DNA of 64,000 nucleotides from Thermococcus sp. 2319x1. Its GTDB lineage: Archaea > Methanobacteriota_B > Thermococci > Thermococcales > Thermococcaceae. Positions 1-64,000 of the stretch are shown piece after piece. The position numbers were made by a program, and so were the translations under genes. The number at the start of each line of letters is the position of its first letter. Position 1 is the first letter of the stretch. Under the pieces are notes generated by a model. That model searched no databases, had not been told where the DNA came from, and saw only the letters and a list, made by a program, of their open reading frames with translations. Location of the stretch: the NCBI RefSeq assembly GCF_001484685.1, contig NZ_CP012200.1, positions 1,172,321 to 1,236,320 of the forward strand, written 5' to 3'.

Positions 1-551
1 TCCAAAACTGCACCAGTGGGATTATTTGGATAGTTAACCACGATCATCCTCGTTCTCTTGGTAATAAGTTCAAGAAGCTCATCCGGATCAGGTTGAAAGC
101 CGTTCTCTTCTTTCAAGGGCAGTCTAATTGGCTTCGCATCTGCAATCTTCGCATCCTCAACATAGCATACAAAAGCTGGATCGGGGATTATCACTTCATC
201 ACCACTTTCCAGCAGAGTTTCGAAGGCAAGGTAGGTGGCTTCATAAGCCCCAGCCGTTACGATCACCCTTTCTGGTAAAACATTCACGCCGTAGTGGTCC
301 CTATAGTAATCTGAAACAGCCTCTCTAAGCTCTGGAATACCAGCATTTGGCGTATAGTGAGTCCATCCCTCGTCGAGAGCTCTCTTTGCTGCTTCCTTTA
401 TATTTTGAGGTGTCTCAAAGTCCGGTTCGCCTATGCCGAGGGAGATGACATTCTCCATCTTTGATGCCCTTTCAAAAAGCTCCCTAATCTTTGATCTCTG
501 GATAAGATTTATACGACCTGCGACGAAATATTTATGCTTTTTATAGCGCAT
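1..551 (-). CDS. PLP-dependent class I/II aminotransferase, N-terminal part (runs off window)
   Basis: About 183 N-terminal residues are present; the rest lies beyond position 1. The protein opens MRYKKHKYFVAGRINL and contains ISLGIGEPDFETP, the usual substrate-side start of fold-type I aspartate aminotransferases. Further on are HYTPNAGIPELREAV and VTAGAYEATYLAFETLL (cofactor-phosphate side), then VNYPNNPTGAVL, where the Asn that contacts the pyridine ring lies. The catalytic Lys is outside the window. The start at 551 is preceded by GGAGGGATGA. Such enzymes transfer amino groups between amino acids and 2-oxoacids in the cytosol. Substrate cannot be read from this portion. Family assignment is secure, specificity unknown. 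Confidence 0.9.
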   Translation of the reverse strand, partial: MRYKKHKYFVAGRINLIQRSKIRELFERASKMENVISLGIGEPDFETPQNIKEAAKRALDEGWTHYTPNAGIPELREAVSDYYRDHYGVNVLPERVIVTAGAYEATYLAFETLLESGDEVIIPDPAFVCYVEDAKIADAKPIRLPLKEENGFQPDPDELLELITKRTRMIVVNYPNNPTGAVL

Positions 552-684
552 GATTCATCCCTCCGGAAGCATTTATGAGTGATACCAGATTCTTATAAAT
601 TTATCGAGAAAAAAGTTTCAAAACTAGGCACAAATCATAAAAATTCTTCGAAATTTTAACAAAAAATAAACAGTTAAGTCAGCA

Positions 685-1107
685 TCAGAGAACATCTACC
701 AAAGCAGCCTTTTCAAGGAGTTTCTTTACTTCCTCTTTTTCACAGTCGTTGAACGGTATCTCTTCCGCGGGTATCTTTGGAAGTATCTCCTGGAGATCCT
801 TTTCTGCATTCTCACTAAATACCACTATGAAGTTCTCACCCTTTTTTGCTCCAACAGCTTTAATGGCATCTTTGATCTGAAGTGTTCCACTTGCCCTAAG
901 AAGGATTTCCCCTTTGATAGTTTTCGCTTTGTTTGTTTTTCTTTCAAACGATTTTAGGGCCAATATAGTAGAAAAAACTACTTGTTCCCAACATTTTACG
1001 TTCAATATCTGGACATTATCTGGGAGAATTTCAAAAATATCTCCAGTATTCTCGAGCAAAATCCTTGCAATCGCGATCTTAATTGTGCCGTAGTTTAATA
1101 CCTTCAT
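685..1107 (-). CDS. cgi121: KEOPS complex subunit Cgi121
   Basis: A 140-residue protein of the normal length for Cgi121, the KEOPS subunit that binds the tRNA 3' CCA end and docks on the Bud32 kinase. KEOPS makes N6-threonylcarbamoyladenosine at tRNA position 37. The conserved core is visible around residues 65-97: GEILLRASGTLQIKDAIKAV followed by GAKKGENFIVVF. The gene stands alone on the minus strand between the aminotransferase and the divergent cdrS-ftsZ2 pair, so it is not in an operon with the other KEOPS subunit here (Pcc1 at 9805-10041). Family assignment is confident from the core motif. Confidence 0.88.
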   Translation of the reverse strand: MKVLNYGTIKIAIARILLENTGDIFEILPDNVQILNVKCWEQVVFSTILALKSFERKTNKAKTIKGEILLRASGTLQIKDAIKAVGAKKGENFIVVFSENAEKDLQEILPKIPAEEIPFNDCEKEEVKKLLEKAALVDVL

Positions 1108-1249
1108 TCCATCTCCCCAAGCTCATTGTTTCGTTGTTTATTAAATTTTTTGCTTCTACAGAAATGTGTACTTAATAAAAATATTTTAATTATCTTTCAA
1201 TTTTCTTAAAAATTTTCGAAATTAATAATATTTTCATATTAATGCAGAG

Positions 1250-1264
1250 GCAAAAAATATTTAA
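1250..1264 (+). promoter_or_regulatory. TATA-type promoter of cdrS-ftsZ2
   Basis: An AAAATATTTA box lies about 55 bases before the cdrS start, in an AT-rich gap. The expected start of transcription is near 1285, leaving a short leader with GGTGGG ahead of the ATG at 1315. Confidence 0.5.
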
Positions 1265-1314
1265 CTAATTAAAACCAGATATACGTTAGATGCACTCATG
1301 TAATGGTGGGCAGA

Positions 1315-1506
1315 ATGGCAAAGATGAGAATCATTAGTGTCCAGCTGCCGCAGGGGCTCATAAATGCTCTTGATGTCTTAGTCAAAAGAGGGGTGTATCC
1401 CAACAGAAGTGAAGCAATTCGGGAAGCTATCAGGGAACTCATAAAGAAGGAATTGTACACAACAGAGGCAGGAGAAAAGGAACTTCCAGAATACGTGGTT
1501 GAATAA
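1315..1506 (+). CDS. cdrS: Ribbon-helix-helix regulator, CdrS-like
   Basis: A 63-residue ribbon-helix-helix DNA-binding protein. The beta strand is [17 protein letters not shown], and the two helices include [17 protein letters not shown] start at 1315 (MAKMRIIS) because GGTGGG sits just upstream; an in-frame ATG at 1303 overlaps that site. It is followed after 20 bases by ftsZ. A short RHH gene fused transcriptionally to ftsZ2 is the arrangement described in euryarchaea as cdrS-ftsZ2, where CdrS controls cell division genes. The RHH fold is seen; the CdrS identity is inferred from size and position. Confidence 0.8.
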
Positions 1507-1526
1507 GAATATTGGGGGGAATTAAT

Positions 1527-2774
1527 ATGGTGTTTAAACTGCTGGAACAAGCTGGTATTGATTTGGATATGGATGACAACGGTAGCAAAATACAAGAAGC
1601 CCTCGGTGATCTGGAAACTTCTAAATCTCTCATTAAGATAGCAATTATAGGTGTCGGAGGTTCTGGAAACAATACAATAACAAGACTGTATGAACTGGGG
1701 GTTGAAGGGGCAGAATTAATAGCCATGAACACCGATGCTCAACATCTTTCAAGAACCAAGGCTCACAGGAAAATTCTTCTCGGAAAGAATATTACTCACG
1801 GAAAGGGTTCTGGTGGAAATCCAAGAATTGGTTATTTAGCTGCAGAAGCCAGTAGAGATGAAATAGCGGAGGCAGTTAGAGACGTCGATCTCGTGTTCAT
1901 AACCGCTGGTATGGGTAATGGAACAGGAACAGGAGCGGCACCCGTTGTTGCCAGAATTATAAAAGAGGAGGCAAGAAACTCCGGAAGAATTCAAGAGCCG
2001 CTTGTTGTGAGCGTTGTGACATATCCCTTCAAAAACGAGGGGACAAGGAGACTCGAAAAGGCAAAAGCAGGTATACAGGCCCTTTTAAAGTATTCAGACA
2101 CTGTTGTGATAATAGAAAACGACAAACTTCTTGAATTGGTGCCAAAGCTCCCAATTTCAGCCGCATTTAGATTTGCCGATGAAATAATAGCGAGAATGGT
2201 TAAGGGTATAACAGAAACAATAATGCTCCCCTCCATGGTAAACATAGACTTTGCGGATGTGTACAGCGTCATGAAAAACGGTGGTGCTGCGTTAATTGGA
2301 ATAGGTGAAAGTGATTCAAACAAGAGAGCCGTTGATGCCGTAAATAACGCCTTGAACAACAAAATGCTTGAAGTGGAGTTTGGAAGCGGGGAGGCTGCAT
2401 TGGTGCACTTTACAGTTGGCCCAGACGTCAGCCTTGGAGAGATAAACGATGCCATGCAGATTGTACATGAAAAGCTCGGAACAAAGTCAGAGATAAAATG
2501 GGGAGCGAGAATTGACAAAGAGCTTGGAAAAGTCGTTAGGGCAATGGTAATAATGACGGGAGTAAAATCCCCTCACATACTCAGCGGCGACGTTAACGCA
2601 TTAACAACCGAAGACAATCTGATAATTTCAAATCCAATAACCAGAAGGATAAACAAAGACTCAGAGCTTGAAAACCTATTTGACGAAGTTTCAGGAAAGA
2701 AAAAGGCCAACGTAGTTATTAACCCGGAGATTGAGAGAATCATAAAGGGTGCTGTGGATTACGACTTAAGTTAA
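1527..2774 (+). CDS. ftsZ2: Cell division protein FtsZ (FtsZ2 type)
   Basis: A 415-residue tubulin-like GTPase that polymerises into the division ring. Residues 35-50 hold [13 protein letters not shown], the nucleotide-binding T1 loop. The T4 signature is [12 protein letters not shown], with Asn where most FtsZ proteins have Gly. The T7 catalytic loop region follows VNIDFADV. The C-terminus, [18 protein letters not shown], is short. The ATG at 1527 has GGGGGGAA upstream; a TTG at 1512 is in frame but overlaps that site. The gene is co-directional with the RHH gene, and this pairing is the reason for calling it FtsZ2 rather than FtsZ1. Confidence 0.93.
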
Positions 2775-2825
2775 ATCCTTAACTCTTTATAATCATCAAA
2801 GGGGTAAAATCAGAAGTTGCTAAAA

Positions 2826-3272
2826 TCACTCGCAAAATATTTCTACTATTTTTTGAATTATTTTGCTTGTCTTGGCAACATCTGTCTTGTATGCGTAGGG
2901 TATTCTAATGACTTCTGCCTCGATGCCATGCTTTCTGAGTTCTTCTTTTAGGGCACATAAGTCGAAGTTCTGATCCGGACCCAAGGCAATAACATCTGGA
3001 TTAAGCTTTTTAACAAGTTCGAAGCTTATGTGCTCCGGTTCCCCAATTACAACTTCATCCACCATCTTGAGCGCCTTTAAGAGCTCAGCCCTTTCGTACA
3101 TAGAGTTTATCGGTGGTCTGCCTTTTCTTTCTTTTACCGTTTCATCGTGAGCTACTATTACTATAAGCTCATCTCCCAGCTCTTTCGCTTTTTTCAGAAA
3201 GTGGATATGTCCCACATGGAGAATATCAAAGACACCTCCAACAACAACTCTTATCTTTTTCTTTTCACTCAT
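2826..3272 (-). CDS. ribL: Archaeal FAD synthase RibL (FMN adenylyltransferase)
   Basis: A 148-residue nucleotidyltransferase of the cytidylyltransferase superfamily. Residues 8-24 read [17 protein letters not shown], carrying the HxGH nucleotide-binding motif. The second signature is near the C-terminus in [11 protein letters not shown], replacing the ISST-type motif. Size and motifs match archaeal RibL, which adenylylates FMN to FAD. A glycerol-3-phosphate cytidylyltransferase-like enzyme is the main alternative. The start overlaps the end of the upstream PUA gene by four bases (ATGA), so the two are probably co-transcribed. Confidence 0.82.
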
Positions 3273-3781
3273 ACCGCAGTCAACTCCCAGATTTTATCTT
3301 TTGCGTGATGTATCACTTTCACGGCCTTCCCCTTCGTTTTCTCCTTCATGGTTTTTCCGTCCATCAATGCAATCCCAATTGCCAACGGCCTACCGTATTC
3401 TTCCTCCACCACAAACACAAAATCGCCCTCTTTTATACCCTCATCTGCGTCAACTATACCCGGAGCCATCACATCGGCGCCATTCAATATGTATGGAACA
3501 GCGCCTTGATCGACAACAACTCTACGCTTCCATTTTCTTAAATCTTCCTTGTCGGAAATCTCGTACAGAGTTATCACCAGTGGAAATATAAGCTTCTCCC
3601 TCCGTATAAAGCGAGGTTTTCCGTTGACAAACAGAATCTGGGTAGTCGCATCAAACTCACCCACCAGAACTTGATCATTTTTTGATATTAACTTCCCGGC
3701 CACTTCTTCTCCGAAGATTCTGGCTATTTCTTCCATTATCTTCTTGACTTCTTTTTTGCTCAATGGATGCTTTATTTTCAT
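3269..3781 (-). CDS. PUA-domain RNA-binding protein
   Basis: A 170-residue protein ending in a PUA domain. From about residue 88 it reads [20 protein letters not shown] and continues with [20 protein letters not shown], the typical PUA beta-barrel. The N-terminal 80 residues resemble the pre-PUA region of MCT-1/Tma20-like archaeal proteins. It probably binds structured RNA, perhaps in translation initiation or tRNA modification; no catalytic motif is visible. It overlaps ribL by four bases. Confidence 0.8.
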
Positions 3782-3791
3782 TTAGAACACC

Positions 3792-4391
3792 TCACTCAAC
3801 GAGCTTTTTGATTTCTTCTGGCAATAATTCCCCTTTTAAGCTCAATGCTACATGGATTAAACTTTTCAGAGCATCTGCTTTATTTTCAGCCCACGTAACA
3901 ATCACAAGGTCACCGTTTTCAATGGGAAGCTTTTTGAGATCTTTGGAAAGTCCAGGGAGGGTTTCCCTTAGAGGCCTCCCATCCTCTGGGAAAACTATCT
4001 CACCGTTCTGCACTGTTAAAATCATGGCACCCTTAGCGAAAAAACGAATTGCCTCGTCTCTAAGTTCTATACTCTTAAACTCCGGAGGCTTTCTCACGAC
4101 GAGTGCATACGTCACAAAACCTTCGAGGGGGGTCACCTTTGAAGGCTCCGAGAACAGTTCTGAAATTTCCTGGACGATTTTAACACCCCTCTCACTCAGT
4201 GAATGTCCCTTTTGCTGAGATTCAACAAGCTCAATCGAGGAAAGTTTCTTTAAAAGGGTTCTAACAGTTCCTTCTCCAAGATTCAACTCTTCAGAAATCT
4301 GTTTTCGCCCTTTGGGTGTTTTTAATAAGAAAAGTACGGCAATAACATCCTCAATTTTAAACTCCGGATATGCCCCCCGCTTCCAATCCAT
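3792..4391 (-). CDS. DUF4443-type protein with N-terminal winged helix
   Basis: A 199-residue protein. The first 70 residues form a plausible winged helix, with GRKQISEELNLGEGTVRTLL as the helix-turn-helix, followed by a wing ending in SLSERG. The rest (EGFVTYALVVRKPPEFKSIE, FFAKGAMILTVQNGEIVFPE, VIVTWAENKADALKSLIH) matches my recollection of the archaeal DUF4443 ligand-binding-like region. It is probably a small-molecule-responsive regulator. It lies ten bases upstream of the PUA-ribL pair and may head that operon. Confidence 0.68.
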   Translation of the reverse strand: MDWKRGAYPEFKIEDVIAVLFLLKTPKGRKQISEELNLGEGTVRTLLKKLSSIELVESQQKGHSLSERGVKIVQEISELFSEPSKVTPLEGFVTYALVVRKPPEFKSIELRDEAIRFFAKGAMILTVQNGEIVFPEDGRPLRETLPGLSKDLKKLPIENGDLVIVTWAENKADALKSLIHVALSLKGELLPEEIKKLVE

Positions 4392-4439
4392 CTTTTCACC
4401 TCTGTTTTCGATTTAATGGCAAAATATAAAAACTTTAGG

Positions 4440-5594
4440 CTAGTCAACAAAAGCATGTCCGCCCCAAAGCTCCCTAATTTCCCTTGTAGCATCCGGGTAA
4501 ACTCTCTTAAACGTAATCCTCCAGTAACCCTGGGGCATTTCTTCTATGTCCTCTATGTGAATCTTTAAGCCCAAACGTTCAAAGTGGGATACCATCTTAT
4601 AGGCCGTTTCTATGTGCTTTACTCTTACAGTGAAAACTTCCGCTATTTCTTCTCCAGCGCTAACGTCCCATATGCTTTCCACAAAGGGTTCCAGAAGGGC
4701 CCTCCCCAAAGCCCCTGCATATTTCTCGAATTCCTCATACTGCACTCTCTTTTCGGCCAAGTAAAAAGCAAGCCGCTTTATCCTCTGCATAAAGTATCCA
4801 TGTGGAAGGTCGAAGAAAATCCTTGCTCCGATTTTAATATCATTGACATTAGCGTAAGGAGTGACGTATTTTACGATTTTCTTCATATCGGGGCTCTTCA
4901 TGACTATTCCTTCTCTCTTTTCCCTGCTTAGCTGCTCTATGAGATCCTTAAGCTCATCAATTTTCGAGATGTCATATACTCCAAAAACCTCAACACTTGG
5001 AATTCCGTATTCTTCTGCTATTTTAAGTCTCTCTTCCACAGTAAGAGAGTTCCCGGTTTTCTTTTCTTGGATGTCAAAAAGAAAGAATTCTATGTCCTCT
5101 TTCACATAGGGTGGCCCTTCAACAAGATACGGGCTTTCTGGCCCTGCCATTTCTCCACAGAGAACCAAATTCGGATAATCCTTAAAAAGCTCCATGTTGA
5201 TAAAATCCTCAATTCTCTCAGTAGTGAATGGACATACGAAACCACCCCGAGTAAAGGCAAAAACCCTTCCCTCAATTTGAGCAACCCTTATGTTGTACCC
5301 ATCGACCTTTTCTTCCACGTAGAAGGGCTTCCTCTTGAATACCCTCTTTATTCCATTTTCCAGATGAACTACCCTCTTTATGTGGGGAAAGCCAAGTATG
5401 ATGTTGTGAGAATCAAAAACGACAGTCCCCCTTCTTAAGCTTCCGGCAGAATCCTTAAACCTGAGGTACCTTATTCCCTCGAACTCATCCTCCACTATAC
5501 CCCCTTTACTTTCCAGTATCTCAATACGCTTCCTGCCGATACCAAGCTCAAGAAGAAGACTTTTGAAATGGGAACTCACCATCCTCAGCACCAT
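4440..5594 (-). CDS. ATP-dependent RNA ligase, archaeal Rnl3 type
   Basis: A 384-residue ligase matching the homodimeric archaeal RNA ligases typified by Pab1020. The nucleotidyltransferase motif I is VEEKVDGYNIRV, with Lys as the adenylylated residue. Later elements are FAFTRGGFVCPF, VLCGEMAGPESPYL (motif IIIa-like), FFLFDIQ, and EGIVMKSPDMKKIVKYV (motifs IV and V). The C-terminal 120 residues form the dimerisation domain of this family. A TATA-like CTATAAAC about 26 bases upstream suggests transcription begins at or next to the ATG at 5594; ATG 5582 with GGTG upstream is an alternative start. It joins RNA ends, including circularisation of small RNAs in Pyrococcus. Confidence 0.9.
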   Translation of the reverse strand: MVLRMVSSHFKSLLLELGIGRKRIEILESKGGIVEDEFEGIRYLRFKDSAGSLRRGTVVFDSHNIILGFPHIKRVVHLENGIKRVFKRKPFYVEEKVDGYNIRVAQIEGRVFAFTRGGFVCPFTTERIEDFINMELFKDYPNLVLCGEMAGPESPYLVEGPPYVKEDIEFFLFDIQEKKTGNSLTVEERLKIAEEYGIPSVEVFGVYDISKIDELKDLIEQLSREKREGIVMKSPDMKKIVKYVTPYANVNDIKIGARIFFDLPHGYFMQRIKRLAFYLAEKRVQYEEFEKYAGALGRALLEPFVESIWDVSAGEEIAEVFTVRVKHIETAYKMVSHFERLGLKIHIEDIEEMPQGYWRITFKRVYPDATREIRELWGGHAFVD

Positions 5595-5655
5595 TATTAT
5601 TTTCTGGTTTGAAGTTTATAGGTTTTTGGACGTTACTCCCAAGACCTGCCAAATG

Positions 5656-5929
5656 TTCAATCTCTGCAAAAGCTTAGGATAAAAGAAAAATAAACCAAAA
5701 GCACATTAGCCGTTAAAACTGCTATCTCATTTCCCTCCGAACCAACAACTTGAAGAACTACATTTCCGTTGAGTTCTTTCTCAAGGTCGGAGAGCATTTT
5801 CTCGTATCTCCACAGAACTCACTTCTTCCCCGCTTGTGAAGCTGCTCATTGTCCTTTATATATTCTCCCACAGGGGAAAGCATCTCAATTTTTATGGAAA
5901 TCCCCCTTGCTCTGGGAATTGTCCAATGT
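5656..5929 (-). pseudogene. Decayed fragment of an unrecognised gene
   Basis: The gap between the RNA ligase and the tRNA-binding gene holds coding-like sequence on the minus strand, broken into frames. One frame reads GISIKIEMLSPVGEYIKDNE and runs on to an LHKRGR segment. A second frame continues near 5800 with MLSDLEKELNGNVVLQVVGS, then a hydrophobic stretch containing VLTANVLLVYFSFILS. There is no usable start and at least one shift is needed to join the pieces. It looks like the remnant of a small membrane protein. I do not recognise the family. Confidence 0.4.
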
Positions 5930-5976
5930 TACTGGCCAACATAAAACCAATAAAGTTTAAAAAGCAAAAACCAACC

Positions 5977-6702
5977 TCAATCCTTCAAAAACGCCTCAAC
6001 TAAGTTTCTTGTTTCCTTAAGAGCCTCCAACGGTATTCCCTTTGGTAAGCCGCCGATCTCGCCCTTTACATCCTTTAAAACGCCTTCTCCCGCTCCCAAG
6101 AACATTCCTTCGCTCGTTATTCCTCTGAAGTTTGCGGGGGGTAAAAGTGCCACAGCAACTCTGTGACCTTCCTTCACGGTTAAATCGTTTGTAACCACAG
6201 TAATCGCCCTATCCCCTATGTTGACATTGCATACGAGAAGCTTATCTGCATTTGGGTGCTTACCGGCACTCATGACCTCCCCAACCCTTATGTCTACTGC
6301 AATGACTGGATCGTTTATCTTACCAAGTGCCAGCCTCTTATCAAGGTTAAGAATTGTGTTTAGGAAAAAGCGAACCTTTGCTATGCTCTCTTCAACCTTT
6401 TCCCTCTCACTCCTATCAGCCAGCTCGAGAAACTTGGTGTACCAATCCTCACCACCCAGTGCCTCAACTATCCCCAGAGCCTTCTCCTTTAGCTCTTTCA
6501 TCTGAGGCGTCTCAATTAACTCCTGCGGTTCCAGATATGAGTAGCGCAACGCCTGGAGCTCGGGAATCATTTCTTTTGCCAATTTTACTGCCCTCTTTTT
6601 GTCCCACTTTCCCTTGAATTTAGCCCCTTCAATGGTTTTCAAAAACAGCTCAACTGCCTTTTCAGCAACCAGCAGCCGGTAATCCTTACTCGTGTCCCAC
6701 AT
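5977..6702 (-). CDS. tRNA-binding (OB-fold) domain protein
   Basis: A 241-residue protein whose last 110 residues form an EMAP/MetRS-C/Trbp111-type OB fold: [20 protein letters not shown], then [41 protein letters not shown]. The N-terminal 125 residues are helical and unassigned. I start at 6702 (MWDTSK) because GGTGAGG lies just upstream; a TTG at 6717 is in frame. The start overlaps the upstream repeat-protein gene by 17 bases. Its likely role is tRNA delivery or tRNA quality control in the cytosol. Confidence 0.85.
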
Positions 6703-7756
6703 TTTCCTCACCTTCAATCGCTTTTAGAACATCTCTCTTAATATTTTCGTCGGAAATTGCCTCCGCAACGGTAATTGCCTTGAGCTTCTCACCCCTCTTT
6801 GCATAAGTCAAAGCAATTTTTTCAAAGACTCTGGATGCTATTCTATCATCAGAGATTATTGCTCCTACCGTCAGGGCTTCCCCAATCTCTCCTATTTTTA
6901 GGAACTTTAATGCAATTTCCTCAAGCTTTTCGTCATTTGGCCTTATTTTCCTCTCTGCAGCCATCCTAAATGCGTCTTCAACAATACTCTTTGCAAGGCC
7001 CTTTTTGTCATGGAGAAAGAGCCAGTAAGCTATTTCCAAGAGAGCCAAGAGTTTTTCTTCATCTGGTAGGTATTTGATAACAAAAACCGCGTTGTCGACA
7101 TCTCTCCTTTCGAGAAACTCAGAAACAAGTCTACTGCCCTTTTCAAGTGCCATCTCTATAAGGGATGCCTTTTTCTTCAGCTCCTGTGCACTTAAGTGCC
7201 TCTTTATGTCTTCATAAATCTCTGCGGCAAGTTCGTAGAATTCCTTGGCTTCTGGGGAATGTATCCTTTCTGCGCTTTCCAGAATCTGCTGGGCCAAGCG
7301 ATATAAAAATGAAAGAACCCTCGAATAAGGTTCGGGAGATTTTTGAGCAGTTTCGTATGCTATATTGTAATAATAAAGGGCATCGTTATACTTTCCCGCA
7401 AGTGCCATGTAGTATGCAAGGTAGTCGTAACCCTCGGCTTTCCAAAGAGAGTGGTCAATTGCCTTAATAGCTTGATGGGCCTTTTTAAAGAAGTACTCGC
7501 CCTTCTTATCGCCAGTGACGGCAAGGGTATAGGCAATTAATGCCAAAGCCCTTGCCTTCTCCAAAAGCCCTTCAAATGAATCAACGATCTCAAGCATTCT
7601 CCCCAGCACGGCTTCCCTGTACTCACTTTCCTCCACGTATTGATATATGTATGAAAGGGCCTCAAGCCTTGAGAAGGGATCCTCAATTCGAAGGGCAAGT
7701 TCCAGTGCACTTGAAAAATTTCCTCTCTGGAGAAGGTCGGAAATATCTTCCATCAT
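6686..7756 (-). CDS. TPR-like helical repeat protein
   Basis: About 356 residues made almost wholly of helix pairs of 30-40 residues, such as [35 protein letters not shown] and a C-terminal run [20 protein letters not shown]. The spacing suggests an alpha-solenoid of TPR/HAT type, probably a protein-binding scaffold. There is no signal peptide or membrane segment. The preferred start at 7756 follows GGTGATATTT; a GTG at 7765 is in frame. It sits between a zinc-ribbon gene and the tRNA-binding gene, with overlaps on the downstream side, so they probably form one operon. Function unknown. Confidence 0.75.
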
Positions 7757-7761
7757 AAATA

Positions 7762-8094
7762 TCACCGAGCGCCTTTAACTCTCTTATCCCATTCTTCAAG
7801 CATTAAATCCAACGCCAGAAGATTCGTAAGCTTAAGCCTAACCTTGTTGTTGCTGTAGTCTATCGAGCCGCTAAACTCATTTATAAGTTCAAAAACTTTT
7901 TCAGCTTCCCTAAGATTAAGATTTCTCCCATAAAATTCCTCACCACATTCGGGGCACTTGAAGGCAAAATCCTCCAAAGCCGATAAGAATGCACCCTTAT
8001 CTTTAAGCAGCTCCTGAAAGTTATCGAGGATGAGCATCTGTTCTATTAAATCCTCCCATTTAATGGCTTTCCCGCATATGGGGCATCTGGACAT
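7762..8094 (-). CDS. Small zinc-binding protein, function unknown
   Basis: A 110-residue protein with two CxxC knuckles: CPICG at residues 4-8 and CPECGEEFYG near residue 50, separated by a helix-rich segment. Together they can bind one zinc. The C-terminal half is helical (LTNLLALDLMLEEWDKRVK). The ATG at 8094 has GGGGTGAT upstream. It lies four bases after the DHH gene and just ahead of the helical-repeat gene, suggesting co-transcription. I do not recognise the family. Confidence 0.7.
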   Translation of the reverse strand: MSRCPICGKAIKWEDLIEQMLILDNFQELLKDKGAFLSALEDFAFKCPECGEEFYGRNLNLREAEKVFELINEFSGSIDYSNNKVRLKLTNLLALDLMLEEWDKRVKGAR

Positions 8095-8098
8095 CAAA

Positions 8099-9079
8099 TC
8101 ACCCCAACCTCTTTAGAAACATTTCGATTTCTTTCACTAAAAACTTAACGGCTTCCTCAAGATTTCTCTTCCCGTTAGCACCTGCCGCTCCGGAGTGACC
8201 TCCACCAGAACCCTCTATAATCGGACCAACTTTCTCCATGAGCTTTCCTAAATGAAGACCCCTCTTGACAAGGTTTTCTTTTGCCCTTGCAGAAATCCTA
8301 ACACCCTTCTTATCGCTTCCAACAATCGCAACATCAGCCCCAAGCTGAAGGAAAATTTTGCATGCCAAGGACTCATAGGCAGAAACCTTTGAAACGGCTA
8401 TTATGTAATTGCCGACTTTTTTGATTTCCATTCTCTGGCAGGCCTTTAATATGGCCATTCTCTTTGCCTGGTCTATGTTCTCATCACTCACTGGAGCAAC
8501 CAAATTGTATATCTCCCCCATCTGGATATCAAACCTCTCCAAGATTTTGGACACCGTTTTGAAGGTTTTCGAGTTTGCGTATCTAAAATTGGCAGTGTCT
8601 GTGACTATCCCTGCTAAAAGAACTTTTGCAGAGATTTCATCGTAAAAGCCAAAGTATTCCAGAAGCTCCCACACAATCTCTGCAGTGGAAGTCCTTGAGG
8701 AGTCAACGATTTTTATGTGGGCCCTTATTGGGTTCTCCTTTTCGATGTGATGATCGATAATGATTAGATACCTATCATCCGGAACTTTAACAGGCTCCAG
8801 CTGTTCAAGGGAGGAGGTATCAAAGATTATAACAGCATCCTCCAAAACGGCTGGATTCTTTTCCACCTGAGCGAAGTTGAGAAGGCGTTTTGCATAAGAT
8901 GAGACGCTTTGGGCAACACCTATTCGGTTTTTTAGGCCTAGACTTGTAAGGTACCTGGAGAAAGCTATAGCGCTGCCTAAAGAGTCCGGATCGGCGTTAT
9001 GGTGGCACAGCAACAAAAAAGAATAATTTTTCTCTTTTGCGTTATTCAGAAAGTTTTTGAGCTTTATTTTGCCCTGCAA
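8099..9079 (-). CDS. DHH-DHHA1 family phosphoesterase (NrnA/RecJ-like)
   Basis: A 326-residue phosphoesterase. Motif I is LLCHHNADPDSLGSA (the DxD metal site), motif II is VIIFDTSS, and motif III is LIIIDHHIE, the DHH itself. The DHHA1 domain ends with GGGHSGAAG, which binds the substrate phosphate. Size and motifs fit NrnA-like enzymes that degrade nanoRNA, pAp or short oligonucleotides from the 5' end; RecJ-like nuclease activity is the alternative. Its start overlaps the DUF3194 gene by 38 bases, the same neighbourhood seen in other Thermococcales superoperons. Confidence 0.87.
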   Translation of the reverse strand: MQGKIKLKNFLNNAKEKNYSFLLLCHHNADPDSLGSAIAFSRYLTSLGLKNRIGVAQSVSSYAKRLLNFAQVEKNPAVLEDAVIIFDTSSLEQLEPVKVPDDRYLIIIDHHIEKENPIRAHIKIVDSSRTSTAEIVWELLEYFGFYDEISAKVLLAGIVTDTANFRYANSKTFKTVSKILERFDIQMGEIYNLVAPVSDENIDQAKRMAILKACQRMEIKKVGNYIIAVSKVSAYESLACKIFLQLGADVAIVGSDKKGVRISARAKENLVKRGLHLGKLMEKVGPIIEGSGGGHSGAAGANGKRNLEEAVKFLVKEIEMFLKRLG

Positions 9080-9365
9080 TTTTCCTCAACCTTTTTTCAA
9101 CTTTTTCATAAGCCTTCTCAAGCGCCTCATAAATCAGCTTTTCCACGTCCACTTTCACGAATATTGGCACCTCAAGATAGACCTCTATCTCCAAATCCAA
9201 GGTATCCTCCCGGTTTATCCTCGTTGTCACTTCTATGTCTTTCACTTCACTTCTCGTTAAATGCTCAAAGATATACTCTATAATCTCCTCCTGGGCTAAC
9301 TCGCCGAGAGATATTAGCTCTTCCTCATCCAGCTCTGGAAGCCCTATGTGGAACACCCTCTTCAT
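9042..9365 (-). CDS. DUF3194 protein
   Basis: A 107-residue acidic protein with the beta-rich core DIEVTTRINREDTLDLEIEV and then VYLEVPIFVKVDVEKLIYEA, characteristic of the small archaeal DUF3194 family. The gene lies directly downstream of prefoldin beta, as is usual for this family, and overlaps the DHH gene. Function is unknown. The neighbourhood suggests a role in protein folding or RNA processing. Confidence 0.75.
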   Translation of the reverse strand: MKRVFHIGLPELDEEELISLGELAQEEIIEYIFEHLTRSEVKDIEVTTRINREDTLDLEIEVYLEVPIFVKVDVEKLIYEALEKAYEKVEKRLRKIAGQNKAQKLSE

Positions 9366-9397
9366 CTACACCCCTCATAAAATGTTGAAAAAAGAAC

Positions 9398-9748
9398 TCA
9401 CCCAGCGACTCCTCTCAGAGAGCTCTGTATTTGTTGTGTGAGCTCTTTGATTTTTTCGTTAAGCTTCTGTTCCTGCCTCTCCAAAGCCCTTAAGCGAACC
9501 TCCAGAGTTTCCACTTTCTCTTTAAGCTCCTCCAGTGCCTTTGCCTTCGTTGCCCTGACTATCAAAGTGCCAACCGTCTTGTATATTGGAGTCTCATCTT
9601 CAACTTTTTCAATCTCCTCAAGGGCTTTTTTAGCATCGTTAAGCTCCACTTGGATTCTCTGCTTCTGCTGGATTACAAGCTGGAGCTGCTGTTGATAATT
9701 CTCGAGCTGTCCCAACAAAGCCTGCACCTGAGGTGGAATGCTCTGCAT
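9398..9748 (-). CDS. pfdB: Prefoldin subunit beta
   Basis: A 116-residue protein with the prefoldin beta pattern: an N-terminal coiled coil (LLGQLENYQQQLQLVIQQKQ), a beta hairpin with PIYKTVGTLIV, and a second coiled coil ending QQIQSSLRG. Four beta subunits join two alpha subunits to make the jellyfish-like holdase that passes unfolded proteins to the thermosome. The start at 9748 has a GGGAGGTGTTG leader. It belongs to the superoperon left arm. Confidence 0.95.
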   Translation of the reverse strand: MQSIPPQVQALLGQLENYQQQLQLVIQQKQRIQVELNDAKKALEEIEKVEDETPIYKTVGTLIVRATKAKALEELKEKVETLEVRLRALERQEQKLNEKIKELTQQIQSSLRGVAG

Positions 9749-9804
9749 GACAACACCTCCCTTTAGTCCGAGGCTATACTCTCAGAGGAGATTTAAATAG
9801 TTAA

Positions 9805-10041
9805 CTAAAGCTCGACTACATCGAGTGCAACTTTAATCCATCGAAGATAAGAATTAAGGGTTCCTCTTAAGGCGGAGTTGTCCTTCGCAGTGAACTCCAT
9901 TATAACCTTGTTTCCCTTTAGAGAAAACTTCATCTTGCTTCTCCTATAGGGAACAGTTTTATGCTCAAAAAGAACACTCTCATAAACAACTCTTGCTGTC
10001 TCATTGCTGGGGAATTCAATCTCGATTGTGCCTCTTATCAT
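9805..10041 (-). CDS. pcc1: KEOPS complex subunit Pcc1
   Basis: A 78-residue Pcc1 protein, the dimerisation module of KEOPS that binds the Kae1 subunit. Diagnostic features are IEIEFPSNETARVVYESV at the start and KDNSALRGTLNSYLRWI near the end. Pcc1 allows two KEOPS units to dimerise for t6A synthesis on tRNA. It overlaps the Brix gene by four bases and is followed by prefoldin beta, the classical superoperon order. The Cgi121 gene at 685-1107 is a second KEOPS gene in this window. Confidence 0.9.
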   Translation of the reverse strand: MIRGTIEIEFPSNETARVVYESVLFEHKTVPYRRSKMKFSLKGNKVIMEFTAKDNSALRGTLNSYLRWIKVALDVVEL

Positions 10042-10667
10042 TTTTCATCCCTTTTGATGCCGAGCTTTTCTTTATAGTCCCATCTTCTTCCGTCTTCCAT
10101 TATCCATATTTTAACGCTTATCAAAGGACCTACCGGTTTTTCCCGTGAGACGTCAAAGCGGTAGAAGTTCACAGCTATTCCCCTTGGATGGCGCTCAATT
10201 ACCCCCAAGACATCGGTATTGTACTTATCAGCTATATACTGAAGGCTTTTCTCTCCCCTTGGGACGAATTTTCCGTTGGTGAGCTCGGCAAAAACCTGAC
10301 CAAATACTATGTGATCAAGTCCAACCCTTTTGGCGGTTGTAACTATAAAGGGCATCTCCTCCCTAATCGGGCGAAGGTTTCTAAACCCCATTTCTCTCTG
10401 AAGCTTGATTCCATGAAGGTAAAGATATCCCATATATCCCCAATCCTCTGGAGAAACCTTTATGAAAGTCATCTTGAGTGGGTTCCCCCTCCACACATTG
10501 ATTATCAGAAGCCTCTCGTAGCCCCTATCGTAAGCCTCCATGAGGAGGTCTTGAATGGTTTTCTTTCCCCTAGTTAAATAAGTCGAATTAGGAAAAACCC
10601 TCTCCAGATCGTGTCCAAAGCTTCTTGTCCTCCTTGTGGGTCTGTGGGATGTCGTTATCAGCATCAT
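10038..10667 (-). CDS. Brix-domain ribosome biogenesis protein (Imp4-like)
   Basis: A 209-residue single Brix domain. It begins LITTSHRPTRRTRSFGHDLE, the typical Imp4/Brix start, with later FGQVFAELTNGKFVPRGEKS. Archaeal Brix proteins are the counterparts of Imp4/Rpf1 and bind rRNA during ribosome assembly. The start is one of two adjacent ATG codons (10667 or 10664) following AAGTGAT. It overlaps pcc1 by four bases and follows rpoP. Confidence 0.88.
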   Translation of the reverse strand: MMLITTSHRPTRRTRSFGHDLERVFPNSTYLTRGKKTIQDLLMEAYDRGYERLLIINVWRGNPLKMTFIKVSPEDWGYMGYLYLHGIKLQREMGFRNLRPIREEMPFIVTTAKRVGLDHIVFGQVFAELTNGKFVPRGEKSLQYIADKYNTDVLGVIERHPRGIAVNFYRFDVSREKPVGPLISVKIWIMEDGRRWDYKEKLGIKRDEK

Positions 10668-10732
10668 CTCTGATCACTTGGGGATTTTGGAGAAGGGGGT
10701 TATAAATCTTTTCAATAGAGAAGAGATAGGGC

Positions 10733-10882
10733 TCAAATTGCCTTAATCCTTCTGGCAACTTTGGGCCTAGGCTTGTAGATTATCTTTGCTCCACAGTATG
10801 GACAGCGTATTTCTCTTGTAATAGCGAGATCCATCTTAAACTCTTTTCCACATTTTGCACATTTATACAATGCCTCTACCAT
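10733..10882 (-). CDS. rpoP: DNA-directed RNA polymerase subunit P (RpoP/Rpb12)
   Basis: A 49-residue zinc-ribbon protein. It starts MVEALYKCAKCGKEFKMDL and contains REIRCPYCGAKIIYKPRP, giving four Cys ligands in two CxxC pairs; it ends ARRIKAI. This is the small P subunit of archaeal RNA polymerase, which helps assemble and stabilise the D/L platform. It lies between L37Ae and the Brix gene, exactly as in the conserved archaeal superoperon. Confidence 0.93.
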   Translation of the reverse strand: MVEALYKCAKCGKEFKMDLAITREIRCPYCGAKIIYKPRPKVARRIKAI

Positions 10883-10911
10883 AACGACCACCAAAAAATA
10901 TTTTAGGGGAT

Positions 10912-11169
10912 TTATTGAGTTGTTGCACCCCTCTTAGCAATCCTTCCAGCCGGAGTTGCGGGCAAATAAGCCCCTCCTGCAAAGGTAGCGCCACACTTCT
11001 GGCACTGCCATATTCCGGTGCTTATCCTTTTAACGGCTTTCCTTCCACATACTGGGCAAGTATGCTTTTGTCTCATCTTTTCCTCTACTGCCGCAACTCT
11101 TCTTCTGATCTTAAGACCATATCTTGGCCCAAATCTTCCAGCGGATCCAACTTTCTTTGTTCCTGACAT
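10912..11169 (-). CDS. rpl37ae: 50S ribosomal protein L37Ae
   Basis: An 85-residue basic zinc-ribbon protein: [20 protein letters not shown], then [20 protein letters not shown] with [13 protein letters not shown]. Both CxxC pairs are intact. I start at MSGTKKVGS (11169); two codons upstream another ATG exists. L37Ae is part of the large subunit. In other Thermococcales this gene directly follows rrp42; here 3 kb of accessory DNA separates the two. Confidence 0.95.
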
Positions 11170-11280
11170 GATCATCACCTCTAATGACCTTCAAGCTGAA
11201 GGGTATAGCCGAGTTTTATTTAAAAGGCTTTTCCCAAAGCCCAACTAAAAAACAAAAATTTAGTTTATAAATCTTTCTTG

Positions 11281-11814
11281 CTAAATGCTCCCAATTTCTC
11301 TGTGGGAGATTTTCCATGTTAAAATCTCAAAAGCTTCTCCAACTAAGGGACATGACCCCATACCCCAAGCACGGGGATGAGTGTAAATCGCACACCCCCA
11401 GCCAGCGATCCAAAGAGCTGGAAAAAGAAAATCCATTAGGTGAATTGTCCATCTCTCTAACTTTGCAGCTTTGGAAAGTGCCTTCTTTTCATGGAAAGCT
11501 ACGAATGCAAAGATTAAAGTCAATACCAGAAAAATCTTGCTGTAGGCATTAATCCTACCAGAGCAAAGAACGTGAATAGCAAAAATCCAGCGATTGTAAC
11601 ACCCAGAAGTGTCCTTTTATAATTTATGTCAGCCAAAAGGCCAACTAATCCAAGAACGATAATGGATAACAGCAATGCAGGTATAAAAGTCCCCAGATAG
11701 TCAGAAAACGATATGCAGGCTCCAGGAGCAAAAAAGGTTAATCTAAGCAACCAAAAAGAAAAATAATGATGGGTTAAGGAGCGGTCTCTTTTTCTCTGGA
11801 GATAATTGAATCAT
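11281..11814 (-). pseudogene. Frameshifted multi-spanning membrane protein
   Basis: Three frames join into one protein of about 180 residues. The first piece starts at ATG 11814 with MIQLSPEKKRPLLNPSLFFF and stops after LVA. A second frame continues with LRLTFFAPGACISFSDYLG and hydrophobic spans up to FFALVG near 11550. The third takes over with INAYSKIFLVLTLIFAFVAF and ends at KISHREIGSI (11281). Four or five membrane spans are predicted by eye. GAGGGAGTATT precedes the first ATG and it lies ten bases after the next membrane gene, so the original pair was translationally coupled. Two shifts make decay the simplest reading. The family is not recognised. Confidence 0.6.
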
Positions 11815-11823
11815 AATACTCCC

Positions 11824-12234
11824 TCAAGCAAGATACACTTTTCTAAGCCGCAGTTTTGCATGGTAGTATGCAGAAACAATTCCACTGAGCCATGGAATTA
11901 AGATGAGCCAGCTATCATCCTTAGGGAGGGCAAGCCAGAAGTCAAGGAAGACTATCGCTAATAATCTTACCAACCACTTTTCATAGGGCAAAGCTTTATT
12001 AAATTCATCGCCTTTGGAGAAAGCATTAACCAGCAGTTCATAGAGGAAAATCAAAAAAGCATTAATCACTGTGTAACCAATAAGTGCTTCATAAAAGGCT
12101 TTTGATGATGTATCTTTTATATGTGGATGAGGGTGAAAAACCCTAAAGATACATAGTACAGTAAAGCCGAGCACAATCAATAGGAAGTCTTTGCTTTTGA
12201 TTATTTTACTGGGAGTTGTATCAAGATATGGCAT
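11824..12234 (-). CDS. Small integral membrane protein, unknown
   Basis: About 136 residues starting MPYLDTTPSKIIKSKD, with hydrophobic spans FLLIVLGFTVLCIFRVF, LIGYTVINAFLIFLYELL, LLAIVFLDFWLAL and WLILIPWLSGIVSAYYHA. I chose 12234 because GGAGGT lies nine bases upstream; the ATG at 12243 is too close to it. The open frame extends further upstream to 12327 without a good ribosome site. No family is recognised. It belongs to the accessory block inside the exosome/proteasome superoperon. Confidence 0.6.
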   Translation of the reverse strand: MPYLDTTPSKIIKSKDFLLIVLGFTVLCIFRVFHPHPHIKDTSSKAFYEALIGYTVINAFLIFLYELLVNAFSKGDEFNKALPYEKWLVRLLAIVFLDFWLALPKDDSWLILIPWLSGIVSAYYHAKLRLRKVYLA

Positions 12235-12283
12235 TATTATCATACCTCCATTGATAAAATCAGAAAAAAGAGGAAGATAAAAA

Positions 12284-13183
12284 CTACAGTGTCCATAAAG
12301 CTTTAGCTGAAACTGTCCACGAGCCATCTAACAAACTTTCTGTAGCTGAAGATATAGTGTATGCTGATACACTATATACAATCCATCCTGGTGTAGCAGT
12401 AAGAGCTAATCCTAAGCTAATTGTTGCAGCAGCAAAGTTAAGCCAGGGATCATCAAGTAACGAAAAGAGATAATTTCCATAAGTGTGCTCATATACCATT
12501 GAAAACTCTACAGGAATTCCCTTAGCATTTGGATGTATTGTGTATATAATGGTAATGTATCCCTCAACAATTTCATCTTTTACTGTGTATGTTCTAGTAG
12601 TAAGTACTGTATAAACCCCATTGATATATGTTCCCCCAGGTGTTTCTTCTTCTTTCACATATGTTACTCCACTGTTATCTCCTGCTCCCAAAGTTGTGTA
12701 TATTAATTGCCCATCATAGGATAAAATTCCTTTTTGATACGGGATATAAATCAAGTCTTCACTTCCCCTCCAGCCCCATTCTTCCGTTGCTGGATAACCA
12801 TCTGGTGTTCTCCATTCCCAATGATAATCTACAAATACATACTCGGGCATTGACGAATAACTGTATGGAGTTACCTCCAAAGTGAGGTACATCTGCTCTC
12901 CACCCATTGGTTGGATTTCTCCACTCTTACTAGTCTTTTTTGGAAAACTGTACGTATAGGTGACAGTTTTCCCTTTCTTAATCCCATACTTAACTAGCAA
13001 CCACTCAGCACGAAGTTCGTTATGCCATCCACCTTTTAAGAGCAATCTATGATATTCGTTGAATACCTCCTCAACTTCAGTCCTTGACACCCCCTCACTA
13101 ACTCCAAATGGAAATGCCATTGCTGTTCCGGCTGTTGCTCCTATCATTAATAATCCAACTAATAGGGCAAAAAGTTTCTTCAT
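12284..13183 (-). CDS. Exported protein with signal peptide, unknown
   Basis: A 299-residue protein. The N-terminus, MKKLFALLVGLLMIGATAG followed by TAMA, is a clear Sec signal peptide with an AxA-type cleavage site. The mature part is rich in Tyr, Thr and Gly and strand-like (TVTYTYSFPKKT, VFVDYHWEWRTPDGYP, LTTRTYTVKDEIVEGY). Near the C-terminus is a hydrophobic helix pair (AAATISLGLALTATPGWIVY) that may anchor it in the membrane. I prefer the ATG at 13183 over 13210 because the signal peptide starts there. The insertion sequence at 13243 sits 60 bases upstream and probably separates the gene from its original promoter region. Confidence 0.65.
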   Translation of the reverse strand: MKKLFALLVGLLMIGATAGTAMAFPFGVSEGVSRTEVEEVFNEYHRLLLKGGWHNELRAEWLLVKYGIKKGKTVTYTYSFPKKTSKSGEIQPMGGEQMYLTLEVTPYSYSSMPEYVFVDYHWEWRTPDGYPATEEWGWRGSEDLIYIPYQKGILSYDGQLIYTTLGAGDNSGVTYVKEEETPGGTYINGVYTVLTTRTYTVKDEIVEGYITIIYTIHPNAKGIPVEFSMVYEHTYGNYLFSLLDDPWLNFAAATISLGLALTATPGWIVYSVSAYTISSATESLLDGSWTVSAKALWTL

Positions 13184-13232
13184 GTATCCATCACCGCAAA
13201 ATATTTTCAAACATCATAGTATATAAATTTTT

Positions 13233-13242
13233 TCATCTTAAT
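13233..13242. repeat. Left target-site duplication of the insertion sequence
   Basis: TCATCTTAAT occurs directly before the left end of the element and again directly after its right end (14113-14122). Ten identical bases are a target-site duplication and suggest a recent insertion. Confidence 0.8.
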
Positions 13243-14112
13243 GGGGCGTGTTTATAGTAACTTTTATTTAGGGTTTTTGCTGAATTTTTTCTGGTGATCA
13301 CATGATCCCCAGATGGGATCACAGACTCAAAGACCCCGAAAGCGTAGCATTTACAATTCTTGACGTCCTGGCAGACCTAGAATCAGAAGGAAAACTGAAA
13401 AACCTACCAAAATCCAAAAAATTCCCAGTAAAAACAATAATAGCAGTACTCCTCTTCAAACAATACTACAACCTACCCCTCAGAGACGCCCAACACTACG
13501 GCAGAAAACTCTTCGCAGCAAACATCCACTACTCAACCCTCCACAACTGGGAGAAAAAACTGGACTTAGAAGAACTAACAAACCACCTCCTGAAAAAACT
13601 CCAACAACTACCCTACACCAGCACCCAAGCAGACTCAACAATCATCACAAATAAAAAAAGACAAAAATCAAAGTCCAGGCAATAACAAGAATCCTGCCAG
13701 GCTTACTGTACCCAGTCGCCGTGAAAATCACAACTTCTGAAAACGAGCTGATTGAACTCCTGCCAGAAGGTTCCGGGAAGTTCTACGCTGACGGGGCTTA
13801 TGATTCGAAAAAAGTACTGAACACTGTGGTGGAGAAGGGTTATCTGCCGATTGTCAAAAAGACTAAGAATCCTCCGGATGGCTTTGGCAGTAAGAAGAGG
13901 GATGAAGTGTTTTCTGAGAAGGAGTACAGGCACAGGAATCCGCATGAAGGGTTCTGGGGTGCTTTTACAACCTGGTTTGGCGGTAGGATTCGTTGTTTTC
14001 TGAGAGAAACTACTGTAACGAGGATTCTGCTTGGTGTGATGTGTTATGCGCTGAAAATCCTCCTCAGAGTCAAGTACTATTTAAGTAACGGGAGGTGAAA
14101 CTAAACACGCCC
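13243..14112 (+). mobile_element. 870-bp insertion sequence with DDE transposase
   Basis: The element begins GGGGCGTGTTTA and ends TAAACACGCCC, giving an 11-bp perfect terminal inverted repeat (GGGCGTGTTTA). It is bounded by a perfect 10-bp duplication. It carries one transposase gene in two overlapping phases. Duplications of about 10 bp fit IS4-like elements, but I cannot settle the family by eye; IS5-like is the other possibility. It landed between an exported-protein gene and rrp42. Confidence 0.85.
13302..14098 (+). CDS. DDE transposase read in two frames (-1 shift near 13660)
   Basis: The first open frame (13302-13685) starts MIPRWDHRLKDPESVAF and contains TQADSTII, the first catalytic Asp. 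The second (usable to 14098) contains SGKFYADGAYDSKKVL, the second Asp, and YRHRNPHEGFWGAF with the Glu. A -1 shift in the A7 run around 13654-13660 joins them smoothly as ...NKKKTKIKVQAITRILPG..., and the combined 264 residues look complete. Either the element uses frameshifting or transcriptional slippage on the A run, or the copy is mutated. No classic X XXY YYZ heptamer is in the right phase, so programming is unproven. Confidence 0.75.
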
Positions 14113-14122
14113 TCATCTTAAT
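14113..14122. repeat. Right target-site duplication of the insertion sequence
   Basis: TCATCTTAAT repeats the ten bases at 13233-13242 immediately outside the right inverted repeat. Confidence 0.8.
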
Positions 14123-14236
14123 TAGTATATCAACTATAGTTTTTGTTTGTTTTTTATTACATATTAGAACAGTACTAATTATAAATGAAAATGCGGAACA
14201 AGCAAATTTCAAGGAAAAAGAAGAAAACAAAAAAGG

Positions 14237-15046
14237 TCACTCTTTCTTGATGCTTTCAAGAACCACTTTTCTTATCTCTTCAGCCTTTTTATAAGCTAAA
14301 TCCACGGCATAAACGACTTCTTCAAGCTTGAAGCTTCCTCCCTCGCTTTTCTGCACTGCTGAGATGTATCCGTTCTCATCGGTTGTTATTGTTAGTTTGC
14401 CATCCATCACCTGCTCCTCTTCAAAGTTTGGATCTACTATCAAGGTGTTACCTATTTTGGCAAAGCTCACTGGAATCGGGACTTTTGTTACTGGCAAGGG
14501 CTCGTATTCATCCAGAAGCTTTACTTCTCCGCTTTCCTCATCGTATTCAACTTTCGGTATTTTTGTGCTCAACAATGCTGCAATTGCACCGATTCCAGAA
14601 GCATCTAACAGATTCCCGTCGTGGTCGAGAACGTGTACATCTATGAAGATCACCCTTACAAGCTTTCCGGGTACTATTACAAGCTTGCTCAAATCTACAG
14701 CCTGGCTTTCTCTTAGTCCCCTATCTACAACTCTAGCCAGCTCTATTGCCCTTTCATCCGGGGGTCCCGGTTCAAAGCTCGGAGATGCTAACGGGACGAA
14801 TTCGACGTTGGTCGTCATGACACCCATTTCCGGTAAATCTGGAAATGGCTCTCCAAACTCAACTTTTATTCCAACAAGAACTTGAGTGTTGCCTAGTTTT
14901 ACAAGGGCAGACCCTTCAGCTTTTTCTATGACGTTTGTTTCTATGGTCAGAGACCTTAAATCTTCCGGCCCCCTTCCATCGATTCTTTTACCCTCTTTCA
15001 AAAGATTGAGGATGTGATCTCTCATTATTGATGCCATTACTTCCAT
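14237..15046 (-). CDS. rrp42: Exosome subunit Rrp42 (RNase PH-like, non-catalytic)
   Basis: A 269-residue RNase PH-fold protein: GKRIDGRGPEDLRSLTIET at the start, VPLASPSFEPGPPDERAIEL in the middle, and DVHVLDHDGNLLDASGIGA. Rrp42 alternates with Rrp41 in the hexameric archaeal exosome ring and contributes RNA-binding residues; the phosphorolytic site is in Rrp41. I start at MEVMASIMRD (15046) since GGTGAG is five bases upstream; the frame can be read from a GTG at 15055. It follows rrp41 without a gap. Confidence 0.95.
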   Translation of the reverse strand: MEVMASIMRDHILNLLKEGKRIDGRGPEDLRSLTIETNVIEKAEGSALVKLGNTQVLVGIKVEFGEPFPDLPEMGVMTTNVEFVPLASPSFEPGPPDERAIELARVVDRGLRESQAVDLSKLVIVPGKLVRVIFIDVHVLDHDGNLLDASGIGAIAALLSTKIPKVEYDEESGEVKLLDEYEPLPVTKVPIPVSFAKIGNTLIVDPNFEEEQVMDGKLTITTDENGYISAVQKSEGGSFKLEEVVYAVDLAYKKAEEIRKVVLESIKKE

Positions 15047-15047
15047 T

Positions 15048-15791
15048 TTACTCACCTACCTCTTCCGCTATCTTGAGATACTTCTCCTTCAAAGCCTCTC
15101 TCTGTTTTTGATACACTGCCTTAGCTCCCTTTATTGCAAGCCTTACTGCTTCAAGGAATTCCTCCTTGGTGAGGTATCCGTCCATCTGGAGAAGGGTTAT
15201 GTCGTTCTTGATGGGCATTATCGCAACTGGAACATCAGCTTCCCCATAGTTGTCTTCCTCTTTATTCAGGTCAAGAACGATCTCCCCGTCTATCTTCCCG
15301 GCGGCACATGCTGCAACTAAGTCCCTCATAGGAATCCCGGCGTCTGCCAAAGCAAGGGAAGCCGCGGTAATTCCAGCTACCCTTGTACCTGCATCTGCTT
15401 GAAGCACCTCAACGAACACGTCTATGGAAGTTCTCGGAAATAGTTCAAGGATAATGGCTGGTTCAAGGGCCCCTCTAATAACTTTGCTTATTTCTATGCT
15501 TCTCCTGTCTGGTCCGGGTTTTTTTCTCTCCTCAACACTAAAGGGTGCCATATTGTACCTGACTCTCAAAATCGCTCTGTCGGGCTTCTGAAGGTGCTTT
15601 GGATGAATCTCTCTAGGCCCATAAACCGCCGCTAAAATTTTATTCTTCCCCCATTCTACATATGCAGAGCCATCTGCACTCTTTAAAACTCCAACCTCCA
15701 TTTTAATTGGTCTCAGCTCGTACTTTTTCCTTCCATCAATCCTCTTGCCGTTCTCATCAATAAGCTTGAGTCCCTCAGGCCTTCCCATCAT
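15048..15791 (-). CDS. rrp41: Exosome subunit Rrp41 (catalytic RNase PH)
   Basis: A 247-residue RNase PH-fold protein: [39 protein letters not shown], and [20 protein letters not shown]. The Arg-rich phosphate/RNA site and [20 protein letters not shown], holding the catalytic Asp, are present. It degrades RNA 3' to 5' by phosphorolysis and can add tails in reverse. Two ATG codons begin the gene after GGTGAAAAGG. It overlaps rrp4 by four bases. Confidence 0.96.
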
Positions 15792-16543
15792 TCCTTTTCA
15801 CCCTCTTCAATTTGAGGAACTTCTTCAATAATCCCCTGTTCTTTAAGCTCATGCAATCTCTTAATCAGCATCTCCCTAACCCTGTCAGTTAATCCCTGAA
15901 TGTGGCTTTCTTTGTCTACTTTTAGAATTGCCTCTATAGCCAGCTTTTCCAGTTCCTCATTTCTTCCGCTAACCCATATCCATCCGTTCTGCCCTACTAT
16001 TATCCTCGTGTTCGTAAGGCTCTTGATCATGTTTATCATTGAGCCACCCTTGCCTATAAGGCGAGGCACTTTAGAAGGAGTTATCTTTACAAGCTGTCCC
16101 CCCTTTAGAGGTCCCCCATTGAAAGGCATTCCTTTTGTTATTAGGTCTATTTGATTGATTTCATTAAACGCCTTTACTTTTGCGTAGATTATGTCACCTA
16201 TATCAAATATTTTCCTCAAATCTGTCTTTAAAATGTCTATTTTCCCTTCAACAGCATCCTGAACCCTCAGCGTGGCTTGATAGGGAGCGCCTATATCGAC
16301 CACCCAGTTTGAGAACTTTACGTCAACTATCTTCCCTATTACGCTATCCCCCACTTCTGGAATGTATGGACCTTCCAAAGGAACTACTGACACTGTATCG
16401 TTTGAAATCCTGACCAATCCAATTACCGTCGAGTAAATCCTGTTTCCATCTTTAAAAGTTCCTCTTCCATTTTTGAACGGTCCCTGGGCTAAAAGCGTTC
16501 CTGGAACCACCAATTCCCTATTTTTTACAAAAATCTTCTTCAT
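15788..16543 (-). CDS. rrp4: Exosome cap subunit Rrp4
   Basis: A 251-residue protein with three parts: an N-terminal domain ([20 protein letters not shown]), an S1 RNA-binding domain around residues 60-140, and a KH domain with [17 protein letters not shown] (a GxxG loop). Rrp4 caps the exosome ring and feeds RNA into it. Start and stop overlap both neighbours by four bases, as expected in this tight operon. Confidence 0.95.
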
Positions 16544-17250
16544 AGTCCCTTCCTCTCTATAAGTTTAGTTACTGCAGTGCCCTTTGTAAGGGCATTTAAT
16601 TTCTCATAAAATTCTTCCTCAACTCCACCCGGAATCTCTATTAAAAACATCCATGAGCCATCGCTTCCCCATTCTTCCCTCTTTATGTTTCCAAACTTTC
16701 TAACTTCACCGTAGGCTTTTCCACTGTATTCAGAGGGTATCTTCACCGCTATGACCCTTGTTTCTATTTTAAGCGGTAGAGTTCCTCTCAAAGCCTTTAT
16801 AACATCTGGAACCTGAGCTTCGGCATCCTTGAAGATGTCCACCCTAACTCCAACTTCCTCCATTGCCTTCAGAATCCTCTCTGGAGGATGTGGATAGCCG
16901 GTTCTTGGATCCACGGCATGTTTGTGAATTATCATAGCTATCTGCTTTTTCTTTTCCTCAAGCATCTGCCTTCGTTGCTCTGCTGTGAGCTGTACTTCTC
17001 CCTTCTTGAGGATTATCTTTGCCACTTCATAGGGATCACTGGTCCCAAAAATCTTCTGCATTTCGTGTTCACTGGCTTTATCTCCCTTATGGGCGTCCTT
17101 AAAAACATAAGGGGTGGCGAGGATTTCCTCAATCGGAACAGCTTTGCCCTCTTTGAAGTCTCTGGCTAAATATGGATCCACCAGTATTTCAAAAACCTCG
17201 CCATGTGTCTTCAATCGAGCAATCACTGCCTTGTCGACGCTTATGGGCAT
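16540..17250 (-). CDS. sdo1: SBDS/Sdo1 family ribosome maturation factor
   Basis: A 236-residue SBDS-like protein: [20 protein letters not shown], the conserved [20 protein letters not shown], and [20 protein letters not shown] followed by [18 protein letters not shown] proteins, with an EF-2-like GTPase, release the anti-association factor aIF6 from new large subunits. I take the third-codon ATG (17250); the frame extends to 17259. It lies between proteasome alpha and Rrp4, the usual archaeal order. Confidence 0.95.
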
Positions 17251-17260
17251 GCTACTCACC

Positions 17261-18043
17261 TCAGTAGTTGCTGTCGAGCTCGCTGTAGTCCTCTTCCTTC
17301 TCTGGAACCTCCTCTGCTTCAGCCTCTTTCAATGCCTCCTCAAGGCATTTGGCAACTTCTTCTTTGCTGATCTTTTTGAACTTCTTCTCCTTCACTGTGA
17401 TTACTGCAACTTCAATGCTCTCTGGAGAGGGCTCTTCCATCGTCTTTGCAAGAGCGAGCACTGCAAGCTTTATGGCATCCTCAAGCGTCATGTCATCCCT
17501 GTACTTTTCCTCAAATATCGCCATTGCCGTGTTTCTTCCGCTTCCTATTGCAACGGCTTTCCATTCAAAGTAAGCTCCACTTGGGTCTGTTTCAAACAGT
17601 TCGGGCTTTTCGTTTACACCCGCCATTAAAAGGGCTGCACCAAAAGGTCTAACTCCACCGTATTGTGTGTGCATCTGCTTTAGGTCACAAATCTTTTTCA
17701 CTAAAACGGTGAGCGGAACGGGTTCTCCATAAGTTAAGCGGTAAATCTGAGCTTCCAAACGTGCTCTATCAACAAGAACCCTTGCATCGGCTATTATTCC
17801 GCTTGAAGCTGCGGCTATATGGTCATCAATCTGGAAAATCTTCTCATAGCTTTCGGGCTCTATGAGCTTGCTCGTTACTCTCTTTTCTACAGCCAGAACA
17901 ACACCGTCTTTACACTTTACCCCCACGGCGGTTGCTCCCCTCTTAACAGCTTCTCTTGCGTATTGGACTTGGAAAAGCCTTCCATCAGGGCTGAAAACCG
18001 TTATTGCCCTATCATATCCGGCTTGCGGTGGTACAAACGCCAT
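17261..18043 (-). CDS. psmA: Proteasome subunit alpha
   Basis: A 260-residue alpha subunit: [20 protein letters not shown], then [16 protein letters not shown], the typical gate and H0 helix; later [14 protein letters not shown] and [11 protein letters not shown]-like [12 protein letters not shown] positions around [16 protein letters not shown]. Alpha subunits form the outer gating rings of the 20S proteasome and carry no active-site Thr. It heads the operon reading psmA-sdo1-rrp4-rrp41-rrp42; GAGGTGAT precedes its ATG. Confidence 0.96.
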
Positions 18044-18096
18044 TTTCCATCACCTCTAAAGTTATCGTAATCGGCTATATTGGGAATTCCTCAATT

Positions 18097-18116
18097 CCCT
18101 TTATATACTCTCCGAT
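18097..18116 (-). promoter_or_regulatory. Promoter of the proteasome-exosome operon
   Basis: On the minus strand, CGGAGAGTATATAAAGGG lies 55-70 bases before psmA. It has a purine-rich BRE followed by TATATAAA, a strong archaeal promoter. Transcription would start near 18078 and give a leader of about 35 bases. Confidence 0.75.
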
Positions 18117-18260
18117 GTGTAAGTTGTCGGGTTGATAATTAAATTTTTCTCTTTAAATTTGAGTCGAAGTTGCTACCCTATAACAGCTTTTGCATTCCAG
18201 CAAAATTTGCTAGGCAATGGCACTGTCACAAAGAATTGAGAAGAAGCAATATATTTTAAG

Positions 18261-18833
18261 CTAATCAACATTAAAAACAAGAGTTCTCTTTTCAAATGGT
18301 GCATATGTCACGTATAATCTGCTGTTCTTTAGTTTCAGTTCTATTTCTGATGGGTAGCAACCTTCGCCTGGTTTGCATCCTTTAAGCTCTTTATAATACC
18401 ATTTAAGATTACCGTTTAAATCCAATGCCAGCAAATAGCGTTCTTGGAGATGATATACAACGTCAATATCCTGATAAAATTCCTTAATTCCAACAATCCC
18501 TTTTTCTTTTAGTATTGCGACATATATCGTATTATTGTGAATTAGAACATCTACATGGGAGTACCAGTTTAAGTACTCAAAACTTTGAGATTTCCAAACT
18601 ATATTTCCATTCCTAATTAAGACAACAGAGTTATTCATGATCTTTGCAGAGTATTCAGGCTTTTCCTCCTCCGTACCTCCACTAGTTTTAACAACTTCAT
18701 CTGGCATTCTTCCCTCTTGAATTGGGTTAGAGTATTTGTGTTCGTAATATTCCACCATCACACGAGTTAATCCAACAGGCAAGATTAACAAAATTAAAAG
18801 AAAGAGGAACAAAATTCTTATCGTTTTAGTCAT
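18261..18833 (-). CDS. Membrane-anchored beta-strand protein, unknown
   Basis: A 190-residue protein. Residues 5-25 (IRILFLFLLILLILPVGLT) form one membrane anchor or uncleaved signal. A Gly/Glu-rich linker follows, then beta repeats such as SVVLIRNGNIVWKSQSF and LLALDLNGNLKWYYKELKG. The NGN.W pattern resembles PQQ/quinoprotein-type propeller blades, but only two or three are present. It lies in an accessory block between psmA and pop5. No family is recognised. Confidence 0.6.
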   Translation of the reverse strand: MTKTIRILFLFLLILLILPVGLTRVMVEYYEHKYSNPIQEGRMPDEVVKTSGGTEEEKPEYSAKIMNNSVVLIRNGNIVWKSQSFEYLNWYSHVDVLIHNNTIYVAILKEKGIVGIKEFYQDIDVVYHLQERYLLALDLNGNLKWYYKELKGCKPGEGCYPSEIELKLKNSRLYVTYAPFEKRTLVFNVD

Positions 18834-18891
18834 CTATATTGACCCCCTATCTCCTCGATTATAGTATTGGTTTCTTTAAGTTTTTGTAATT

Positions 18892-19428
18892 TCATAACCA
18901 AGTGTAAACTTGACTGTCACTCCCCATATAAAATTCAATGTTCTTAACTAGTGCCCAATATCGTATTGGAATACCATTAGAGGGAGCTCTTGGATAGTAA
19001 ATGCCTTCTTCCCCTTCTAAGTAGCAGTTTGTATGATGCACTCCTGAAGGTTCAGATATCCATACATATGAATAATACCACTTTCCATCTTGGATTTTTT
19101 CTGCATTACCTCCCACTCCTAAGTCATCCTCATCAACATATCCGTCAGGTAAATTTGTTATGTATTGTCCTCCATAAGAAATTTTATCCCGATTTGGATC
19201 CGCTTCCACTCTAAACTCATGTTCATAGTAAGTTCCTGGGTAGTATCCTCCAAACTGAGGATTTATCCATTTAAACGATGATACTATCACCCCTGTACTA
19301 TCAATCCAGACATCCCCGGTATCTGGTAAATATCCACCTTTTGTTTCAATTGCCAGTGGAGTTACTGGTACTCCTGCTGTTTCTGAAATAAGTGCAGACG
19401 ATCCAAATCCTGCTGTTAGTAATCCCAC
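18892..19428 (-). CDS. Hypothetical exported-type protein, possibly 5'-truncated
   Basis: About 178 residues from a GTG at 19428 with GGGGGTGAT upstream. It starts MGLLTAGFGSSALISETAG, only a weak signal-like segment. The mature part is Tyr/Gly/Trp-rich and strand-like (VWIDSTGVIVSSFKWINPQF, SYVWISEPSGVHHTNCYLEG). The open frame continues upstream as LVGGDTFVGLLTAGF without any start, so an original N-terminus may be missing. The composition resembles the exported protein at 12284-13183, but I see no clear alignment. Confidence 0.5.
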   Translation of the reverse strand: MGLLTAGFGSSALISETAGVPVTPLAIETKGGYLPDTGDVWIDSTGVIVSSFKWINPQFGGYYPGTYYEHEFRVEADPNRDKISYGGQYITNLPDGYVDEDDLGVGGNAEKIQDGKWYYSYVWISEPSGVHHTNCYLEGEEGIYYPRAPSNGIPIRYWALVKNIEFYMGSDSQVYTWL

Positions 19429-19638
19429 AAAAGTATCACCCCCAACAAGTTGTTGCGTTTATATTTACTTATTTGATCTTTATAAGCTTTTTCTTTTACT
19501 AGTTGTAATTTGTTACGCTTTTTTTAGTGAGTATTTACGTTTCAACTGCAGTTTTATGTGTCATATTAATCAAAAAAAGCGAGAGTAAGGGAATGAATAG
19601 AAGGATACATAAGTACGTAGAAAATACAAATGCAGCTC

Positions 19639-19998
19639 TTACCACCCAAACTCCTTCAAAAACTTCATCCTCAAACGCTTTATTGTCCCGGAAACTCCAA
19701 GAGTCCTTGTTATGACCTTTGACCCGCTAATTTCAGTGAGCATAGCTAAAGCAAAGCGAATTTCTTCCACATACTCTCTGTTGCACCTCACAATTCCAGT
19801 TTGAGTTTTTTCGTCAAACTTGATGAACCAAGGCTTTGCCCTTGCAGTTCCTAATTCTCCAAGAACTCTGAGGGAAGCTTCCCAAATTGCTTTTTTAATT
19901 TCGTCTTTTTTGAAGTTCCTTTCCCCAATGATTTGAAAAGCTATGTAGCGGTGCTTATCCCTTAGCGTTGGAGGCAAAGTTCTCGGCTTCTCCCTCAT
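19639..19998 (-). CDS. rnp2: Ribonuclease P protein component 2 (Pop5)
   Basis: A 119-residue Pop5 protein: [20 protein letters not shown] followed by FQIIGE, later [20 protein letters not shown] and [20 protein letters not shown]. Pop5 pairs with Rpp30 and activates the catalytic domain of RNase P RNA, which trims tRNA 5' leaders. In many archaea pop5 lies beside the proteasome/exosome superoperon; here the two exported-type genes at 18.3-19.4 kb intervene. The Rpp21 subunit is at 63481-63843. Confidence 0.93.
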
Positions 19999-20118
19999 GA
20001 GAGAGCCTTCCGCATTTTGATTTATTAAATTATCTCAAAAACTTTTGATACTGTCAGGATAAGCTTGGGGTGTTAGATTTAAACCCATGACGCTACTTCA
20101 GAAAAAAGAAAAGGGAAT

Positions 20119-20217
20119 ATGCAAGCTGTCTTGTTTTTCTGTTTACTTTCTGGTATAATCTTGTTAGGTTTCGTGCTGGTTTTAAGGTCACCCCGTGATT
20201 TTGCTGAGTTGCTTTAG
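20119..20217 (+). CDS. Possible 32-residue single-span membrane peptide
   Basis: An open frame reading MQAVLFFCLLSGIILLGFVL and then VLRSPRDFAELL, a clean single membrane helix followed by a charged tail. It is preceded by AAAAGGGAAT, a modest ribosome site. It lies in the divergent gap between pop5 and the DUF763 gene. GGAGGTGA occurs right after its stop with no obvious start to serve, which is unexplained. Support is weak because the frame is short. Confidence 0.3.
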   Translation: MQAVLFFCLLSGIILLGFVLVLRSPRDFAELL

Positions 20218-20279
20218 GAGGTGACACCCAAGTTATCATAACAGCGCGAAACTTTTAATGAAAGAAACTCGAAGTATTC

Positions 20280-21434
20280 ATGATGAGGAGAGGAATTGCA
20301 GAGCTTCCCCTTCACGGTGGGCATGTGCCGAGATGGTTGGCTTTGAGAATGAAGAGGTTAGCGGAGCTTGTCTTAAAGCTTCTAGTCGATGAATACGGCA
20401 CCCAAGGGGTTCTCGAAAGGTTGGCAGATCCGGTGTGGTTCCAAGCGCTCAACAATCTAATCGGTATGGACTGGGATTCCTCGGGTTCAACAACTGTGAC
20501 GGCTGGAATTATAAAAGAAGTCCTCTCAAGAGAAGAGCTCGGGATAAAAGCCGCTGGTGGAAAAGGAGCAAAGAGCAGACAAACCCCAGAAGAGCTGAAG
20601 AAAATAAGCGAGATCTACGAGCTAAATTCCAACGATTACATAAAGACCTCCAAACTCGTTGCAAAGGTTGACACCGTTGCTTTACAAAACGGCTACCAGC
20701 TCTACCATCACGTTTTCTTCCTTGATGAAGAGGGCAGATGGGCGGTAGTGCAGCAGGGAATGAACCCTTTGGTCAAACTCGCGAGAAGATACCACTGGTT
20801 TTCCGAAAAGGTGGAATCCTTCACAATAGAGCCTCATAAGGGGATAAGCGGGATAAAAAGCAACTATGCTCTAAATACAATCGCCAGAGAAGCGAAGGAA
20901 TATCAGAAGACCCTTCTGGACATAGTTTCCGAGAGCCCCACAAAGATCGAAAGAGAAGTCAAAAGCTTGGAGGCCATAAAAAGGGGATATGTACCGTTTT
21001 ACAAGCCCTATGAAAAAAGAAAGGTTGTGCCTCTATTAGAGAGGTACCAGAGCCTTGGAAAGCTCGAGCTTAACAAAAGGGCACTGGAGCTGGCAAGGGA
21101 GCTAAGCGTAAAGAGCTACGACGAGCTTTTGCTTATTAAAGGCTTAGGGCCGAGCACTTTAAGGGCACTCTCCCTTGTTCTCGAGCTTATCTACGATGTT
21201 CATCCATCATGGAAAGATCCGGTAACTCATCCACCGGATCCATTCAAGTTCGCCTATGCCGTTGGCGGAAAGGATAAAGTTCCTTTCCCCGTTGAAAGGG
21301 GGACTTATGACGACTTGATATCATTCCTTGAGAAGCTCCTTGAAAAGGGCAAAGAGGAAAGGGAGCTCGTTAAGCAGGTGACGAAGATAAGCAAGACGTG
21401 GAGCTTTCCCGAGGAAGAGAAGAGGGCTACTTGA
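20280..21434 (+). CDS. DUF763 protein with helix-hairpin-helix
   Basis: A 384-residue DUF763 protein: RRGIAELPLHGGHVPRWLAL, later SRQTPEELKKISEIYELNSN and VVQQGMNPLVKLARRYHWFS. The C-terminal half has LLLIKGLGPSTLRALSLV, a helix-hairpin-helix DNA-binding motif. The family is of unknown function and likely binds nucleic acid. A CTTTTAATG box centred near 20256 would place transcription initiation at about the ATG, so the mRNA may be leaderless; no Shine-Dalgarno site is seen. Confidence 0.85.
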   Translation: MMRRGIAELPLHGGHVPRWLALRMKRLAELVLKLLVDEYGTQGVLERLADPVWFQALNNLIGMDWDSSGSTTVTAGIIKEVLSREELGIKAAGGKGAKSRQTPEELKKISEIYELNSNDYIKTSKLVAKVDTVALQNGYQLYHHVFFLDEEGRWAVVQQGMNPLVKLARRYHWFSEKVESFTIEPHKGISGIKSNYALNTIAREAKEYQKTLLDIVSESPTKIEREVKSLEAIKRGYVPFYKPYEKRKVVPLLERYQSLGKLELNKRALELARELSVKSYDELLLIKGLGPSTLRALSLVLELIYDVHPSWKDPVTHPPDPFKFAYAVGGKDKVPFPVERGTYDDLISFLEKLLEKGKEERELVKQVTKISKTWSFPEEEKRAT

Positions 21435-21479
21435 GAATGAAAACTTTCTTCTCTTGTTTTGGGCAACATACTTTAACTA

Positions 21480-21690
21480 CACACCTCCCTATAGAGAAGC
21501 CACTTCCGAAGTGGTACAACCTGCTCTTTGTTCCAGCTTCGCTTATCTTGTCTTTTCCCTGTAGAATAGCAACTTAGAAGGAACCACGAACTTTAATCCA
21601 ACTTTTGGGAAAGTTTAGCCAAGAGTTCTTTTCTTTCTAACAGGTAGCGTCCACAGGACGCTTTCCTGAGTGAAACCCTTAGAAAAGCAC
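21480..21690 (-). pseudogene. Possible relic of an IS200/IS605 TnpB 3' end
   Basis: On the minus strand one frame with two stops reads GFHSGKRPVDATC, then after a gap KISEAGTKSRLYHFGSGF. The order PV(D/E)..T ... EAG(T/S) resembles the C-terminal tail of archaeal TnpB proteins. Two inverted repeats are present: CCACTTCCGAAGTGG at 21500-21514 and AGCGTCCACAGGACGCT at 21646-21662. The match is by memory and weak. The hairpins may instead be unrelated RNA structures or terminators of the convergent genes. Confidence 0.25.
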
Positions 21691-21728
21691 TTAACACTCT
21701 GCAGCGCTTACGCAGGTAAGGGCTGTTA

Positions 21729-21805
21729 TGGTGGGCCCGCGGGGATTCGAACCCCGGACCTCCACCTCGTAAGGGTGGCGTCATAACCAGCTAGACCACG
21801 GGCCC
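21729..21805 (-). tRNA. tRNA-Val (anticodon TAC)
   Basis: The minus strand folds into a cloverleaf: acceptor GGGCCCG paired with CGGGCCC, anticodon arm CCACC-CTTACGA-GGTGG with anticodon TAC, T arm around GGTTCGAATCC. The discriminator is A and CCA is encoded (21729-21731). No intron is seen. Confidence 0.95.
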
Positions 21806-21847
21806 GCCCAAACCATTAAAGTTGAAGTTTAAATATAAATCTTTCGC

Positions 21848-22792
21848 TCACGGAGTTTTCTTGAGCATCACTTTAACAACTTCCGCTATAGCCCTCGCAA
21901 CCATCGGGGGGACGGACTCGCCAACACTGTCATACTGCACGTTTCTTCCCCCAAGGAAGATGTGGTAATCCGGGTACCCCATTAGCCTTGCATGCTCCCT
22001 AACCGTCAAAAGCCTATCTTCAAATGGGTGAATAAACCTGCTTGTCCCCCTAACCGTCGGGGCGGGCTTGTGGGGGTGTAGTCTTATCCAGTTCTTAAAC
22101 CTACCACCAAAGGAGTGCAGTGCCTCTCCCCACCCAAGCTTTGCAATAGCCTTCCTTTTCTTGGGAGAAATTGGGACATACTCGTGGTTTGGGATTTCTT
22201 CCTCGGAAAACATCGGGTCTGGGAGGTCACCTATCGCATCCCAGACCGTGGGCTTCTCTCTGACCTTCGGAGGATTCAAAGGCACGTTGGATATGAAGAC
22301 TCTTCTCCTTATCTGGGGCGTTCCATAATCATAAGCGTTAAGTACGTTGAAATAAACCTCATAGCCAGCCTTTTTGAACTCCTTTCGGAGGGCTTCTCTC
22401 AGAGGACCTTCCATAACCTGAGGGACTTCCTCCATAACGAAAATTGGTGGCTTAAAAACCTTTAAAAATCTAATAAAATGGAGAACCAATCTGCCAGTTG
22501 GATCATTGTAAAGCCTGTCAATGGGGTTCTCCTTCCTCTTCAGGTTTATTGCGGTAAAGGGCTCGCAGGGGGGACCGCCTATAATCACTTCAACTTCTCC
22601 AATCTCCTTTTTGAGCTTCTCCGAATCAAGCCTCTTGATGTCCTCCACAAAGATGACCGCTTCTGGAAAATTGGCCTGATAGCTCTTCGCTTTTGGAGGA
22701 AAGTTTTCTACAGCGGCGACTATCTTAAATCCCGCCTCCTTAAATCCTCTACTGAATCCCCCAGCGCCGGCAAAGAGGTCTATTACCCTCAT
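21848..22792 (-). CDS. DNA (cytosine-5) methyltransferase, orphan
   Basis: A 314-residue m5C methyltransferase. Motif I is VIDLFAGAGGFSRGFKEAGF, binding S-adenosylmethionine. The catalytic Cys is in GGPPCEPFTAIN (motif IV; usually PCQ). Motif VI reads FVMEEVPQ where nearly all relatives have ENV. Motif VIII is TPQIRRRVFI; motif X contains DSVGESVPPMVARAIAEVV. Target recognition lies near residues 190-260 and includes APTVRGTSRFIHP. The frame extends to 22993, but homology begins only at MRVIDLF (22792). There is no endonuclease gene beside it. It may protect DNA or act in regulation. Confidence 0.88.
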   Translation of the reverse strand: MRVIDLFAGAGGFSRGFKEAGFKIVAAVENFPPKAKSYQANFPEAVIFVEDIKRLDSEKLKKEIGEVEVIIGGPPCEPFTAINLKRKENPIDRLYNDPTGRLVLHFIRFLKVFKPPIFVMEEVPQVMEGPLREALRKEFKKAGYEVYFNVLNAYDYGTPQIRRRVFISNVPLNPPKVREKPTVWDAIGDLPDPMFSEEEIPNHEYVPISPKKRKAIAKLGWGEALHSFGGRFKNWIRLHPHKPAPTVRGTSRFIHPFEDRLLTVREHARLMGYPDYHIFLGGRNVQYDSVGESVPPMVARAIAEVVKVMLKKTP

Positions 22793-22862
22793 CCATTCAC
22801 CGAAAAGGGTATAAAAGCTAAGCTTTATAAGGTTTTCAAAGTACTCAAGAGAGGCGAGACCG

Positions 22863-23150
22863 GTGGAGCGAGAGATTACTGAAGAGAAGCTTAAAAAGTA
22901 TTTTGAAATCACAAGGAAAGCCCTCGAGACACTTGAGATAGCAGTCCATGAAAAAAGCCTTCTCTTTTCTGTAGCGCAAGACTTTTTAACCATGGCAAAA
23001 AGCTACTATAGCGACGCTGAATACTACTACAGGAAAGGGGACTACGTCACAGCATTTGCCGCTTTGAACTACGCACACGGCTTTATTGACGCGGGGGTAA
23101 GGCTTGGAGTGTTTAAAGGTGAAGATGACAGATTATTTGCATTCGGGTGA
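22863..23150 (+). CDS. DUF357 helical protein
   Basis: A 95-residue all-helical protein starting with GTG: ITEEKLKKYFEITRKALETL, then FLTMAKSYYSDAEYYYRKGD and FAALNYAHGFIDAGVRLGVF. These are features of the archaeal DUF357 family, related in fold to HEPN-like helical bundles. Function unknown. It is followed immediately by the UPF0212 gene and is divergent from the methyltransferase. Confidence 0.82.
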   Translation: MEREITEEKLKKYFEITRKALETLEIAVHEKSLLFSVAQDFLTMAKSYYSDAEYYYRKGDYVTAFAALNYAHGFIDAGVRLGVFKGEDDRLFAFG

Positions 23151-23155
23151 GGAAG

Positions 23156-23548
23156 ATGGGGGATTATATAGTCGTCCTTGAGGCTCCAATAATAGTGAGA
23201 GACGTTGAAAGTGCCGAAGATGCAATAAACGTTGCCGTATCAAAGGTGGCAAAGGCACTAAACAAGGAAAAACTCGACTTTGTGAGGGTTGAAATTGGTT
23301 ATTCCCAGTGTCCTGTTTGCGGGTCACCATTTGAGAGCGCGTTTGTCATTGGGAGTATAGGTTTGGTTGGAATTTACCTAACGCTTAAGGTGTTCAATGC
23401 TCAAAGCCTTGAGCACGCGGAGAGGATAGCCAAAGCCGTTGTTGGAAAAGCCCTGAGAAAAGTGCCTCTAAAGGTTTTTGAGATTAAAGAGCTCCACAAC
23501 GGAAAAGAAGAAGAGGGGATAGAAATAAACGATAACAACGGCGTTTAA
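23156..23548 (+). CDS. UPF0212 (DUF555) protein
   Basis: A 130-residue protein starting MGDYIVVLEAPIIVRDVESA, with SQCPVCGSPFESAFVIGSIG, a CxxC that could bind metal, and KALRKVPLKVFEIKELHN. It matches the archaeal UPF0212 family of unknown function. The ATG at 23156 has GGGTGAGGAAG upstream; the frame also extends to 23147. It forms a pair with the DUF357 gene. Confidence 0.82.
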   Translation: MGDYIVVLEAPIIVRDVESAEDAINVAVSKVAKALNKEKLDFVRVEIGYSQCPVCGSPFESAFVIGSIGLVGIYLTLKVFNAQSLEHAERIAKAVVGKALRKVPLKVFEIKELHNGKEEEGIEINDNNGV

Positions 23549-23618
23549 ACCTTTGTGCTTTTCTCATTTTTCACCGGGGATTTATAATTTGGAGTTTATC
23601 ATTTTTAGCTTTTTCTAA

Positions 23619-26143
<2,525 letters not shown>

Positions 26144-26195
26144 CTGCACCACCAGCGAAGATAGAAGAGTTATGGTTTTAAGGATTTTGGAGGGA

Positions 26196-26208
26196 AAAGA
26201 TTTATAAG
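26196..26208 (+). promoter_or_regulatory. Promoter of the S8e gene
   Basis: GATTTATAAG with a purine-rich stretch before it lies about 55 bases upstream of the S8e start, a good TATA/BRE pair. GAGGTGAAAG is the ribosome-binding site. Confidence 0.65.
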
Positions 26209-26257
26209 CAAATCCCTAAAATGCCCATAGGGTTAAGATCATCATGAGGTGAAAGCT

Positions 26258-26650
26258 ATGGCTATCTGGCAGGGAAGATCACTCAAAAAGCCTTCAGGTG
26301 GAAGGATTATACTCGCAAGAAAGAAGAGAAAGAGGGAACTCGGAAGAGAACCAGCGTTTACAAGGGTAGTTGAAGATAAGGAAGAGAGAAAGATCATCAG
26401 AACCTACGGAGGCAACAGAAAAGTCAGACTCGTGAAGGCACTCTACGCTAACGTTTTCGAAAACGGAAAGGGCAGGAAGGTGAAGATAATAAGCGTGGTT
26501 GAGAACCCAGCCAACAGACAGTACGTTAGAAGGAACATCATCACAAAGGGTGCAATAATCCAGACAGAAATTGGGAGGGCAATAGTTACCTCAAGACCGG
26601 GCCAAGATGGTGTTGTAAACGCGGTTCTCATCAAGGAAGAAAACGCCTGA
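26258..26650 (+). CDS. rps8e: 30S ribosomal protein S8e
   Basis: A 130-residue basic protein beginning [20 protein letters not shown] and containing [20 protein letters not shown] and [20 protein letters not shown], all typical of S8e. The start at 26258 follows GAGGTGAAAGCT; an in-frame start at 26249 would overlap that site. Confidence 0.96.
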
Positions 26651-26712
26651 ATTCCTCTCTTTTTCTGCAAACCTTTTTATATACGGGCTCCCTATTTATT
26701 CCGGTGTGAATA

Positions 26713-27606
26713 ATGGAATACTCGCGCATTGAAAAGATACTCGCGAGTTTGTTCGTTGTTTTTCTTCTTCTGGCGAGCATAAACTTTCTCAGAGAGCTTG
26801 AGAACGTCCCTCAAAGGCCGAATTATGAGTATTATCAAGAGAAATACGGGATAAAGGCCCTCCTCGAAAATCAAAGCCGCTTAATGGAACTCGATAGAAA
26901 GCTCTTCGAGATGTATCAAAAGGCAGAGAGCAACTTAACAGAGGCAGAGAGGGTTTACCTCTTCAAAAGGGAGGAATACAGAGTTGCGCTTGAGAGCGGA
27001 AATGCAACGGAAGAGCTAAAGGAGGAATATCTAAAGGCCAAAGAAGACTATGAAAAAGCCTATTTCCAGTATCTCGGGGCAAAAAGTGCTTACGAAGAGA
27101 CTCACAAAAAGCTGGAAGAGCTTAACTCAGAACTCCAAGGGCTCATGCAGAAGGCAAATGAGGAATATAGAAGAGCTTACAACGTCTACAGACTTAAAGT
27201 TCTGATTCTAAAGCTTTTATTTGCTGTTCCGATTTTCATAGCCTCGCTTTTACTCCTTCGGAGGTACAAAAACATCTACACTTCATCTCTGATAGCCTAT
27301 TCCTCGCTGTTGCTTATCTATCTCCTCCTCTCTGCAATATGGAGTACAGTTCAGCTTATAGGCTTAAGTCTTTTTGGAGCATTTGCAACGCTTTTAGCGC
27401 TCTATTACTTGAGAAGGGAATACCTCAAGCCTGAAAGAGTGTACAAAAGGAGAACCGCCCAAAACAAATGCTACAACTGCGGCTTTCCTATAAAGGATGA
27501 TTATCTCTACTGTCCCAACTGCGGGGCAAAACTAAAAGAAAAGTGCGAGCATTGCGGAGCCCTAAGGCCTATTCACCTTCGATTTTGCCCATACTGCGGG
27601 CAATAG
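26713..27606 (+). CDS. Membrane protein with coiled coil and double zinc ribbon
   Basis: A 297-residue protein. An N-terminal membrane segment (ILASLFVVFLLLASINFL) is followed by about 120 residues of charged coiled coil. Three more spans follow (VLILKLLFAVPIFIASLLLL, SLLLIYLLLSAIW, LSLFGAFATLLALYYL). The C-terminal 50 residues hold four CxxC pairs: CYNCGFPIK, CPNCGAK, CEHCGA and CPYCGQ, a double zinc ribbon. The coil is probably extracellular and the ribbons cytosolic. It overlaps the convergent NOG1 gene by 38 bases. Function unknown. Confidence 0.75.
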   Translation: MEYSRIEKILASLFVVFLLLASINFLRELENVPQRPNYEYYQEKYGIKALLENQSRLMELDRKLFEMYQKAESNLTEAERVYLFKREEYRVALESGNATEELKEEYLKAKEDYEKAYFQYLGAKSAYEETHKKLEELNSELQGLMQKANEEYRRAYNVYRLKVLILKLLFAVPIFIASLLLLRRYKNIYTSSLIAYSSLLLIYLLLSAIWSTVQLIGLSLFGAFATLLALYYLRREYLKPERVYKRRTAQNKCYNCGFPIKDDYLYCPNCGAKLKEKCEHCGALRPIHLRFCPYCGQ

Positions 27607-28624
27607 CTTCCATCGCTGGCTTTATTATTTTTATTACCCTTTCCTTTAGCTCATCTATCCCAATTCCCTTTTCAGCGGAAATCTTTAGGGGTTTAACCCC
27701 CTTAGCTCTGAGAAATTCCTCGATCTTCTTTATCTTTTCCTCATCTGCAATGTCTATCTTGTTGAGCACCACTATAAATGGAAATTCTCCGAATTCTGCG
27801 TAAATTTCTTCAAAAAGATGCATCTGTTCCTCTATTGGAAAGCCACAGTGCTCGCTCGGATCAAAGATGTAGATTATCAGCTTACCGAGATGCTTTAATG
27901 CCAAAATCGCCTGCTTCTCTATCTCGTTCCTTTCGCTTAATGGTCTGTCCAAAAGGCCGGGGGTATCTATAACCTGATATTTGAGATAGTGCTCCTCAAA
28001 CTGTCCTACGTTTATTCCCTTCGTCGTGAAAGGATAGCTCGCCACTTCAGGCTTGGCGTTTGTGAGCTTTCTGAGAAGAGTTGACTTTCCAACGTTTGGA
28101 TGGCCGGCTATCACTATGGTGGGAAGGCTGAGGTCAATTACGGGCATATCTTTGAGAACGTCCCTGGCTTTGTTCAGATATTCAAGGTTTTCGGCTATGT
28201 CCTTTATAACGCTCGCGACCCTTCCGTAAAATTCCCTTCTCAGCTGTGCAATCTCCTTTGGATCTTTAGAATACCTAATTTTTTCCACGTACCTCTCTTC
28301 AAGTGTCCTCACGGTCTTTATAGCCCAGTTTATTGAAGCAAGAGCCTTATGGAAGGTTCTCTTATCAACCAGCGTGTCAAGAAGCTCCTGATAAAAAGGA
28401 GGCAGCTTTGAAACTCCGGGAGTCCTGTCAAGGACTTTCTTTAGGTTGTCCCTAATCACGTTTGAGACGGTTCTTATTCTAAGCTCCTCCCTCTGCCTGG
28501 CTTTACTAACTACACTCCCCCTTGGATTAAAGGCAGAGGCAGCTTTCTCAGCTCGCCTAAAAGCCTTATCAATGATTTCATCCGCAAGAAGTATTGTTGG
28601 CATCTTTTCAAATGGATTTTTCAT
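27569..28624 (-). CDS. nog1: NOG1-type GTPase, ribosome biogenesis
   Basis: A 351-residue GTPase. An N-terminal helical domain of about 160 residues precedes the G domain: IVIAGHPNVGKSTLLRKLTN (G1), SYPFTTKGI (G2), YQVIDTPGLLDRPL (G3) and VVLNKIDIAD (G4). This arrangement is the archaeal NOG1 type in the OBG superfamily, which binds the 50S precursor. The ATG is at 28624 and the gene is divergent from the ferritin-like/DUF835 gene. Confidence 0.9.
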   Translation of the reverse strand: MKNPFEKMPTILLADEIIDKAFRRAEKAASAFNPRGSVVSKARQREELRIRTVSNVIRDNLKKVLDRTPGVSKLPPFYQELLDTLVDKRTFHKALASINWAIKTVRTLEERYVEKIRYSKDPKEIAQLRREFYGRVASVIKDIAENLEYLNKARDVLKDMPVIDLSLPTIVIAGHPNVGKSTLLRKLTNAKPEVASYPFTTKGINVGQFEEHYLKYQVIDTPGLLDRPLSERNEIEKQAILALKHLGKLIIYIFDPSEHCGFPIEEQMHLFEEIYAEFGEFPFIVVLNKIDIADEEKIKKIEEFLRAKGVKPLKISAEKGIGIDELKERVIKIIKPAMEAIARSMGKIEGE

Positions 28625-28683
28625 GATCTCTCACCTTTCCTATTTTTCTCGCCGTTAGTGACTTTCACGATGGGTTTTTAAAG

Positions 28684-29661
28684 ATGTTGATCAAATTTTT
28701 TAAGAGGGGGAAAGTGCGGGAAGAGATTGTTGTCGATAGCTACCTTGAAAAAGTCGTGAGCTCACTTGAGAAAAAGTCCCCAAAGGAGGTTCTAAGCTAC
28801 GCTATTTTTAATGAGGAGGAAGAGGCTAAATACTATGCCGAACTTTCCAAGAAAGCCAGGAGAGAGAGTATTAAACTTCTTTTTATACAAATGAGCGAGG
28901 AGAGCGTGGCACATAAGGAAAAGCTCTACAGGCTTTTTAAAAGGCTCTATCCGGAGGAGGAACCGGTTAAAGTAGAGGCTCCTCCAGTTGAAGTCCTTCC
29001 GTTCTATCCGAAGTTTGAAACTGTAGATGATTACCTGAAAGCTCTCAACTACTGCATGGAAAGCGAGCTCTTCGCAAAGAAGGCTTACGAACTGCTTGCT
29101 CAAAAAGCGGAAAATGAAGATGTCAAAGTCTTAGCCCTACAGCTGGCCCTTTTTGAAGAAGACCATTATGAAAGGATTAAAAAGGCCTACGAACTCTTTA
29201 CAGCCGTTAAACAGGGGAGTATTGACTTAACAAGTTTTTCTCCCATGGGTTATCTTTTTAGTGATAAGATAAAAGCTCGATATTTATTTCTGGAAATCTT
29301 GGGAGATCGTAAGGGTGTTGTATTCTCGAGGGATTCTCCAGAGGAAATCAAAAAGTGGATGAAGAAAGAGATAATCTCTTTTTGGATAACCTCCAAAACG
29401 TGCCAGCGGTGCATAACGCCCAGAAAACTGCTGGAGTCTCTAAAAGACATCCCCGAGGAGGAAAATCTCGTGATCTTGATAGAGAATATAGAGACGCTTA
29501 GAATAGCAGCAGATAGCTTTGAAGAGTTCTACACGAGCATATCAAGGCTTAAGGACGAGGCGACGGCAAAGAAGTGCCACGTTATTTTACATGGAAGTAG
29601 GAAAGCCTTTGAAGATAAAGAATGGGCGATACTGGAATCGGAGTTCAAGTATGTCTCATAG
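28684..29661 (+). CDS. Ferritin-like double domain fused to DUF835
   Basis: A 325-residue protein. Two rubrerythrin-like helical segments are visible: [20 protein letters not shown] with [11 protein letters not shown], then [20 protein letters not shown] with [15 protein letters not shown], giving carboxylate/His residues for a diiron site. The last 120 residues match DUF835: [57 protein letters not shown] box ends three bases before ATG 28684, so transcription may begin inside this frame; GTG 28714 after GAGGGGG is a good alternative start. It may sense or handle peroxide or iron. Confidence 0.78.
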
Positions 29662-30720
29662 CCTCTCAAGTATTTCTGGAATCTCTTGAGGCTCTAAGGC
29701 TGTCTCGACAATGTAGCCCTTTTCCATTAAGATTCTGTTGAAAAGTCCTTCTCTCTTCCAGCCATCTAAAGTAAAATCCCCATAAAACATGACCTCTGGG
29801 AGGAGAATTACTCCCAAATCCACCTCTGGCAGTTTTTCAACTTCTCTAAGGACGTCATGAGCCGTTAGTAATCCGGCAGTGCCTATGTTTCCTCCAAAGA
29901 ATTCATTCTTGACCATGACAACGTTTATTTTTGGGAAGAGACGCTTGATTTCTGGATAAGCGAGCTCCCCGGTGAAGATGTAGGTTGGTAGAGGGGGCTC
30001 AATGTCAAAGGGCTCCAGGGGAACTTTGAACTCACCAAGAAGAGCCTCAAAAATTGGTGGTATGACTATCTTTAGGCTCAGCTCTTTCTCCTTCTCAAGG
30101 GCGACGTTTTTAACAAAAAGAAGCTCCTCCCTTGTTAAAGCTCTAGTCCTTGAGTACCTTGTGACTCCAATCGGAAATAGCCTGACTTCATGAACGCCAA
30201 AGTTATCTAAATCATCCAAAACCTCACCTATATCGGAGACGTTGTAGCCGGGAGTTAAGATTATGTCCGCTATAACCCTAAAGTTCTCCACGACCTTTGG
30301 TAAAAGGTCAATGACTTTTCCGGCGTTTCTGTTCTTCATAAGCTTAATCCTAACGTCTTTCTTTGTTGTGTGGAGGGATATTTGGATTTCATCCAGCCCA
30401 GCTGAGTAAAGGCTTTCGATCCTCTTTTCGTCAAAGCGGACGTTTGCACTTGTATCGGTAACCCTTATCCACAGATCGTAGTGCTTCCTTGCGTAGGCTA
30501 TTCTGTCCTCAAGCTCCGGATCGTTGAGGGTGTCATGTTTGGAAACCCTGTACACCATCTGGGGGGGATTTTGCATAAGGTAACAAAAAATGCAATCGTT
30601 ACCACACGAGCCCGCCTTAGAGGATGGGGGAATTATCAATAGGTCTTCCCTCTCGCCTACCATGTCAAGCTCATATTTGGTAATCTTCCTGAGCTTGTAA
30701 TCCTCTGTTAGCTCATACAT
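29656..30720 (-). CDS. Radical SAM protein with DUF512 domain
   Basis: A 354-residue radical SAM enzyme. The cluster motif is [10 protein letters not shown], a CxxxCxxC. SAM-binding elements follow ([40 protein letters not shown]). The C-terminal part with [19 protein letters not shown] resembles DUF512 of related oxidoreductase-like radical SAM proteins. Reaction unknown. It overlaps the convergent DUF835 gene by six bases. Confidence 0.82.
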
Positions 30721-30771
30721 GTGGGAAAAATTAAAGCGAGGGTTTAAAAAGGATTAGATGGATAAATTATC

Positions 30772-32091
30772 CTACTTTCCCGCTATTCTAACGTTCTCGA
30801 AGGCCATTGAAGGCACAACCATGCTTCCTCCGAAGGGCAATACCTTTTGCTCTTTGCTTACTGCGTAGAGGTTTGGTAGCAGTTCGTAAACGTTGCCGCT
30901 CATCATGAACACTGTGGAGCCTTTTATCTCTCCATCCTCTATAAGAAAAGCCGGATTTGCCACCACGGCAAAGTTCCCGTTGTCTGGATTGCTTGAATGG
31001 GCCCCTTGGAAGCCGTCCACCAGATAGCCGTGCTCTATCTCCCCTATAATCTCTTCGAGGCTTTTATTACCCTTCTCAATCACGACGTTGTGAAACCCTA
31101 TGCTTATTCCTCCGGTAGACAGGTTTCTCTTTCCGTTTCCGGTGCTCTCAGTTCCGTGAACCTTTGCCCAGTAGTTGTCCCATATAAAGCCTTTGAAAAC
31201 TCCTTTTTCGATTATCGTGTTTCTTCTGGTTGGGACTCCCTCGTCATCTGCTATAATTGGGTTTATGCTGAGCTCGTGAAGCGGGTCGTCGTAGATTGTG
31301 AGGAGCTCGTTTGAAACCTTCTCGCCCACTTTGCCAGCTAATGGAGTAGTTCCCTTGACGAGTCTTTCACCGCTGAATGCCGGGAATAGTGCATAGGATA
31401 AAAGTCCCGAAACTGCCCATGGCCCAACTACCACTTTTGCTTCCTCTGTCCTGCTTTTTTCGGTTTTAAGTGCCCATTTGACTTTTTGAAGGGCGTTTTT
31501 AACGACGCTTTCTACATCAAGCTTGAGGGAAAGCTTAGCATCGAAGTCAAAAATGCCCGGGGTTACCTTGCCTTCCTTCATCCCAACGAGTTCAATGTAA
31601 AAGAAAGCCCCTCCGCCTTCTTGAGATACGTTAACGCCGTGGGAATTAACTATTAGGCTTTCTCCCCATTCCGCTCCTCCTCCACCGCCTGCGACGACTA
31701 TTCCCTCCTCAGATGCCAGCTCTATGCCCCTTTTTGCAAGCTCCACAAAGTAGTCCGGTGAGACTTCTTTGAGTTCCCTATCTACTTTTCGTGGCTCCTT
31801 GTATCTTCCGGGTTCTGGGAATGAAACCCACCTTTCATCGGGCTTGTTGAGCTTTGCAAGTTTGTATGCCCTCTCTATGGCCTCCTTGATTTTCTCTTTA
31901 TCTCCGGTATCAACTATGGCCACTCCAAGCCTTTTGTCTTTAATACCCCTGACAACCGTAACAACCCTCTCCCTCAAGGCTGAAGTGGAAACCTCGTTGA
32001 GCTCAATGTTAACGCTGGCATCCCTGTTTCTGTAAAAGGCAATCTCAATCTCATCAAAGAATTTTTCTCCGAAACGAATTAGCTCCTCCAT
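30772..32091 (-). CDS. tldE: TldE/PmbA family metalloprotease subunit
   Basis: A 439-residue protein of the TldD/PmbA family without the HExxxH motif, hence the TldE-like partner. Features include FYRNRDASVNIELNEVSTS, GGGGAEWGESLIVNSHGV, and FQGAHSSNPDNGNFAVVANP. In E. coli, TldD and TldE form a heterodimeric Zn protease that trims unfolded peptides. The ATG at 32091 follows GGTGATAGGG. It overlaps the tail of tldD, so the two are co-translated. Confidence 0.9.
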   Translation of the reverse strand: MEELIRFGEKFFDEIEIAFYRNRDASVNIELNEVSTSALRERVVTVVRGIKDKRLGVAIVDTGDKEKIKEAIERAYKLAKLNKPDERWVSFPEPGRYKEPRKVDRELKEVSPDYFVELAKRGIELASEEGIVVAGGGGGAEWGESLIVNSHGVNVSQEGGGAFFYIELVGMKEGKVTPGIFDFDAKLSLKLDVESVVKNALQKVKWALKTEKSRTEEAKVVVGPWAVSGLLSYALFPAFSGERLVKGTTPLAGKVGEKVSNELLTIYDDPLHELSINPIIADDEGVPTRRNTIIEKGVFKGFIWDNYWAKVHGTESTGNGKRNLSTGGISIGFHNVVIEKGNKSLEEIIGEIEHGYLVDGFQGAHSSNPDNGNFAVVANPAFLIEDGEIKGSTVFMMSGNVYELLPNLYAVSKEQKVLPFGGSMVVPSMAFENVRIAGK

Positions 32092-32096
32092 CCCTA

Positions 32097-33467
32097 TCAC
32101 CCTATTATTATTCCTCCATCAAAGCGCATGTGGGGACCGCCAGAGCTGACAAAAGCCGTCTGTCCTTTTCCGCATCTCCCCATCTCGAGACCAAAGTCAT
32201 TTCCTACGGCACTTATCTTCTTCAACGCCTCGATGGCAATTCCGCTTATTGAAGTATCCCTTATGGGCTTCGTTATTTCGCCATTCTCAATCATATACCC
32301 CTCCTGAACCCCCACCTGGAAGGCAGAGTTGAGCTGTGCCTGACCTCCTCTAAAGTCAACAACGTAGTAACCGAACTTGATGTCCTCTATCATCTCCTCA
32401 AACTTCCAGTCTCCCGGCTCAAAGATTGTGTTGCGCATTCTTATTATCGGGGGATAGGTGTAGTTTTCTGCCCTCGCATGACCGTTTGGCTCCATATTCC
32501 ACTTGTGGGCATATTCCCTGTTGAGCATTATCTCCTTCAAAATTCCGTTTTCAATTATGTGAATGTCTTTGACCGGAACGCCCTCGTCGTCATAGCGGTC
32601 GTTTCCGAAGCCCCCTTCAACTATGCGTTCGCTCATTGTAACGTATTCCGGAGCAATCTGCTTTCCAATCAAATCTTTAAAGGGAGAGTTTATCGTCAAA
32701 TCCGCCTCTGCGAGGTGTCCAAGGGCTTCGTGAGCTATAATGCCCACCACTATAGGCCCGGCAACTATTGGAAATTCTCCCCTCTTCGGTGCAATGCCCT
32801 CTAACTGTGCATGAACTTTTCTGATGACCCTCTTAGCGACTTCTTCATTTGGCTCTTTTTCTTTGAAAAGCTCCCAGCCGTAATCAACTGCACCAACTTC
32901 ATCTCTCGCGGCTGCAAGCCTTTCCCCTTCTTTGCCAGTTGCCCATACATACTGCCATACATAGTTCAAATCCCACTTTATCTTTGTACCCTCGTTTGTT
33001 ATGAGGATCTTTTCCCCGCTTGCGTCTTCATAGCGAAGCCACGTTGATTTTATAGCTCCGTCTTCTTTGAGAAGAGCTTCCAGGTCCATTAGCCTCTCAA
33101 CTTTTTCCTCTATTGGGACTTCTCTGGGCCTTATTTTCACCTTGCTCTTCACCACATCCTCGTGAGTCTTTATCTCCGCGAGCTGGATTTTTTCCTTCTT
33201 GGCTTTTGCCGTTGCTTTCGCAAGCTTGTATGCATTTTCTATGGCCTGCTCAAGGTTTTCAAGTCTGTTTGTTGAGGAAAACCCCCATGCCCCGTCTGCT
33301 AAAACTCTAATGGCAACGCCCATCTGCCCTTTGCCGGCAAAGGTTGTAAAAGTTCCATCTTTGAGTTCCAGAGTGTTTTTGCTGATGTTCTCATAGCGGA
33401 TTTCTATGTAGTCCGCTTTGAAGTTTTCAAGGGCCCAGTTAAGGGCTTTTTCTAATCTATCTTCCAT
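32097..33467 (-). CDS. tldD: TldD-type zinc metalloprotease subunit
   Basis: A 456-residue TldD protein with the active-site motif IIAHEALGHLAEADL, an HExxxH zinc site, and the C-terminal MGRCGKGQTAFVSSGGPHMR. The N-terminus (MEDRLEKALNWALENFKADY) is typical. It is the catalytic half of the TldD/TldE protease. The start at 33467 is taken because GGTGATATGC lies just upstream; another Met codon is found five codons earlier. Confidence 0.92.
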   Translation of the reverse strand: MEDRLEKALNWALENFKADYIEIRYENISKNTLELKDGTFTTFAGKGQMGVAIRVLADGAWGFSSTNRLENLEQAIENAYKLAKATAKAKKEKIQLAEIKTHEDVVKSKVKIRPREVPIEEKVERLMDLEALLKEDGAIKSTWLRYEDASGEKILITNEGTKIKWDLNYVWQYVWATGKEGERLAAARDEVGAVDYGWELFKEKEPNEEVAKRVIRKVHAQLEGIAPKRGEFPIVAGPIVVGIIAHEALGHLAEADLTINSPFKDLIGKQIAPEYVTMSERIVEGGFGNDRYDDEGVPVKDIHIIENGILKEIMLNREYAHKWNMEPNGHARAENYTYPPIIRMRNTIFEPGDWKFEEMIEDIKFGYYVVDFRGGQAQLNSAFQVGVQEGYMIENGEITKPIRDTSISGIAIEALKKISAVGNDFGLEMGRCGKGQTAFVSSGGPHMRFDGGIIIG

Positions 33468-33619
33468 GCATATCACCCGCAATCTAAGGGTTTAGACAAT
33501 CATTTAAATTAAAGTTTAAGACTATAAAAGCGTTGTCTCGAGGAGAGATGTATACAAAAGGACGTTTAGAGGAGAAAAATATAAATCGGTCAAGCGGGGA
33601 AGATTTTAGGGGTGAGAGA

Positions 33620-34498
33620 GTGTTTGAGGTAATTGCAATAGGAAACCTCAACTACGATATAATCCTACTTGTGGAGAGATTTCCCGAGTTTCATGAGAAG
33701 GTAATCGCCAAGAGAGCCCACTTCGGATTGGGAGGTGCTGCAGGCAATACCGCTTCTTGGCTGGCCCACATGGGAGTTAAGGTTGGGTTTATTGGAGCAG
33801 TCGGTAACGATGAGATTGGCGAGGCCCACATAAGCTATTTTAAGAAAATTGGCGTTGATGTGGGGGGGATTAAAGTCGTTAACGAGCACTCGGGAATAGC
33901 TATTTCCCTGATAAAAGGAGAGGACAAGAGGATAGTAAAGCATCTCGGTGCTAACGCATACAGAGACGTTGATTTTGAGTACCTTTCCAAAGCTAGGCAC
34001 ATCCACATGTCATCAAACCCAAAAGAGCTCATTGAAAAGACTGTTAACTTTGCCTTCGAGAATGGAATTTCCATTTCACTGGACATAGGCGAAGCAGAGG
34101 TGCCAGAATCCGTTGAGGACAAGATAACCTATCTCCTCATGAACGAAGATGAGTTCAAGCGAAAGTATGGAAGCCTGGTGAAGATCCACGACGTTAGAGC
34201 TAAAAACGTCATCATAACATTAAACGGCGGTGGGGCGATGATTAGAGATGATAAAGGGAAAGTTTTTGAGATTAGGGGGCTGAGTGCTAAAGTAGTAGAT
34301 TCCACCGGGGCTGGAGATGCCTTTGATGCCGGATTTATCTATGGGGTTCTTAAAGGATGGGAGCTGAGGGATGCGGCAAAACTTGGAACTCTTCTGGCAT
34401 ATCTAACGGTGCAGAAAGTTGGCGCGAGAAGCGCGATCATACCGTTGGAGGAGATCAAAAAAATAGCAGAAGAGCTGAACTTGGGCCTTCCCTTTTAG
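33620..34498 (+). CDS. PfkB family carbohydrate/nucleoside kinase
   Basis: A 292-residue kinase from GTG 33620, with GGGGTGAGA upstream; the open frame extends to 33533 but without support. Motifs are [38 protein letters not shown] (the Gly-Gly hinge) and [20 protein letters not shown] with the catalytic Asp. Substrate cannot be told; ribokinase-like sugar or nucleoside kinases are candidates. It overlaps the ABC permease gene tail by four bases. Confidence 0.85.
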
Positions 34499-35316
34499 TA
34501 GCTCTTCAAGCCTACGGTTTTTGCTTGTTTCTCGCTCCATTTGTAGCTTAGGTATCCCAAAAGGGCATAGAGCAGAGAAAGAACTATAAGATAGGAAATC
34601 TCCCCCAAAGCTTTTTCATAGCCGTAGGCAACAACCTTTCTCACGGCCTCACTTGTGGGAGCATAGGGAAGAATTTTCGCCATTATCTGCAACCCCTTAG
34701 GCAAGATTGAGATCGGATACATCGCACCGCTTAAAGCAAAGACCAGCATTTCAAGAATAGTTATAAACGGACCCGGGTCTTTTAAATAAAGAACGATACC
34801 AGCGGCAGCCATTCCCATCCCTATCATTCCCACTGTACCCACAAGCAACACTGGAAGGGCTTTGAGAAAATTGAAGAAGTCAAAGCTAATGTCAAATATC
34901 ACGACAAAAAGTGGAATGTAGATTGCCATATAGATCAGTGACAGGAAAATTCTGGTAAGAACGTTGCCTATAAAGAAGGTCAGCCTCCTTATGGGGGCTG
35001 CAAAGGAGTACTCAAGGGTTCCAGCATAGAGTTCATCAACAACGCTCCACACAAAGCCGCTGAGAAAAGTCAAACCAAAGCCCAATACCATAAATCCCAA
35101 GACTGCAAAAGTTACGTAGTCTGAATATCCCGTGAGTTTTTGAAGTGCGGGGGAATTTCTCTCTCCGGTGAGACCTATTCCTATCAGCAGAGCCTGACCC
35201 ACGAAGAAAAACCCCAACATAACATCGCTAATAAACCACACCCTGTAACTCAAGAAGATTCTCCAGCTCTTAACTGCAACACCGTAAAGCGCTCTGAGCT
35301 CTTTAGTAACCTCCAT
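34495..35316 (-). CDS. ABC-2 type transporter permease
   Basis: A 273-residue integral membrane protein with six spans and the ABC-2 signature region in the second half ([60 protein letters not shown]). It overlaps the preceding permease tail. Together with the next permease and the ATPase it forms an exporter. The substrate is unknown; drugs, lipids or polysaccharides are exported by relatives. Confidence 0.85.
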
Positions 35317-36106
35317 AACCAACCACCCGGGTTACCTTTTCTGCCCATTTGAAAATTAAGTACCCAACTGCCCAGTAAAGTGGTATTAAAAGAAGAAGCC
35401 ACACTATTTCTCCCCGTATTTCTGCATAGGTTTTTCCAACAAAGATTGCCCTAACAGCGGAGGCAGCATGGGTAAGTGGGAAGGCCTTTGAGAAAGCAAC
35501 CAGCCATTCGGGCATTACAGCAAGGGGGAAGAAGACGCCGGAGAAAAAGAGCATTCCAAACTCAAATATCTGTGCAAAAGGCCCTATGTTCTTTAGGAGC
35601 ATCACAAGCCCAGCAAAGATGAAACCAAACCCCAAAAAAGCCAGTAGTGATGCCAGAATAATTGGAATAGACTTCAGAATTATTGTGAACGTGAGGGGGA
35701 TATCAAATATCAGGGCACCAATTACAAAGACGATTCCCATGAGGGTAGAATCCATTAAAAGCCAGCTAACAGCCAATCCGAAGAGGAGCTCCAAAATTCT
35801 GGTCGGGGAGAGTATGTTCATTTCAAAAGTCCCTCTCTGGAGCTCCCTCCTCACTCCCCAGACGTAAGCTTCCATTGGTGAAACCGAAACCCACCACAAA
35901 ACGTAGCCAATCAAAGCGTACGTTGGATAATCCCCCATGCCCGTAGAGCTCGCCAAAAGCTGTGAGTGTCTCCCTCCAAGGACAGCCTGCCCAAAGAAGA
36001 CAAACTGAAGAAGGAAAACTAAGCCAACAAGAATAGAGCTTATTATCCTCAAGGGATACCTGAAAAACATCCTAAATTCTTTTTCTATCACAGCTGGCAC
36101 TATCAA
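35303..36106 (-). CDS. ABC-2 type transporter permease
   Basis: A 267-residue permease paralogous to its neighbour: FFRYPLRIISSILVGLVFLL, WWVSVSPMEAYVWGVRRELQ, GLVMLLKNIGPFAQIFEFGM and FFSGVFFPLAVMPEWLVAFS. It has about six membrane spans. It overlaps the ATPase gene by four bases and the second permease by 14 bases. The complex probably works as a heterodimeric export channel. Confidence 0.85.
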   Translation of the reverse strand: MIVPAVIEKEFRMFFRYPLRIISSILVGLVFLLQFVFFGQAVLGGRHSQLLASSTGMGDYPTYALIGYVLWWVSVSPMEAYVWGVRRELQRGTFEMNILSPTRILELLFGLAVSWLLMDSTLMGIVFVIGALIFDIPLTFTIILKSIPIILASLLAFLGFGFIFAGLVMLLKNIGPFAQIFEFGMLFFSGVFFPLAVMPEWLVAFSKAFPLTHAASAVRAIFVGKTYAEIRGEIVWLLLLIPLYWAVGYLIFKWAEKVTRVVGYGGY

Positions 36107-37071
36107 TCCCTCAACCCCCTTCCGGTGAGCTTTATAAAAACGTCCTCAAGGGTTGGCTCCTTCTGTTCTACACTTATTATCTTAGCCCCTTTCTTTACAA
36201 GCCACTCGACCAGCTTGGGAAGCTCTTCCTCGTCCACCTGGCCTCTCAGGGTTATGATTCCTCTCTCCGAATCCTCCTCAACGACAGCAATTCCCCAAGG
36301 TAGGCCATCAAAGGTACCCTCCCATTTAAGGCGTATTTCCACGGCATCCTCGTCCTTAACAAGCTTTTTAAGTCCCTCTGGGGTATCAAGGGCTATAATC
36401 TTGCCCTGGTCCATTATGGCTATCCTATCGCAGAGCTGCTCCGCCTCGGCCATGTAGTGGGTAGTTAGGAGGACGGTTTTTCCTTTCTCATCCACAAGCT
36501 TCCTTATAAATTCCCGGACAAATATGGAGCTCTGCACATCCAAGCCTAAGGTGGGTTCATCCAAAAACAAAACATCCGGGTCGTTTATCAAGGCCTTTGC
36601 TATGGCCAGCCTCTGCTTCATTCCCCTCGAATAGTTCATAACGAGGTCATCTTTTCTCTCCCATAGACCAACCAGCCTGAGAAGTTCCTCAATTCTCTCT
36701 TTTTCCTCTCGCTTGGGAACATAATAAATCCTCGCAAAATATTTCAGGTTTTCATACGCACTTAAACGCCAGTAAAGGGTTCTCTCCCCCTCTGCCACGA
36801 GGTTTATTCTCTTTCTAATTTCCCTTGCGTCTTTCCTTATATCATACCCCAAGATTTTCACTTCTCCTTCAGTAGGCTCAAGCAAAGTTGTGAGCATTTT
36901 TATTGTGGTGGTCTTTCCAGCCCCGTTGGGTCCGAGAAGGCCAAAAAGTTCGCCCTTTTTAACCTTAAAGCTGATGCCCTTAACCGCCTCGACCCATTCC
37001 ACCTTTCTTAACGGGAGAGGAATCTTTTTAGGGTACCTCTTCTTCAAATCAAAGACCTCAACTGCATCCAT
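36103..37071 (-). CDS. ABC transporter ATP-binding protein
   Basis: A 322-residue ATPase. Walker A is GLLGPNGAGKTTTIKML, the signature is MNYSRGMKQRLAIAKAL (variant of LSGGQ), Walker B is DVLFLDEPTLGLD, and the switch is LLTTHYMAEAEQL. An 80-residue C-terminal extension (IITLRGQVDEEELPKLVEWL) is typical of DrrA-type exporters. It drives the two ABC-2 permeases in the same operon. Confidence 0.92.
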   Translation of the reverse strand: MDAVEVFDLKKRYPKKIPLPLRKVEWVEAVKGISFKVKKGELFGLLGPNGAGKTTTIKMLTTLLEPTEGEVKILGYDIRKDAREIRKRINLVAEGERTLYWRLSAYENLKYFARIYYVPKREEKERIEELLRLVGLWERKDDLVMNYSRGMKQRLAIAKALINDPDVLFLDEPTLGLDVQSSIFVREFIRKLVDEKGKTVLLTTHYMAEAEQLCDRIAIMDQGKIIALDTPEGLKKLVKDEDAVEIRLKWEGTFDGLPWGIAVVEEDSERGIITLRGQVDEEELPKLVEWLVKKGAKIISVEQKEPTLEDVFIKLTGRGLRD

Positions 37072-37218
37072 ACTTTTCCCCTAAGATACTCATGCTGATC
37101 AGAATACATAAAGATAGTGGTCTTTAACATGCAAAGGCTTAAAAATGGTAACAAAGATAAACTATTAAAAAAGACCACAAAAGGCTTAAAGGGCAACTGT
37201 ATCATGGAGGTGACTTCG

Positions 37219-37500
37219 TTGGAAATAACAATTGAGAAATTCAAGCCAAAAGTTACCCGGCCTTTTAAGAGGAAAAACGAATACTGGGTAAAGCTCATAG
37301 ATGAGAGTGGCGAGTATATAATGAAGTTCAAAACCCCTCTGGAGGCTGAAGATGCAATATACGGGCTTCTTGATCTTCAGGTTTACGGTGGCAAAGTTAA
37401 GCTAAAGCTTAGAGAGGGGAACGTCATAGAAGATATTCAAATTCTTGAACTCTATAAGCCCTCTGCAAAGGAGCTTGTTGACGAGTATTTTAGCGAATAG
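37219..37500 (+). CDS. Small conserved-looking protein, unknown
   Basis: A 93-residue protein, MEITIEKFKPKVTRPFKRKN with a strand-rich middle (EYWVKLIDESGEYIMKFKTP) and the C-terminus KPSAKELVDEYFSE. A TTG start at 37219 is preferred because GGAGGTGA lies five bases before it; ATG 37204 is in frame but carries that site inside the gene. No family is recognised. It lies upstream of tfe on the same strand, with its own gap. Confidence 0.6.
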   Translation: MEITIEKFKPKVTRPFKRKNEYWVKLIDESGEYIMKFKTPLEAEDAIYGLLDLQVYGGKVKLKLREGNVIEDIQILELYKPSAKELVDEYFSE

Positions 37501-37542
37501 CTGAAGTCCTTTTTTGTACATTAAGCTTCTTTTTTCGACAAA

Positions 37543-37558
37543 AACCTATATATACTCC
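37543..37558 (+). promoter_or_regulatory. Promoter of tfe
   Basis: AACCTATATATACTCC is a strong TATA region about 90 bases before tfe. The leader would be about 70 bases and end with GGAGGTCTTACTT ahead of the ATG. Confidence 0.65.
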
Positions 37559-37645
37559 AGAGCCCAAATGTATTATTAGTGGGTTAATACAGCGTTCACA
37601 AAATCAATTTTTAAGATAAAATCCAAGGACTTGGAGGTCTTACTT

Positions 37646-38170
37646 ATGGCCAGAAGAAAAAACAAAGAACTCTTGAAATTCGCAGAGGAGATAGGCGGAA
37701 AAGAGGCGATTGAGGTAATCAAGGCTCTCGAAAAGAAGAAAGAGGCAACCGATGAAGAGATAGCAGAGATGACCGGAATTAGGGTAAATACCGTCAGAAA
37801 AATACTATACGCCTTCTACGACACTCAGCTTGCAGAATTTAGAAGGGTAAAGGACAAGGATACGGGATGGTACTACTATTACTGGCGCCTTGAAACAAGA
37901 AGACTGCCGGAGATCATAAGAGCGAGAAAAATGCAGGAGCTCAAAAAATTGAAAGAGATGCTCGAGGAGGAAACTAAAGAAGTCTACTACCACTGCGGAA
38001 CTCCCGGCCATCCAAGACTGACTTTTGATGAGGCAATGGAGTATGAGTTCAGATGCCCTCTGTGCGGTGAAATGCTCATGCAATACGACAACAGTGAAAT
38101 AGTTAAAGAGCTCCAAGAAAAAATCAAAAGGCTTGAGGAAGAACTGGGAATAAACCATGACCAATCTTGA
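37646..38170 (+). CDS. tfe: Transcription initiation factor E subunit alpha (TFE)
   Basis: A 174-residue factor. The N-terminal winged helix includes [20 protein letters not shown] and [13 protein letters not shown]. The C-terminal ribbon has Cys in YYHCGTPGH and [10 protein letters not shown]; the second Cys of the first knuckle appears replaced by His (GHPRL). A coiled coil closes the protein. TFE helps open promoter DNA with TBP, TFB and RNA polymerase. ATG 37646 follows GGAGGTCTTACTT; the frame extends to 37631. Confidence 0.94.
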
Positions 38171-38197
38171 ATTTTAGTGAACTGCGGGGATGATAAG

Positions 38198-38929
38198 ATG
38201 GAGATTATTATTCTTGAGAAGATATACGGGGATAGGAGTGGTTTTGAAAAGCTCAACAAGAAGCTCAAATCCCTTATAGGAGATTTAGAAGTTTCGTGGA
38301 AAATAGGAATTACCCAAAAACAATGGGCCAAAATAAACTTAGAAGGGGAAGATGAGGAAGTTTCTGCAAATCTCATACGGGAGGAGTTTGGAGAGGTTCC
38401 ATACAAGTTAAGCAAGGTAAAGGAAGGGGAAACGTACAGGGGAAGGTTTATTGAGCTCGGAAAAGTAGGTTATGGGGTCTACGTTGACATTGGAGTATTC
38501 TCGCCGACCCCAAAGGATGCTTTGGTTCCCCTTTACTATCTCAAGTCCACATTTGGAGACAAGCCAGCCAGACAGCTCATAAGAGAGTTTGGCTGGATAG
38601 ACCATTTGCCAGTAGAATTAGAAATCACAAAAGTGGAGTTTGGGGCTAGAGAGATGGAAGGAAAATTCAGCGAAAGACAGCTAAAACAAATAGAAAAGTG
38701 GACAACCGATGGATATGACAAGATATTCGTTGCCGGCACAATAAGTGAAAAGGTCGAAGAAGCACTAATAAAAACAGGACATTCAAGGGATGTAAAAAGA
38801 CTCGAAGAGCTTGGACTTATGGAAACTCTTTTAGTTCTTAAAAAGGGCACACAGGCCCCTGGAATTATCAAAGAGATAGGGCCCCATCTAAAAGCCGCGG
38901 TGTTTGGGGCAATTAAGTTTGAGGAGTGA
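38198..38929 (+). CDS. DUF2110 protein
   Basis: A 243-residue protein: MEIIILEKIYGDRSGFEKLN, then ETYRGRFIELGKVGYGVYVD, which looks like an OB/S1-type strand pattern, and KIFVAGTISEKVEEALIKTG. It matches archaeal DUF2110, which is commonly next to tfe as here. The ATG 38198 follows GGGGATGATAAG. It may work in transcription or RNA metabolism; function unknown. It overlaps the convergent membrane gene by 17 bases. Confidence 0.75.
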   Translation: MEIIILEKIYGDRSGFEKLNKKLKSLIGDLEVSWKIGITQKQWAKINLEGEDEEVSANLIREEFGEVPYKLSKVKEGETYRGRFIELGKVGYGVYVDIGVFSPTPKDALVPLYYLKSTFGDKPARQLIREFGWIDHLPVELEITKVEFGAREMEGKFSERQLKQIEKWTTDGYDKIFVAGTISEKVEEALIKTGHSRDVKRLEELGLMETLLVLKKGTQAPGIIKEIGPHLKAAVFGAIKFEE

Positions 38930-40250
38930 GCTCACATATCAGTCTAACTGCAAGAGCTGAAGAGATGTACTGAACCATTGGGAAGAGCTGAGGAGAGCAA
39001 GCCGACAACGGAACAAAAATAACCAGAAGCCAGAAAAACAATGCTTTTCCCCCTCTCATATTTAATATCGATCTTCTGAAATCAAACAACAGATAGGATA
39101 TTAAAATCAGCTGGAGGATTCCTTCCCTTAAGAAGACGAAGAGAGAGCCGGGATCAAAGGATAGGGAGATTTCTGGAATTGAAAAAACATTTGCCCCTAA
39201 GATAAAGAAAGTAATGCTCAGACCAAGGTAAATGGAATTTCTTATAGACTTTGTTGGAAAGACAAAAAACGTGAAAAATGGAAAAACAATCAGATAGGGC
39301 CACACCAAACTGCCCGCTGCAACGACAAGTGAGAGGAGAAAGACTTGCCCCATTACCTTAGGACTCCCTTCCGTAAATTTTGCATTTAGTGTAAGCGCCG
39401 CAACAAGGACTAAGAGAAACACCCCGATATTTGTGGAGAAATCTGCAATAGAATTCCTGAATGAGGGAGACGAGAACATAAGTCCAAAAACCAAAAAGCC
39501 AAGCTCTCTATATGGCTTTGGAGCCGTAAAAAATATCAGAGTGGACGTAAAGAAGAGGATAAATAAATGAAGAACAAGAAGGGCTTCTTCCGTTGGAGAG
39601 TAGACTTGGAAATAGGAATTGAGAGCAAGAGATAGAAGCGAGTCTTTAGTCTCCATCAAGGCACTCTGAAAGGTATTCTTAAGAAAGTCTTCGCCAATAG
39701 TAAAGGGCATCGAGTTTGAAACCCAGAATGCAAGGAGAGACACAACAAGAAGATAGAAAAAGTGAGTATAAGTTCCGTGATTGGAGAACCAAAATGCAAA
39801 GAAAAGGACCAAAAAGATACCTGCAAATAAAAGACCATACACCTCCGCACTTCTGAACCTATAGTGGGATGAAAACGCCTTCTCTATGAGGTACATGTTC
39901 CCCTCGCTGCCGGTGAAGAGAACAACCCCGTTGAGAACTATCACTGAGGGCTCCAAAGAAGCTTCCGGAGGTAATCCCGTTAAATTCCAGAGCTTTTTCA
40001 TCTCCGGGTTGTCATAGACGTTTCCAACAAGAACCAGAACTTCATCCCCCTTATCTTTAAACCGAGAAAGCTTCTCATCAACATACCATCCCCATGCCTT
40101 AGAATAGTCACTCTCTCCCGAAACCACATGGTATGTTCTTCCATCAGATAAAAACTCTTCAAAGGCATTTTCATTTGGATAGAACTCTAACTGAGACGCA
40201 GAAGCAAGGGGAAGCATAAAGAGGAGCGTCATGATTAAAAATTTCTTCAT
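38913..40250 (-). CDS. Large exported/polytopic membrane protein, unknown
   Basis: A 445-residue protein. It starts with a signal peptide (MKKFLIMTLLFMLPLASAS). About 110 extracellular residues follow, with a thioredoxin-like flavour (EVLVLVGNVYDNPEMKKLWN, SVIVLNGVVLFTGSEG) but no CxxC. The rest has eight to ten membrane spans (GLLFAGIFLVLFFAFWF, FLLVLVAALTLNAKF, SIYLGLSITFFILGANVF). The upstream start at 40259 is less likely than ATG 40250. I do not recognise the family. Confidence 0.65.
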   Translation of the reverse strand: MKKFLIMTLLFMLPLASASQLEFYPNENAFEEFLSDGRTYHVVSGESDYSKAWGWYVDEKLSRFKDKGDEVLVLVGNVYDNPEMKKLWNLTGLPPEASLEPSVIVLNGVVLFTGSEGNMYLIEKAFSSHYRFRSAEVYGLLFAGIFLVLFFAFWFSNHGTYTHFFYLLVVSLLAFWVSNSMPFTIGEDFLKNTFQSALMETKDSLLSLALNSYFQVYSPTEEALLVLHLFILFFTSTLIFFTAPKPYRELGFLVFGLMFSSPSFRNSIADFSTNIGVFLLVLVAALTLNAKFTEGSPKVMGQVFLLSLVVAAGSLVWPYLIVFPFFTFFVFPTKSIRNSIYLGLSITFFILGANVFSIPEISLSFDPGSLFVFLREGILQLILISYLLFDFRRSILNMRGGKALFFWLLVIFVPLSACSPQLFPMVQYISSALAVRLICELTPQT

Positions 40251-40271
40251 CTCCCCCACCGGATAAAATTA

Positions 40272-40345
40272 TGTAGCCAGGTCCAGCGCGGCATCACCGT
40301 TTCGGCCCATGCCGATCTCAGCCGCGCATCGATAGGTAATAATTC
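40272..40345 (-). ncRNA. Candidate GC-rich structured RNA (H/ACA- or K-turn-like)
   Basis: A GC-rich island in an otherwise AT-rich gap. On the minus strand GCGCGGC (near 40327) pairs with GCCGCGC (near 40285), enclosing CTGAGATC and GGTGATGCC, which look like the two sides of a K-turn, and an inner hairpin CGGC-ATGG-GCCG. An ACA trinucleotide (40272-40274) lies 3' of the stem on this strand. A TTAAAT box over the end of the mrp gene (about 40353-40362) would start transcription near 40340. GC-rich islands mark structured RNAs in hyperthermophiles. Class and strand are inferred. Confidence 0.45.
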
Positions 40346-40362
40346 AAAAAGAGATTTAAGCT

Positions 40363-41241
40363 TTACTCTTTCTTCAGCTCTTCCAGTTTTGTAATGAGCT
40401 TTTGGACTATTTCCATAAAGGCCTTTGCCGCTGGAGTGTCCTCGTAGAGAACTATGGGTATACCGTTGTCGCCCGCTTCTCTAGCCTTCAAATCTATGGG
40501 AACTTTTCCAAGAAAGTCAACCCCTTCTCTCTTTGCTAACTTCTCTCCGCCGCCCTCACCAAAGAGGTCTATCTTGTTCCCGCAGTGGGGGCATATTAGA
40601 TAGCTCATGTTCTCAATGACCGCTATGTAGGGAACGTTCATCTGTTTCATCATATTTACCGCTTTACCCGTATCGAGCAAAGCAACCTCTTGAGGCGTGG
40701 TAACTATTATAGCCGCATCGAGCTGGATTGTCTGGGTAACGGTTAAGATTTGGTCTCCCGTTCCCGGAGGAAAGTCCACGATCATGAAGTCCAAGCTTCC
40801 CCACTTTACATCACCGAGAAGCTGTTTGATGGCCTTTGTGACGAGAGAGCCTCTCCATATTATTGGCTGGTCTTCAGGAACCATGAGCCCCATACTCATG
40901 ACCTTAATTGGAGTTGTTTGGCCAAGAAAGTCGTTCATTGGGGGTATCATCTCGAAATGTCCATCCTCAAACTTCTCTGCAAGAACTTCCGCCTTTTCAA
41001 CCCCAAGCATCTTTGCCACGTTTGGGCCATGTACATCTGCATCCAAAATGCCCACGAAATAGCCCTGTTTTGCAAGTGCCGCTGCAAGATTTACCGCAAC
41101 TGTGGATTTCCCAACGCCTCCTTTCCCACTCAGAACAGCAACTTTGTATCTCCACTGCTTCTCTTTTTCCTTTATTCTCTGGGTGAGAGGATCAACACCC
41201 AATCCGGGTAAGTTAAAGCTAGGCGGAGTTTTTATCGTCAT
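40363..41241 (-). CDS. Mrp/NBP35 family Fe-S carrier ATPase
   Basis: A 292-residue P-loop ATPase: VAVLSGKGGVGKSTVAVNLA (deviant Walker A), ILDADVHGPNVAKMLG, DFMIVDFPPGTGDQIL, and YLICPHCGNKIDLFG, whose CxxC bridges a [4Fe-4S] cluster in the dimer. The protein assembles or transfers Fe-S clusters. There is no extra N-terminal ferredoxin. The candidate RNA at 40272-40345 follows its stop. Confidence 0.92.
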   Translation of the reverse strand: MTIKTPPSFNLPGLGVDPLTQRIKEKEKQWRYKVAVLSGKGGVGKSTVAVNLAAALAKQGYFVGILDADVHGPNVAKMLGVEKAEVLAEKFEDGHFEMIPPMNDFLGQTTPIKVMSMGLMVPEDQPIIWRGSLVTKAIKQLLGDVKWGSLDFMIVDFPPGTGDQILTVTQTIQLDAAIIVTTPQEVALLDTGKAVNMMKQMNVPYIAVIENMSYLICPHCGNKIDLFGEGGGEKLAKREGVDFLGKVPIDLKAREAGDNGIPIVLYEDTPAAKAFMEIVQKLITKLEELKKE

Positions 41242-41340
41242 CCCATCACCTCTGGTTTAGGGTAGTCTAAAAATGCTTATAAGTTTTGCTCACAAAATAC
41301 ACAATATTACACAAAAATGGGTAACAAAAAAGAGGAAAAT

Positions 41341-42288
41341 TCACGGAAGTTCGACTTCTTTACCCAGAATTCTCCATAGCTCCTTTATCTGATTCTTGAG
41401 CTCTTGTATCGCTTCGGGTCTCTTGAAGAGGTGCTTAAACCTTCCTTGCAACCTAAGGTAATCTTCAATTGGCTTCTTGAACTTTCCATCCTTGGGGAAC
41501 CTCTGGAACTTTATGTTGTGGAAGTCCCCGTTTTCTATTTCAAATAGTGGCCAAATACCTGTCTCAATTGCCAGCCTGGCCACCTCAACTGTCTTTTCTG
41601 GTGGAGTCCTCCATCCGGGAACACATGGTGCCAAAACTTGAACAAACGCCGGCCCATCCACGCTTGCCGCCTTCTTCATCTTCCTGTAGAAATCATGGGG
41701 GTCCCCAATGCTGGCAGTTGCAACGTATGGAATTTGGTGGGCTGCAGCTATTAATGCCACCCATTTCTTTGGCTTGTCCTCACCAATTGAGTACTTTCCG
41801 GGAGGTGATGTAGTTGTCCATGCTCCGTATGGGGTCGATGAGCTTCTTTGAATACCGGTATTCATGTAGGCCTCGTTGTCATACATGAGGTAGACCACGT
41901 TGTGTCTCCTCTCAAGCATTCCGGAGAGTGCTTGGAGACCAATGTCAGCTGTACCACCATCTCCACCAATGGCAAGAATCTTTCCTTTTCTGCCGAGCTT
42001 TTTCCACGCAGCTTCAACACCGCTGGCTACAGCAGCGGCATTTTCAAAAGCTACATGGATCCATGGAGCTTTCCAAGCTGTGTATGGGAAAACACCAGAG
42101 ACAACTTCCATACATCCTGTGGCGTGGGCTATTGCAAAAGCGTTTGGGTCGCCGTACTTCTCTTCCATTGCTTCGCTAAATGCCTTTGTGGCGAGCTTCA
42201 TGACTATAGCCGGCCCACAACCGGCACACGCAGCGTGACCAGGTGCCCAGTATTCGCGAGTTGTGATAGGAGGCTTTCTAACGGCCAT
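41341..42288 (-). CDS. porB: Pyruvate ferredoxin oxidoreductase subunit beta
   Basis: A 315-residue thiamine-binding subunit. Features are [35 protein letters not shown] (the diphosphate-binding GDG...) and [20 protein letters not shown]. Cys residues for a [4Fe-4S] cluster are visible, including CVPGW. It splits pyruvate with CoA to acetyl-CoA and CO2, reducing ferredoxin. Assignment as POR rather than VOR follows the gene order known from Pyrococcus. Start at [10 protein letters not shown] (42288). Confidence 0.9.
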
Positions 42289-42298
42289 CATAATCACC

Positions 42299-43483
42299 TC
42301 ACAAAATCTCCTTCCTCAATCCTATCCAGTTGACTTCCTCAACCTTCTCTCCTTCAAGGGCTTTCTTTGATATTTCAACGACCTCTTCAAGGTTTTCAAA
42401 GGTGACGTCTCTTCCACCAAGGCCGAGTATGAAGTCTAGGACTATTGGCTTCTCTTTCTCATTTATGAGTGCTCTGCTTGTGTCTGCAAAGACCGCACCG
42501 CCAATTCCAAAGCTGATGTCCTTTTCGAGAATTGCAAGGACTTTTGTCTTCTTAGCGAGAGCTTTGATTTCCTCAATTGGGAATGGCCTGTAGACAGTCA
42601 TCTTTGCTGCTCCGATCTTCACTCCCTCTTCCCTCTTTTTATCCACGAACTCCTTGAGCGTTCCGGCAAGTGAACCCATGGTGAGGAGAATTATCTCAGC
42701 ATCGTCTGTCTTGTATTCCTCAATCATGTGGTATCTTCTACCGAACTTCTTCTCGAACTCGTCAAATACTTCCTTGATGACCTTTCTCGCGTTTTCCATG
42801 GCCTCCCAAACCGTGTATCTTGCCTCCATGTAGTGAGCCGGGAACCCAAGGGCACCCTGAGTAATTGGTCTGGCCGGATCAAGGTAAGCGTGCTTTGGAA
42901 CGTACTCCCCAAGGAACTCGTCAACTACCTCTTGGTCTGGGATTTCAACCGGCTCAACTGTGTGGGTCAATATGAACGCATCGAATCCAACCATTGCTGG
43001 GAGCAAAACGCGTTCATCTTCTGCAACCTTAAAGGCGATCAATATCAAGTCAAGTGCCTCTTGGTTGTTTTCCGCATAGAACTGAATCCAGCCAGTATCC
43101 CTCTCGCTTATCGTGTCCTGCCAGTCATTCCAGATGTTAATTGGGGCTGAGAGGGCTCTATTACCAATTGCCATAACAATTGGGAGCCTCATTCCTGCAG
43201 CTATGAAGAGAATCTCATGCATCAAAGCCAAACCTTGGGAAGCAGTTGCCGTAAAGGTTCTGACTCCTGCAGCAGATGCACCAACACATGCAGAAATTGC
43301 CGAGTGTTCACTTTCAACTTTTATGAACTCGGCATCCATCTCTCCATCGGCGACAAATTCACTAATCTTTTCTGGAACGAGAGTTGATGGTGTAATTGGG
43401 AATGCAGCCACAACCTTTGGCTTTGCAAGCTTAGCTGCCCAAGCAGCGGCTTCATTACCCTTCATAACTTTCCTCATAGGCAT
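42299..43483 (-). CDS. porA: Pyruvate ferredoxin oxidoreductase subunit alpha
   Basis: A 394-residue alpha subunit: [40 protein letters not shown] and [20 protein letters not shown]. It provides the pyrimidine-binding side and works with beta, gamma and delta. It starts MPMRKVMKG after GAGGTGGTAAA. The intergenic gap to porD is nine bases. Confidence 0.92.
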
Positions 43484-43492
43484 TTTACCACC

Positions 43493-43810
43493 TCACTTGA
43501 ATTCTCTAACCATTTCAATTGCTTTGGTTGGGCATTCGTTTGCACAGATTCCACAACCCTTACAGTAGTCGTAATCAAACACCGGATAGCTTTCCTCGTC
43601 CAGATAAATTGCGGGCTCTGGACAGAAGGTGTAGCACAAGAAACATCTGACGCACTTATCTTTGTTAAACTTTGGCATGAAAACTCTCCAACCACCGGTC
43701 TTGTTAACAACGCTGCTTCCGGGAATGTATACTATTGCACCCGGTGTCATTTTTTCGCTATACTCCTTTTGGACTCTTTCAATATCAGCCTTGAAAGGAC
43801 TTTCCGCCAT
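43493..43810 (-). CDS. porD: Pyruvate ferredoxin oxidoreductase subunit delta (ferredoxin-like)
   Basis: A 105-residue two-cluster ferredoxin: CVRCFLCYTFCPEPAIYLDE and CKGCGICANECPTKAIEMV. It starts MAESPFKADIERV (43810) with GGGGTGGTATGT upstream; the reading frame extends to 43876 without homology. Two [4Fe-4S] clusters carry electrons from the thiamine site to external ferredoxin. Confidence 0.93.
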   Translation of the reverse strand: MAESPFKADIERVQKEYSEKMTPGAIVYIPGSSVVNKTGGWRVFMPKFNKDKCVRCFLCYTFCPEPAIYLDEESYPVFDYDYCKGCGICANECPTKAIEMVREFK

Positions 43811-43872
43811 ACATACCACCCCGAGTGAGTCATCACACTTTTCTTTAAACTTTTCGCAAAAAGAAATAAAAA

Positions 43873-44808
43873 TCAACCGAAGAGCTCGGCCTTCTTCTTA
43901 AGCTCCTCCCATTCCTTGAGCACCCATTCTTGGAGTATCTCCATGTCCTCCTTTGTCATGTACTTAAACCTTCCTTGGAGCTTGAGATACTCCTCGAGTG
44001 GCTTTGGTTCTTTGTTCGGCGAAGGCATGTTTATCTTGTATTTTCCGTTCTCGTATTCAAAGAGCGGGAAGTATGCAGTCTGAACTGCCAAGCGGGCAAG
44101 CTCTATGCTCTTGTCTGTTGGGCTTCTCCACCCGGTTGGGCATGGGGCGAAGAGCTGAATGAAAGAGGGCCCCCTAATTGTTTGAGCCTTTTTGAGCTTT
44201 CTCATGAAGTCCTCCGGATAGGCAATGCTCGCAGTTGCTGCATAAGCCGGCTTGTGGGCTATAACAATATCGATAACCTTCTTCTTTGGTCTCTGCTCAA
44301 TGAAGTGCCTCTTTCCACCCGGAGTATTGGTTGTCCAAGCACCGTATGGGGTCGATGAGCTTCTTTGAATACCGGTATTCATGTAGGCCTCGTTATCGTA
44401 CATGATGTAAAGGGCATCGTGTCCCCTCTCAAGGAAACCGCTCAAGGCCTGGAGACCAATGTCAGCTGTACCACCATCTCCGGCCCATCCAACGACCATT
44501 ATTCCATCTTCGCCCTTTACCTTGTATCCTTTTGCCTTCAATGCCGCCTCAATGCCACTAATTACCGCACCCGTTGTTTCAAATGCGGTGTGGAAGAGGG
44601 GAGCATTTAAAGCAGTGTAGGGCCATGGGCCGGCTATGATTGTGGAACAGCATGCTGGAATTGTGAATATCGCTTTTCCCCCATAGGCTTTAAGGACATA
44701 CCTCAAACCCAGGGATGCACCACAACCTTGGCAAGCAGTGTGTCCGGCATAAAAGTGCTCCTCAAAGGGAAGGGTCAACCTTTTCTTAACATCAGCAGGA
44801 AGTTCCAT
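43873..44808 (-). CDS. vorB: 2-Ketoisovalerate ferredoxin oxidoreductase subunit beta
   Basis: A 311-residue paralogue of porB: HFYAGHTACQGCGASLGLRY (as EHFYAGHTACQGCGASL), [20 protein letters not shown] and [21 protein letters not shown] start at MELPADVKKRL (44808) because GAGGTGAGAAAA precedes it; the frame extends to 44835. VOR oxidises branched-chain 2-oxoacids from Val, Leu and Ile to acyl-CoA. Assignment between POR and VOR is by gene order. Confidence 0.88.
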   Translation of the reverse strand: MELPADVKKRLTLPFEEHFYAGHTACQGCGASLGLRYVLKAYGGKAIFTIPACCSTIIAGPWPYTALNAPLFHTAFETTGAVISGIEAALKAKGYKVKGEDGIMVVGWAGDGGTADIGLQALSGFLERGHDALYIMYDNEAYMNTGIQRSSSTPYGAWTTNTPGGKRHFIEQRPKKKVIDIVIAHKPAYAATASIAYPEDFMRKLKKAQTIRGPSFIQLFAPCPTGWRSPTDKSIELARLAVQTAYFPLFEYENGKYKINMPSPNKEPKPLEEYLKLQGRFKYMTKEDMEILQEWVLKEWEELKKKAELFG

Positions 44809-44813
44809 TTTTC

Positions 44814-45995
44814 TCACCTCTTCAGATGGTACCATTCAATTTCCCTATCGAGCTTGCCCTTTTGGATTATCTCCCTCATGTTCTTGGCTATTGTCTTCAC
44901 ATCGTTCACTGTAAGGTCCCTTCCTCCAAGTCCAACGATGTAGTTCTTCATTATTGGCTTTGCATCAGTGTTGTAGAGGACACCCTTGGACTCGTTGAAG
45001 AGGATTCCCTCCTGTCCAAAGGAGAAGTTCCTGTCGAGAACCGCTATTCCTTCAACGTTCTTTGCCAATTCGTAGAGCTCTTCCTTCGGGAACGGCCTGA
45101 ACCACCTGACTTTTGCGGCCCCTACCTTATAGCCCTCACTTCTGAGCATGTCAACTGCCTCTTTTACGGTCCCCATAAGGGAGCCCATTCCCATGAAGAC
45201 TATCTCAGCATCATCAGTTTTGTAGAGCTCTATCATCTGACTGTAATCCCTTCCAAATCTCTCGCCGTATTCCTTTCCAACCTCTTTGATGACCTTCTTT
45301 GCCTCTTCCATTGCCTTGGCTATCTTGTACCTAAACTCATAATAGTCAGCTGGAGTTCCTAAGGCACCGACTGAGAATGGGTTTTCAAAGTCAGTAAGTG
45401 TGTACAAGGGCTTCCTCGGTGGGAGGAACTCATCTATCTCTTCCTGCTCTGGCATGTCAACCACATCGTAAGTGTGACTGAGGATGAAGGCGCTCTCAAC
45501 AACCATTACGGGGAGGTTGACCTTCTCATGCTCCGCAATCTTGAATGCCATCAATACTCCATCATAAACCTCTTGGTTGTTTTCGGCGTAAAATTGGAGC
45601 CATCCCGTGTCTCTCTGAGAGAGTGAATCTGTCTGATCATCCCAAACGCTCCATGGAGGAGCCATAGCTCTGTTAACATCGACCATAACAATTGGGAGCC
45701 TTGCCCCAGCCGCCCAGTGGAGCATCTCGTGCATTAAAGCCAAACCCTGCGCAGAGGTGGCAGTAAAAGCTCTCGCACCCGTTGCTGAAGCACCTATACA
45801 GGCAGCCATAGCAGAGTGCTCGCTCTCAACGGGCACATATTGAAGGTTTTCAACTTCCCCATTGGCAATGAACTCGGCTATTTTCTCAATAATTGAGGTT
45901 TGAGGTGTGATGGGATAAGCGGCTACAACCTCAACTCTGGCATGTTTAGCAGCGTAAGCTGCAGCGTAATTACCACTCACAACTTTCTTTGGCAT
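44814..45995 (-). CDS. vorA: 2-Ketoisovalerate ferredoxin oxidoreductase subunit alpha
   Basis: A 393-residue paralogue of porA: VVAAYPITPQTSIIEKIAEF, VESEHSAMAACIGASATGAR and MAPPWSVWDDQTDSLSQRDT. It starts MPKKVVSGNYAAAYAAKH after GAGGTGGTAAA. The gene follows vorD by nine bases. Confidence 0.9.
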   Translation of the reverse strand: MPKKVVSGNYAAAYAAKHARVEVVAAYPITPQTSIIEKIAEFIANGEVENLQYVPVESEHSAMAACIGASATGARAFTATSAQGLALMHEMLHWAAGARLPIVMVDVNRAMAPPWSVWDDQTDSLSQRDTGWLQFYAENNQEVYDGVLMAFKIAEHEKVNLPVMVVESAFILSHTYDVVDMPEQEEIDEFLPPRKPLYTLTDFENPFSVGALGTPADYYEFRYKIAKAMEEAKKVIKEVGKEYGERFGRDYSQMIELYKTDDAEIVFMGMGSLMGTVKEAVDMLRSEGYKVGAAKVRWFRPFPKEELYELAKNVEGIAVLDRNFSFGQEGILFNESKGVLYNTDAKPIMKNYIVGLGGRDLTVNDVKTIAKNMREIIQKGKLDREIEWYHLKR

Positions 45996-46004
45996 TTTAC
46001 CACC

Positions 46005-46322
46005 TCACTTCTCTTCCCTTACCATGGTTATTGCTTTGGTTGGGCATTCGTTTGCACAGATTCCACAGCCCTTACAGTAGTCGTAGTCCACTGCAGTGTA
46101 GCCATCTTCCTTGATATATATTGCCGGCTCTGGACAGAACTTCCAGCAAATGTAGCACTTTATACACTTGCTCTCGTCAATAACTGGCATGAAAGTTCTC
46201 CAGTCTCCGGTGAAGTTCGATAGCGTTGTCCCCAGCGTTATTGGGGCTTCCGGATACTCATCAACGGACTTAAATACTATTTTTTCGGATTTTGCCTTCT
46301 TCTCCCCAAATAGAGTATTCAA
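46005..46322 (-). CDS. vorD: 2-Ketoisovalerate ferredoxin oxidoreductase subunit delta
   Basis: A 105-residue two-cluster ferredoxin: CIKCYICWKFCPEPAIYIKE and CKGCGICANECPTKAITMV. It starts MNTLFGEKKAKSEK from a TTG codon (46322), with GGGGTGAAACG ahead. It mirrors porD and lies first in the VOR set, after the shared gamma subunit. Confidence 0.92.
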   Translation of the reverse strand: MNTLFGEKKAKSEKIVFKSVDEYPEAPITLGTTLSNFTGDWRTFMPVIDESKCIKCYICWKFCPEPAIYIKEDGYTAVDYDYCKGCGICANECPTKAITMVREEK

Positions 46323-46361
46323 GACGTTTCACCCCTAAATGGATTTTAAAGGAAGGAAAAA

Positions 46362-46919
46362 TCAAAGCTCGTAAACAACAGTCTTCTCAAAGGCTTCTCT
46401 TGCAGCTTTGGCGTTCTTTTTGCCAAGCTCTCCCGAGAAAGTATCCTCGATAACCTCTTCCACGCTTTCTATCTTAACTATCCCTGTTGCTTTTGCAACA
46501 GCACCAAGAATTGAGGTATTTGTAATCGGCAGACCGAGAATTTCAAGGGCTATTGTTGTAGCGTCAACGAGCGCCAGTTTGGCTGGCTTCTTCTTGAGCT
46601 TCTCGAGGACTTCCTCCTTGGTTTTCTCGGTGTTTACAATTACCAATCCTCCATCTTTAAGACCGGCCGTAACGTCAACCGTATCCAAGAGAGAGGGGTC
46701 AAGGACAACTACAACATCTGGCTCATAAATCTGGGTCTTGATTCTAATTGGTTTGTCGTCAATTCTTGTAAAGGCTGTAACTGGGGCACCTCTTCTTTCA
46801 ACACCAAAGAAAGGGAACGCTTGGACGTACTTGCCCTCCAAGAAAGCTGCCTCGGCTAAAACGTTCGCGGCTGTAACTGCACCTTGTCCACCTCTACCGT
46901 GAAAACGAATCTCTATCAT
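46362..46919 (-). CDS. porG: POR/VOR shared subunit gamma
   Basis: A 185-residue gamma subunit: [20 protein letters not shown], then [19 protein letters not shown] and [20 protein letters not shown]. It closes the CoA side of the active site. There is only one gamma gene for two alpha/beta/delta sets, matching the Pyrococcus arrangement in which POR and VOR share it. It is the first gene of the operon; GGGAGG precedes the ATG. Confidence 0.93.
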
Positions 46920-47082
46920 CCTTTCTTCCTCCCAAGTTTTGTCGGTATTATTTCACTTAGTGCATTTATTTAGTTTTCGGTATGGCAAGAAACCTCTTTC
47001 GGCATCTGTCTTTGAGTAAAAGTGAACAAATAGTATGTTTAATGGATAATATAATACACCAGCAGACACAAAAAATATCTTT

Positions 47083-47199
47083 ATGTTTGTAAAGTCAATC
47101 ACGCTTTTAGTGGCTCGGGCCTTGGGGAGCATTATCGGTGTTCACGAGCGGGTTAATCACTCTGAGAAGGAGTTTGCACATGGCGGGATTCACGTCTAA
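47083..47199 (+). CDS. Possible leaderless 38-residue peptide gene
   Basis: An ATG at 47083 opens a frame reading MFVKSITLLVARALGSIIGV and then HERVNHSEKEFAHGGIHV to a TAA. A hydrophobic N-terminal helix is followed by a His/Glu-rich tail. There is no Shine-Dalgarno site, but an ATAATATAATAC box (47046-47057) lies at the distance that would start transcription at about the ATG, so a leaderless mRNA is plausible. It could also be part of a decayed gene. No homologue is recognised. Confidence 0.35.
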   Translation: MFVKSITLLVARALGSIIGVHERVNHSEKEFAHGGIHV

Positions 47200-47207
47200 C
47201 ATTGGAG

Positions 47208-47351
47208 TTAATGAAGTGTAAACACTATTACGAGGGTTCTCTCTTCAGTGATGTACCATCCTCCTTCATCCATTGCCCATCCAGCAGTAATCTTCCACTC
47301 CTGTTTCCCTGTTGTTTCAGGCTCTATTTTAATAGGTTCTACTGTTCCATC
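47208..47351 (-). pseudogene. Isolated C-terminal gene remnant
   Basis: An open frame on the minus strand without a proper start reads DGTVEPIKIEPETTGKQEWK, then ITAGWAMDEGGWYITEERTL and VIVFTLH to a stop. A TAG lies directly before it. The composition is that of a beta-rich exported protein like its neighbours at 47.4-51.5 kb, so it is probably the end of a lost gene of that cluster. Confidence 0.45.
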
Positions 47352-47405
47352 CTAAACCCCAAGAAGACGATTAACAAAAAACTTAAGAGAAACTAAGCAA
47401 ATTAT

Positions 47406-48794
47406 CTATTTTGTTGTCCCGCTCTCGAGGGATGATGGGCAAACATCGCCAATGCATGGGATAGACCCAAGCCCATCATCAACCATGGCAAAGTACATCC
47501 CAACCTCAACATTGTTAGAGTCCACAAGAGTTATGTCCCTCCTAATAATTGTCACGTAATAATACTGATTGGCCGCTCCATTAACAATGTCTATATTGTA
47601 AGCTATTACCGATTCTGAGCCTTCCGAGTATCCGAGTGTTATTGAAAGTGCTCCAACCACCGGGACTTTGCTCCATATCCAATTGAATCCATCTCCCCCA
47701 AGAGGCGTTGAGTAAAAGTCGTATCCAGACGAACCCTGAAAATCAAATACTATATTGTTGTACACCCTGTAGCTGTCCGTTTTTATTACTTTTTCTTCTG
47801 TTGTTGTTTGTTTAGTCGGGAAGTTGGACGATACCAAATAGTTCGTCAGTAACAATCCACTGTTCACGTCATTTTCATCGAGGTTGTGAGTTCCGGTCAG
47901 CATTACTTGAATGGGATAAACGCCCGCAATTGGAATTGTGCCATACTGCTGATTCCATTTATCATAAACGGGAACGTTGTATGTTGCGATAACGTATTTT
48001 AAAGGCAGGTTTATGTACCTCTCAAGATGACCGTTATCCGTAGGGATGCTCGGGCTGGGGGCGTAGCTTACCCTTAACGTTGAGCCCCCATAAGAGCTTC
48101 CAAAATCGATCATGGGTATTCCGTCAAGGTTAAAAGTCCACATTGCCCTCGTGTTTGAGGTTAACTGTATTCCCCATGAGGCACCCATCTTGTCAATTGT
48201 CTTATAACTTTCCGTTCTAACCTTCATTCCCATAAAGGGCACATACTCGGTGAATGTTCTCGAATCGGCATAATAAGAGTCTTTTAAGTATTCCCAGTTT
48301 TCTATTATGCAGTATCTGGAATTAAGCTCCTCGTAACCGTTCGGACACGAACTGCTCGTAAGAAGCGATTTCACAGTATTCCTAATCCTTGGGAGTATGG
48401 GAATTTCTAATTGGGGTTTTTTTGAGGGGTTAAAAACCTCATCAAGGTTTATCATTCCTTCAAGCTGTAAAGGTCTGTCTTTAACTACGCTTTTGATTCC
48501 AATATTTCCGTCCTTTGTAAAGTAAATTGCTATGGGTGTTGGTGGTGCTTTCAAGCCCCTCCCTTTGAGAGCCTTCTCCCAGTTTTTTGTTTCAGTTCGA
48601 AGTGAGAGAACCCCACCGGGGATGACACCTTGTTTTAAAAGTTTAACACCTCCTTCTGGTCGTGGCTGAAAGATGAAAACTTTGGCTTTCCCCTGAACGT
48701 TAATTTGTTCAATGCTTAAGTAGTTCGAAGTCGCCTGACCGAGTGCTGTTCCAACTATTAAGACCAGCATCAAACCTAAGAGTTTCCTCCACAT
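47406..48794 (-). CDS. Exported protein with signal peptide, unknown
   Basis: A 462-residue protein. The signal peptide is MWRKLLGLMLVLIVGTALGQ. The mature protein is beta-rich with Tyr, Ser and Thr (YCIIENWEYLKDSYYADSRT, TFNLDGIPMIDFGSSYGGST) and has Cys pairs (SSCPNGYEELNSRYC near residue 150, PCIGDVC near the end) that could form disulfides. There is no C-terminal anchor. Signal peptide and leader are nearly identical to those of 50654-51481. No family is recognised; probably a cell-surface or secreted protein. Confidence 0.7.
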   Translation of the reverse strand: MWRKLLGLMLVLIVGTALGQATSNYLSIEQINVQGKAKVFIFQPRPEGGVKLLKQGVIPGGVLSLRTETKNWEKALKGRGLKAPPTPIAIYFTKDGNIGIKSVVKDRPLQLEGMINLDEVFNPSKKPQLEIPILPRIRNTVKSLLTSSSCPNGYEELNSRYCIIENWEYLKDSYYADSRTFTEYVPFMGMKVRTESYKTIDKMGASWGIQLTSNTRAMWTFNLDGIPMIDFGSSYGGSTLRVSYAPSPSIPTDNGHLERYINLPLKYVIATYNVPVYDKWNQQYGTIPIAGVYPIQVMLTGTHNLDENDVNSGLLLTNYLVSSNFPTKQTTTEEKVIKTDSYRVYNNIVFDFQGSSGYDFYSTPLGGDGFNWIWSKVPVVGALSITLGYSEGSESVIAYNIDIVNGAANQYYYVTIIRRDITLVDSNNVEVGMYFAMVDDGLGSIPCIGDVCPSSLESGTTK

Positions 48795-48799
48795 TACGG

Positions 48800-48816
48800 A
48801 ACCTCCCTACGAGGTT
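48800..48816 (-). promoter_or_regulatory. Leader hairpin covering the Shine-Dalgarno site
   Basis: On the minus strand the leader reads AACCTC-GTAGG-GAGGTT, a six-pair hairpin that contains the GGGAGGT ribosome site five to eight bases before the ATG at 48794. It could hide the site until melted or bound. The same design is found at 51489-51501. Confidence 0.5.
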
Positions 48817-48850
48817 TTTACAGAACACTCTCCCCATGCTTGTTATCAAC

Positions 48851-49317
48851 CTACCTTAGAGTCGCTCTGCATTCTTTTTCTTTGCAATTTAGCTCAACTT
48901 TAAATTCCAATTTACTTGGAACAATAACACCAATCCACCAAACCTCATAAATCTGTATCTCTCCAGTGATTGTGTGATTTCCCGTTAAATTGGAATTCAA
49001 TGTGAATCCTATATACTCTCTAACATGCTCTTTTTTAATCAAAATATCGCTCTTAGTGTCAACTTTAATTAAAAATCCCTTAATGACAGGTAATTTGTTT
49101 TTAAATGCTAGATAACATCCAAAATATCTCCCGCTGGTGGTTTGTTGTGTAATATTCCAGCAATAAAGAGAAACTGCATAAGTAGGTTTGGAATAGTTTG
49201 TATATAGTAAGGATGCCTTTCAAAGCTATTCTCTAAGATTAGAGAATTTGTTGAAATCATTAAGTTAAACAGGATTATATAAAGAAAATAAAAAAGCAGA
49301 ATATCTCGTTTCCTCAT
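48851..49317 (-). pseudogene. Frameshifted exported/membrane-anchored protein
   Basis: The start (49317) gives a signal-like MRKRDILLFYFLYIILFNLM and then STNSLILENSFER. From about 49215 the coding character moves to another frame, without a start: KASLLYTNYSKPTYAVSLYC, then NITQQTTSGRYFGCYLAFKN, and on to IKKEHVREYIGFTLNSNLTG and VELNCKEKECRATLR at 48851. Loss of one A in a GAAAAGG-like stretch explains the break. The full protein would be about 155 residues with N-glycosylation-like NIT/NLT sites. A sequencing error is possible. Confidence 0.6.
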
Positions 49318-49964
49318 AGCTTTCCCCTATTTTTGTTTTTTACTATTGTGGCAAGATAGGGGCAGAATTTTTGGGCCAAAATCTTTGCCATCTCGTAATC
49401 ATATATCATGTGGGAGTCGTAATCATAAACCCAGTAGAGGCTGTAAGGTACTTCTGGGTCTGCTGCATTCCGAAGAACGTGCTCAGCTCGTTTGAAATAC
49501 CAGCCTGTGGCATCGTTTAGATATAGAGATGTTATTGGATCCGAGGAACACTCTTTGAGACTGTTTATTGCCTCTTCCCTTAATTTGAGGATAATTTTGG
49601 CTTTGTCTGTTAGACTTTTTGAACTGTTGAATTCCAATGCTAAGCTTTTAAACTCCTCAAGCCTCTCTGCAATGGCGATGGCGTAGAGAAGGTGATAATT
49701 TGCCGCTGAGTAGTATCCCTTTTGAAGGGCGATGATGCCTCTCTTTTTATGATAGTCCTTCCAATCACACGCAACTTTGGCCATCATCACGGTGATGTTG
49801 CAGGGTCTATCAACCTCTGATAAATTTTTCCTGAGCGTGTTCACCTTGTCTTTGAGCTCTGCAGGCTGGAAATCCCCGGTATCCACGTGCTTCATTAGTA
49901 TTAATGCATCTTCCAAAAAGCTCCTAGCGTATTCTAAATCACTTGTTATTTCGCTTCCCAACAA
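49314..49964 (-). CDS. Helical protein of the exported-protein cluster
   Basis: A 216-residue mostly helical protein from TTG 49964: LEYARSFLEDALILMKHVDT, VMMAKVACDWKDYHKKRGII and YYSAANYHLLYAIAIAERLE. Helix pairs resemble a TPR-like bundle. No signal peptide or membrane span is present. It begins two bases after the upstream gene and overlaps the next by four, so it is co-transcribed with them. The family is unknown. Similar helix composition to its neighbour (49967-50641) suggests they interact or are related. Confidence 0.6.
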   Translation of the reverse strand: MLGSEITSDLEYARSFLEDALILMKHVDTGDFQPAELKDKVNTLRKNLSEVDRPCNITVMMAKVACDWKDYHKKRGIIALQKGYYSAANYHLLYAIAIAERLEEFKSLALEFNSSKSLTDKAKIILKLREEAINSLKECSSDPITSLYLNDATGWYFKRAEHVLRNAADPEVPYSLYWVYDYDSHMIYDYEMAKILAQKFCPYLATIVKNKNRGKL

Positions 49965-49966
49965 TG

Positions 49967-50641
49967 TTAAGTTCTCAGTTTCTTCAGGGCGTATAGGACT
50001 GGGTTCTTTTTTAACTTCTCCAAAGAAATAGCGGACCTATTTAAAAAGAGCTCTGCTTCAATTAACTTGTGTTCTATTTTGAGTCCAGTGGTCATGTAGT
50101 CGGTAAATTCCACGCCATTCTTCACCCTATTTTTCCATTTTCTCTCAGCTTCATTCCAGAGAATCGTGATATTTTGAAGTTCTTTGGAAGCATAATCAAG
50201 GAACTCCTCTCTGTTTACGACTACAAGATGGGAGCCGAGATAATCTGATGCCAGTATTGCACAAACCCTTGCCTGTGTGAGGGCGTCATAAAATTCTCCC
50301 ATGTTATAAAAGGAGTATGTCTCGTTGAGGCATCTGTCCACGTCCTCAATTTTATTTTTAGAGACGTTTAGCTGTCTCAGCTTATCCATGAGCAGTAATA
50401 CCCTGCTGATGGCAACCCCGCTATCATTTTCATCTGCTTTTTGATTGAGATATGCGGAGTGAGTTGAATTGTAATTTAATTTGTAAGATTGAAGATGGGA
50501 TTCAACCAGCTTGATACTGGTGTTAAGGTCTAACTCCATTTCTTCTTGTGTTTTATGTTCCCGGTATTTTGAGTATGCAATGAAAATAGAGGCTGATAGG
50601 ATAAAAATAATAAAAAAAGCTGTGAATTTCTTTATATCCAT
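49967..50641 (-). CDS. Membrane-anchored helical protein
   Basis: A 224-residue protein. Residues 5-23 (KFTAFFIIFILSASIFIAYS) form an N-terminal anchor. The rest is helical: LDLNTSIKLVESHLQSYKLN, ISRVLLLMDKLRQLNVSKNK, GEFYDALTQARVCAILASDY. Several Asn-x-Ser/Thr sites fit an extracellular location. It follows the exported protein gene by 12 bases. No family is recognised. Confidence 0.6.
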   Translation of the reverse strand: MDIKKFTAFFIIFILSASIFIAYSKYREHKTQEEMELDLNTSIKLVESHLQSYKLNYNSTHSAYLNQKADENDSGVAISRVLLLMDKLRQLNVSKNKIEDVDRCLNETYSFYNMGEFYDALTQARVCAILASDYLGSHLVVVNREEFLDYASKELQNITILWNEAERKWKNRVKNGVEFTDYMTTGLKIEHKLIEAELFLNRSAISLEKLKKNPVLYALKKLRT

Positions 50642-50653
50642 AGAGAGATCCCC

Positions 50654-51481
50654 TCAGTTGTTTTTGTTTTCATAATAAATTCTTGTGACTGTTGTAACAC
50701 TTACGCTTCTTTCCGTTTCTCCAATGATGGAGGCTAGAGCAATGCGCTTTATCTCGGGGATGATTGGGATACTGTTATGGGAATATCCCGCAATGTATAG
50801 TGTCGCGCCCCCACTTATCTTGAATTCGTAATCAGCCTCCTGTGGGTTTACTATGCTCCAAGTCACTCCTGCACCGTAGTCGGTGCCTCTAAATCTTGAA
50901 TCCCCATAGAATCTAATTGTTATCTTCCTGACGTCATAGGCCACATCCCCTGAAGTTTGGATGGTGTAACTGCCCTTCTCACTCCTGCCAATGTTGAACA
51001 GGGGATCCATAAAGTTTGGCAATCCAAGAATCCCTGCTAATGCATCTACTGCCATTTTAAAGAACTCCCTGTACGCTACCTCTGTTTTTGACCCGCTGGA
51101 TCCCAAGTCTGCAACGAAGATGCCATTTGTACCAGTTAGTATCCCAACGTGGGTGGATATTGATGGTTTTATAACCTCGACAGAGAGCCAGTGCCCACTG
51201 CTAACCGGGTAATAATAGTGGTTCCATCCACTTTTCCATCCTTTTCCAAGTTTTACTCTAAGGACAAAGGTTTGTTGGGGCGTGGCGATGTCGTCCTGAT
51301 TGATTACTACTACTTTAGGTAGATAAGTGGAAGCTACGCCGACTTTACCTATGAAATGTCCGTTCCAGTAGTATGAATATGAATCATCCGCATTTGTCTC
51401 TGGTTCTGCAGCCCTAACAATTCCTCCAATTGCTCCCAAAACTAACAATCCCAGCATCAAACCTAAGAGTTTCCTCCACAT
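50654..51481 (-). CDS. Exported protein with signal peptide, unknown
   Basis: A 275-residue protein. The signal peptide MWRKLLGLMLGLLVLGAIGG continues to RAAEPE, a likely cleavage. The mature part is beta-rich (SYYWNGHFIGKVGVASTYLP, KVVVINQDDIATPQQTFVLR, IRFYGDSRFRGTDYGAGVTW). An ATTTTATAAAG box lies about 50 bases upstream (near 51534), so this gene probably heads the four-gene run down to 48851. The leader and signal-peptide region are a near copy of those of 47406-48794. Function unknown. Confidence 0.7.
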   Translation of the reverse strand: MWRKLLGLMLGLLVLGAIGGIVRAAEPETNADDSYSYYWNGHFIGKVGVASTYLPKVVVINQDDIATPQQTFVLRVKLGKGWKSGWNHYYYPVSSGHWLSVEVIKPSISTHVGILTGTNGIFVADLGSSGSKTEVAYREFFKMAVDALAGILGLPNFMDPLFNIGRSEKGSYTIQTSGDVAYDVRKITIRFYGDSRFRGTDYGAGVTWSIVNPQEADYEFKISGGATLYIAGYSHNSIPIIPEIKRIALASIIGETERSVSVTTVTRIYYENKNN

Positions 51482-51488
51482 TACCGAA

Positions 51489-51501
51489 CCTCCTTACGAG
51501 G
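51489..51501 (-). promoter_or_regulatory. Leader hairpin covering the Shine-Dalgarno site
   Basis: CCTC-GTAAG-GAGG on the minus strand places the AAGGAGGTT ribosome site in a four-pair hairpin just before ATG 51481. It corresponds to the hairpin at 48800-48816, with base changes in the loop and outer stem. Confidence 0.45.
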
Positions 51502-51772
51502 CTTGTGTATTATATTGTAAAACTCAAATCTTTATAAAATTTTCTACGAAATATTGCAATTTTACTTGTCCAGAAACGCAATAATCTTCCAACTATGTAA
51601 TTTCGGCCTCCCTCCTAGCAAAAAAGAGGGGAAGTAAAAAATGGGCATATAAGGACAACTAAGAAATTTTACGGGCTTATTTCCAGGAGGTACCCTTTTA
51701 TCATTTAGAGTTTCCTTTTCGGTGGAAAATAGCTCTTAAATAACTCGGTGTAATTTTTACATGGTTATGTCA

Positions 51773-52001
51773 ATGCCAAAGAGTGTGGTGGCTCCGGTGT
51801 CTATGGAGTCTTTGAGCCTAGGGAAAGCATAAAAGTGCACACGCCTTACTGAAGACCTTCAGCTCAGGTGGAAATAGACGGAATTAACGGTGTTGAGATT
51901 GCTTTTCTCCCAAGGCGTGCGATAGGTATTACTGTTGCAGATTCCCTTGGGGAAAAATACAAGCCCAAGACATAGTAATTACTGACCCCTGCCATGATTA
52001 G
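51773..52001 (+). pseudogene. Decayed S-methyl-5'-thioadenosine phosphorylase (MTAP)
   Basis: From ATG 51773 (MPK...) a shifted frame gives GGSGVYGVFEPRESIKVHTP, then Y-stop-RPSAQVEIDGINGVEIAFL, then PRRAIGITVADSLGEKYKPK and, in another frame, DIVITDP. These are the start and the mid region of archaeal MTAP (GGSGVYG...TPYG.PS...PRH...VGSLREEYKPGDIVITDQ). The segment between PRH and VGSL is deleted, a TGA replaces the Gly codon of TPYG, and two shifts are needed. It is clearly dead; the C-terminal half is absent. Confidence 0.7.
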
Positions 52002-52069
52002 GTACCTAGGAAATGAGCAATTTTTTTAAGCTTCTCTTGGCTATATAGACTATATAGATGGTGAAGGCA

Positions 52070-53032
52070 ATGGAGGCAATAGTAATAGCGGCAATTGCAA
52101 TTACGTTCTATATAGCATGGAACATAGGGGCCAACGATAGCGCAAACGCGATGGGAACTGCAGTAGGGGCTGGACTGCTAAGCTTCCGTCAGGCAACATT
52201 AACCATAGCCATATTCGTCATGCTTGGGGCTTACCTTAAGGGTTACAAGGTCATGAAAACAATAGGCAAAGGTATTGTTCCTCCAGAGTACCTCACACTC
52301 AAAATTGCCATAATAGCCCTCCTTGCGGCTGGTATTTGGGTCACTATAGCGACTATAAAAGGGCTCCCCGTGTCCACCACCCAAGCCATAGTTGGAGGGG
52401 TTGTGGGGGTTGGAATAGCGATAAATGCTCCGATAAAATGGGAGACTCTATTGAAAATAGCCGGAGCCTGGGTATTTTCCCCTATCTTAGCAGGTTTATT
52501 TGCCCTGATACTCTTTAGGTTTTATGGAAAAGTAATAAACAACATTAAAAGCCTGGGCAGAATTGAGTTTCTTTACAAGTGGCTTGCTGTTCTCGGAGGA
52601 TCATATATGGCATTTAACTTTGGAGCAAATGAGGTGGCAAATGCAACGGGTCTTCTGGTTGGGGCAGGCTTCTTTAGTCCGAAAACTGCTGGGATGTTTG
52701 GGGCGTTAAGCCTAGCCTTGGGTTCTTTAACTTTTAGCTACGCCGTAATGTACACGGTGGGTAAAAAGATCACCTCTCTTGGCCCCATCTCGGCTTTTTC
52801 AGCCCAATTCGGCTCGGCTATAGCGGTTAGTTTGGCGAACATGTTCGGACTGCCGGTTAGCTCAAGCCAGGCTATAGTGGGAGGAGTCATTGGGGTAGGA
52901 CTTGCGGCAGGGGAGGGAGTAGAGAAGAGGGTTATATGGGAGATAGCGTTTGGATGGATAGCCACTCCAACGGTCAGCATAGCCTTAGCCCTCGGAATCT
53001 TCAAGCTCTTCCAGTTCTCGGGATTAATTTAA
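52070..53032 (+). CDS. PiT family inorganic phosphate transporter
   Basis: A 320-residue transporter with about ten membrane spans. The two PiT repeats are visible: YIAWNIGANDSANAMGTAVG with GLPVSTTQAIVGGVVGVGI, and MAFNFGANEVANATGLLVGA with GLPVSSSQAIVGGVIGVGL. The GANDxAN and GLPVS motifs bind phosphate and cation. ATG 52070 follows GGTGAAGG; ATG 52058 is in frame. It imports phosphate with H+ or Na+. Confidence 0.93.
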   Translation: MEAIVIAAIAITFYIAWNIGANDSANAMGTAVGAGLLSFRQATLTIAIFVMLGAYLKGYKVMKTIGKGIVPPEYLTLKIAIIALLAAGIWVTIATIKGLPVSTTQAIVGGVVGVGIAINAPIKWETLLKIAGAWVFSPILAGLFALILFRFYGKVINNIKSLGRIEFLYKWLAVLGGSYMAFNFGANEVANATGLLVGAGFFSPKTAGMFGALSLALGSLTFSYAVMYTVGKKITSLGPISAFSAQFGSAIAVSLANMFGLPVSSSQAIVGGVIGVGLAAGEGVEKRVIWEIAFGWIATPTVSIALALGIFKLFQFSGLI

Positions 53033-53042
53033 AAAAGAAAGG

Positions 53043-54314
53043 TTACTTTCTCCTAAACCTCAGCTTTGCCGTGAGGATTTTTTCTGTTGTGAAAAACCTT
53101 GCGGTTACAAACAGCGTTAGTGTTGAGATTGCTCCCAAATAGATTGCGCTGGCATACATTGTGGAATATTCTCCCATAAACATTGCCCTAGAAGCCAATA
53201 TCGGGTGGCTGAAGGGTATTGCCAGCAAAAGATACTTTATTGCCAGAGGCAAAGTTTCTATGTCCGCAAACATGAGTATGAACGTAGGAAAGGCTAAAGG
53301 CATTATTCCCGCACTTACCACGGTGTTTGCGCTCTTTGTGTCCTCTGCAAAAACAGCAAGCAGCATAGCGAAGCTCAAAGCGAATATCATGGCTAAAAAC
53401 ATTATAAGAACAAAAAGCGCCGCCCCTTGTGGAGTAACCGTCAGTCCAAGGTCTTCAAGAGAAATTCCAACCTGAGCTGAAGAAGTCAAGCTCCCGAGAT
53501 AGTTTCTCATACCAATCATATATGCTATTGCCGCTATTATGCCTATTACAGCCGTTCCTACCATTTTTCCAGCCACAATAGTTATCCTTTTAACGGGCAG
53601 AGTTAGGAGGGTTTCGAGAGTTTTGTTCTCCTTTTCCATAGCCATGCTCCCGGCCGACATCTGGGCAACCAGTATTATCATTATGAATATTACAATGGGC
53701 ATAGAAAAAGACTGAGACGCTATGATGTTCGCTACCAACGAAGGGGGAACGGCAACAATGCGCCCCTTAATTACGGTGAAGCTTTTTGCGTCTATTGGTC
53801 TTAGAATAGCCTCCGGGTCGCCTTCTATGTTCCGCTCTATTTTCAGCTTTGCAAGGTACTCATTAAGAACAGTTAAAACGGCGTTTATTCTACCTTCACT
53901 TACCGCTTCCCTCATGCCTCCACTTATCCCCTCGATTATGCCATAAACCTTCACCTGAGCCTTTTGGTTGTTCTCTATAGCCTTTGAAAAGTTCTTCGGG
54001 ATTATTACGATCATGTTGTAGTTTTTCTCTTGAGCTTTTTTGATAGCTTCATCAATGCTCAAGGCATCTATCTTGGTTAGAGTCACATTGGGGGCAGTTT
54101 CTAAAGCTTTGATCAGAAGATCGCCGTATTGCCCTTCGTCAAGGTTCACCAATACAACTTTAGTTTCCTCTTGAGCTTGCTGAAAGCCTACCTGCATCAT
54201 CTGTCCCAAGGCGGGATATATGATTAGCGGGACTATTATTATGCCAAAAATGAGTCCCTTGTCCCTCAGAAGGTCTTTGAGTTCTTTCATTACGAGTACC
54301 CAGAAGTCGCTCAT
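53043..54314 (-). CDS. ABC transporter permease (NatB-like)
   Basis: A 423-residue permease of the ABC-2 class: VMKELKDLLRDKGLIFGIII at the start, a large extracellular loop of about 150 residues (residues 45-195), then about six spans (IVIFIMIILVAQMSAGSM, KMVGTAVIGIIAAIAYMIGM, LFVLIMFLAMIFALSFAMLL). The topology matches NatB-type exporters. It follows the ATPase directly and is the last gene of the regulator-led operon. Confidence 0.85.
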   Translation of the reverse strand: MSDFWVLVMKELKDLLRDKGLIFGIIIVPLIIYPALGQMMQVGFQQAQEETKVVLVNLDEGQYGDLLIKALETAPNVTLTKIDALSIDEAIKKAQEKNYNMIVIIPKNFSKAIENNQKAQVKVYGIIEGISGGMREAVSEGRINAVLTVLNEYLAKLKIERNIEGDPEAILRPIDAKSFTVIKGRIVAVPPSLVANIIASQSFSMPIVIFIMIILVAQMSAGSMAMEKENKTLETLLTLPVKRITIVAGKMVGTAVIGIIAAIAYMIGMRNYLGSLTSSAQVGISLEDLGLTVTPQGAALFVLIMFLAMIFALSFAMLLAVFAEDTKSANTVVSAGIMPLAFPTFILMFADIETLPLAIKYLLLAIPFSHPILASRAMFMGEYSTMYASAIYLGAISTLTLFVTARFFTTEKILTAKLRFRRK

Positions 54315-55055
54315 TCAAACACCCCCACCGCCCGTTTGGATTATGGACATAAAGACCTCTTCGAGGTTTTCCGCTTCGTATTTTTCTTTCAGCTCTTTTG
54401 GAGTTCCAATTTCAACTATCACGCCACGGTTTATCAGAGCAACCCTATCACAGAGAAACTCCACCTCAAGCATGTTGTGACTCGAAACTAGAAATGTTAT
54501 CCCCTTCTCTCTTGCAAAACTCTTTATCGTCTGCCTTATGGAGTATGCGTTTATTATGTCCAGCCCGCTTGCCGGCTCATCCAGAATGGCAAGCTTGGGC
54601 TCAACCATCAAAGCCCTCGCAAGCAAAAGCTTTCTCGTCATACCCTTTGAGTACGTTGAAATTTTATCGTTCAGCCTATCTCCAAGGCCACTAAGCTTTA
54701 TGCCAAGCTCAAGCATCTCTTCATAGCTCTTTCCCGTTTTAGCATAAAGCTTTGCCATGAACTGGAGGTACTCAATCCCCTTGAGGTTCTTATAAGCCCC
54801 GGCTTCCTCCGGAAGGTAGCTTATGAGCTTCCTCACTTCATTTCCCTCTTTAACTACATCATGGCCAAAAACTTCAGCCCTTCCTCCCGTTGGAGTTAAT
54901 AAAGTTGCCAAAATCTTGAGCGTTGTGCTCTTTCCAGCGCCGTTAGGACCAATTAAGCCGAAGATTTCTCCCTCTTTAATCTCAAAGCTTATTCCTTTGA
55001 GAGCCTTAACCTTTCCATAATCCTTCTCAAGAGCTTCAACTTTTACAGCACTCAT
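54315..55055 (-). CDS. ABC transporter ATP-binding protein (NatA-like)
   Basis: A 246-residue ATPase: Walker [21 protein letters not shown], signature [20 protein letters not shown], Walker [14 protein letters not shown], switch [15 protein letters not shown]. It powers the NatB-like permease encoded next. Its start overlaps the HTH gene tail by four bases. Confidence 0.92.
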
Positions 55056-55264
55056 TTATTTACCTCCTTACCATTTTCATATATGAATATATCCTCAATT
55101 TTAACGTTGAAAAACCTTGCTATCTTAAAAGCCAGCTCAAGAGAGGGGTTGTATTTGCCTTTCTCTATCGCTATTATCGTCTGCCTTGTCACACCTAAGG
55201 CCTTCGCCAGCTCCTCCTGCGTTAGGCCCCTCTTTTCCCTGAGCTCGTGGAGACGGTTCTTCAT
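55052..55264 (-). CDS. XRE-family HTH regulator
   Basis: A 70-residue helix-turn-helix protein: [20 protein letters not shown], then [20 protein letters not shown] and [13 protein letters not shown]. It is almost only the DNA-binding domain, of the small YgzD-like type. ATG 55264 has GAGGATGTGAGC ahead. It sits in the middle of the operon and likely binds the tandem palindromes at 55960-55991. Confidence 0.9.
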
Positions 55265-55266
55265 GC

Positions 55267-55566
55267 TCACATCCTCCTAGCGTAGTACGCTCTGAATATC
55301 CAGATGCCAAAGAATACCATCATAAAGATTATCAGGGCCGTGTCTCTGGCGGCGCTGTTTTTTGTGATAAACCAGTGATAATACAGCAAAACTATGTCCA
55401 CACCCATGACAAGCTTAAGGGTACTAAGGGCCGTCCTTTTGTCGATTTCCATCGCTCTTTCATCGGCGGGAAGCCCTATTTCTCGAAGCATAATTCTCGT
55501 AATCAAAGTTCCAAGAAGAGCTCCACCGAAAAAGGAAACAACTGCAACGATGGCCAATTCGTTCAT
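55267..55566 (-). CDS. Small membrane protein, DUF2178-like
   Basis: A 99-residue protein with three membrane spans ([52 protein letters not shown]). The cytosolic loop [20 protein letters not shown] has the DER...K.A pattern of DUF2178. It overlaps neither neighbour but is separated by two or fewer bases. It may be a membrane partner that senses the signal for the regulator. Confidence 0.65.
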
Positions 55567-55947
55567 TCACATCACCCTCGCGTAATAGTGCCTCAGAATA
55601 AAATGCAGGAAAAGCATTCCGGCAAGTGTAACCCCTATGGCGGCAAAGGCCCCAACAAACTTCGGATCACTCAGCTTTCCTGTGAGAGTTATCATGGCGG
55701 TTGCCAGCGACACTCCCACAATCTGAATGGTTCTTACGGCGGCAATTTCGCTTATCCTTTTTGTACGCTCGTCCTCGAAGACATGACCCCTCCTTTCAAG
55801 GATTGAGTAGTAGGTGTTAATAAAAAACGCTCCCAATACAAAAACCGCCACGGCCACCTTAACTTTTCCCTCCCCGGATGCCCAGCCCATCATCCATCCC
55901 ATGGCCATGACACCAACCAGCGGTGGAAGATGGACAAGCTTGCTCAT
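55567..55947 (-). CDS. Small membrane protein, DUF2178-like, operon head
   Basis: A 126-residue protein with four spans (LVGVMAMGWMMGWASG, VAVAVFVLGAFFINTYYSIL, VGVSLATAMITLTG, FAAIGVTLAGMLFLHFIL) and a loop VFEDERTKRISEIAAVRTIQ, like its neighbour. I start at MSKLVHLP (55947), which has GGTGAGTAGG upstream; the ATG at 55959 touches the operator. It is the first gene of the five-gene operon. Confidence 0.65.
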   Translation of the reverse strand: MSKLVHLPPLVGVMAMGWMMGWASGEGKVKVAVAVFVLGAFFINTYYSILERRGHVFEDERTKRISEIAAVRTIQIVGVSLATAMITLTGKLSDPKFVGAFAAIGVTLAGMLFLHFILRHYYARVM

Positions 55948-55959
55948 CCTACTCACCAT

Positions 55960-55991
55960 GTAAAGTTTCCTTTACGTAAAGTTTCCTTTAC
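55960..55991 (-). promoter_or_regulatory. Tandem 16-bp palindromic operator with TATA box
   Basis: The plus strand carries two adjacent identical copies of GTAAAGTTTCCTTTAC (55960-55975 and 55976-55991). Each has GTAAAG/CTTTAC inverted arms. On the minus strand TTTATAAG (about 55995-56004) precedes them, so both copies overlap the transcription start and leader of the operon, where a bound repressor would block the polymerase. The HTH gene of the operon is the likely ligand. Confidence 0.75.
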
Positions 55992-56020
55992 ATCCTTATA
56001 AACTTTTTGCTAAGACCCTT

Positions 56021-56382
56021 CTACTTTTTGAGCCAATAGTAAAGCATTGCAACCAAAGAAGAATATACAAAGAGTTGCACTACAACAAAAAAGTATCTAC
56101 TGAGAATTTCGAACTCTTTTGCTCCATAACTGCTCGCTAACTTCCAGACGGAAAATGCCGCTATTATCGGAGCAGAAATCTCAAAGGTTAAAAGTTAAAA
56201 CTTCCATTCATCTTCGCTCCTTTCAATTCCTGCAAACTTCATTCCCGAATATATGGAACAAAACGCCAGAATTACAGATATCGCAGCTTTATCGGATTTT
56301 TAGATTTTATAAAGTGGTTTGTGAGAACTACAAACATGAAGACAAAAGCAGATATCCAAACACCCCAGCACTTAATCTCCAT
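56021..56382 (-). pseudogene. Decayed small membrane protein gene
   Basis: From ATG 56382 one frame reads MEIKCWGVWISAFVFMFVVL and TNHFIKSKNPI, then shifts to KAAISVILAFCSIYSGMKFA, runs GIERSEDEWKF into a TAA, and continues in the same frame as FEISAPIIAAFSVWKLASSY, then SRYFFVVVQLFVYSSLVAML and YYWLKK to a stop at 56021. One frameshift and one stop break a four-span protein of about 120 residues. Size, topology and place suggest a relative of the DUF2178-like genes next door. Confidence 0.6.
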
Positions 56383-56425
56383 GCAGTCATCGGATAATTA
56401 CTAAAATTAGAGGGAACAGAAAGGG

Positions 56426-56731
56426 TCAAGGTCTTTGAAGTCTCTCCTTTATCGTTGAAATCTTTCTTAGCTTGGACTTTATAGCGAGTTTACTGTGATC
56501 AATGACAATGAATTCTCCGATGCTCTTAACGGCCTTCATCGGTATGAGGAGAAGCCCTTCTTGGTCTGTAACAAACTCACTCGTATCTAAATCTTCATCC
56601 GGCTCAGCGACAATCACCAAAATTTCCCCGGTGTCCTCGTCAAAACTCAGATCGTAAAGCCATCCGAGTCTTATTCCCGTGTCGGTTATAAGTTCCATAT
56701 CCCTAAGCTTTGATGCCTTAATTTTCACCAT
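56426..56731 (-). CDS. PRC-barrel domain protein
   Basis: A 101-residue single PRC barrel: MVKIKASKLRDMELITDTGI, RLGWLYDLSFDEDTGEILVI and LLLIPMKAVKSIGEFIVIDH. Such proteins bind RNA or ribosome-assembly factors, or act in cell division (CdpB) in archaea. ATG 56731 is preferred to 56746 (GGAGGGGACTAAG upstream). Confidence 0.82.
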   Translation of the reverse strand: MVKIKASKLRDMELITDTGIRLGWLYDLSFDEDTGEILVIVAEPDEDLDTSEFVTDQEGLLLIPMKAVKSIGEFIVIDHSKLAIKSKLRKISTIKERLQRP

Positions 56732-56804
56732 CTTAGTCCCCTCCAATTTTTGCCTACATAAAAAATCGCCTTTTTTCTATAAAATCTTTTCTGAAAATAA
56801 AAGG

Positions 56805-59315
56805 TCAGAGGGTGAAGTAATCAACCTCCCTCCGCTCCTCCTTTGCACCGGCTTTTCTGCTTTCCTCGAATTGCTTGTAATAATCGAGCATGTACCTTGT
56901 TATGCTCGGCTTGACTTTTTTCATTGCCTCTTCAAAGTCCCTTCTTGAGACTCTAAGTTTTTCAAGGAATTCCTCAGCCTGCTCTTCTACGAACTCTCTT
57001 GGAGTGCTGGAAACGGCCCTTCTGAGGGCAATCAAGGCTGCTTCTCTAACCAACGCAGCTAAATCAGCACCGCTGTAGCCTTCGGTTTTCTTTGCGAGTT
57101 CTTCCAAGCTGACATCACTCGCCAATGGAACCCTTCTCGTATGAACCTTGAGAATCTCAAGCCTTGCCTTTTCATCCGGGGCTGGAACTAAGATAAGCCT
57201 ATCGAACCTGCCAGGCCTAAGCAAAGCCGGGTCAAGAATGTCAGGCCTGTTTGTGGCAGCAATAACCACGACACCGCTGTTCTCCTCAATCCCGTCCATC
57301 TCAGTCAAAAGCTGATTAATAAGCCTATCCGTAACCCTGTTGATGTCACTTCCCCTCACCGGAGCTATTGCATCAATCTCATCTATGAAAACCACCGTAG
57401 GAGCAGCCTGTCTTGCCTTCCTGAAAATTTCCCTAACCCTCTTTTCACTCTCTCCGACCCACTTGCTAATCACTTCCGGACCCCTAATACCTATAAAGTT
57501 GGCCTCGCTTTCGTTAGCAACGGCTTTGGCCAACAAAGTCTTACCAGTACCCGGAGGACCGTAGAGGAGAATCCCCTTCGGTGGAGTAATGCCCAGCCTC
57601 TGGAAAGCCTTGGGATATTTGAGCGGCCACTCCACGGCTTCTCTCAATTCTTGCTTAACCTCCTCAAGACCACCAATGTCCTCCCACCTAACGTTGGGAA
57701 CCTCTATAAGAACTTCCCTTAGAGCTGAAGGTTCAATCATCTTCAATGCCTCATAGAAATCATTCCTTGTGACCTTAAGCTCCTGAAGCACTTCGGGTGG
57801 GATCCTTTCTTCCTCGGGGTTTATCTTCCCCTCTGTTATTAACCTCCTCAGGACAACCATTGCGGCTTCTCTTGCCAATGCCGCCAAGTCGGCACCAACG
57901 AATCCATGAGTCTTCTCCGCAAGCTCCTCAAGGAGAAGGTCAATCAAACGATGCCTAACCTCTTTGTATATCTCTCCATCCTCTTTTAGAATCTCCTTGA
58001 TCTCGTTTTCGTCCTTTGCACCCTCAACTTTCTTGATAATTTCATCAAGCTTTGCCCCCTCTAAGGAGAATTTCCTTTTCAGCTCACTTAACACCCTCAA
58101 GACACTCTTCTTATCGTAATCTGGCTCAAGAGGCATTCCTCTTGTGTGGATTTGGAGGATTTCCTTTCTTCCCTGTTTGTCTGGAACGCCAACCTCAATC
58201 TCCCTATCAAACCTGCCCGGCCTTCTAAGAGCCGGATCTACTGCATCAGGCCTATTAGTAGCACCAATAACTATAACCTTCCCCCTACTCTTCAAACCAT
58301 CCATTAGGGTAAGCAACTGAGCAACAACCCTCTTCTCAACCTCACCCGTAACCTCCTCCCTCTTCGGCGCTATTGCATCAATCTCATCAATAAAAATTAT
58401 ACTCGGAGCATTCTCCTCTGCCTCCTTAAAGATTTCCCTTAGCCTCTCTTCGCTTTCTCCGTAGTATTTGCTCATGATCTCCGGCCCATTAATCGCTATA
58501 AAATGAGCATTAGCCTCGTTGGCCACAGCCTTAGCCAACAAAGTCTTACCAGTTCCCGGAGGACCATAAAGCAAAACACCCTTAGGCGGCTCAATGCCAA
58601 GTCTCTCAAACAGCTCCGGGTGCTTAAGAGGAAGCTCTACCATTTCCCTAATCTTTTGGATAGCCTCTTTAAGGCCTCCAATGTCCTCATAGGTAACCTC
58701 AGGCACTTTTTCCTCCTTAACCTCCACAGCCTGCGGAAGAACCTCTATCTCGGTGTTATACGTTATCTGCACGATTCCCTTTGGGGTGGTGTTCACAACG
58801 ATGAACTTAAGCTCGCCAAATCCCAAAGGAAGGCTCTCAAAGAAGCCCCTAAACAGCTCATCAAATGGAGAGCCCGTATAGAATTCCGTCTCCCTTCCAC
58901 TTGCCACGATTAGGTCTCCTTTGACCACCGGCCTTCCGAGGAGGTTTCTTTTAACGAGCTCACCTGGAATCTGGAGATAGACCCCCTTTTGTGCCGGTGC
59001 CAGAACGACCTTCATTGCTTCTTGAACTTCTGCTTTTCTTACCGTGACGTAATCCCCTATGCTAACTCCCGCATTTCTCCTAATATAGCCGTCCATTCTT
59101 ATTATGTCAAGGCCTCTATCGTCAGGATGAGCGTTTTCAACTATTGCTGCGGTTTTCCTCTCTCCTTCCAGCTCCACTATATCTCCAGGTCCAACGCCAA
59201 GCTGCTTTTGATAATTTCTATCAAACCTGACTATCCCCCTACCGACGTCTCGCTTTAACGCTTCAGCAACCCTCAATTTTATTTCTTCTTTGGTTTCCTC
59301 CTTCCCGAAAATCAT
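56805..59315 (-). CDS. cdc48: Cdc48/VCP-like AAA ATPase
   Basis: An 836-residue double-AAA unfoldase. The N-domain includes [21 protein letters not shown]1 has [20 protein letters not shown] and [21 protein letters not shown]2 has [33 protein letters not shown] and the arginine fingers in [16 protein letters not shown]. Both domains look active. An insert between them ([20 protein letters not shown]) is visible. It feeds unfolded proteins to the proteasome and remodels complexes. The C-terminus ends DYFTL, without a strict HbYX tail. Confidence 0.97.
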
Positions 59316-60082
59316 TTTTTATCACCCTTTTTCTTTTTGTGAATTTCAATAGCTTCTTCTAAGGTCAAATTTCCCTTAGCCACTTCTCTCGCAAGCTTTG
59401 ACGAGATCGTTATTTTACCATTACTCAATTCCCGGCTCCGGGTTTTTATATACTCAATTTCACCTTTCGTAGGTTCACCAGCATGGATGAGCTCCCCCAA
59501 TTTAACCTCCCTTCCATCTCTTAAAGCTATGTTTATCGAGGCAACTATATCCTGCACATGAGGGTCTACCCCACCAACCTTTGGAGTTGTGCCCCTCTCA
59601 TTCACGAGTATAATGGGAAAATCCTCACCAAGCACTGAAGCGAGGCTTTTAAGCATTAATATTCGATGTCTTTTTGCCCCGTGTCCTATCTTAATCTTTG
59701 CCTTGGGATACCTCTCCAAAAGCTCTAAGATTGTGCCAACGTCCTTGGGATTTTTGAGGTGATAGGCTTCAATTACCCGATTGTCCGCAACAACAACCAC
59801 TCCCGGCCTCTCTCCGGGGTCTATGGCGATGTATATGTTTTTAAACCTTTTTCTCCCTTCAAGCCTCGCCAGCAGTTCGTCTATGAAGTTCTCATTTACA
59901 ACCGCTATCTTGACCGGGAAATTGATTTTATCGTACTCCTCAAAGCTCGTCAGAACTACCTCAACATCAAAGGGAATCCTATCTGTAAGCCTAAGGCTGT
60001 AAAAAGGGATTCTATACTCACGTAAGACCTTTGTTGCAAGGTAGTAAACCCTCGCATTCTCAGTAACAACCGCAACCCTCAT
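59312..60082 (-). CDS. RuvC/RNase H-like protein, unknown
   Basis: A 256-residue protein from ATG 60082 ([16 protein letters not shown]); the frame extends to 60127. After a CheY-like strand-helix start, residues 94-115 ([20 protein letters not shown]) have the DPG...V pattern of RuvC/YqgF-type RNase H folds. Further strands follow ([40 protein letters not shown]). A possible second acid is in VNERG. It may be a nuclease, but the catalytic set is not certain. It overlaps cdc48 by four bases. Confidence 0.65.
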
Positions 60083-60191
60083 GATTAATAAATCACATAA
60101 GGACATTAAAAACATTAAGGAAAACACAAAAAGCAGAAACCCGCTTGAATTTGGAAAAAGAACTGTAAAACTTAAAAATTTTTTTGATAAA

Positions 60192-60237
60192 GTTTATAAA
60201 CCCTGGTTGCAGAGATAAGAATGCCCCGAAGGGGCGA
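60192..60237 (+). promoter_or_regulatory. Promoter and 5' hairpin of the acidic mini-protein gene
   Basis: AGTTTATAAACC (TATA at 60195-60202) puts transcription start at about 60224. There GCCCC-GAA-GGGGC (60225-60237) forms a strong five-pair hairpin, directly followed by GAGGTGAT, the ribosome site for ATG 60248. The mRNA would thus begin with this stem-loop. Confidence 0.55.
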
Positions 60238-60247
60238 GGTGATAAAC

Positions 60248-60439
60248 ATGCAACCTCCCAAGAAAAAGAAAGTCGAGGATTATGAAGAGGAAGAAGAGCT
60301 CTTCGAAGAGGAAGAATGGGAAGAAGATGAGTTTGAAGAAGAGGACTGGGACGAAGAAGAATTGGAAGAGGAGGACTGGGAGGAAGACTTTGAAGATGAG
60401 GACTGGGACGAAGACTGGGACGAGGAAGAAGAGTGGTAA
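60248..60439 (+). CDS. Extremely acidic 63-residue protein
   Basis: MQPPKKKKVEDYEEEEELFE is followed by a run made almost only of Glu, Asp and Trp with some Phe and Leu, including repeated DWDE, EDWEED and DEDWDEDWDE, ending EEEEW. Around two thirds of residues are acidic after a Lys cluster at residues 4-7. GAGGTGAT lies seven bases before ATG 60248. It stands alone ahead of moeA. It could be a metal-, histone- or nucleic-acid-mimicking protein; this is inference. Low complexity prevents family assignment. Confidence 0.72.
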   Translation: MQPPKKKKVEDYEEEEELFEEEEWEEDEFEEEDWDEEELEEEDWEEDFEDEDWDEDWDEEEEW

Positions 60440-60493
60440 TCCTCTCCAACAATTTTATTAACCCTTTTTCTCCTTCTTTATCCAGGTGATAAA

Positions 60494-61696
60494 ATGGCAT
60501 TTTTGAAGGTTGTTCCCCTTGAGGAAGCACTAAAAATCATTAACTCCCTACCGCTCAAGCCGAAAATTGAAGAAGTTGCCCTGGAAGAGGCTCTTGGAAG
60601 GATTCTCGCGGAAGATATAAACTCCCCCATGGATGTTCCACCCTTCGATAGGGCAACGGTAGATGGATACGCGGTTAGGAGTCAAGACACCTGGAACGCA
60701 AACGAGAGCAATCCGGTAGTTCTTAAGGTAGTTGGAGAAATCCATGCCGGAGAAGAGCCCGATATTGAGCTCGGAGAAGGGGAAGCTGCATACATCTCAA
60801 CCGGAGCGGTGTTGCCAAAAGGAGCCGATGCCGTAATAGAGTTCGAGATAGCGGAAAGAAAAGGAGACGAGGTAATAATCACCAAGCCCACTTATCCCCA
60901 AGCGGGTGTAATGAAAGCGGGGGCAGATATTCCAAAGGGAACTCTTCTTTTAAAGAAGGGGACAAAACTTGGCTTCAAGGAAACTGCCCTTCTCTCTGCC
61001 GTAGGGATAAGCAAGGTGAAGGTCTTTGCAAAACCCAAAGTTGCAGTGATCAGCACGGGAAACGAGGTTATTTTACCTGGAGAGGAGCTTAAGCCTGGAA
61101 AGATTTATGACATTAACGGAAGGGCCGTAAGCGATGCCGTTAGAGAACTTGGAGGCGAAGCATATTTCCTCGGAATAGCAGGGGACAATGAGGAGAGCTT
61201 GAAAAAGAAAATACTTGAGGGGCTTAAGTGTGATATAATAATCCTTTCCGGCGGAGCAAGTGGAGGGACGAGGGACCTAACGGCGTCAATAATAGAAGAG
61301 CTTGGGGAAATAAAAGTGCACGGAATAGCCATACAGCCCGGCAAACCAACAATAATCGGGGTTATAGATGGAAAACCTATTTTTGGACTTCCCGGGTATC
61401 CAACTTCTTGTCTAACGAACTTCACCCTTCTCGTTGCCCCCCTTATTAGGAAGCTCCTGGGCGGAGAGTTTGAAACCCAAAGAATCAAAAAGAAGTTGGC
61501 CCATAAGGTGTTTTCCGTCAAAGGTAGGAGACAGTTTCTACCGGTTAAGATAGAAGGAGAAATCGCAAAACCAATCCTAAAAGGCAGCGGGGCGGTTACA
61601 AGTTTTATAGAGGCAGATGGGTTTGTTGACATTCCGGAAAACGTTGAAATACTTGAGGAAGGGGAAGAGGTAGAGGTTATTCTATTCCGCTTTTAA
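60494..61696 (+). CDS. moeA: Molybdopterin molybdenumtransferase MoeA
   Basis: A 400-residue enzyme with the MoeA layout: LEEALGRILAEDINSPMDVP, FDRATVDGYAVRSQDTW, AYISTGAVLPKGADAVI, AVISTGNEV, ILSGGASGGTRDL (cofactor-binding), LPGYPTSCLTNFTLLVAPLI and the C-terminal domain. MoeA inserts molybdate or tungstate into the cofactor; in Thermococcales it serves tungsto-enzymes. Start follows GGTGATAAA. No other cofactor gene is near. Confidence 0.93.
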   Translation: MAFLKVVPLEEALKIINSLPLKPKIEEVALEEALGRILAEDINSPMDVPPFDRATVDGYAVRSQDTWNANESNPVVLKVVGEIHAGEEPDIELGEGEAAYISTGAVLPKGADAVIEFEIAERKGDEVIITKPTYPQAGVMKAGADIPKGTLLLKKGTKLGFKETALLSAVGISKVKVFAKPKVAVISTGNEVILPGEELKPGKIYDINGRAVSDAVRELGGEAYFLGIAGDNEESLKKKILEGLKCDIIILSGGASGGTRDLTASIIEELGEIKVHGIAIQPGKPTIIGVIDGKPIFGLPGYPTSCLTNFTLLVAPLIRKLLGGEFETQRIKKKLAHKVFSVKGRRQFLPVKIEGEIAKPILKGSGAVTSFIEADGFVDIPENVEILEEGEEVEVILFRF

Positions 61697-61748
61697 TTTC
61701 CAAATAACTTTTAAATGATCTCCTCATTATTAGGGTAGGTGAAAAGGA

Positions 61749-63116
61749 ATGCTCGATATAAAGCTCATCCGTGAAAACCCGGATCTGGTAAAGGGCGACC
61801 TGATAAAGCGTGGAGAGTTAGAAAAGCTCAAATGGATAGACGAGATTCTTGAACTCGATGAAAAGTGGAGAGAAAACTTAAAGAAAATTAATCTCCTCAG
61901 AAGAGAAAGAAACAGGCTTGCCGTGGAGATAGGAAAAAGAAAAAAGGCAGGAGAGCCTGTAGAAGAGCTTTTAGCAAAGAGCGATGAAATAGTGAGACAA
62001 ATTGAGGAAATCGAAAGAGAAAACAGGGAAATCAAAGAAAAAATCGACTATTATCTCTGGCGCCTTCCCAATATAACCCATGAAAGCGTCCCCATAGGGA
62101 AGGACGACACGGAGAATGTTCCAATAAAATTCTGGGGCAAGGCAAGGGTATGGAAAGGTCACTTAGAGAGCTTTTTAGAGCAGAGCCAAGGAAAGATGGA
62201 GTATGAAGTGATTGAATGGAAGCCGCAGCTTCATGCCGATCTTTTACCTAAACTTGGAGGGGCGGACTTTGAAAGGGCCGCAAAGGTAAGCGGTTCAAGG
62301 TTCTTCTACCTCTTAAACGAAATCGTCATCCTCGACCTTGCATTGATAAGGTTTGCCCTCGACAAGCTCATTGAAAAAGGATTCATCCCTGTAATACCGC
62401 CGTACATGGTCAGAAGATACGTGGAAGAAGGAGTTACCAGCTTTGATGACTTTGAGAACGTGATCTACAAAGTAGAGGGAGAAGACCTCTACCTGATACC
62501 AACCTCAGAGCACCCGCTTGCAGGTCTTCACGCAAACGAGATCCTTGATGGGAACGATTTACCCCTCCTCTACGCCGGGGTAAGCCCCTGCTTTAGAAAA
62601 GAAGCAGGAACTGCTGGAAAAGACACCAAGGGTATCTTTAGGGTACACCAGTTCCATAAAGTTGAGCAGTTCGTATATTCAAGACCAGAAGAAAGCTGGG
62701 AATGGCACGAAAAGCTCCTCCAGAATGCGGAAGAAATCTTTCAAGCCTTGGAGATTCCCTATCGTGTAGTTAACATATGCACCGGTGATTTGGGCTACGT
62801 CGCGGCTAAAAAATATGACATTGAAGCGTGGATGAGCGCACAAGGGAAGTTCAGAGAGGTTGTAAGCTGTTCGAACTGTACAGAATGGCAGGCGAGGAGA
62901 TTAAACATAAGGTTCAGGGATAAGCCGAATGAAAAGCCACGTTTCGTTCACACACTCAACTCAACGGCAATAGCCACATCAAGGGCAATTGTGGCGATAA
63001 TAGAAAACTTCCAAGAGGAGGATGGGACAGTAAAGATACCAAAAGTTCTTTGGCCATACACAGGATTTAAGGAAATAGTGCCGGTGGAAAAGAAGGAAAA
63101 GTGCTGCAAAGGTTAA
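61749..63116 (+). CDS. serS: Seryl-tRNA synthetase
   Basis: A 455-residue class II synthetase. The N-terminal helical arm (residues 25-100) is a coiled coil that holds the tRNA variable arm. Motif 2 is SPCFRKEAGTAGKDTKGIFR, with VHQFHKVEQFVYSRPEESWE after it; motif 3 is in NSTAIATSRAIVAIIENFQE. It charges tRNA-Ser. The canonical bacterial/eukaryal type is present, not the rare methanogen type. GGTGAAAAGG precedes ATG 61749. Confidence 0.96.
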   Translation: MLDIKLIRENPDLVKGDLIKRGELEKLKWIDEILELDEKWRENLKKINLLRRERNRLAVEIGKRKKAGEPVEELLAKSDEIVRQIEEIERENREIKEKIDYYLWRLPNITHESVPIGKDDTENVPIKFWGKARVWKGHLESFLEQSQGKMEYEVIEWKPQLHADLLPKLGGADFERAAKVSGSRFFYLLNEIVILDLALIRFALDKLIEKGFIPVIPPYMVRRYVEEGVTSFDDFENVIYKVEGEDLYLIPTSEHPLAGLHANEILDGNDLPLLYAGVSPCFRKEAGTAGKDTKGIFRVHQFHKVEQFVYSRPEESWEWHEKLLQNAEEIFQALEIPYRVVNICTGDLGYVAAKKYDIEAWMSAQGKFREVVSCSNCTEWQARRLNIRFRDKPNEKPRFVHTLNSTAIATSRAIVAIIENFQEEDGTVKIPKVLWPYTGFKEIVPVEKKEKCCKG

Positions 63117-63191
63117 TCTCTGCTTTGGCTTTCCTTTAACAGGTCTTTCTTCTCTCATCACCAACAAAGCTTGACATAAAATTAACCGAGC

Positions 63192-63437
63192 TCAGGTCCC
63201 CCCACGGAGCTTGAGTACGGTGCAAAGAGCTTTCCTACCCAACCACAATATTAACAACTTTAGCGTGTCTAAAACATCCGCAACCACTACCATATATCCC
63301 TTTTTCTTGGCCCAGCTAACCAAACTATAGAACCCAAACGAAGGGAAACCTATGCTGTTGTACTCAAGGAGCACGGTCTCGCCAAACTTCGTTTTCTCCC
63401 AAATATTAACAGCAGGGTGCTGTATCTTCCATCCCCT
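63192..63437 (-). pseudogene. Truncated DUF257-like gene
   Basis: An open frame without a start codon reads VNIWEKTKFGETVLLEYNSI, GFPSFGFYSLVSWAKKKGYM and VVVADVLDTLKLLILWLG, then ends LKLRGGT at 63192. The start, with FGETVL.EY followed by FY.LV.WAKKKG and DDVLDTL, is how I remember the Thermococcales-specific DUF257 proteins of about 200 residues. Only about 80 residues are left and the first in-frame codon after an upstream TGA is not a start. It is a relic between serS and rnp4. Confidence 0.55.
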
Positions 63438-63480
63438 TCATTATAATTCAGCAAGAACATTAAAAAACGTTGCGGTTGCT

Positions 63481-63843
63481 TTAAAAACCCGGCTTTTTCC
63501 TCCGTTCTCTCTTCTCTCTCAGATACGGGTACCTCATTATATGCCCACATTCCAGGCATTTTATAACAACATGAGGCATCCTCTTCTGCCTAAGCCTAAC
63601 CCGAGCATTAACGCCGGGAACAAGAAAGGAATGACACCTCTTGCAGTACCTCCTCTTCCACTTCCTCGGCATTCTAACCTTTGCCTTTTGTTGCACTGCC
63701 AAGGCTATCTCAACGTAGCGATTTGCCAGTTCTTTGTCATAGGGAAAGACTCTCTCGGCTAAGCTAAAGAGAATATCTATTCTTTCAAGGGCTATTCTTT
63801 TCTTTTCCCTCTGTTCCCTGCGCTTTACAAAATTTTTTGACAT
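63481..63843 (-). CDS. rnp4: Ribonuclease P protein component 4 (Rpp21/Rpr2)
   Basis: A 120-residue basic protein with a zinc ribbon: KRRYCKRCHSFLVPGVNARV and VVIKCLECGHIMRYPY, giving four Cys. The N-terminal helices (KRIALERIDILFSLAERVFP, ANRYVEIALAVQQKAKVRMP) are typical of Rpp21, which pairs with Rpp29 on the specificity domain of RNase P RNA. Together with Pop5 at 19639-19998 this gives two of the protein subunits in the window. Confidence 0.95.
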   Translation of the reverse strand: MSKNFVKRREQREKKRIALERIDILFSLAERVFPYDKELANRYVEIALAVQQKAKVRMPRKWKRRYCKRCHSFLVPGVNARVRLRQKRMPHVVIKCLECGHIMRYPYLREKRERRKKPGF

Positions 63844-63850
63844 CTTCTCA

Positions 63851-64000
63851 CTACTCCGGCTTTATCATCTTTAACCTGCCCATGAACGGCTCATAAAGGT
63901 ATCCATCTGCAATAAGGCGTTCTATAACCTCCTCCGCATAGGACGGCTTAAATCCGTACTCCACTAAGGCTTTGTAAAACTCCTCCCTGCTAACAGAACC
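63851..64000 (-). CDS. C-terminal winged-helix end of a protein (runs off window)
   Basis: The last 49 codons of a gene: SREEFYKALVEYGFKPSYAE, EVIERLIADGYLYEPFMG and RLKMIKPE. The pattern helix-helix-wing with DGYLYEP resembles winged helices at the ends of archaeal MCM or RPA32-type replication proteins, but the rest is outside the window. It ends seven bases before rnp4 starts and so likely shares its operon. Confidence 0.7.
   Translation of the reverse strand, partial: GSVSREEFYKALVEYGFKPSYAEEVIERLIADGYLYEPFMGRLKMIKPE

What the first reader, a model, noticed from the sequence alone, without database searches (positions are those of the whole stretch)
48761..51501. Duplicated leader and signal peptide with SD-masking hairpins
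The genes at 47406-48794 and 50654-51481 share roughly 50 almost identical bases covering leader, ribosome site and the first codons (MWRKLLGLML), but their mature proteins are unrelated by eye. In both, the ribosome site lies in an inverted repeat (AACCTC-GTAGG-GAGGTT; CCTC-GTAAG-GAGG). Base changes are mostly outside the pairing core. This looks like a mobile expression/export cassette with built-in translational control, possibly a heat-opened switch in a hyperthermophile.
Basis: partly seen in the sequence, partly recalled or inferred. Interest (0 to 1): 0.65.

Follow-up and report, generated by a model that had tools for sequence, protein, structure and literature searches.

The report
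Swappable start-and-export cassette in archaea
In heat-loving Thermococcus-type archaea, one short stretch of DNA (ribosome site plus export signal, often with the promoter) sits in front of at least fourteen unrelated secreted proteins, and neighbouring species have different proteins plugged in behind it at the same chromosomal spot, so secreted proteins appear to be exchanged by recombination inside this shared 5' end.

Summary
The genes at 47406-48794 (462 aa) and 50654-51481 (275 aa) share 48 of 50 bases from -19 to +31; their mature parts are unrelated by profile comparison. Related 5' cassettes, in two classes (MWRKLLGLMLGLL..., MRWKLLGVLLLGLL...), precede 14 unrelated secreted families in Thermococcaceae; the window's genome has four copies. 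At two sites, related genomes are homologous up to the signal peptide and unrelated after it. The window's 462-aa gene is a three-part mosaic: upstream from the old operon, leader and first 31 coding bases matching the local 275-aa gene, the rest matching a 462-aa gene of another genome. The reverse also occurs: one mature family with different leaders and signal peptides. Best explanation: terminal reassortment by recombination within the shared promoter-leader-signal-peptide segment. A downstream membrane partner, sometimes left without its secreted gene, suggests effector-immunity pairs; that is inference. The ribosome-site hairpin exists in both window copies and would melt near 85 C by model, but it is broken in many copies and shows no covariation, so the heat-switch reading is not supported.

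The parts
51451..51500 (-). Class I cassette copy 1: leader with SD and first 31 coding bases of the 275-aa gene (-19..+31)
   Evidence: 48/50 identical to copy 2; profile score 73.2 bits
48764..48813 (-). Class I cassette copy 2: leader with SD and first 31 coding bases of the 462-aa gene (-19..+31)
   Evidence: profile score 64.9 bits
51531..51539 (-). Putative TATA box (TTTTATAAA, -58..-50) of copy 1; copy 2 lacks one and lies inside the operon
   Evidence: read from the sequence; position fits TATA at -30..-20 from the start site in T. onnurineus (PMC5316973)
51487..51503 (-). SD-masking hairpin of copy 1 (AGCCTC-GTAAG-GAGGTT)
   Evidence: not conserved across copies
48800..48816 (-). SD-masking hairpin of copy 2 (AACCTC-GTAGG-GAGGTT)
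   Evidence: not conserved across copies
50654..51481 (-). 275-aa secreted protein, unknown family, first gene of the operon
   Evidence: homologues in about a dozen Thermococcaceae genomes; no Pfam/NCBIfam hit
49314..50641 (-). Partner gene (about 430-460 aa, one N-terminal TM), frameshifted here into ORFs 49967-50641 and 49314-49964; intact in G078, G001, G052, G067
48851..49317 (-). Second membrane-anchored partner-type gene (about 155 aa), broken here into ORFs 49108-49317 and 48851-49042; in G079 it directly follows a different cassette gene (450 aa)
47406..48794 (-). 462-aa secreted protein, mosaic gene: mature part like G055 (82% aa), 5' end like the local 275-aa gene
47350..47387 (-). 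38-nt remnant (89-92% identical) of the small multi-TM gene that follows the 171-aa cassette gene elsewhere in this genome (L114) and in G077 (L103)

Best explanation
The shared stretch is a 5' module (SD leader plus Sec-type signal peptide, in several cases with the promoter) common to many unrelated secreted proteins of Thermococcaceae. New genes are made by terminal reassortment: homologous recombination within this short shared segment joins the resident promoter, leader and signal peptide to an incoming mature region (with its downstream membrane partner where present), so the incoming protein is at once expressed and exported. In the window, an operon that in a relative ends with a 317-aa protein received a 462-aa mature region, and the leader and first codons match the neighbouring 275-aa gene, as local gene conversion would leave them. 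Shown: the sharing, the unrelated mature parts, the in-situ swaps and the mosaic. Inferred: homologous recombination as mechanism, direction of the events, and the role of the products as secreted effectors with membrane-bound protective partners in conflict between cells.
For: (1) 14 mature families (blastp clusters at 1e-4) lie behind class I (9 families) and class II (5) cassettes. (2) Among 2636 non-homologous control pairs of genes with a hydrophobic N terminus the first 48 coding bases are at most 62% identical; 88% of class I and 83% of class II different-family pairs exceed this. Same-residue codons are identical at 0.43/0.55 against 0.26/0.25 expected, which argues against convergence. 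(3) In-situ swap 1: window vs G078 is mostly 70-98% identical from 51460 to 48761, then drops to chance inside the signal peptide; from the start codon onwards G078 matches G093. (4) In-situ swap 2: G088 vs G090, one 2.6-kb block at 79% ends about 70 bases into the gene; the G088 mature part is 83-98% identical to G093/G064. (5) Three-part mosaic of the 462-aa gene. (6) Reciprocal case: 462-family members elsewhere carry MKLKIVGVLLLTLLLTS... and a different leader; the 317 family has at least four signal-peptide versions. (7) Two cassettes on one contig with different mature parts recur in G064 (59 of the first 60 coding bases identical). (8) Marker replacement in Pyrococcus furiosus COM1 works with 40 nt of flanking homology (PMC3462420). 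(9) Most cassette genes are followed closely by a membrane-protein gene; partner genes or remnants survive without their secreted gene (G064 L147:163; the 48851-49317 gene).
Against: No recombination intermediate or strain-level pair was available; swaps are inferred from different species. The downstream-membrane-gene pattern is weak: 37% of all adjacent pairs and 65% (n=26) of pairs with a secreted-like first gene show it. No recognised toxin domain; the only assignable domains are peptidases and DUF6345 in class II. Structure models were unusable (mean pLDDT 28.7 and 31.5).
Confidence: 0.72

Rival explanations
1. Ancient paralogues whose mature parts diverged beyond recognition while gene conversion kept the 5' ends alike.
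For: Conversion of the 5' end is visible in the window (48/50 identity between two genes 2.7 kb apart) and in G064.
Against: At the same site mature parts differ completely between relatives whose flanks are 80-90% identical, while each mature family is well conserved elsewhere (82% for 462-aa, 75-78% for 317-aa). Divergence cannot do both. Profile comparison finds no relation.
Confidence: 0.12
2. A translational switch: the hairpin hides the SD at lower temperature and opens near the growth temperature, and selection on this element keeps the 5' ends alike.
For: Both window copies form a 6-bp stem over the SD with a modelled midpoint near 85 C.
Against: No covariation over 16 copies; stem absent in G055 and in most 275-aa homologues; conservation is strongest in the coding part, where no such pairing is needed; class II leaders have a different sequence.
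Confidence: 0.06
3. A mobile element of its own: the cassette is copied to new sites by an enzyme that recognises it.
For: Four copies in one genome, more than a dozen host families; transposase-like ORFs lie next to copies in L103 and L115.
Against: Copies carry no common mobility gene; homology of the swap pairs continues into the flank on one side, as in crossing-over, rather than ending at both cassette edges; no plasmid match for the 462-aa protein and no viral match for the 275-aa family.
Confidence: 0.06
4. Convergence: Thermococcales signal peptides and SD leaders simply look alike.
For: Low-scoring profile matches (below about 25 bits) are probably generic signal peptides.
Against: Control pairs and codon identity; 90-97% identity that includes promoter and third codon positions in G088/G090.
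Confidence: 0.02

Closest known systems
Terminal reassortment of type III effectors (ORPHETs; Stavrinides, Ma and Guttman 2006, from memory, paper not held)
   Same: A shared 5' region with upstream sequence and export signal is joined to unrelated C-terminal parts, creating new secreted proteins.
   Different: Here the export signal is a Sec-type signal peptide in hyperthermophilic archaea, breakpoints lie inside the signal-peptide codons, and a membrane partner gene often follows.
VARTIG loci of Thermococcales (Makarova et al. 2021, PMC8416519)
   Same: Same archaeal order, secreted protein first in the operon, small membrane proteins after it, exchange between species, remnants and pseudogenes.
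   Different: VARTIG centres on a large Ig-domain protein with a variable C-terminal Ig domain; here the constant part is only the 5' leader and signal peptide, the whole mature protein is exchanged, and no Ig domain was found.
Polymorphic toxin systems
   Same: Constant N-terminal export part, variable C-terminal part, downstream partner gene, orphan partner genes.
   Different: No trafficking domain beyond the signal peptide and no recognised toxin or immunity domain.
SD-sequestering RNA thermometers (fourU/ROSE type)
   Same: SD pairs with an upstream stretch in both window copies.
   Different: Stem not conserved among copies and without covariation.

Membership tests
Terminal reassortment (ORPHET-like) genes | Identical 5' end (upstream plus export signal) joined to non-homologous C-terminal parts | tested here: met
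Terminal reassortment (ORPHET-like) genes | Export signal functional in the new context | not testable with these tools
   Needs secretion assay; signal peptides keep K/R start, Leu-rich core and Ala-type end by eye
VARTIG | Large (>500 aa) Ig-domain arCOG07710 protein at the 5' end of the operon | tested here: not met
   First gene is 275 aa; no Ig or CARDB hit in the cassette proteins scanned
VARTIG | Followed by small membrane proteins | tested here: inconclusive
   Present in most loci, but background is high
Polymorphic toxin system | Recognisable toxin domain at the C terminus | tested here: not met
   Pfam, NCBIfam, PADLOC: no toxin domain; only Trypsin, Peptidase_C39_2 and DUF6345 in class II
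Polymorphic toxin system | Downstream immunity gene | tested here: inconclusive
   Membrane partner genes and orphans seen; function not tested
RNA thermometer | Conserved pairing of the SD, supported by compensatory change | tested here: not met
   69.8% of cells paired vs 67.9% shuffled; 2 double changes vs 1.8 expected
RNA thermometer | Melting within the growth range | tested here: inconclusive
   Model midpoint about 85 C for the window copies, about 75 C for G078-317, none for G055
Mobile element | Own transposase or integrase, or defined ends | tested here: inconclusive
   No common mobility gene in the loci; transposase-like ORFs only beside L103 and L115 copies; terminal repeats not systematically searched

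The most novel reading that the evidence does not exclude
Thermococcales carry an open-ended, polymorphic arsenal of secreted effectors and membrane-bound protective partners that is diversified by recombination at a roughly 50-140-base promoter-leader-signal-peptide docking sequence; incoming effector-partner pairs are taken up by natural transformation and expressed at once, and displaced partner genes remain as a record of past arms.
Probability: 0.35. Interest if true: 0.8.

Novelty: new variant of a known kind. Interest (0 to 1): 0.62.

Why it matters
It shows, with breakpoints located to within tens of bases, how hyperthermophilic archaea can exchange whole secreted proteins behind a constant 5' end. 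The VARTIG authors stated that recombination sites could not be placed for lack of close genomes (PMC8416519); here two in-situ swaps and one three-part mosaic place them in the signal-peptide segment of a different set of genes. The cassette is also a practical handle for finding unannotated secreted proteins (nearly all families here lack any database name) and their partners, and it makes a direct test possible in a naturally competent laboratory archaeon.

Tried and rejected
SD-masking switch: folding at five temperatures and covariation count; not supported. Remote homology of the mature proteins: hhalign, Pfam/NCBIfam/PADLOC, PDB by sequence; nothing. AlphaFold2 of the 275- and 462-aa proteins: mean pLDDT 28.7 and 31.5, so no fold search was run. 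Plasmid search with the 462-aa protein and viral contig search with the 275-aa family: no matches. Genome-contig scan gave only two named relatives, both Thermococcus MAGs. A first blastp cluster joined the G047 331-aa protein to the class II protease family at E about 0.004 over 32 residues; at 1e-4 it stands alone, so that link was dropped. An early clustering also joined the 450- and 317-aa proteins, an artefact of leaving the signal peptide in (vs 63). Enrichment of membrane genes downstream is only suggestive because the background is high.

Full report
Observation. The pattern is unique to these two places in the window, with none expected by chance. Both copies can form a short hairpin over the ribosome site.

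Setting. The window lies in a single-contig genome of 1.96 Mb (G000), a Thermococcaceae member by its relatives. On the minus strand the genes run 275-aa secreted protein, a partner protein with one N-terminal TM segment (about 450 aa in relatives), a smaller membrane-anchored protein (about 155 aa in G079), and the 462-aa secreted protein. The two middle genes are broken by frameshifts in this genome; the first is intact in G078 and the second in G079. The pair 275-aa plus partner also occurs in G001, G052, G067, G016, G007 and G011, and with a broken 275-aa gene in G022 and G008.

More copies. A sequence-only profile of 16 copies (R1) finds further cassettes in the family. With a second class that shares the layout (R2, built from MRWKLLGVLLLGLL... 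genes), the copies precede 14 mature-protein families that do not match each other at 1e-4. Weaker candidates (206-aa in G070, 116-aa in G084, 337-aa in G014) were left out of that count. G000 itself holds four copies: two here, one before a 171-aa protein at 1,480.9 kb and one of class II before a 451-aa protein with a trypsin-like domain at 410.6 kb.

Not convergence. Among 2636 pairs of non-homologous genes with hydrophobic N termini taken from the same loci, the first 48 coding bases are at most 62% identical. Pairs of cassette genes from different families exceed this in 88% (class I) and 83% (class II) of cases. Where two cassettes encode the same residue, they use the same codon in 43% and 55% of cases against 26% and 25% expected from codon use. 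Leaders of class II, and of some class I pairs, are also alike beyond controls. One caution: the cassettes were collected by similarity, so the test shows that these genes share DNA ancestry at their 5' ends, not how common that is.

Swaps in place. Window against G078: mostly 70-98% identity through the whole operon (two middle genes included) down to 48761, then chance level; G078 has a 317-aa protein there, with a small membrane protein behind it. G088 against G090: one aligned block of 2.6 kb that ends about 70 bases into the gene; behind it G088 has the 317-aa family and G090 an unrelated 222-aa protein. From the signal peptide onwards the G088 gene matches G093 and G064 at 83-98%, while upstream it does not. 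In both cases the overlap of the two homologies is the cassette. The window's 462-aa gene is a mosaic of three: -57..-20 like the G078 operon (18/18 in -57..-40 after a one-base shift), -19..+31 like the local 275-aa gene (48/50), from +32 like the 462-aa gene of G055. Conversely, most other close members of the 462 family carry a different leader and signal peptide, MKLKIVGVLLLTLLLTS..., and the 317 family carries at least four signal-peptide versions.

Mechanism. The simplest reading is homologous recombination within a shared 50-140-base segment. P. furiosus COM1 is naturally competent and replaces markers with 40 nt of flanking homology (PMC3462420), so the segment is long enough. The segment carries what an incoming mature region needs: in copy 1 and in G088/G090 a TATA-like box near -55, an SD, a start codon and a signal peptide. 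With TATA boxes 20-30 bases before start sites in T. onnurineus (PMC5316973) the transcript would begin near the start of the conserved leader; this is inference. Copy 2 in the window has no such box and is presumably read from the operon.

What the products do. Unknown. Class I proteins have no assignable domain; class II includes a trypsin-like and a C39-like peptidase and a DUF6345 protein. A gene for a membrane-anchored or multi-TM protein usually follows within about 20 bases. Three observations fit an effector with a protective partner: the small gene at 48851-49317 follows a different secreted protein (450 aa) in G079 but stands without it here and in G078; in G064 a signal peptide is fused directly to the remnant of a partner gene whose secreted protein (331 aa in G047) is gone; and downstream of the 462-aa gene a 38-base remnant of the 171-aa protein's small membrane gene remains. 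Against over-reading: 37% of all adjacent gene pairs and 65% of those with a secreted-like first gene have a membrane protein second.

Hairpin. The stems in the window are real, and nearest-neighbour folding gives a midpoint near 85 C, so a heat-opened switch cannot be excluded on energy for these two copies. Over 16 copies, however, the paired fraction is that of shuffled columns and double changes are at chance; the G055 copy has none. I therefore do not support the switch.

Known systems. It works like terminal reassortment of exported effectors (ORPHETs, from memory). It resembles VARTIG in order, layout and inter-species exchange (PMC8416519) but lacks the Ig-domain protein that defines VARTIG. 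It resembles polymorphic toxin systems in layout only. I searched the held literature for a description of shared signal-peptide cassettes in Thermococcales and found none; that is a limited search.

Noticed in passing
49314-50641 and 48851-49317 (-): Both middle genes of the operon are frameshifted in this genome but open in relatives (G078, G079), so the operon is decaying here while its two secreted genes stay open.
   Followed up: partly
L155:6645, L159:6342, L160:5937, L161:7396, L162:1734 and 3572, L163:6264, L164:5741: Second class of promoter-leader-signal-peptide cassette (leader TTATGAAAA..GTGGTGATG.CA, MRWKLLGVLLLGLLILGSFGSA) before at least five unrelated secreted families, including trypsin-like and C39-like peptidases.
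   Followed up: partly
L147:163 (-): Signal peptide of a class I cassette fused to the N-terminal part of a membrane partner gene whose secreted gene (331 aa in G047) has been deleted.
   Followed up: partly
L103:6543-8871, L115:7661-8336: Transposase-like ORFs immediately beside two cassette genes.
   Followed up: no
L101:9172-9420: Degraded remnant of the 382-aa cassette family (G035) downstream of the 450-aa gene and its membrane partner in G079, as if an older secreted gene had been displaced.
   Followed up: partly
L097:11200-12153 and L115:6943-7563: The 317-aa and 206-aa proteins have a Gly/Ala-rich hydrophobic stretch near the C terminus, a possible membrane-inserting segment.
   Followed up: no
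window 53043-55055; L098:7242-9409; L102:5051-5773: ABC transporter genes lie near several cassette loci; not tested for enrichment.
   Followed up: no
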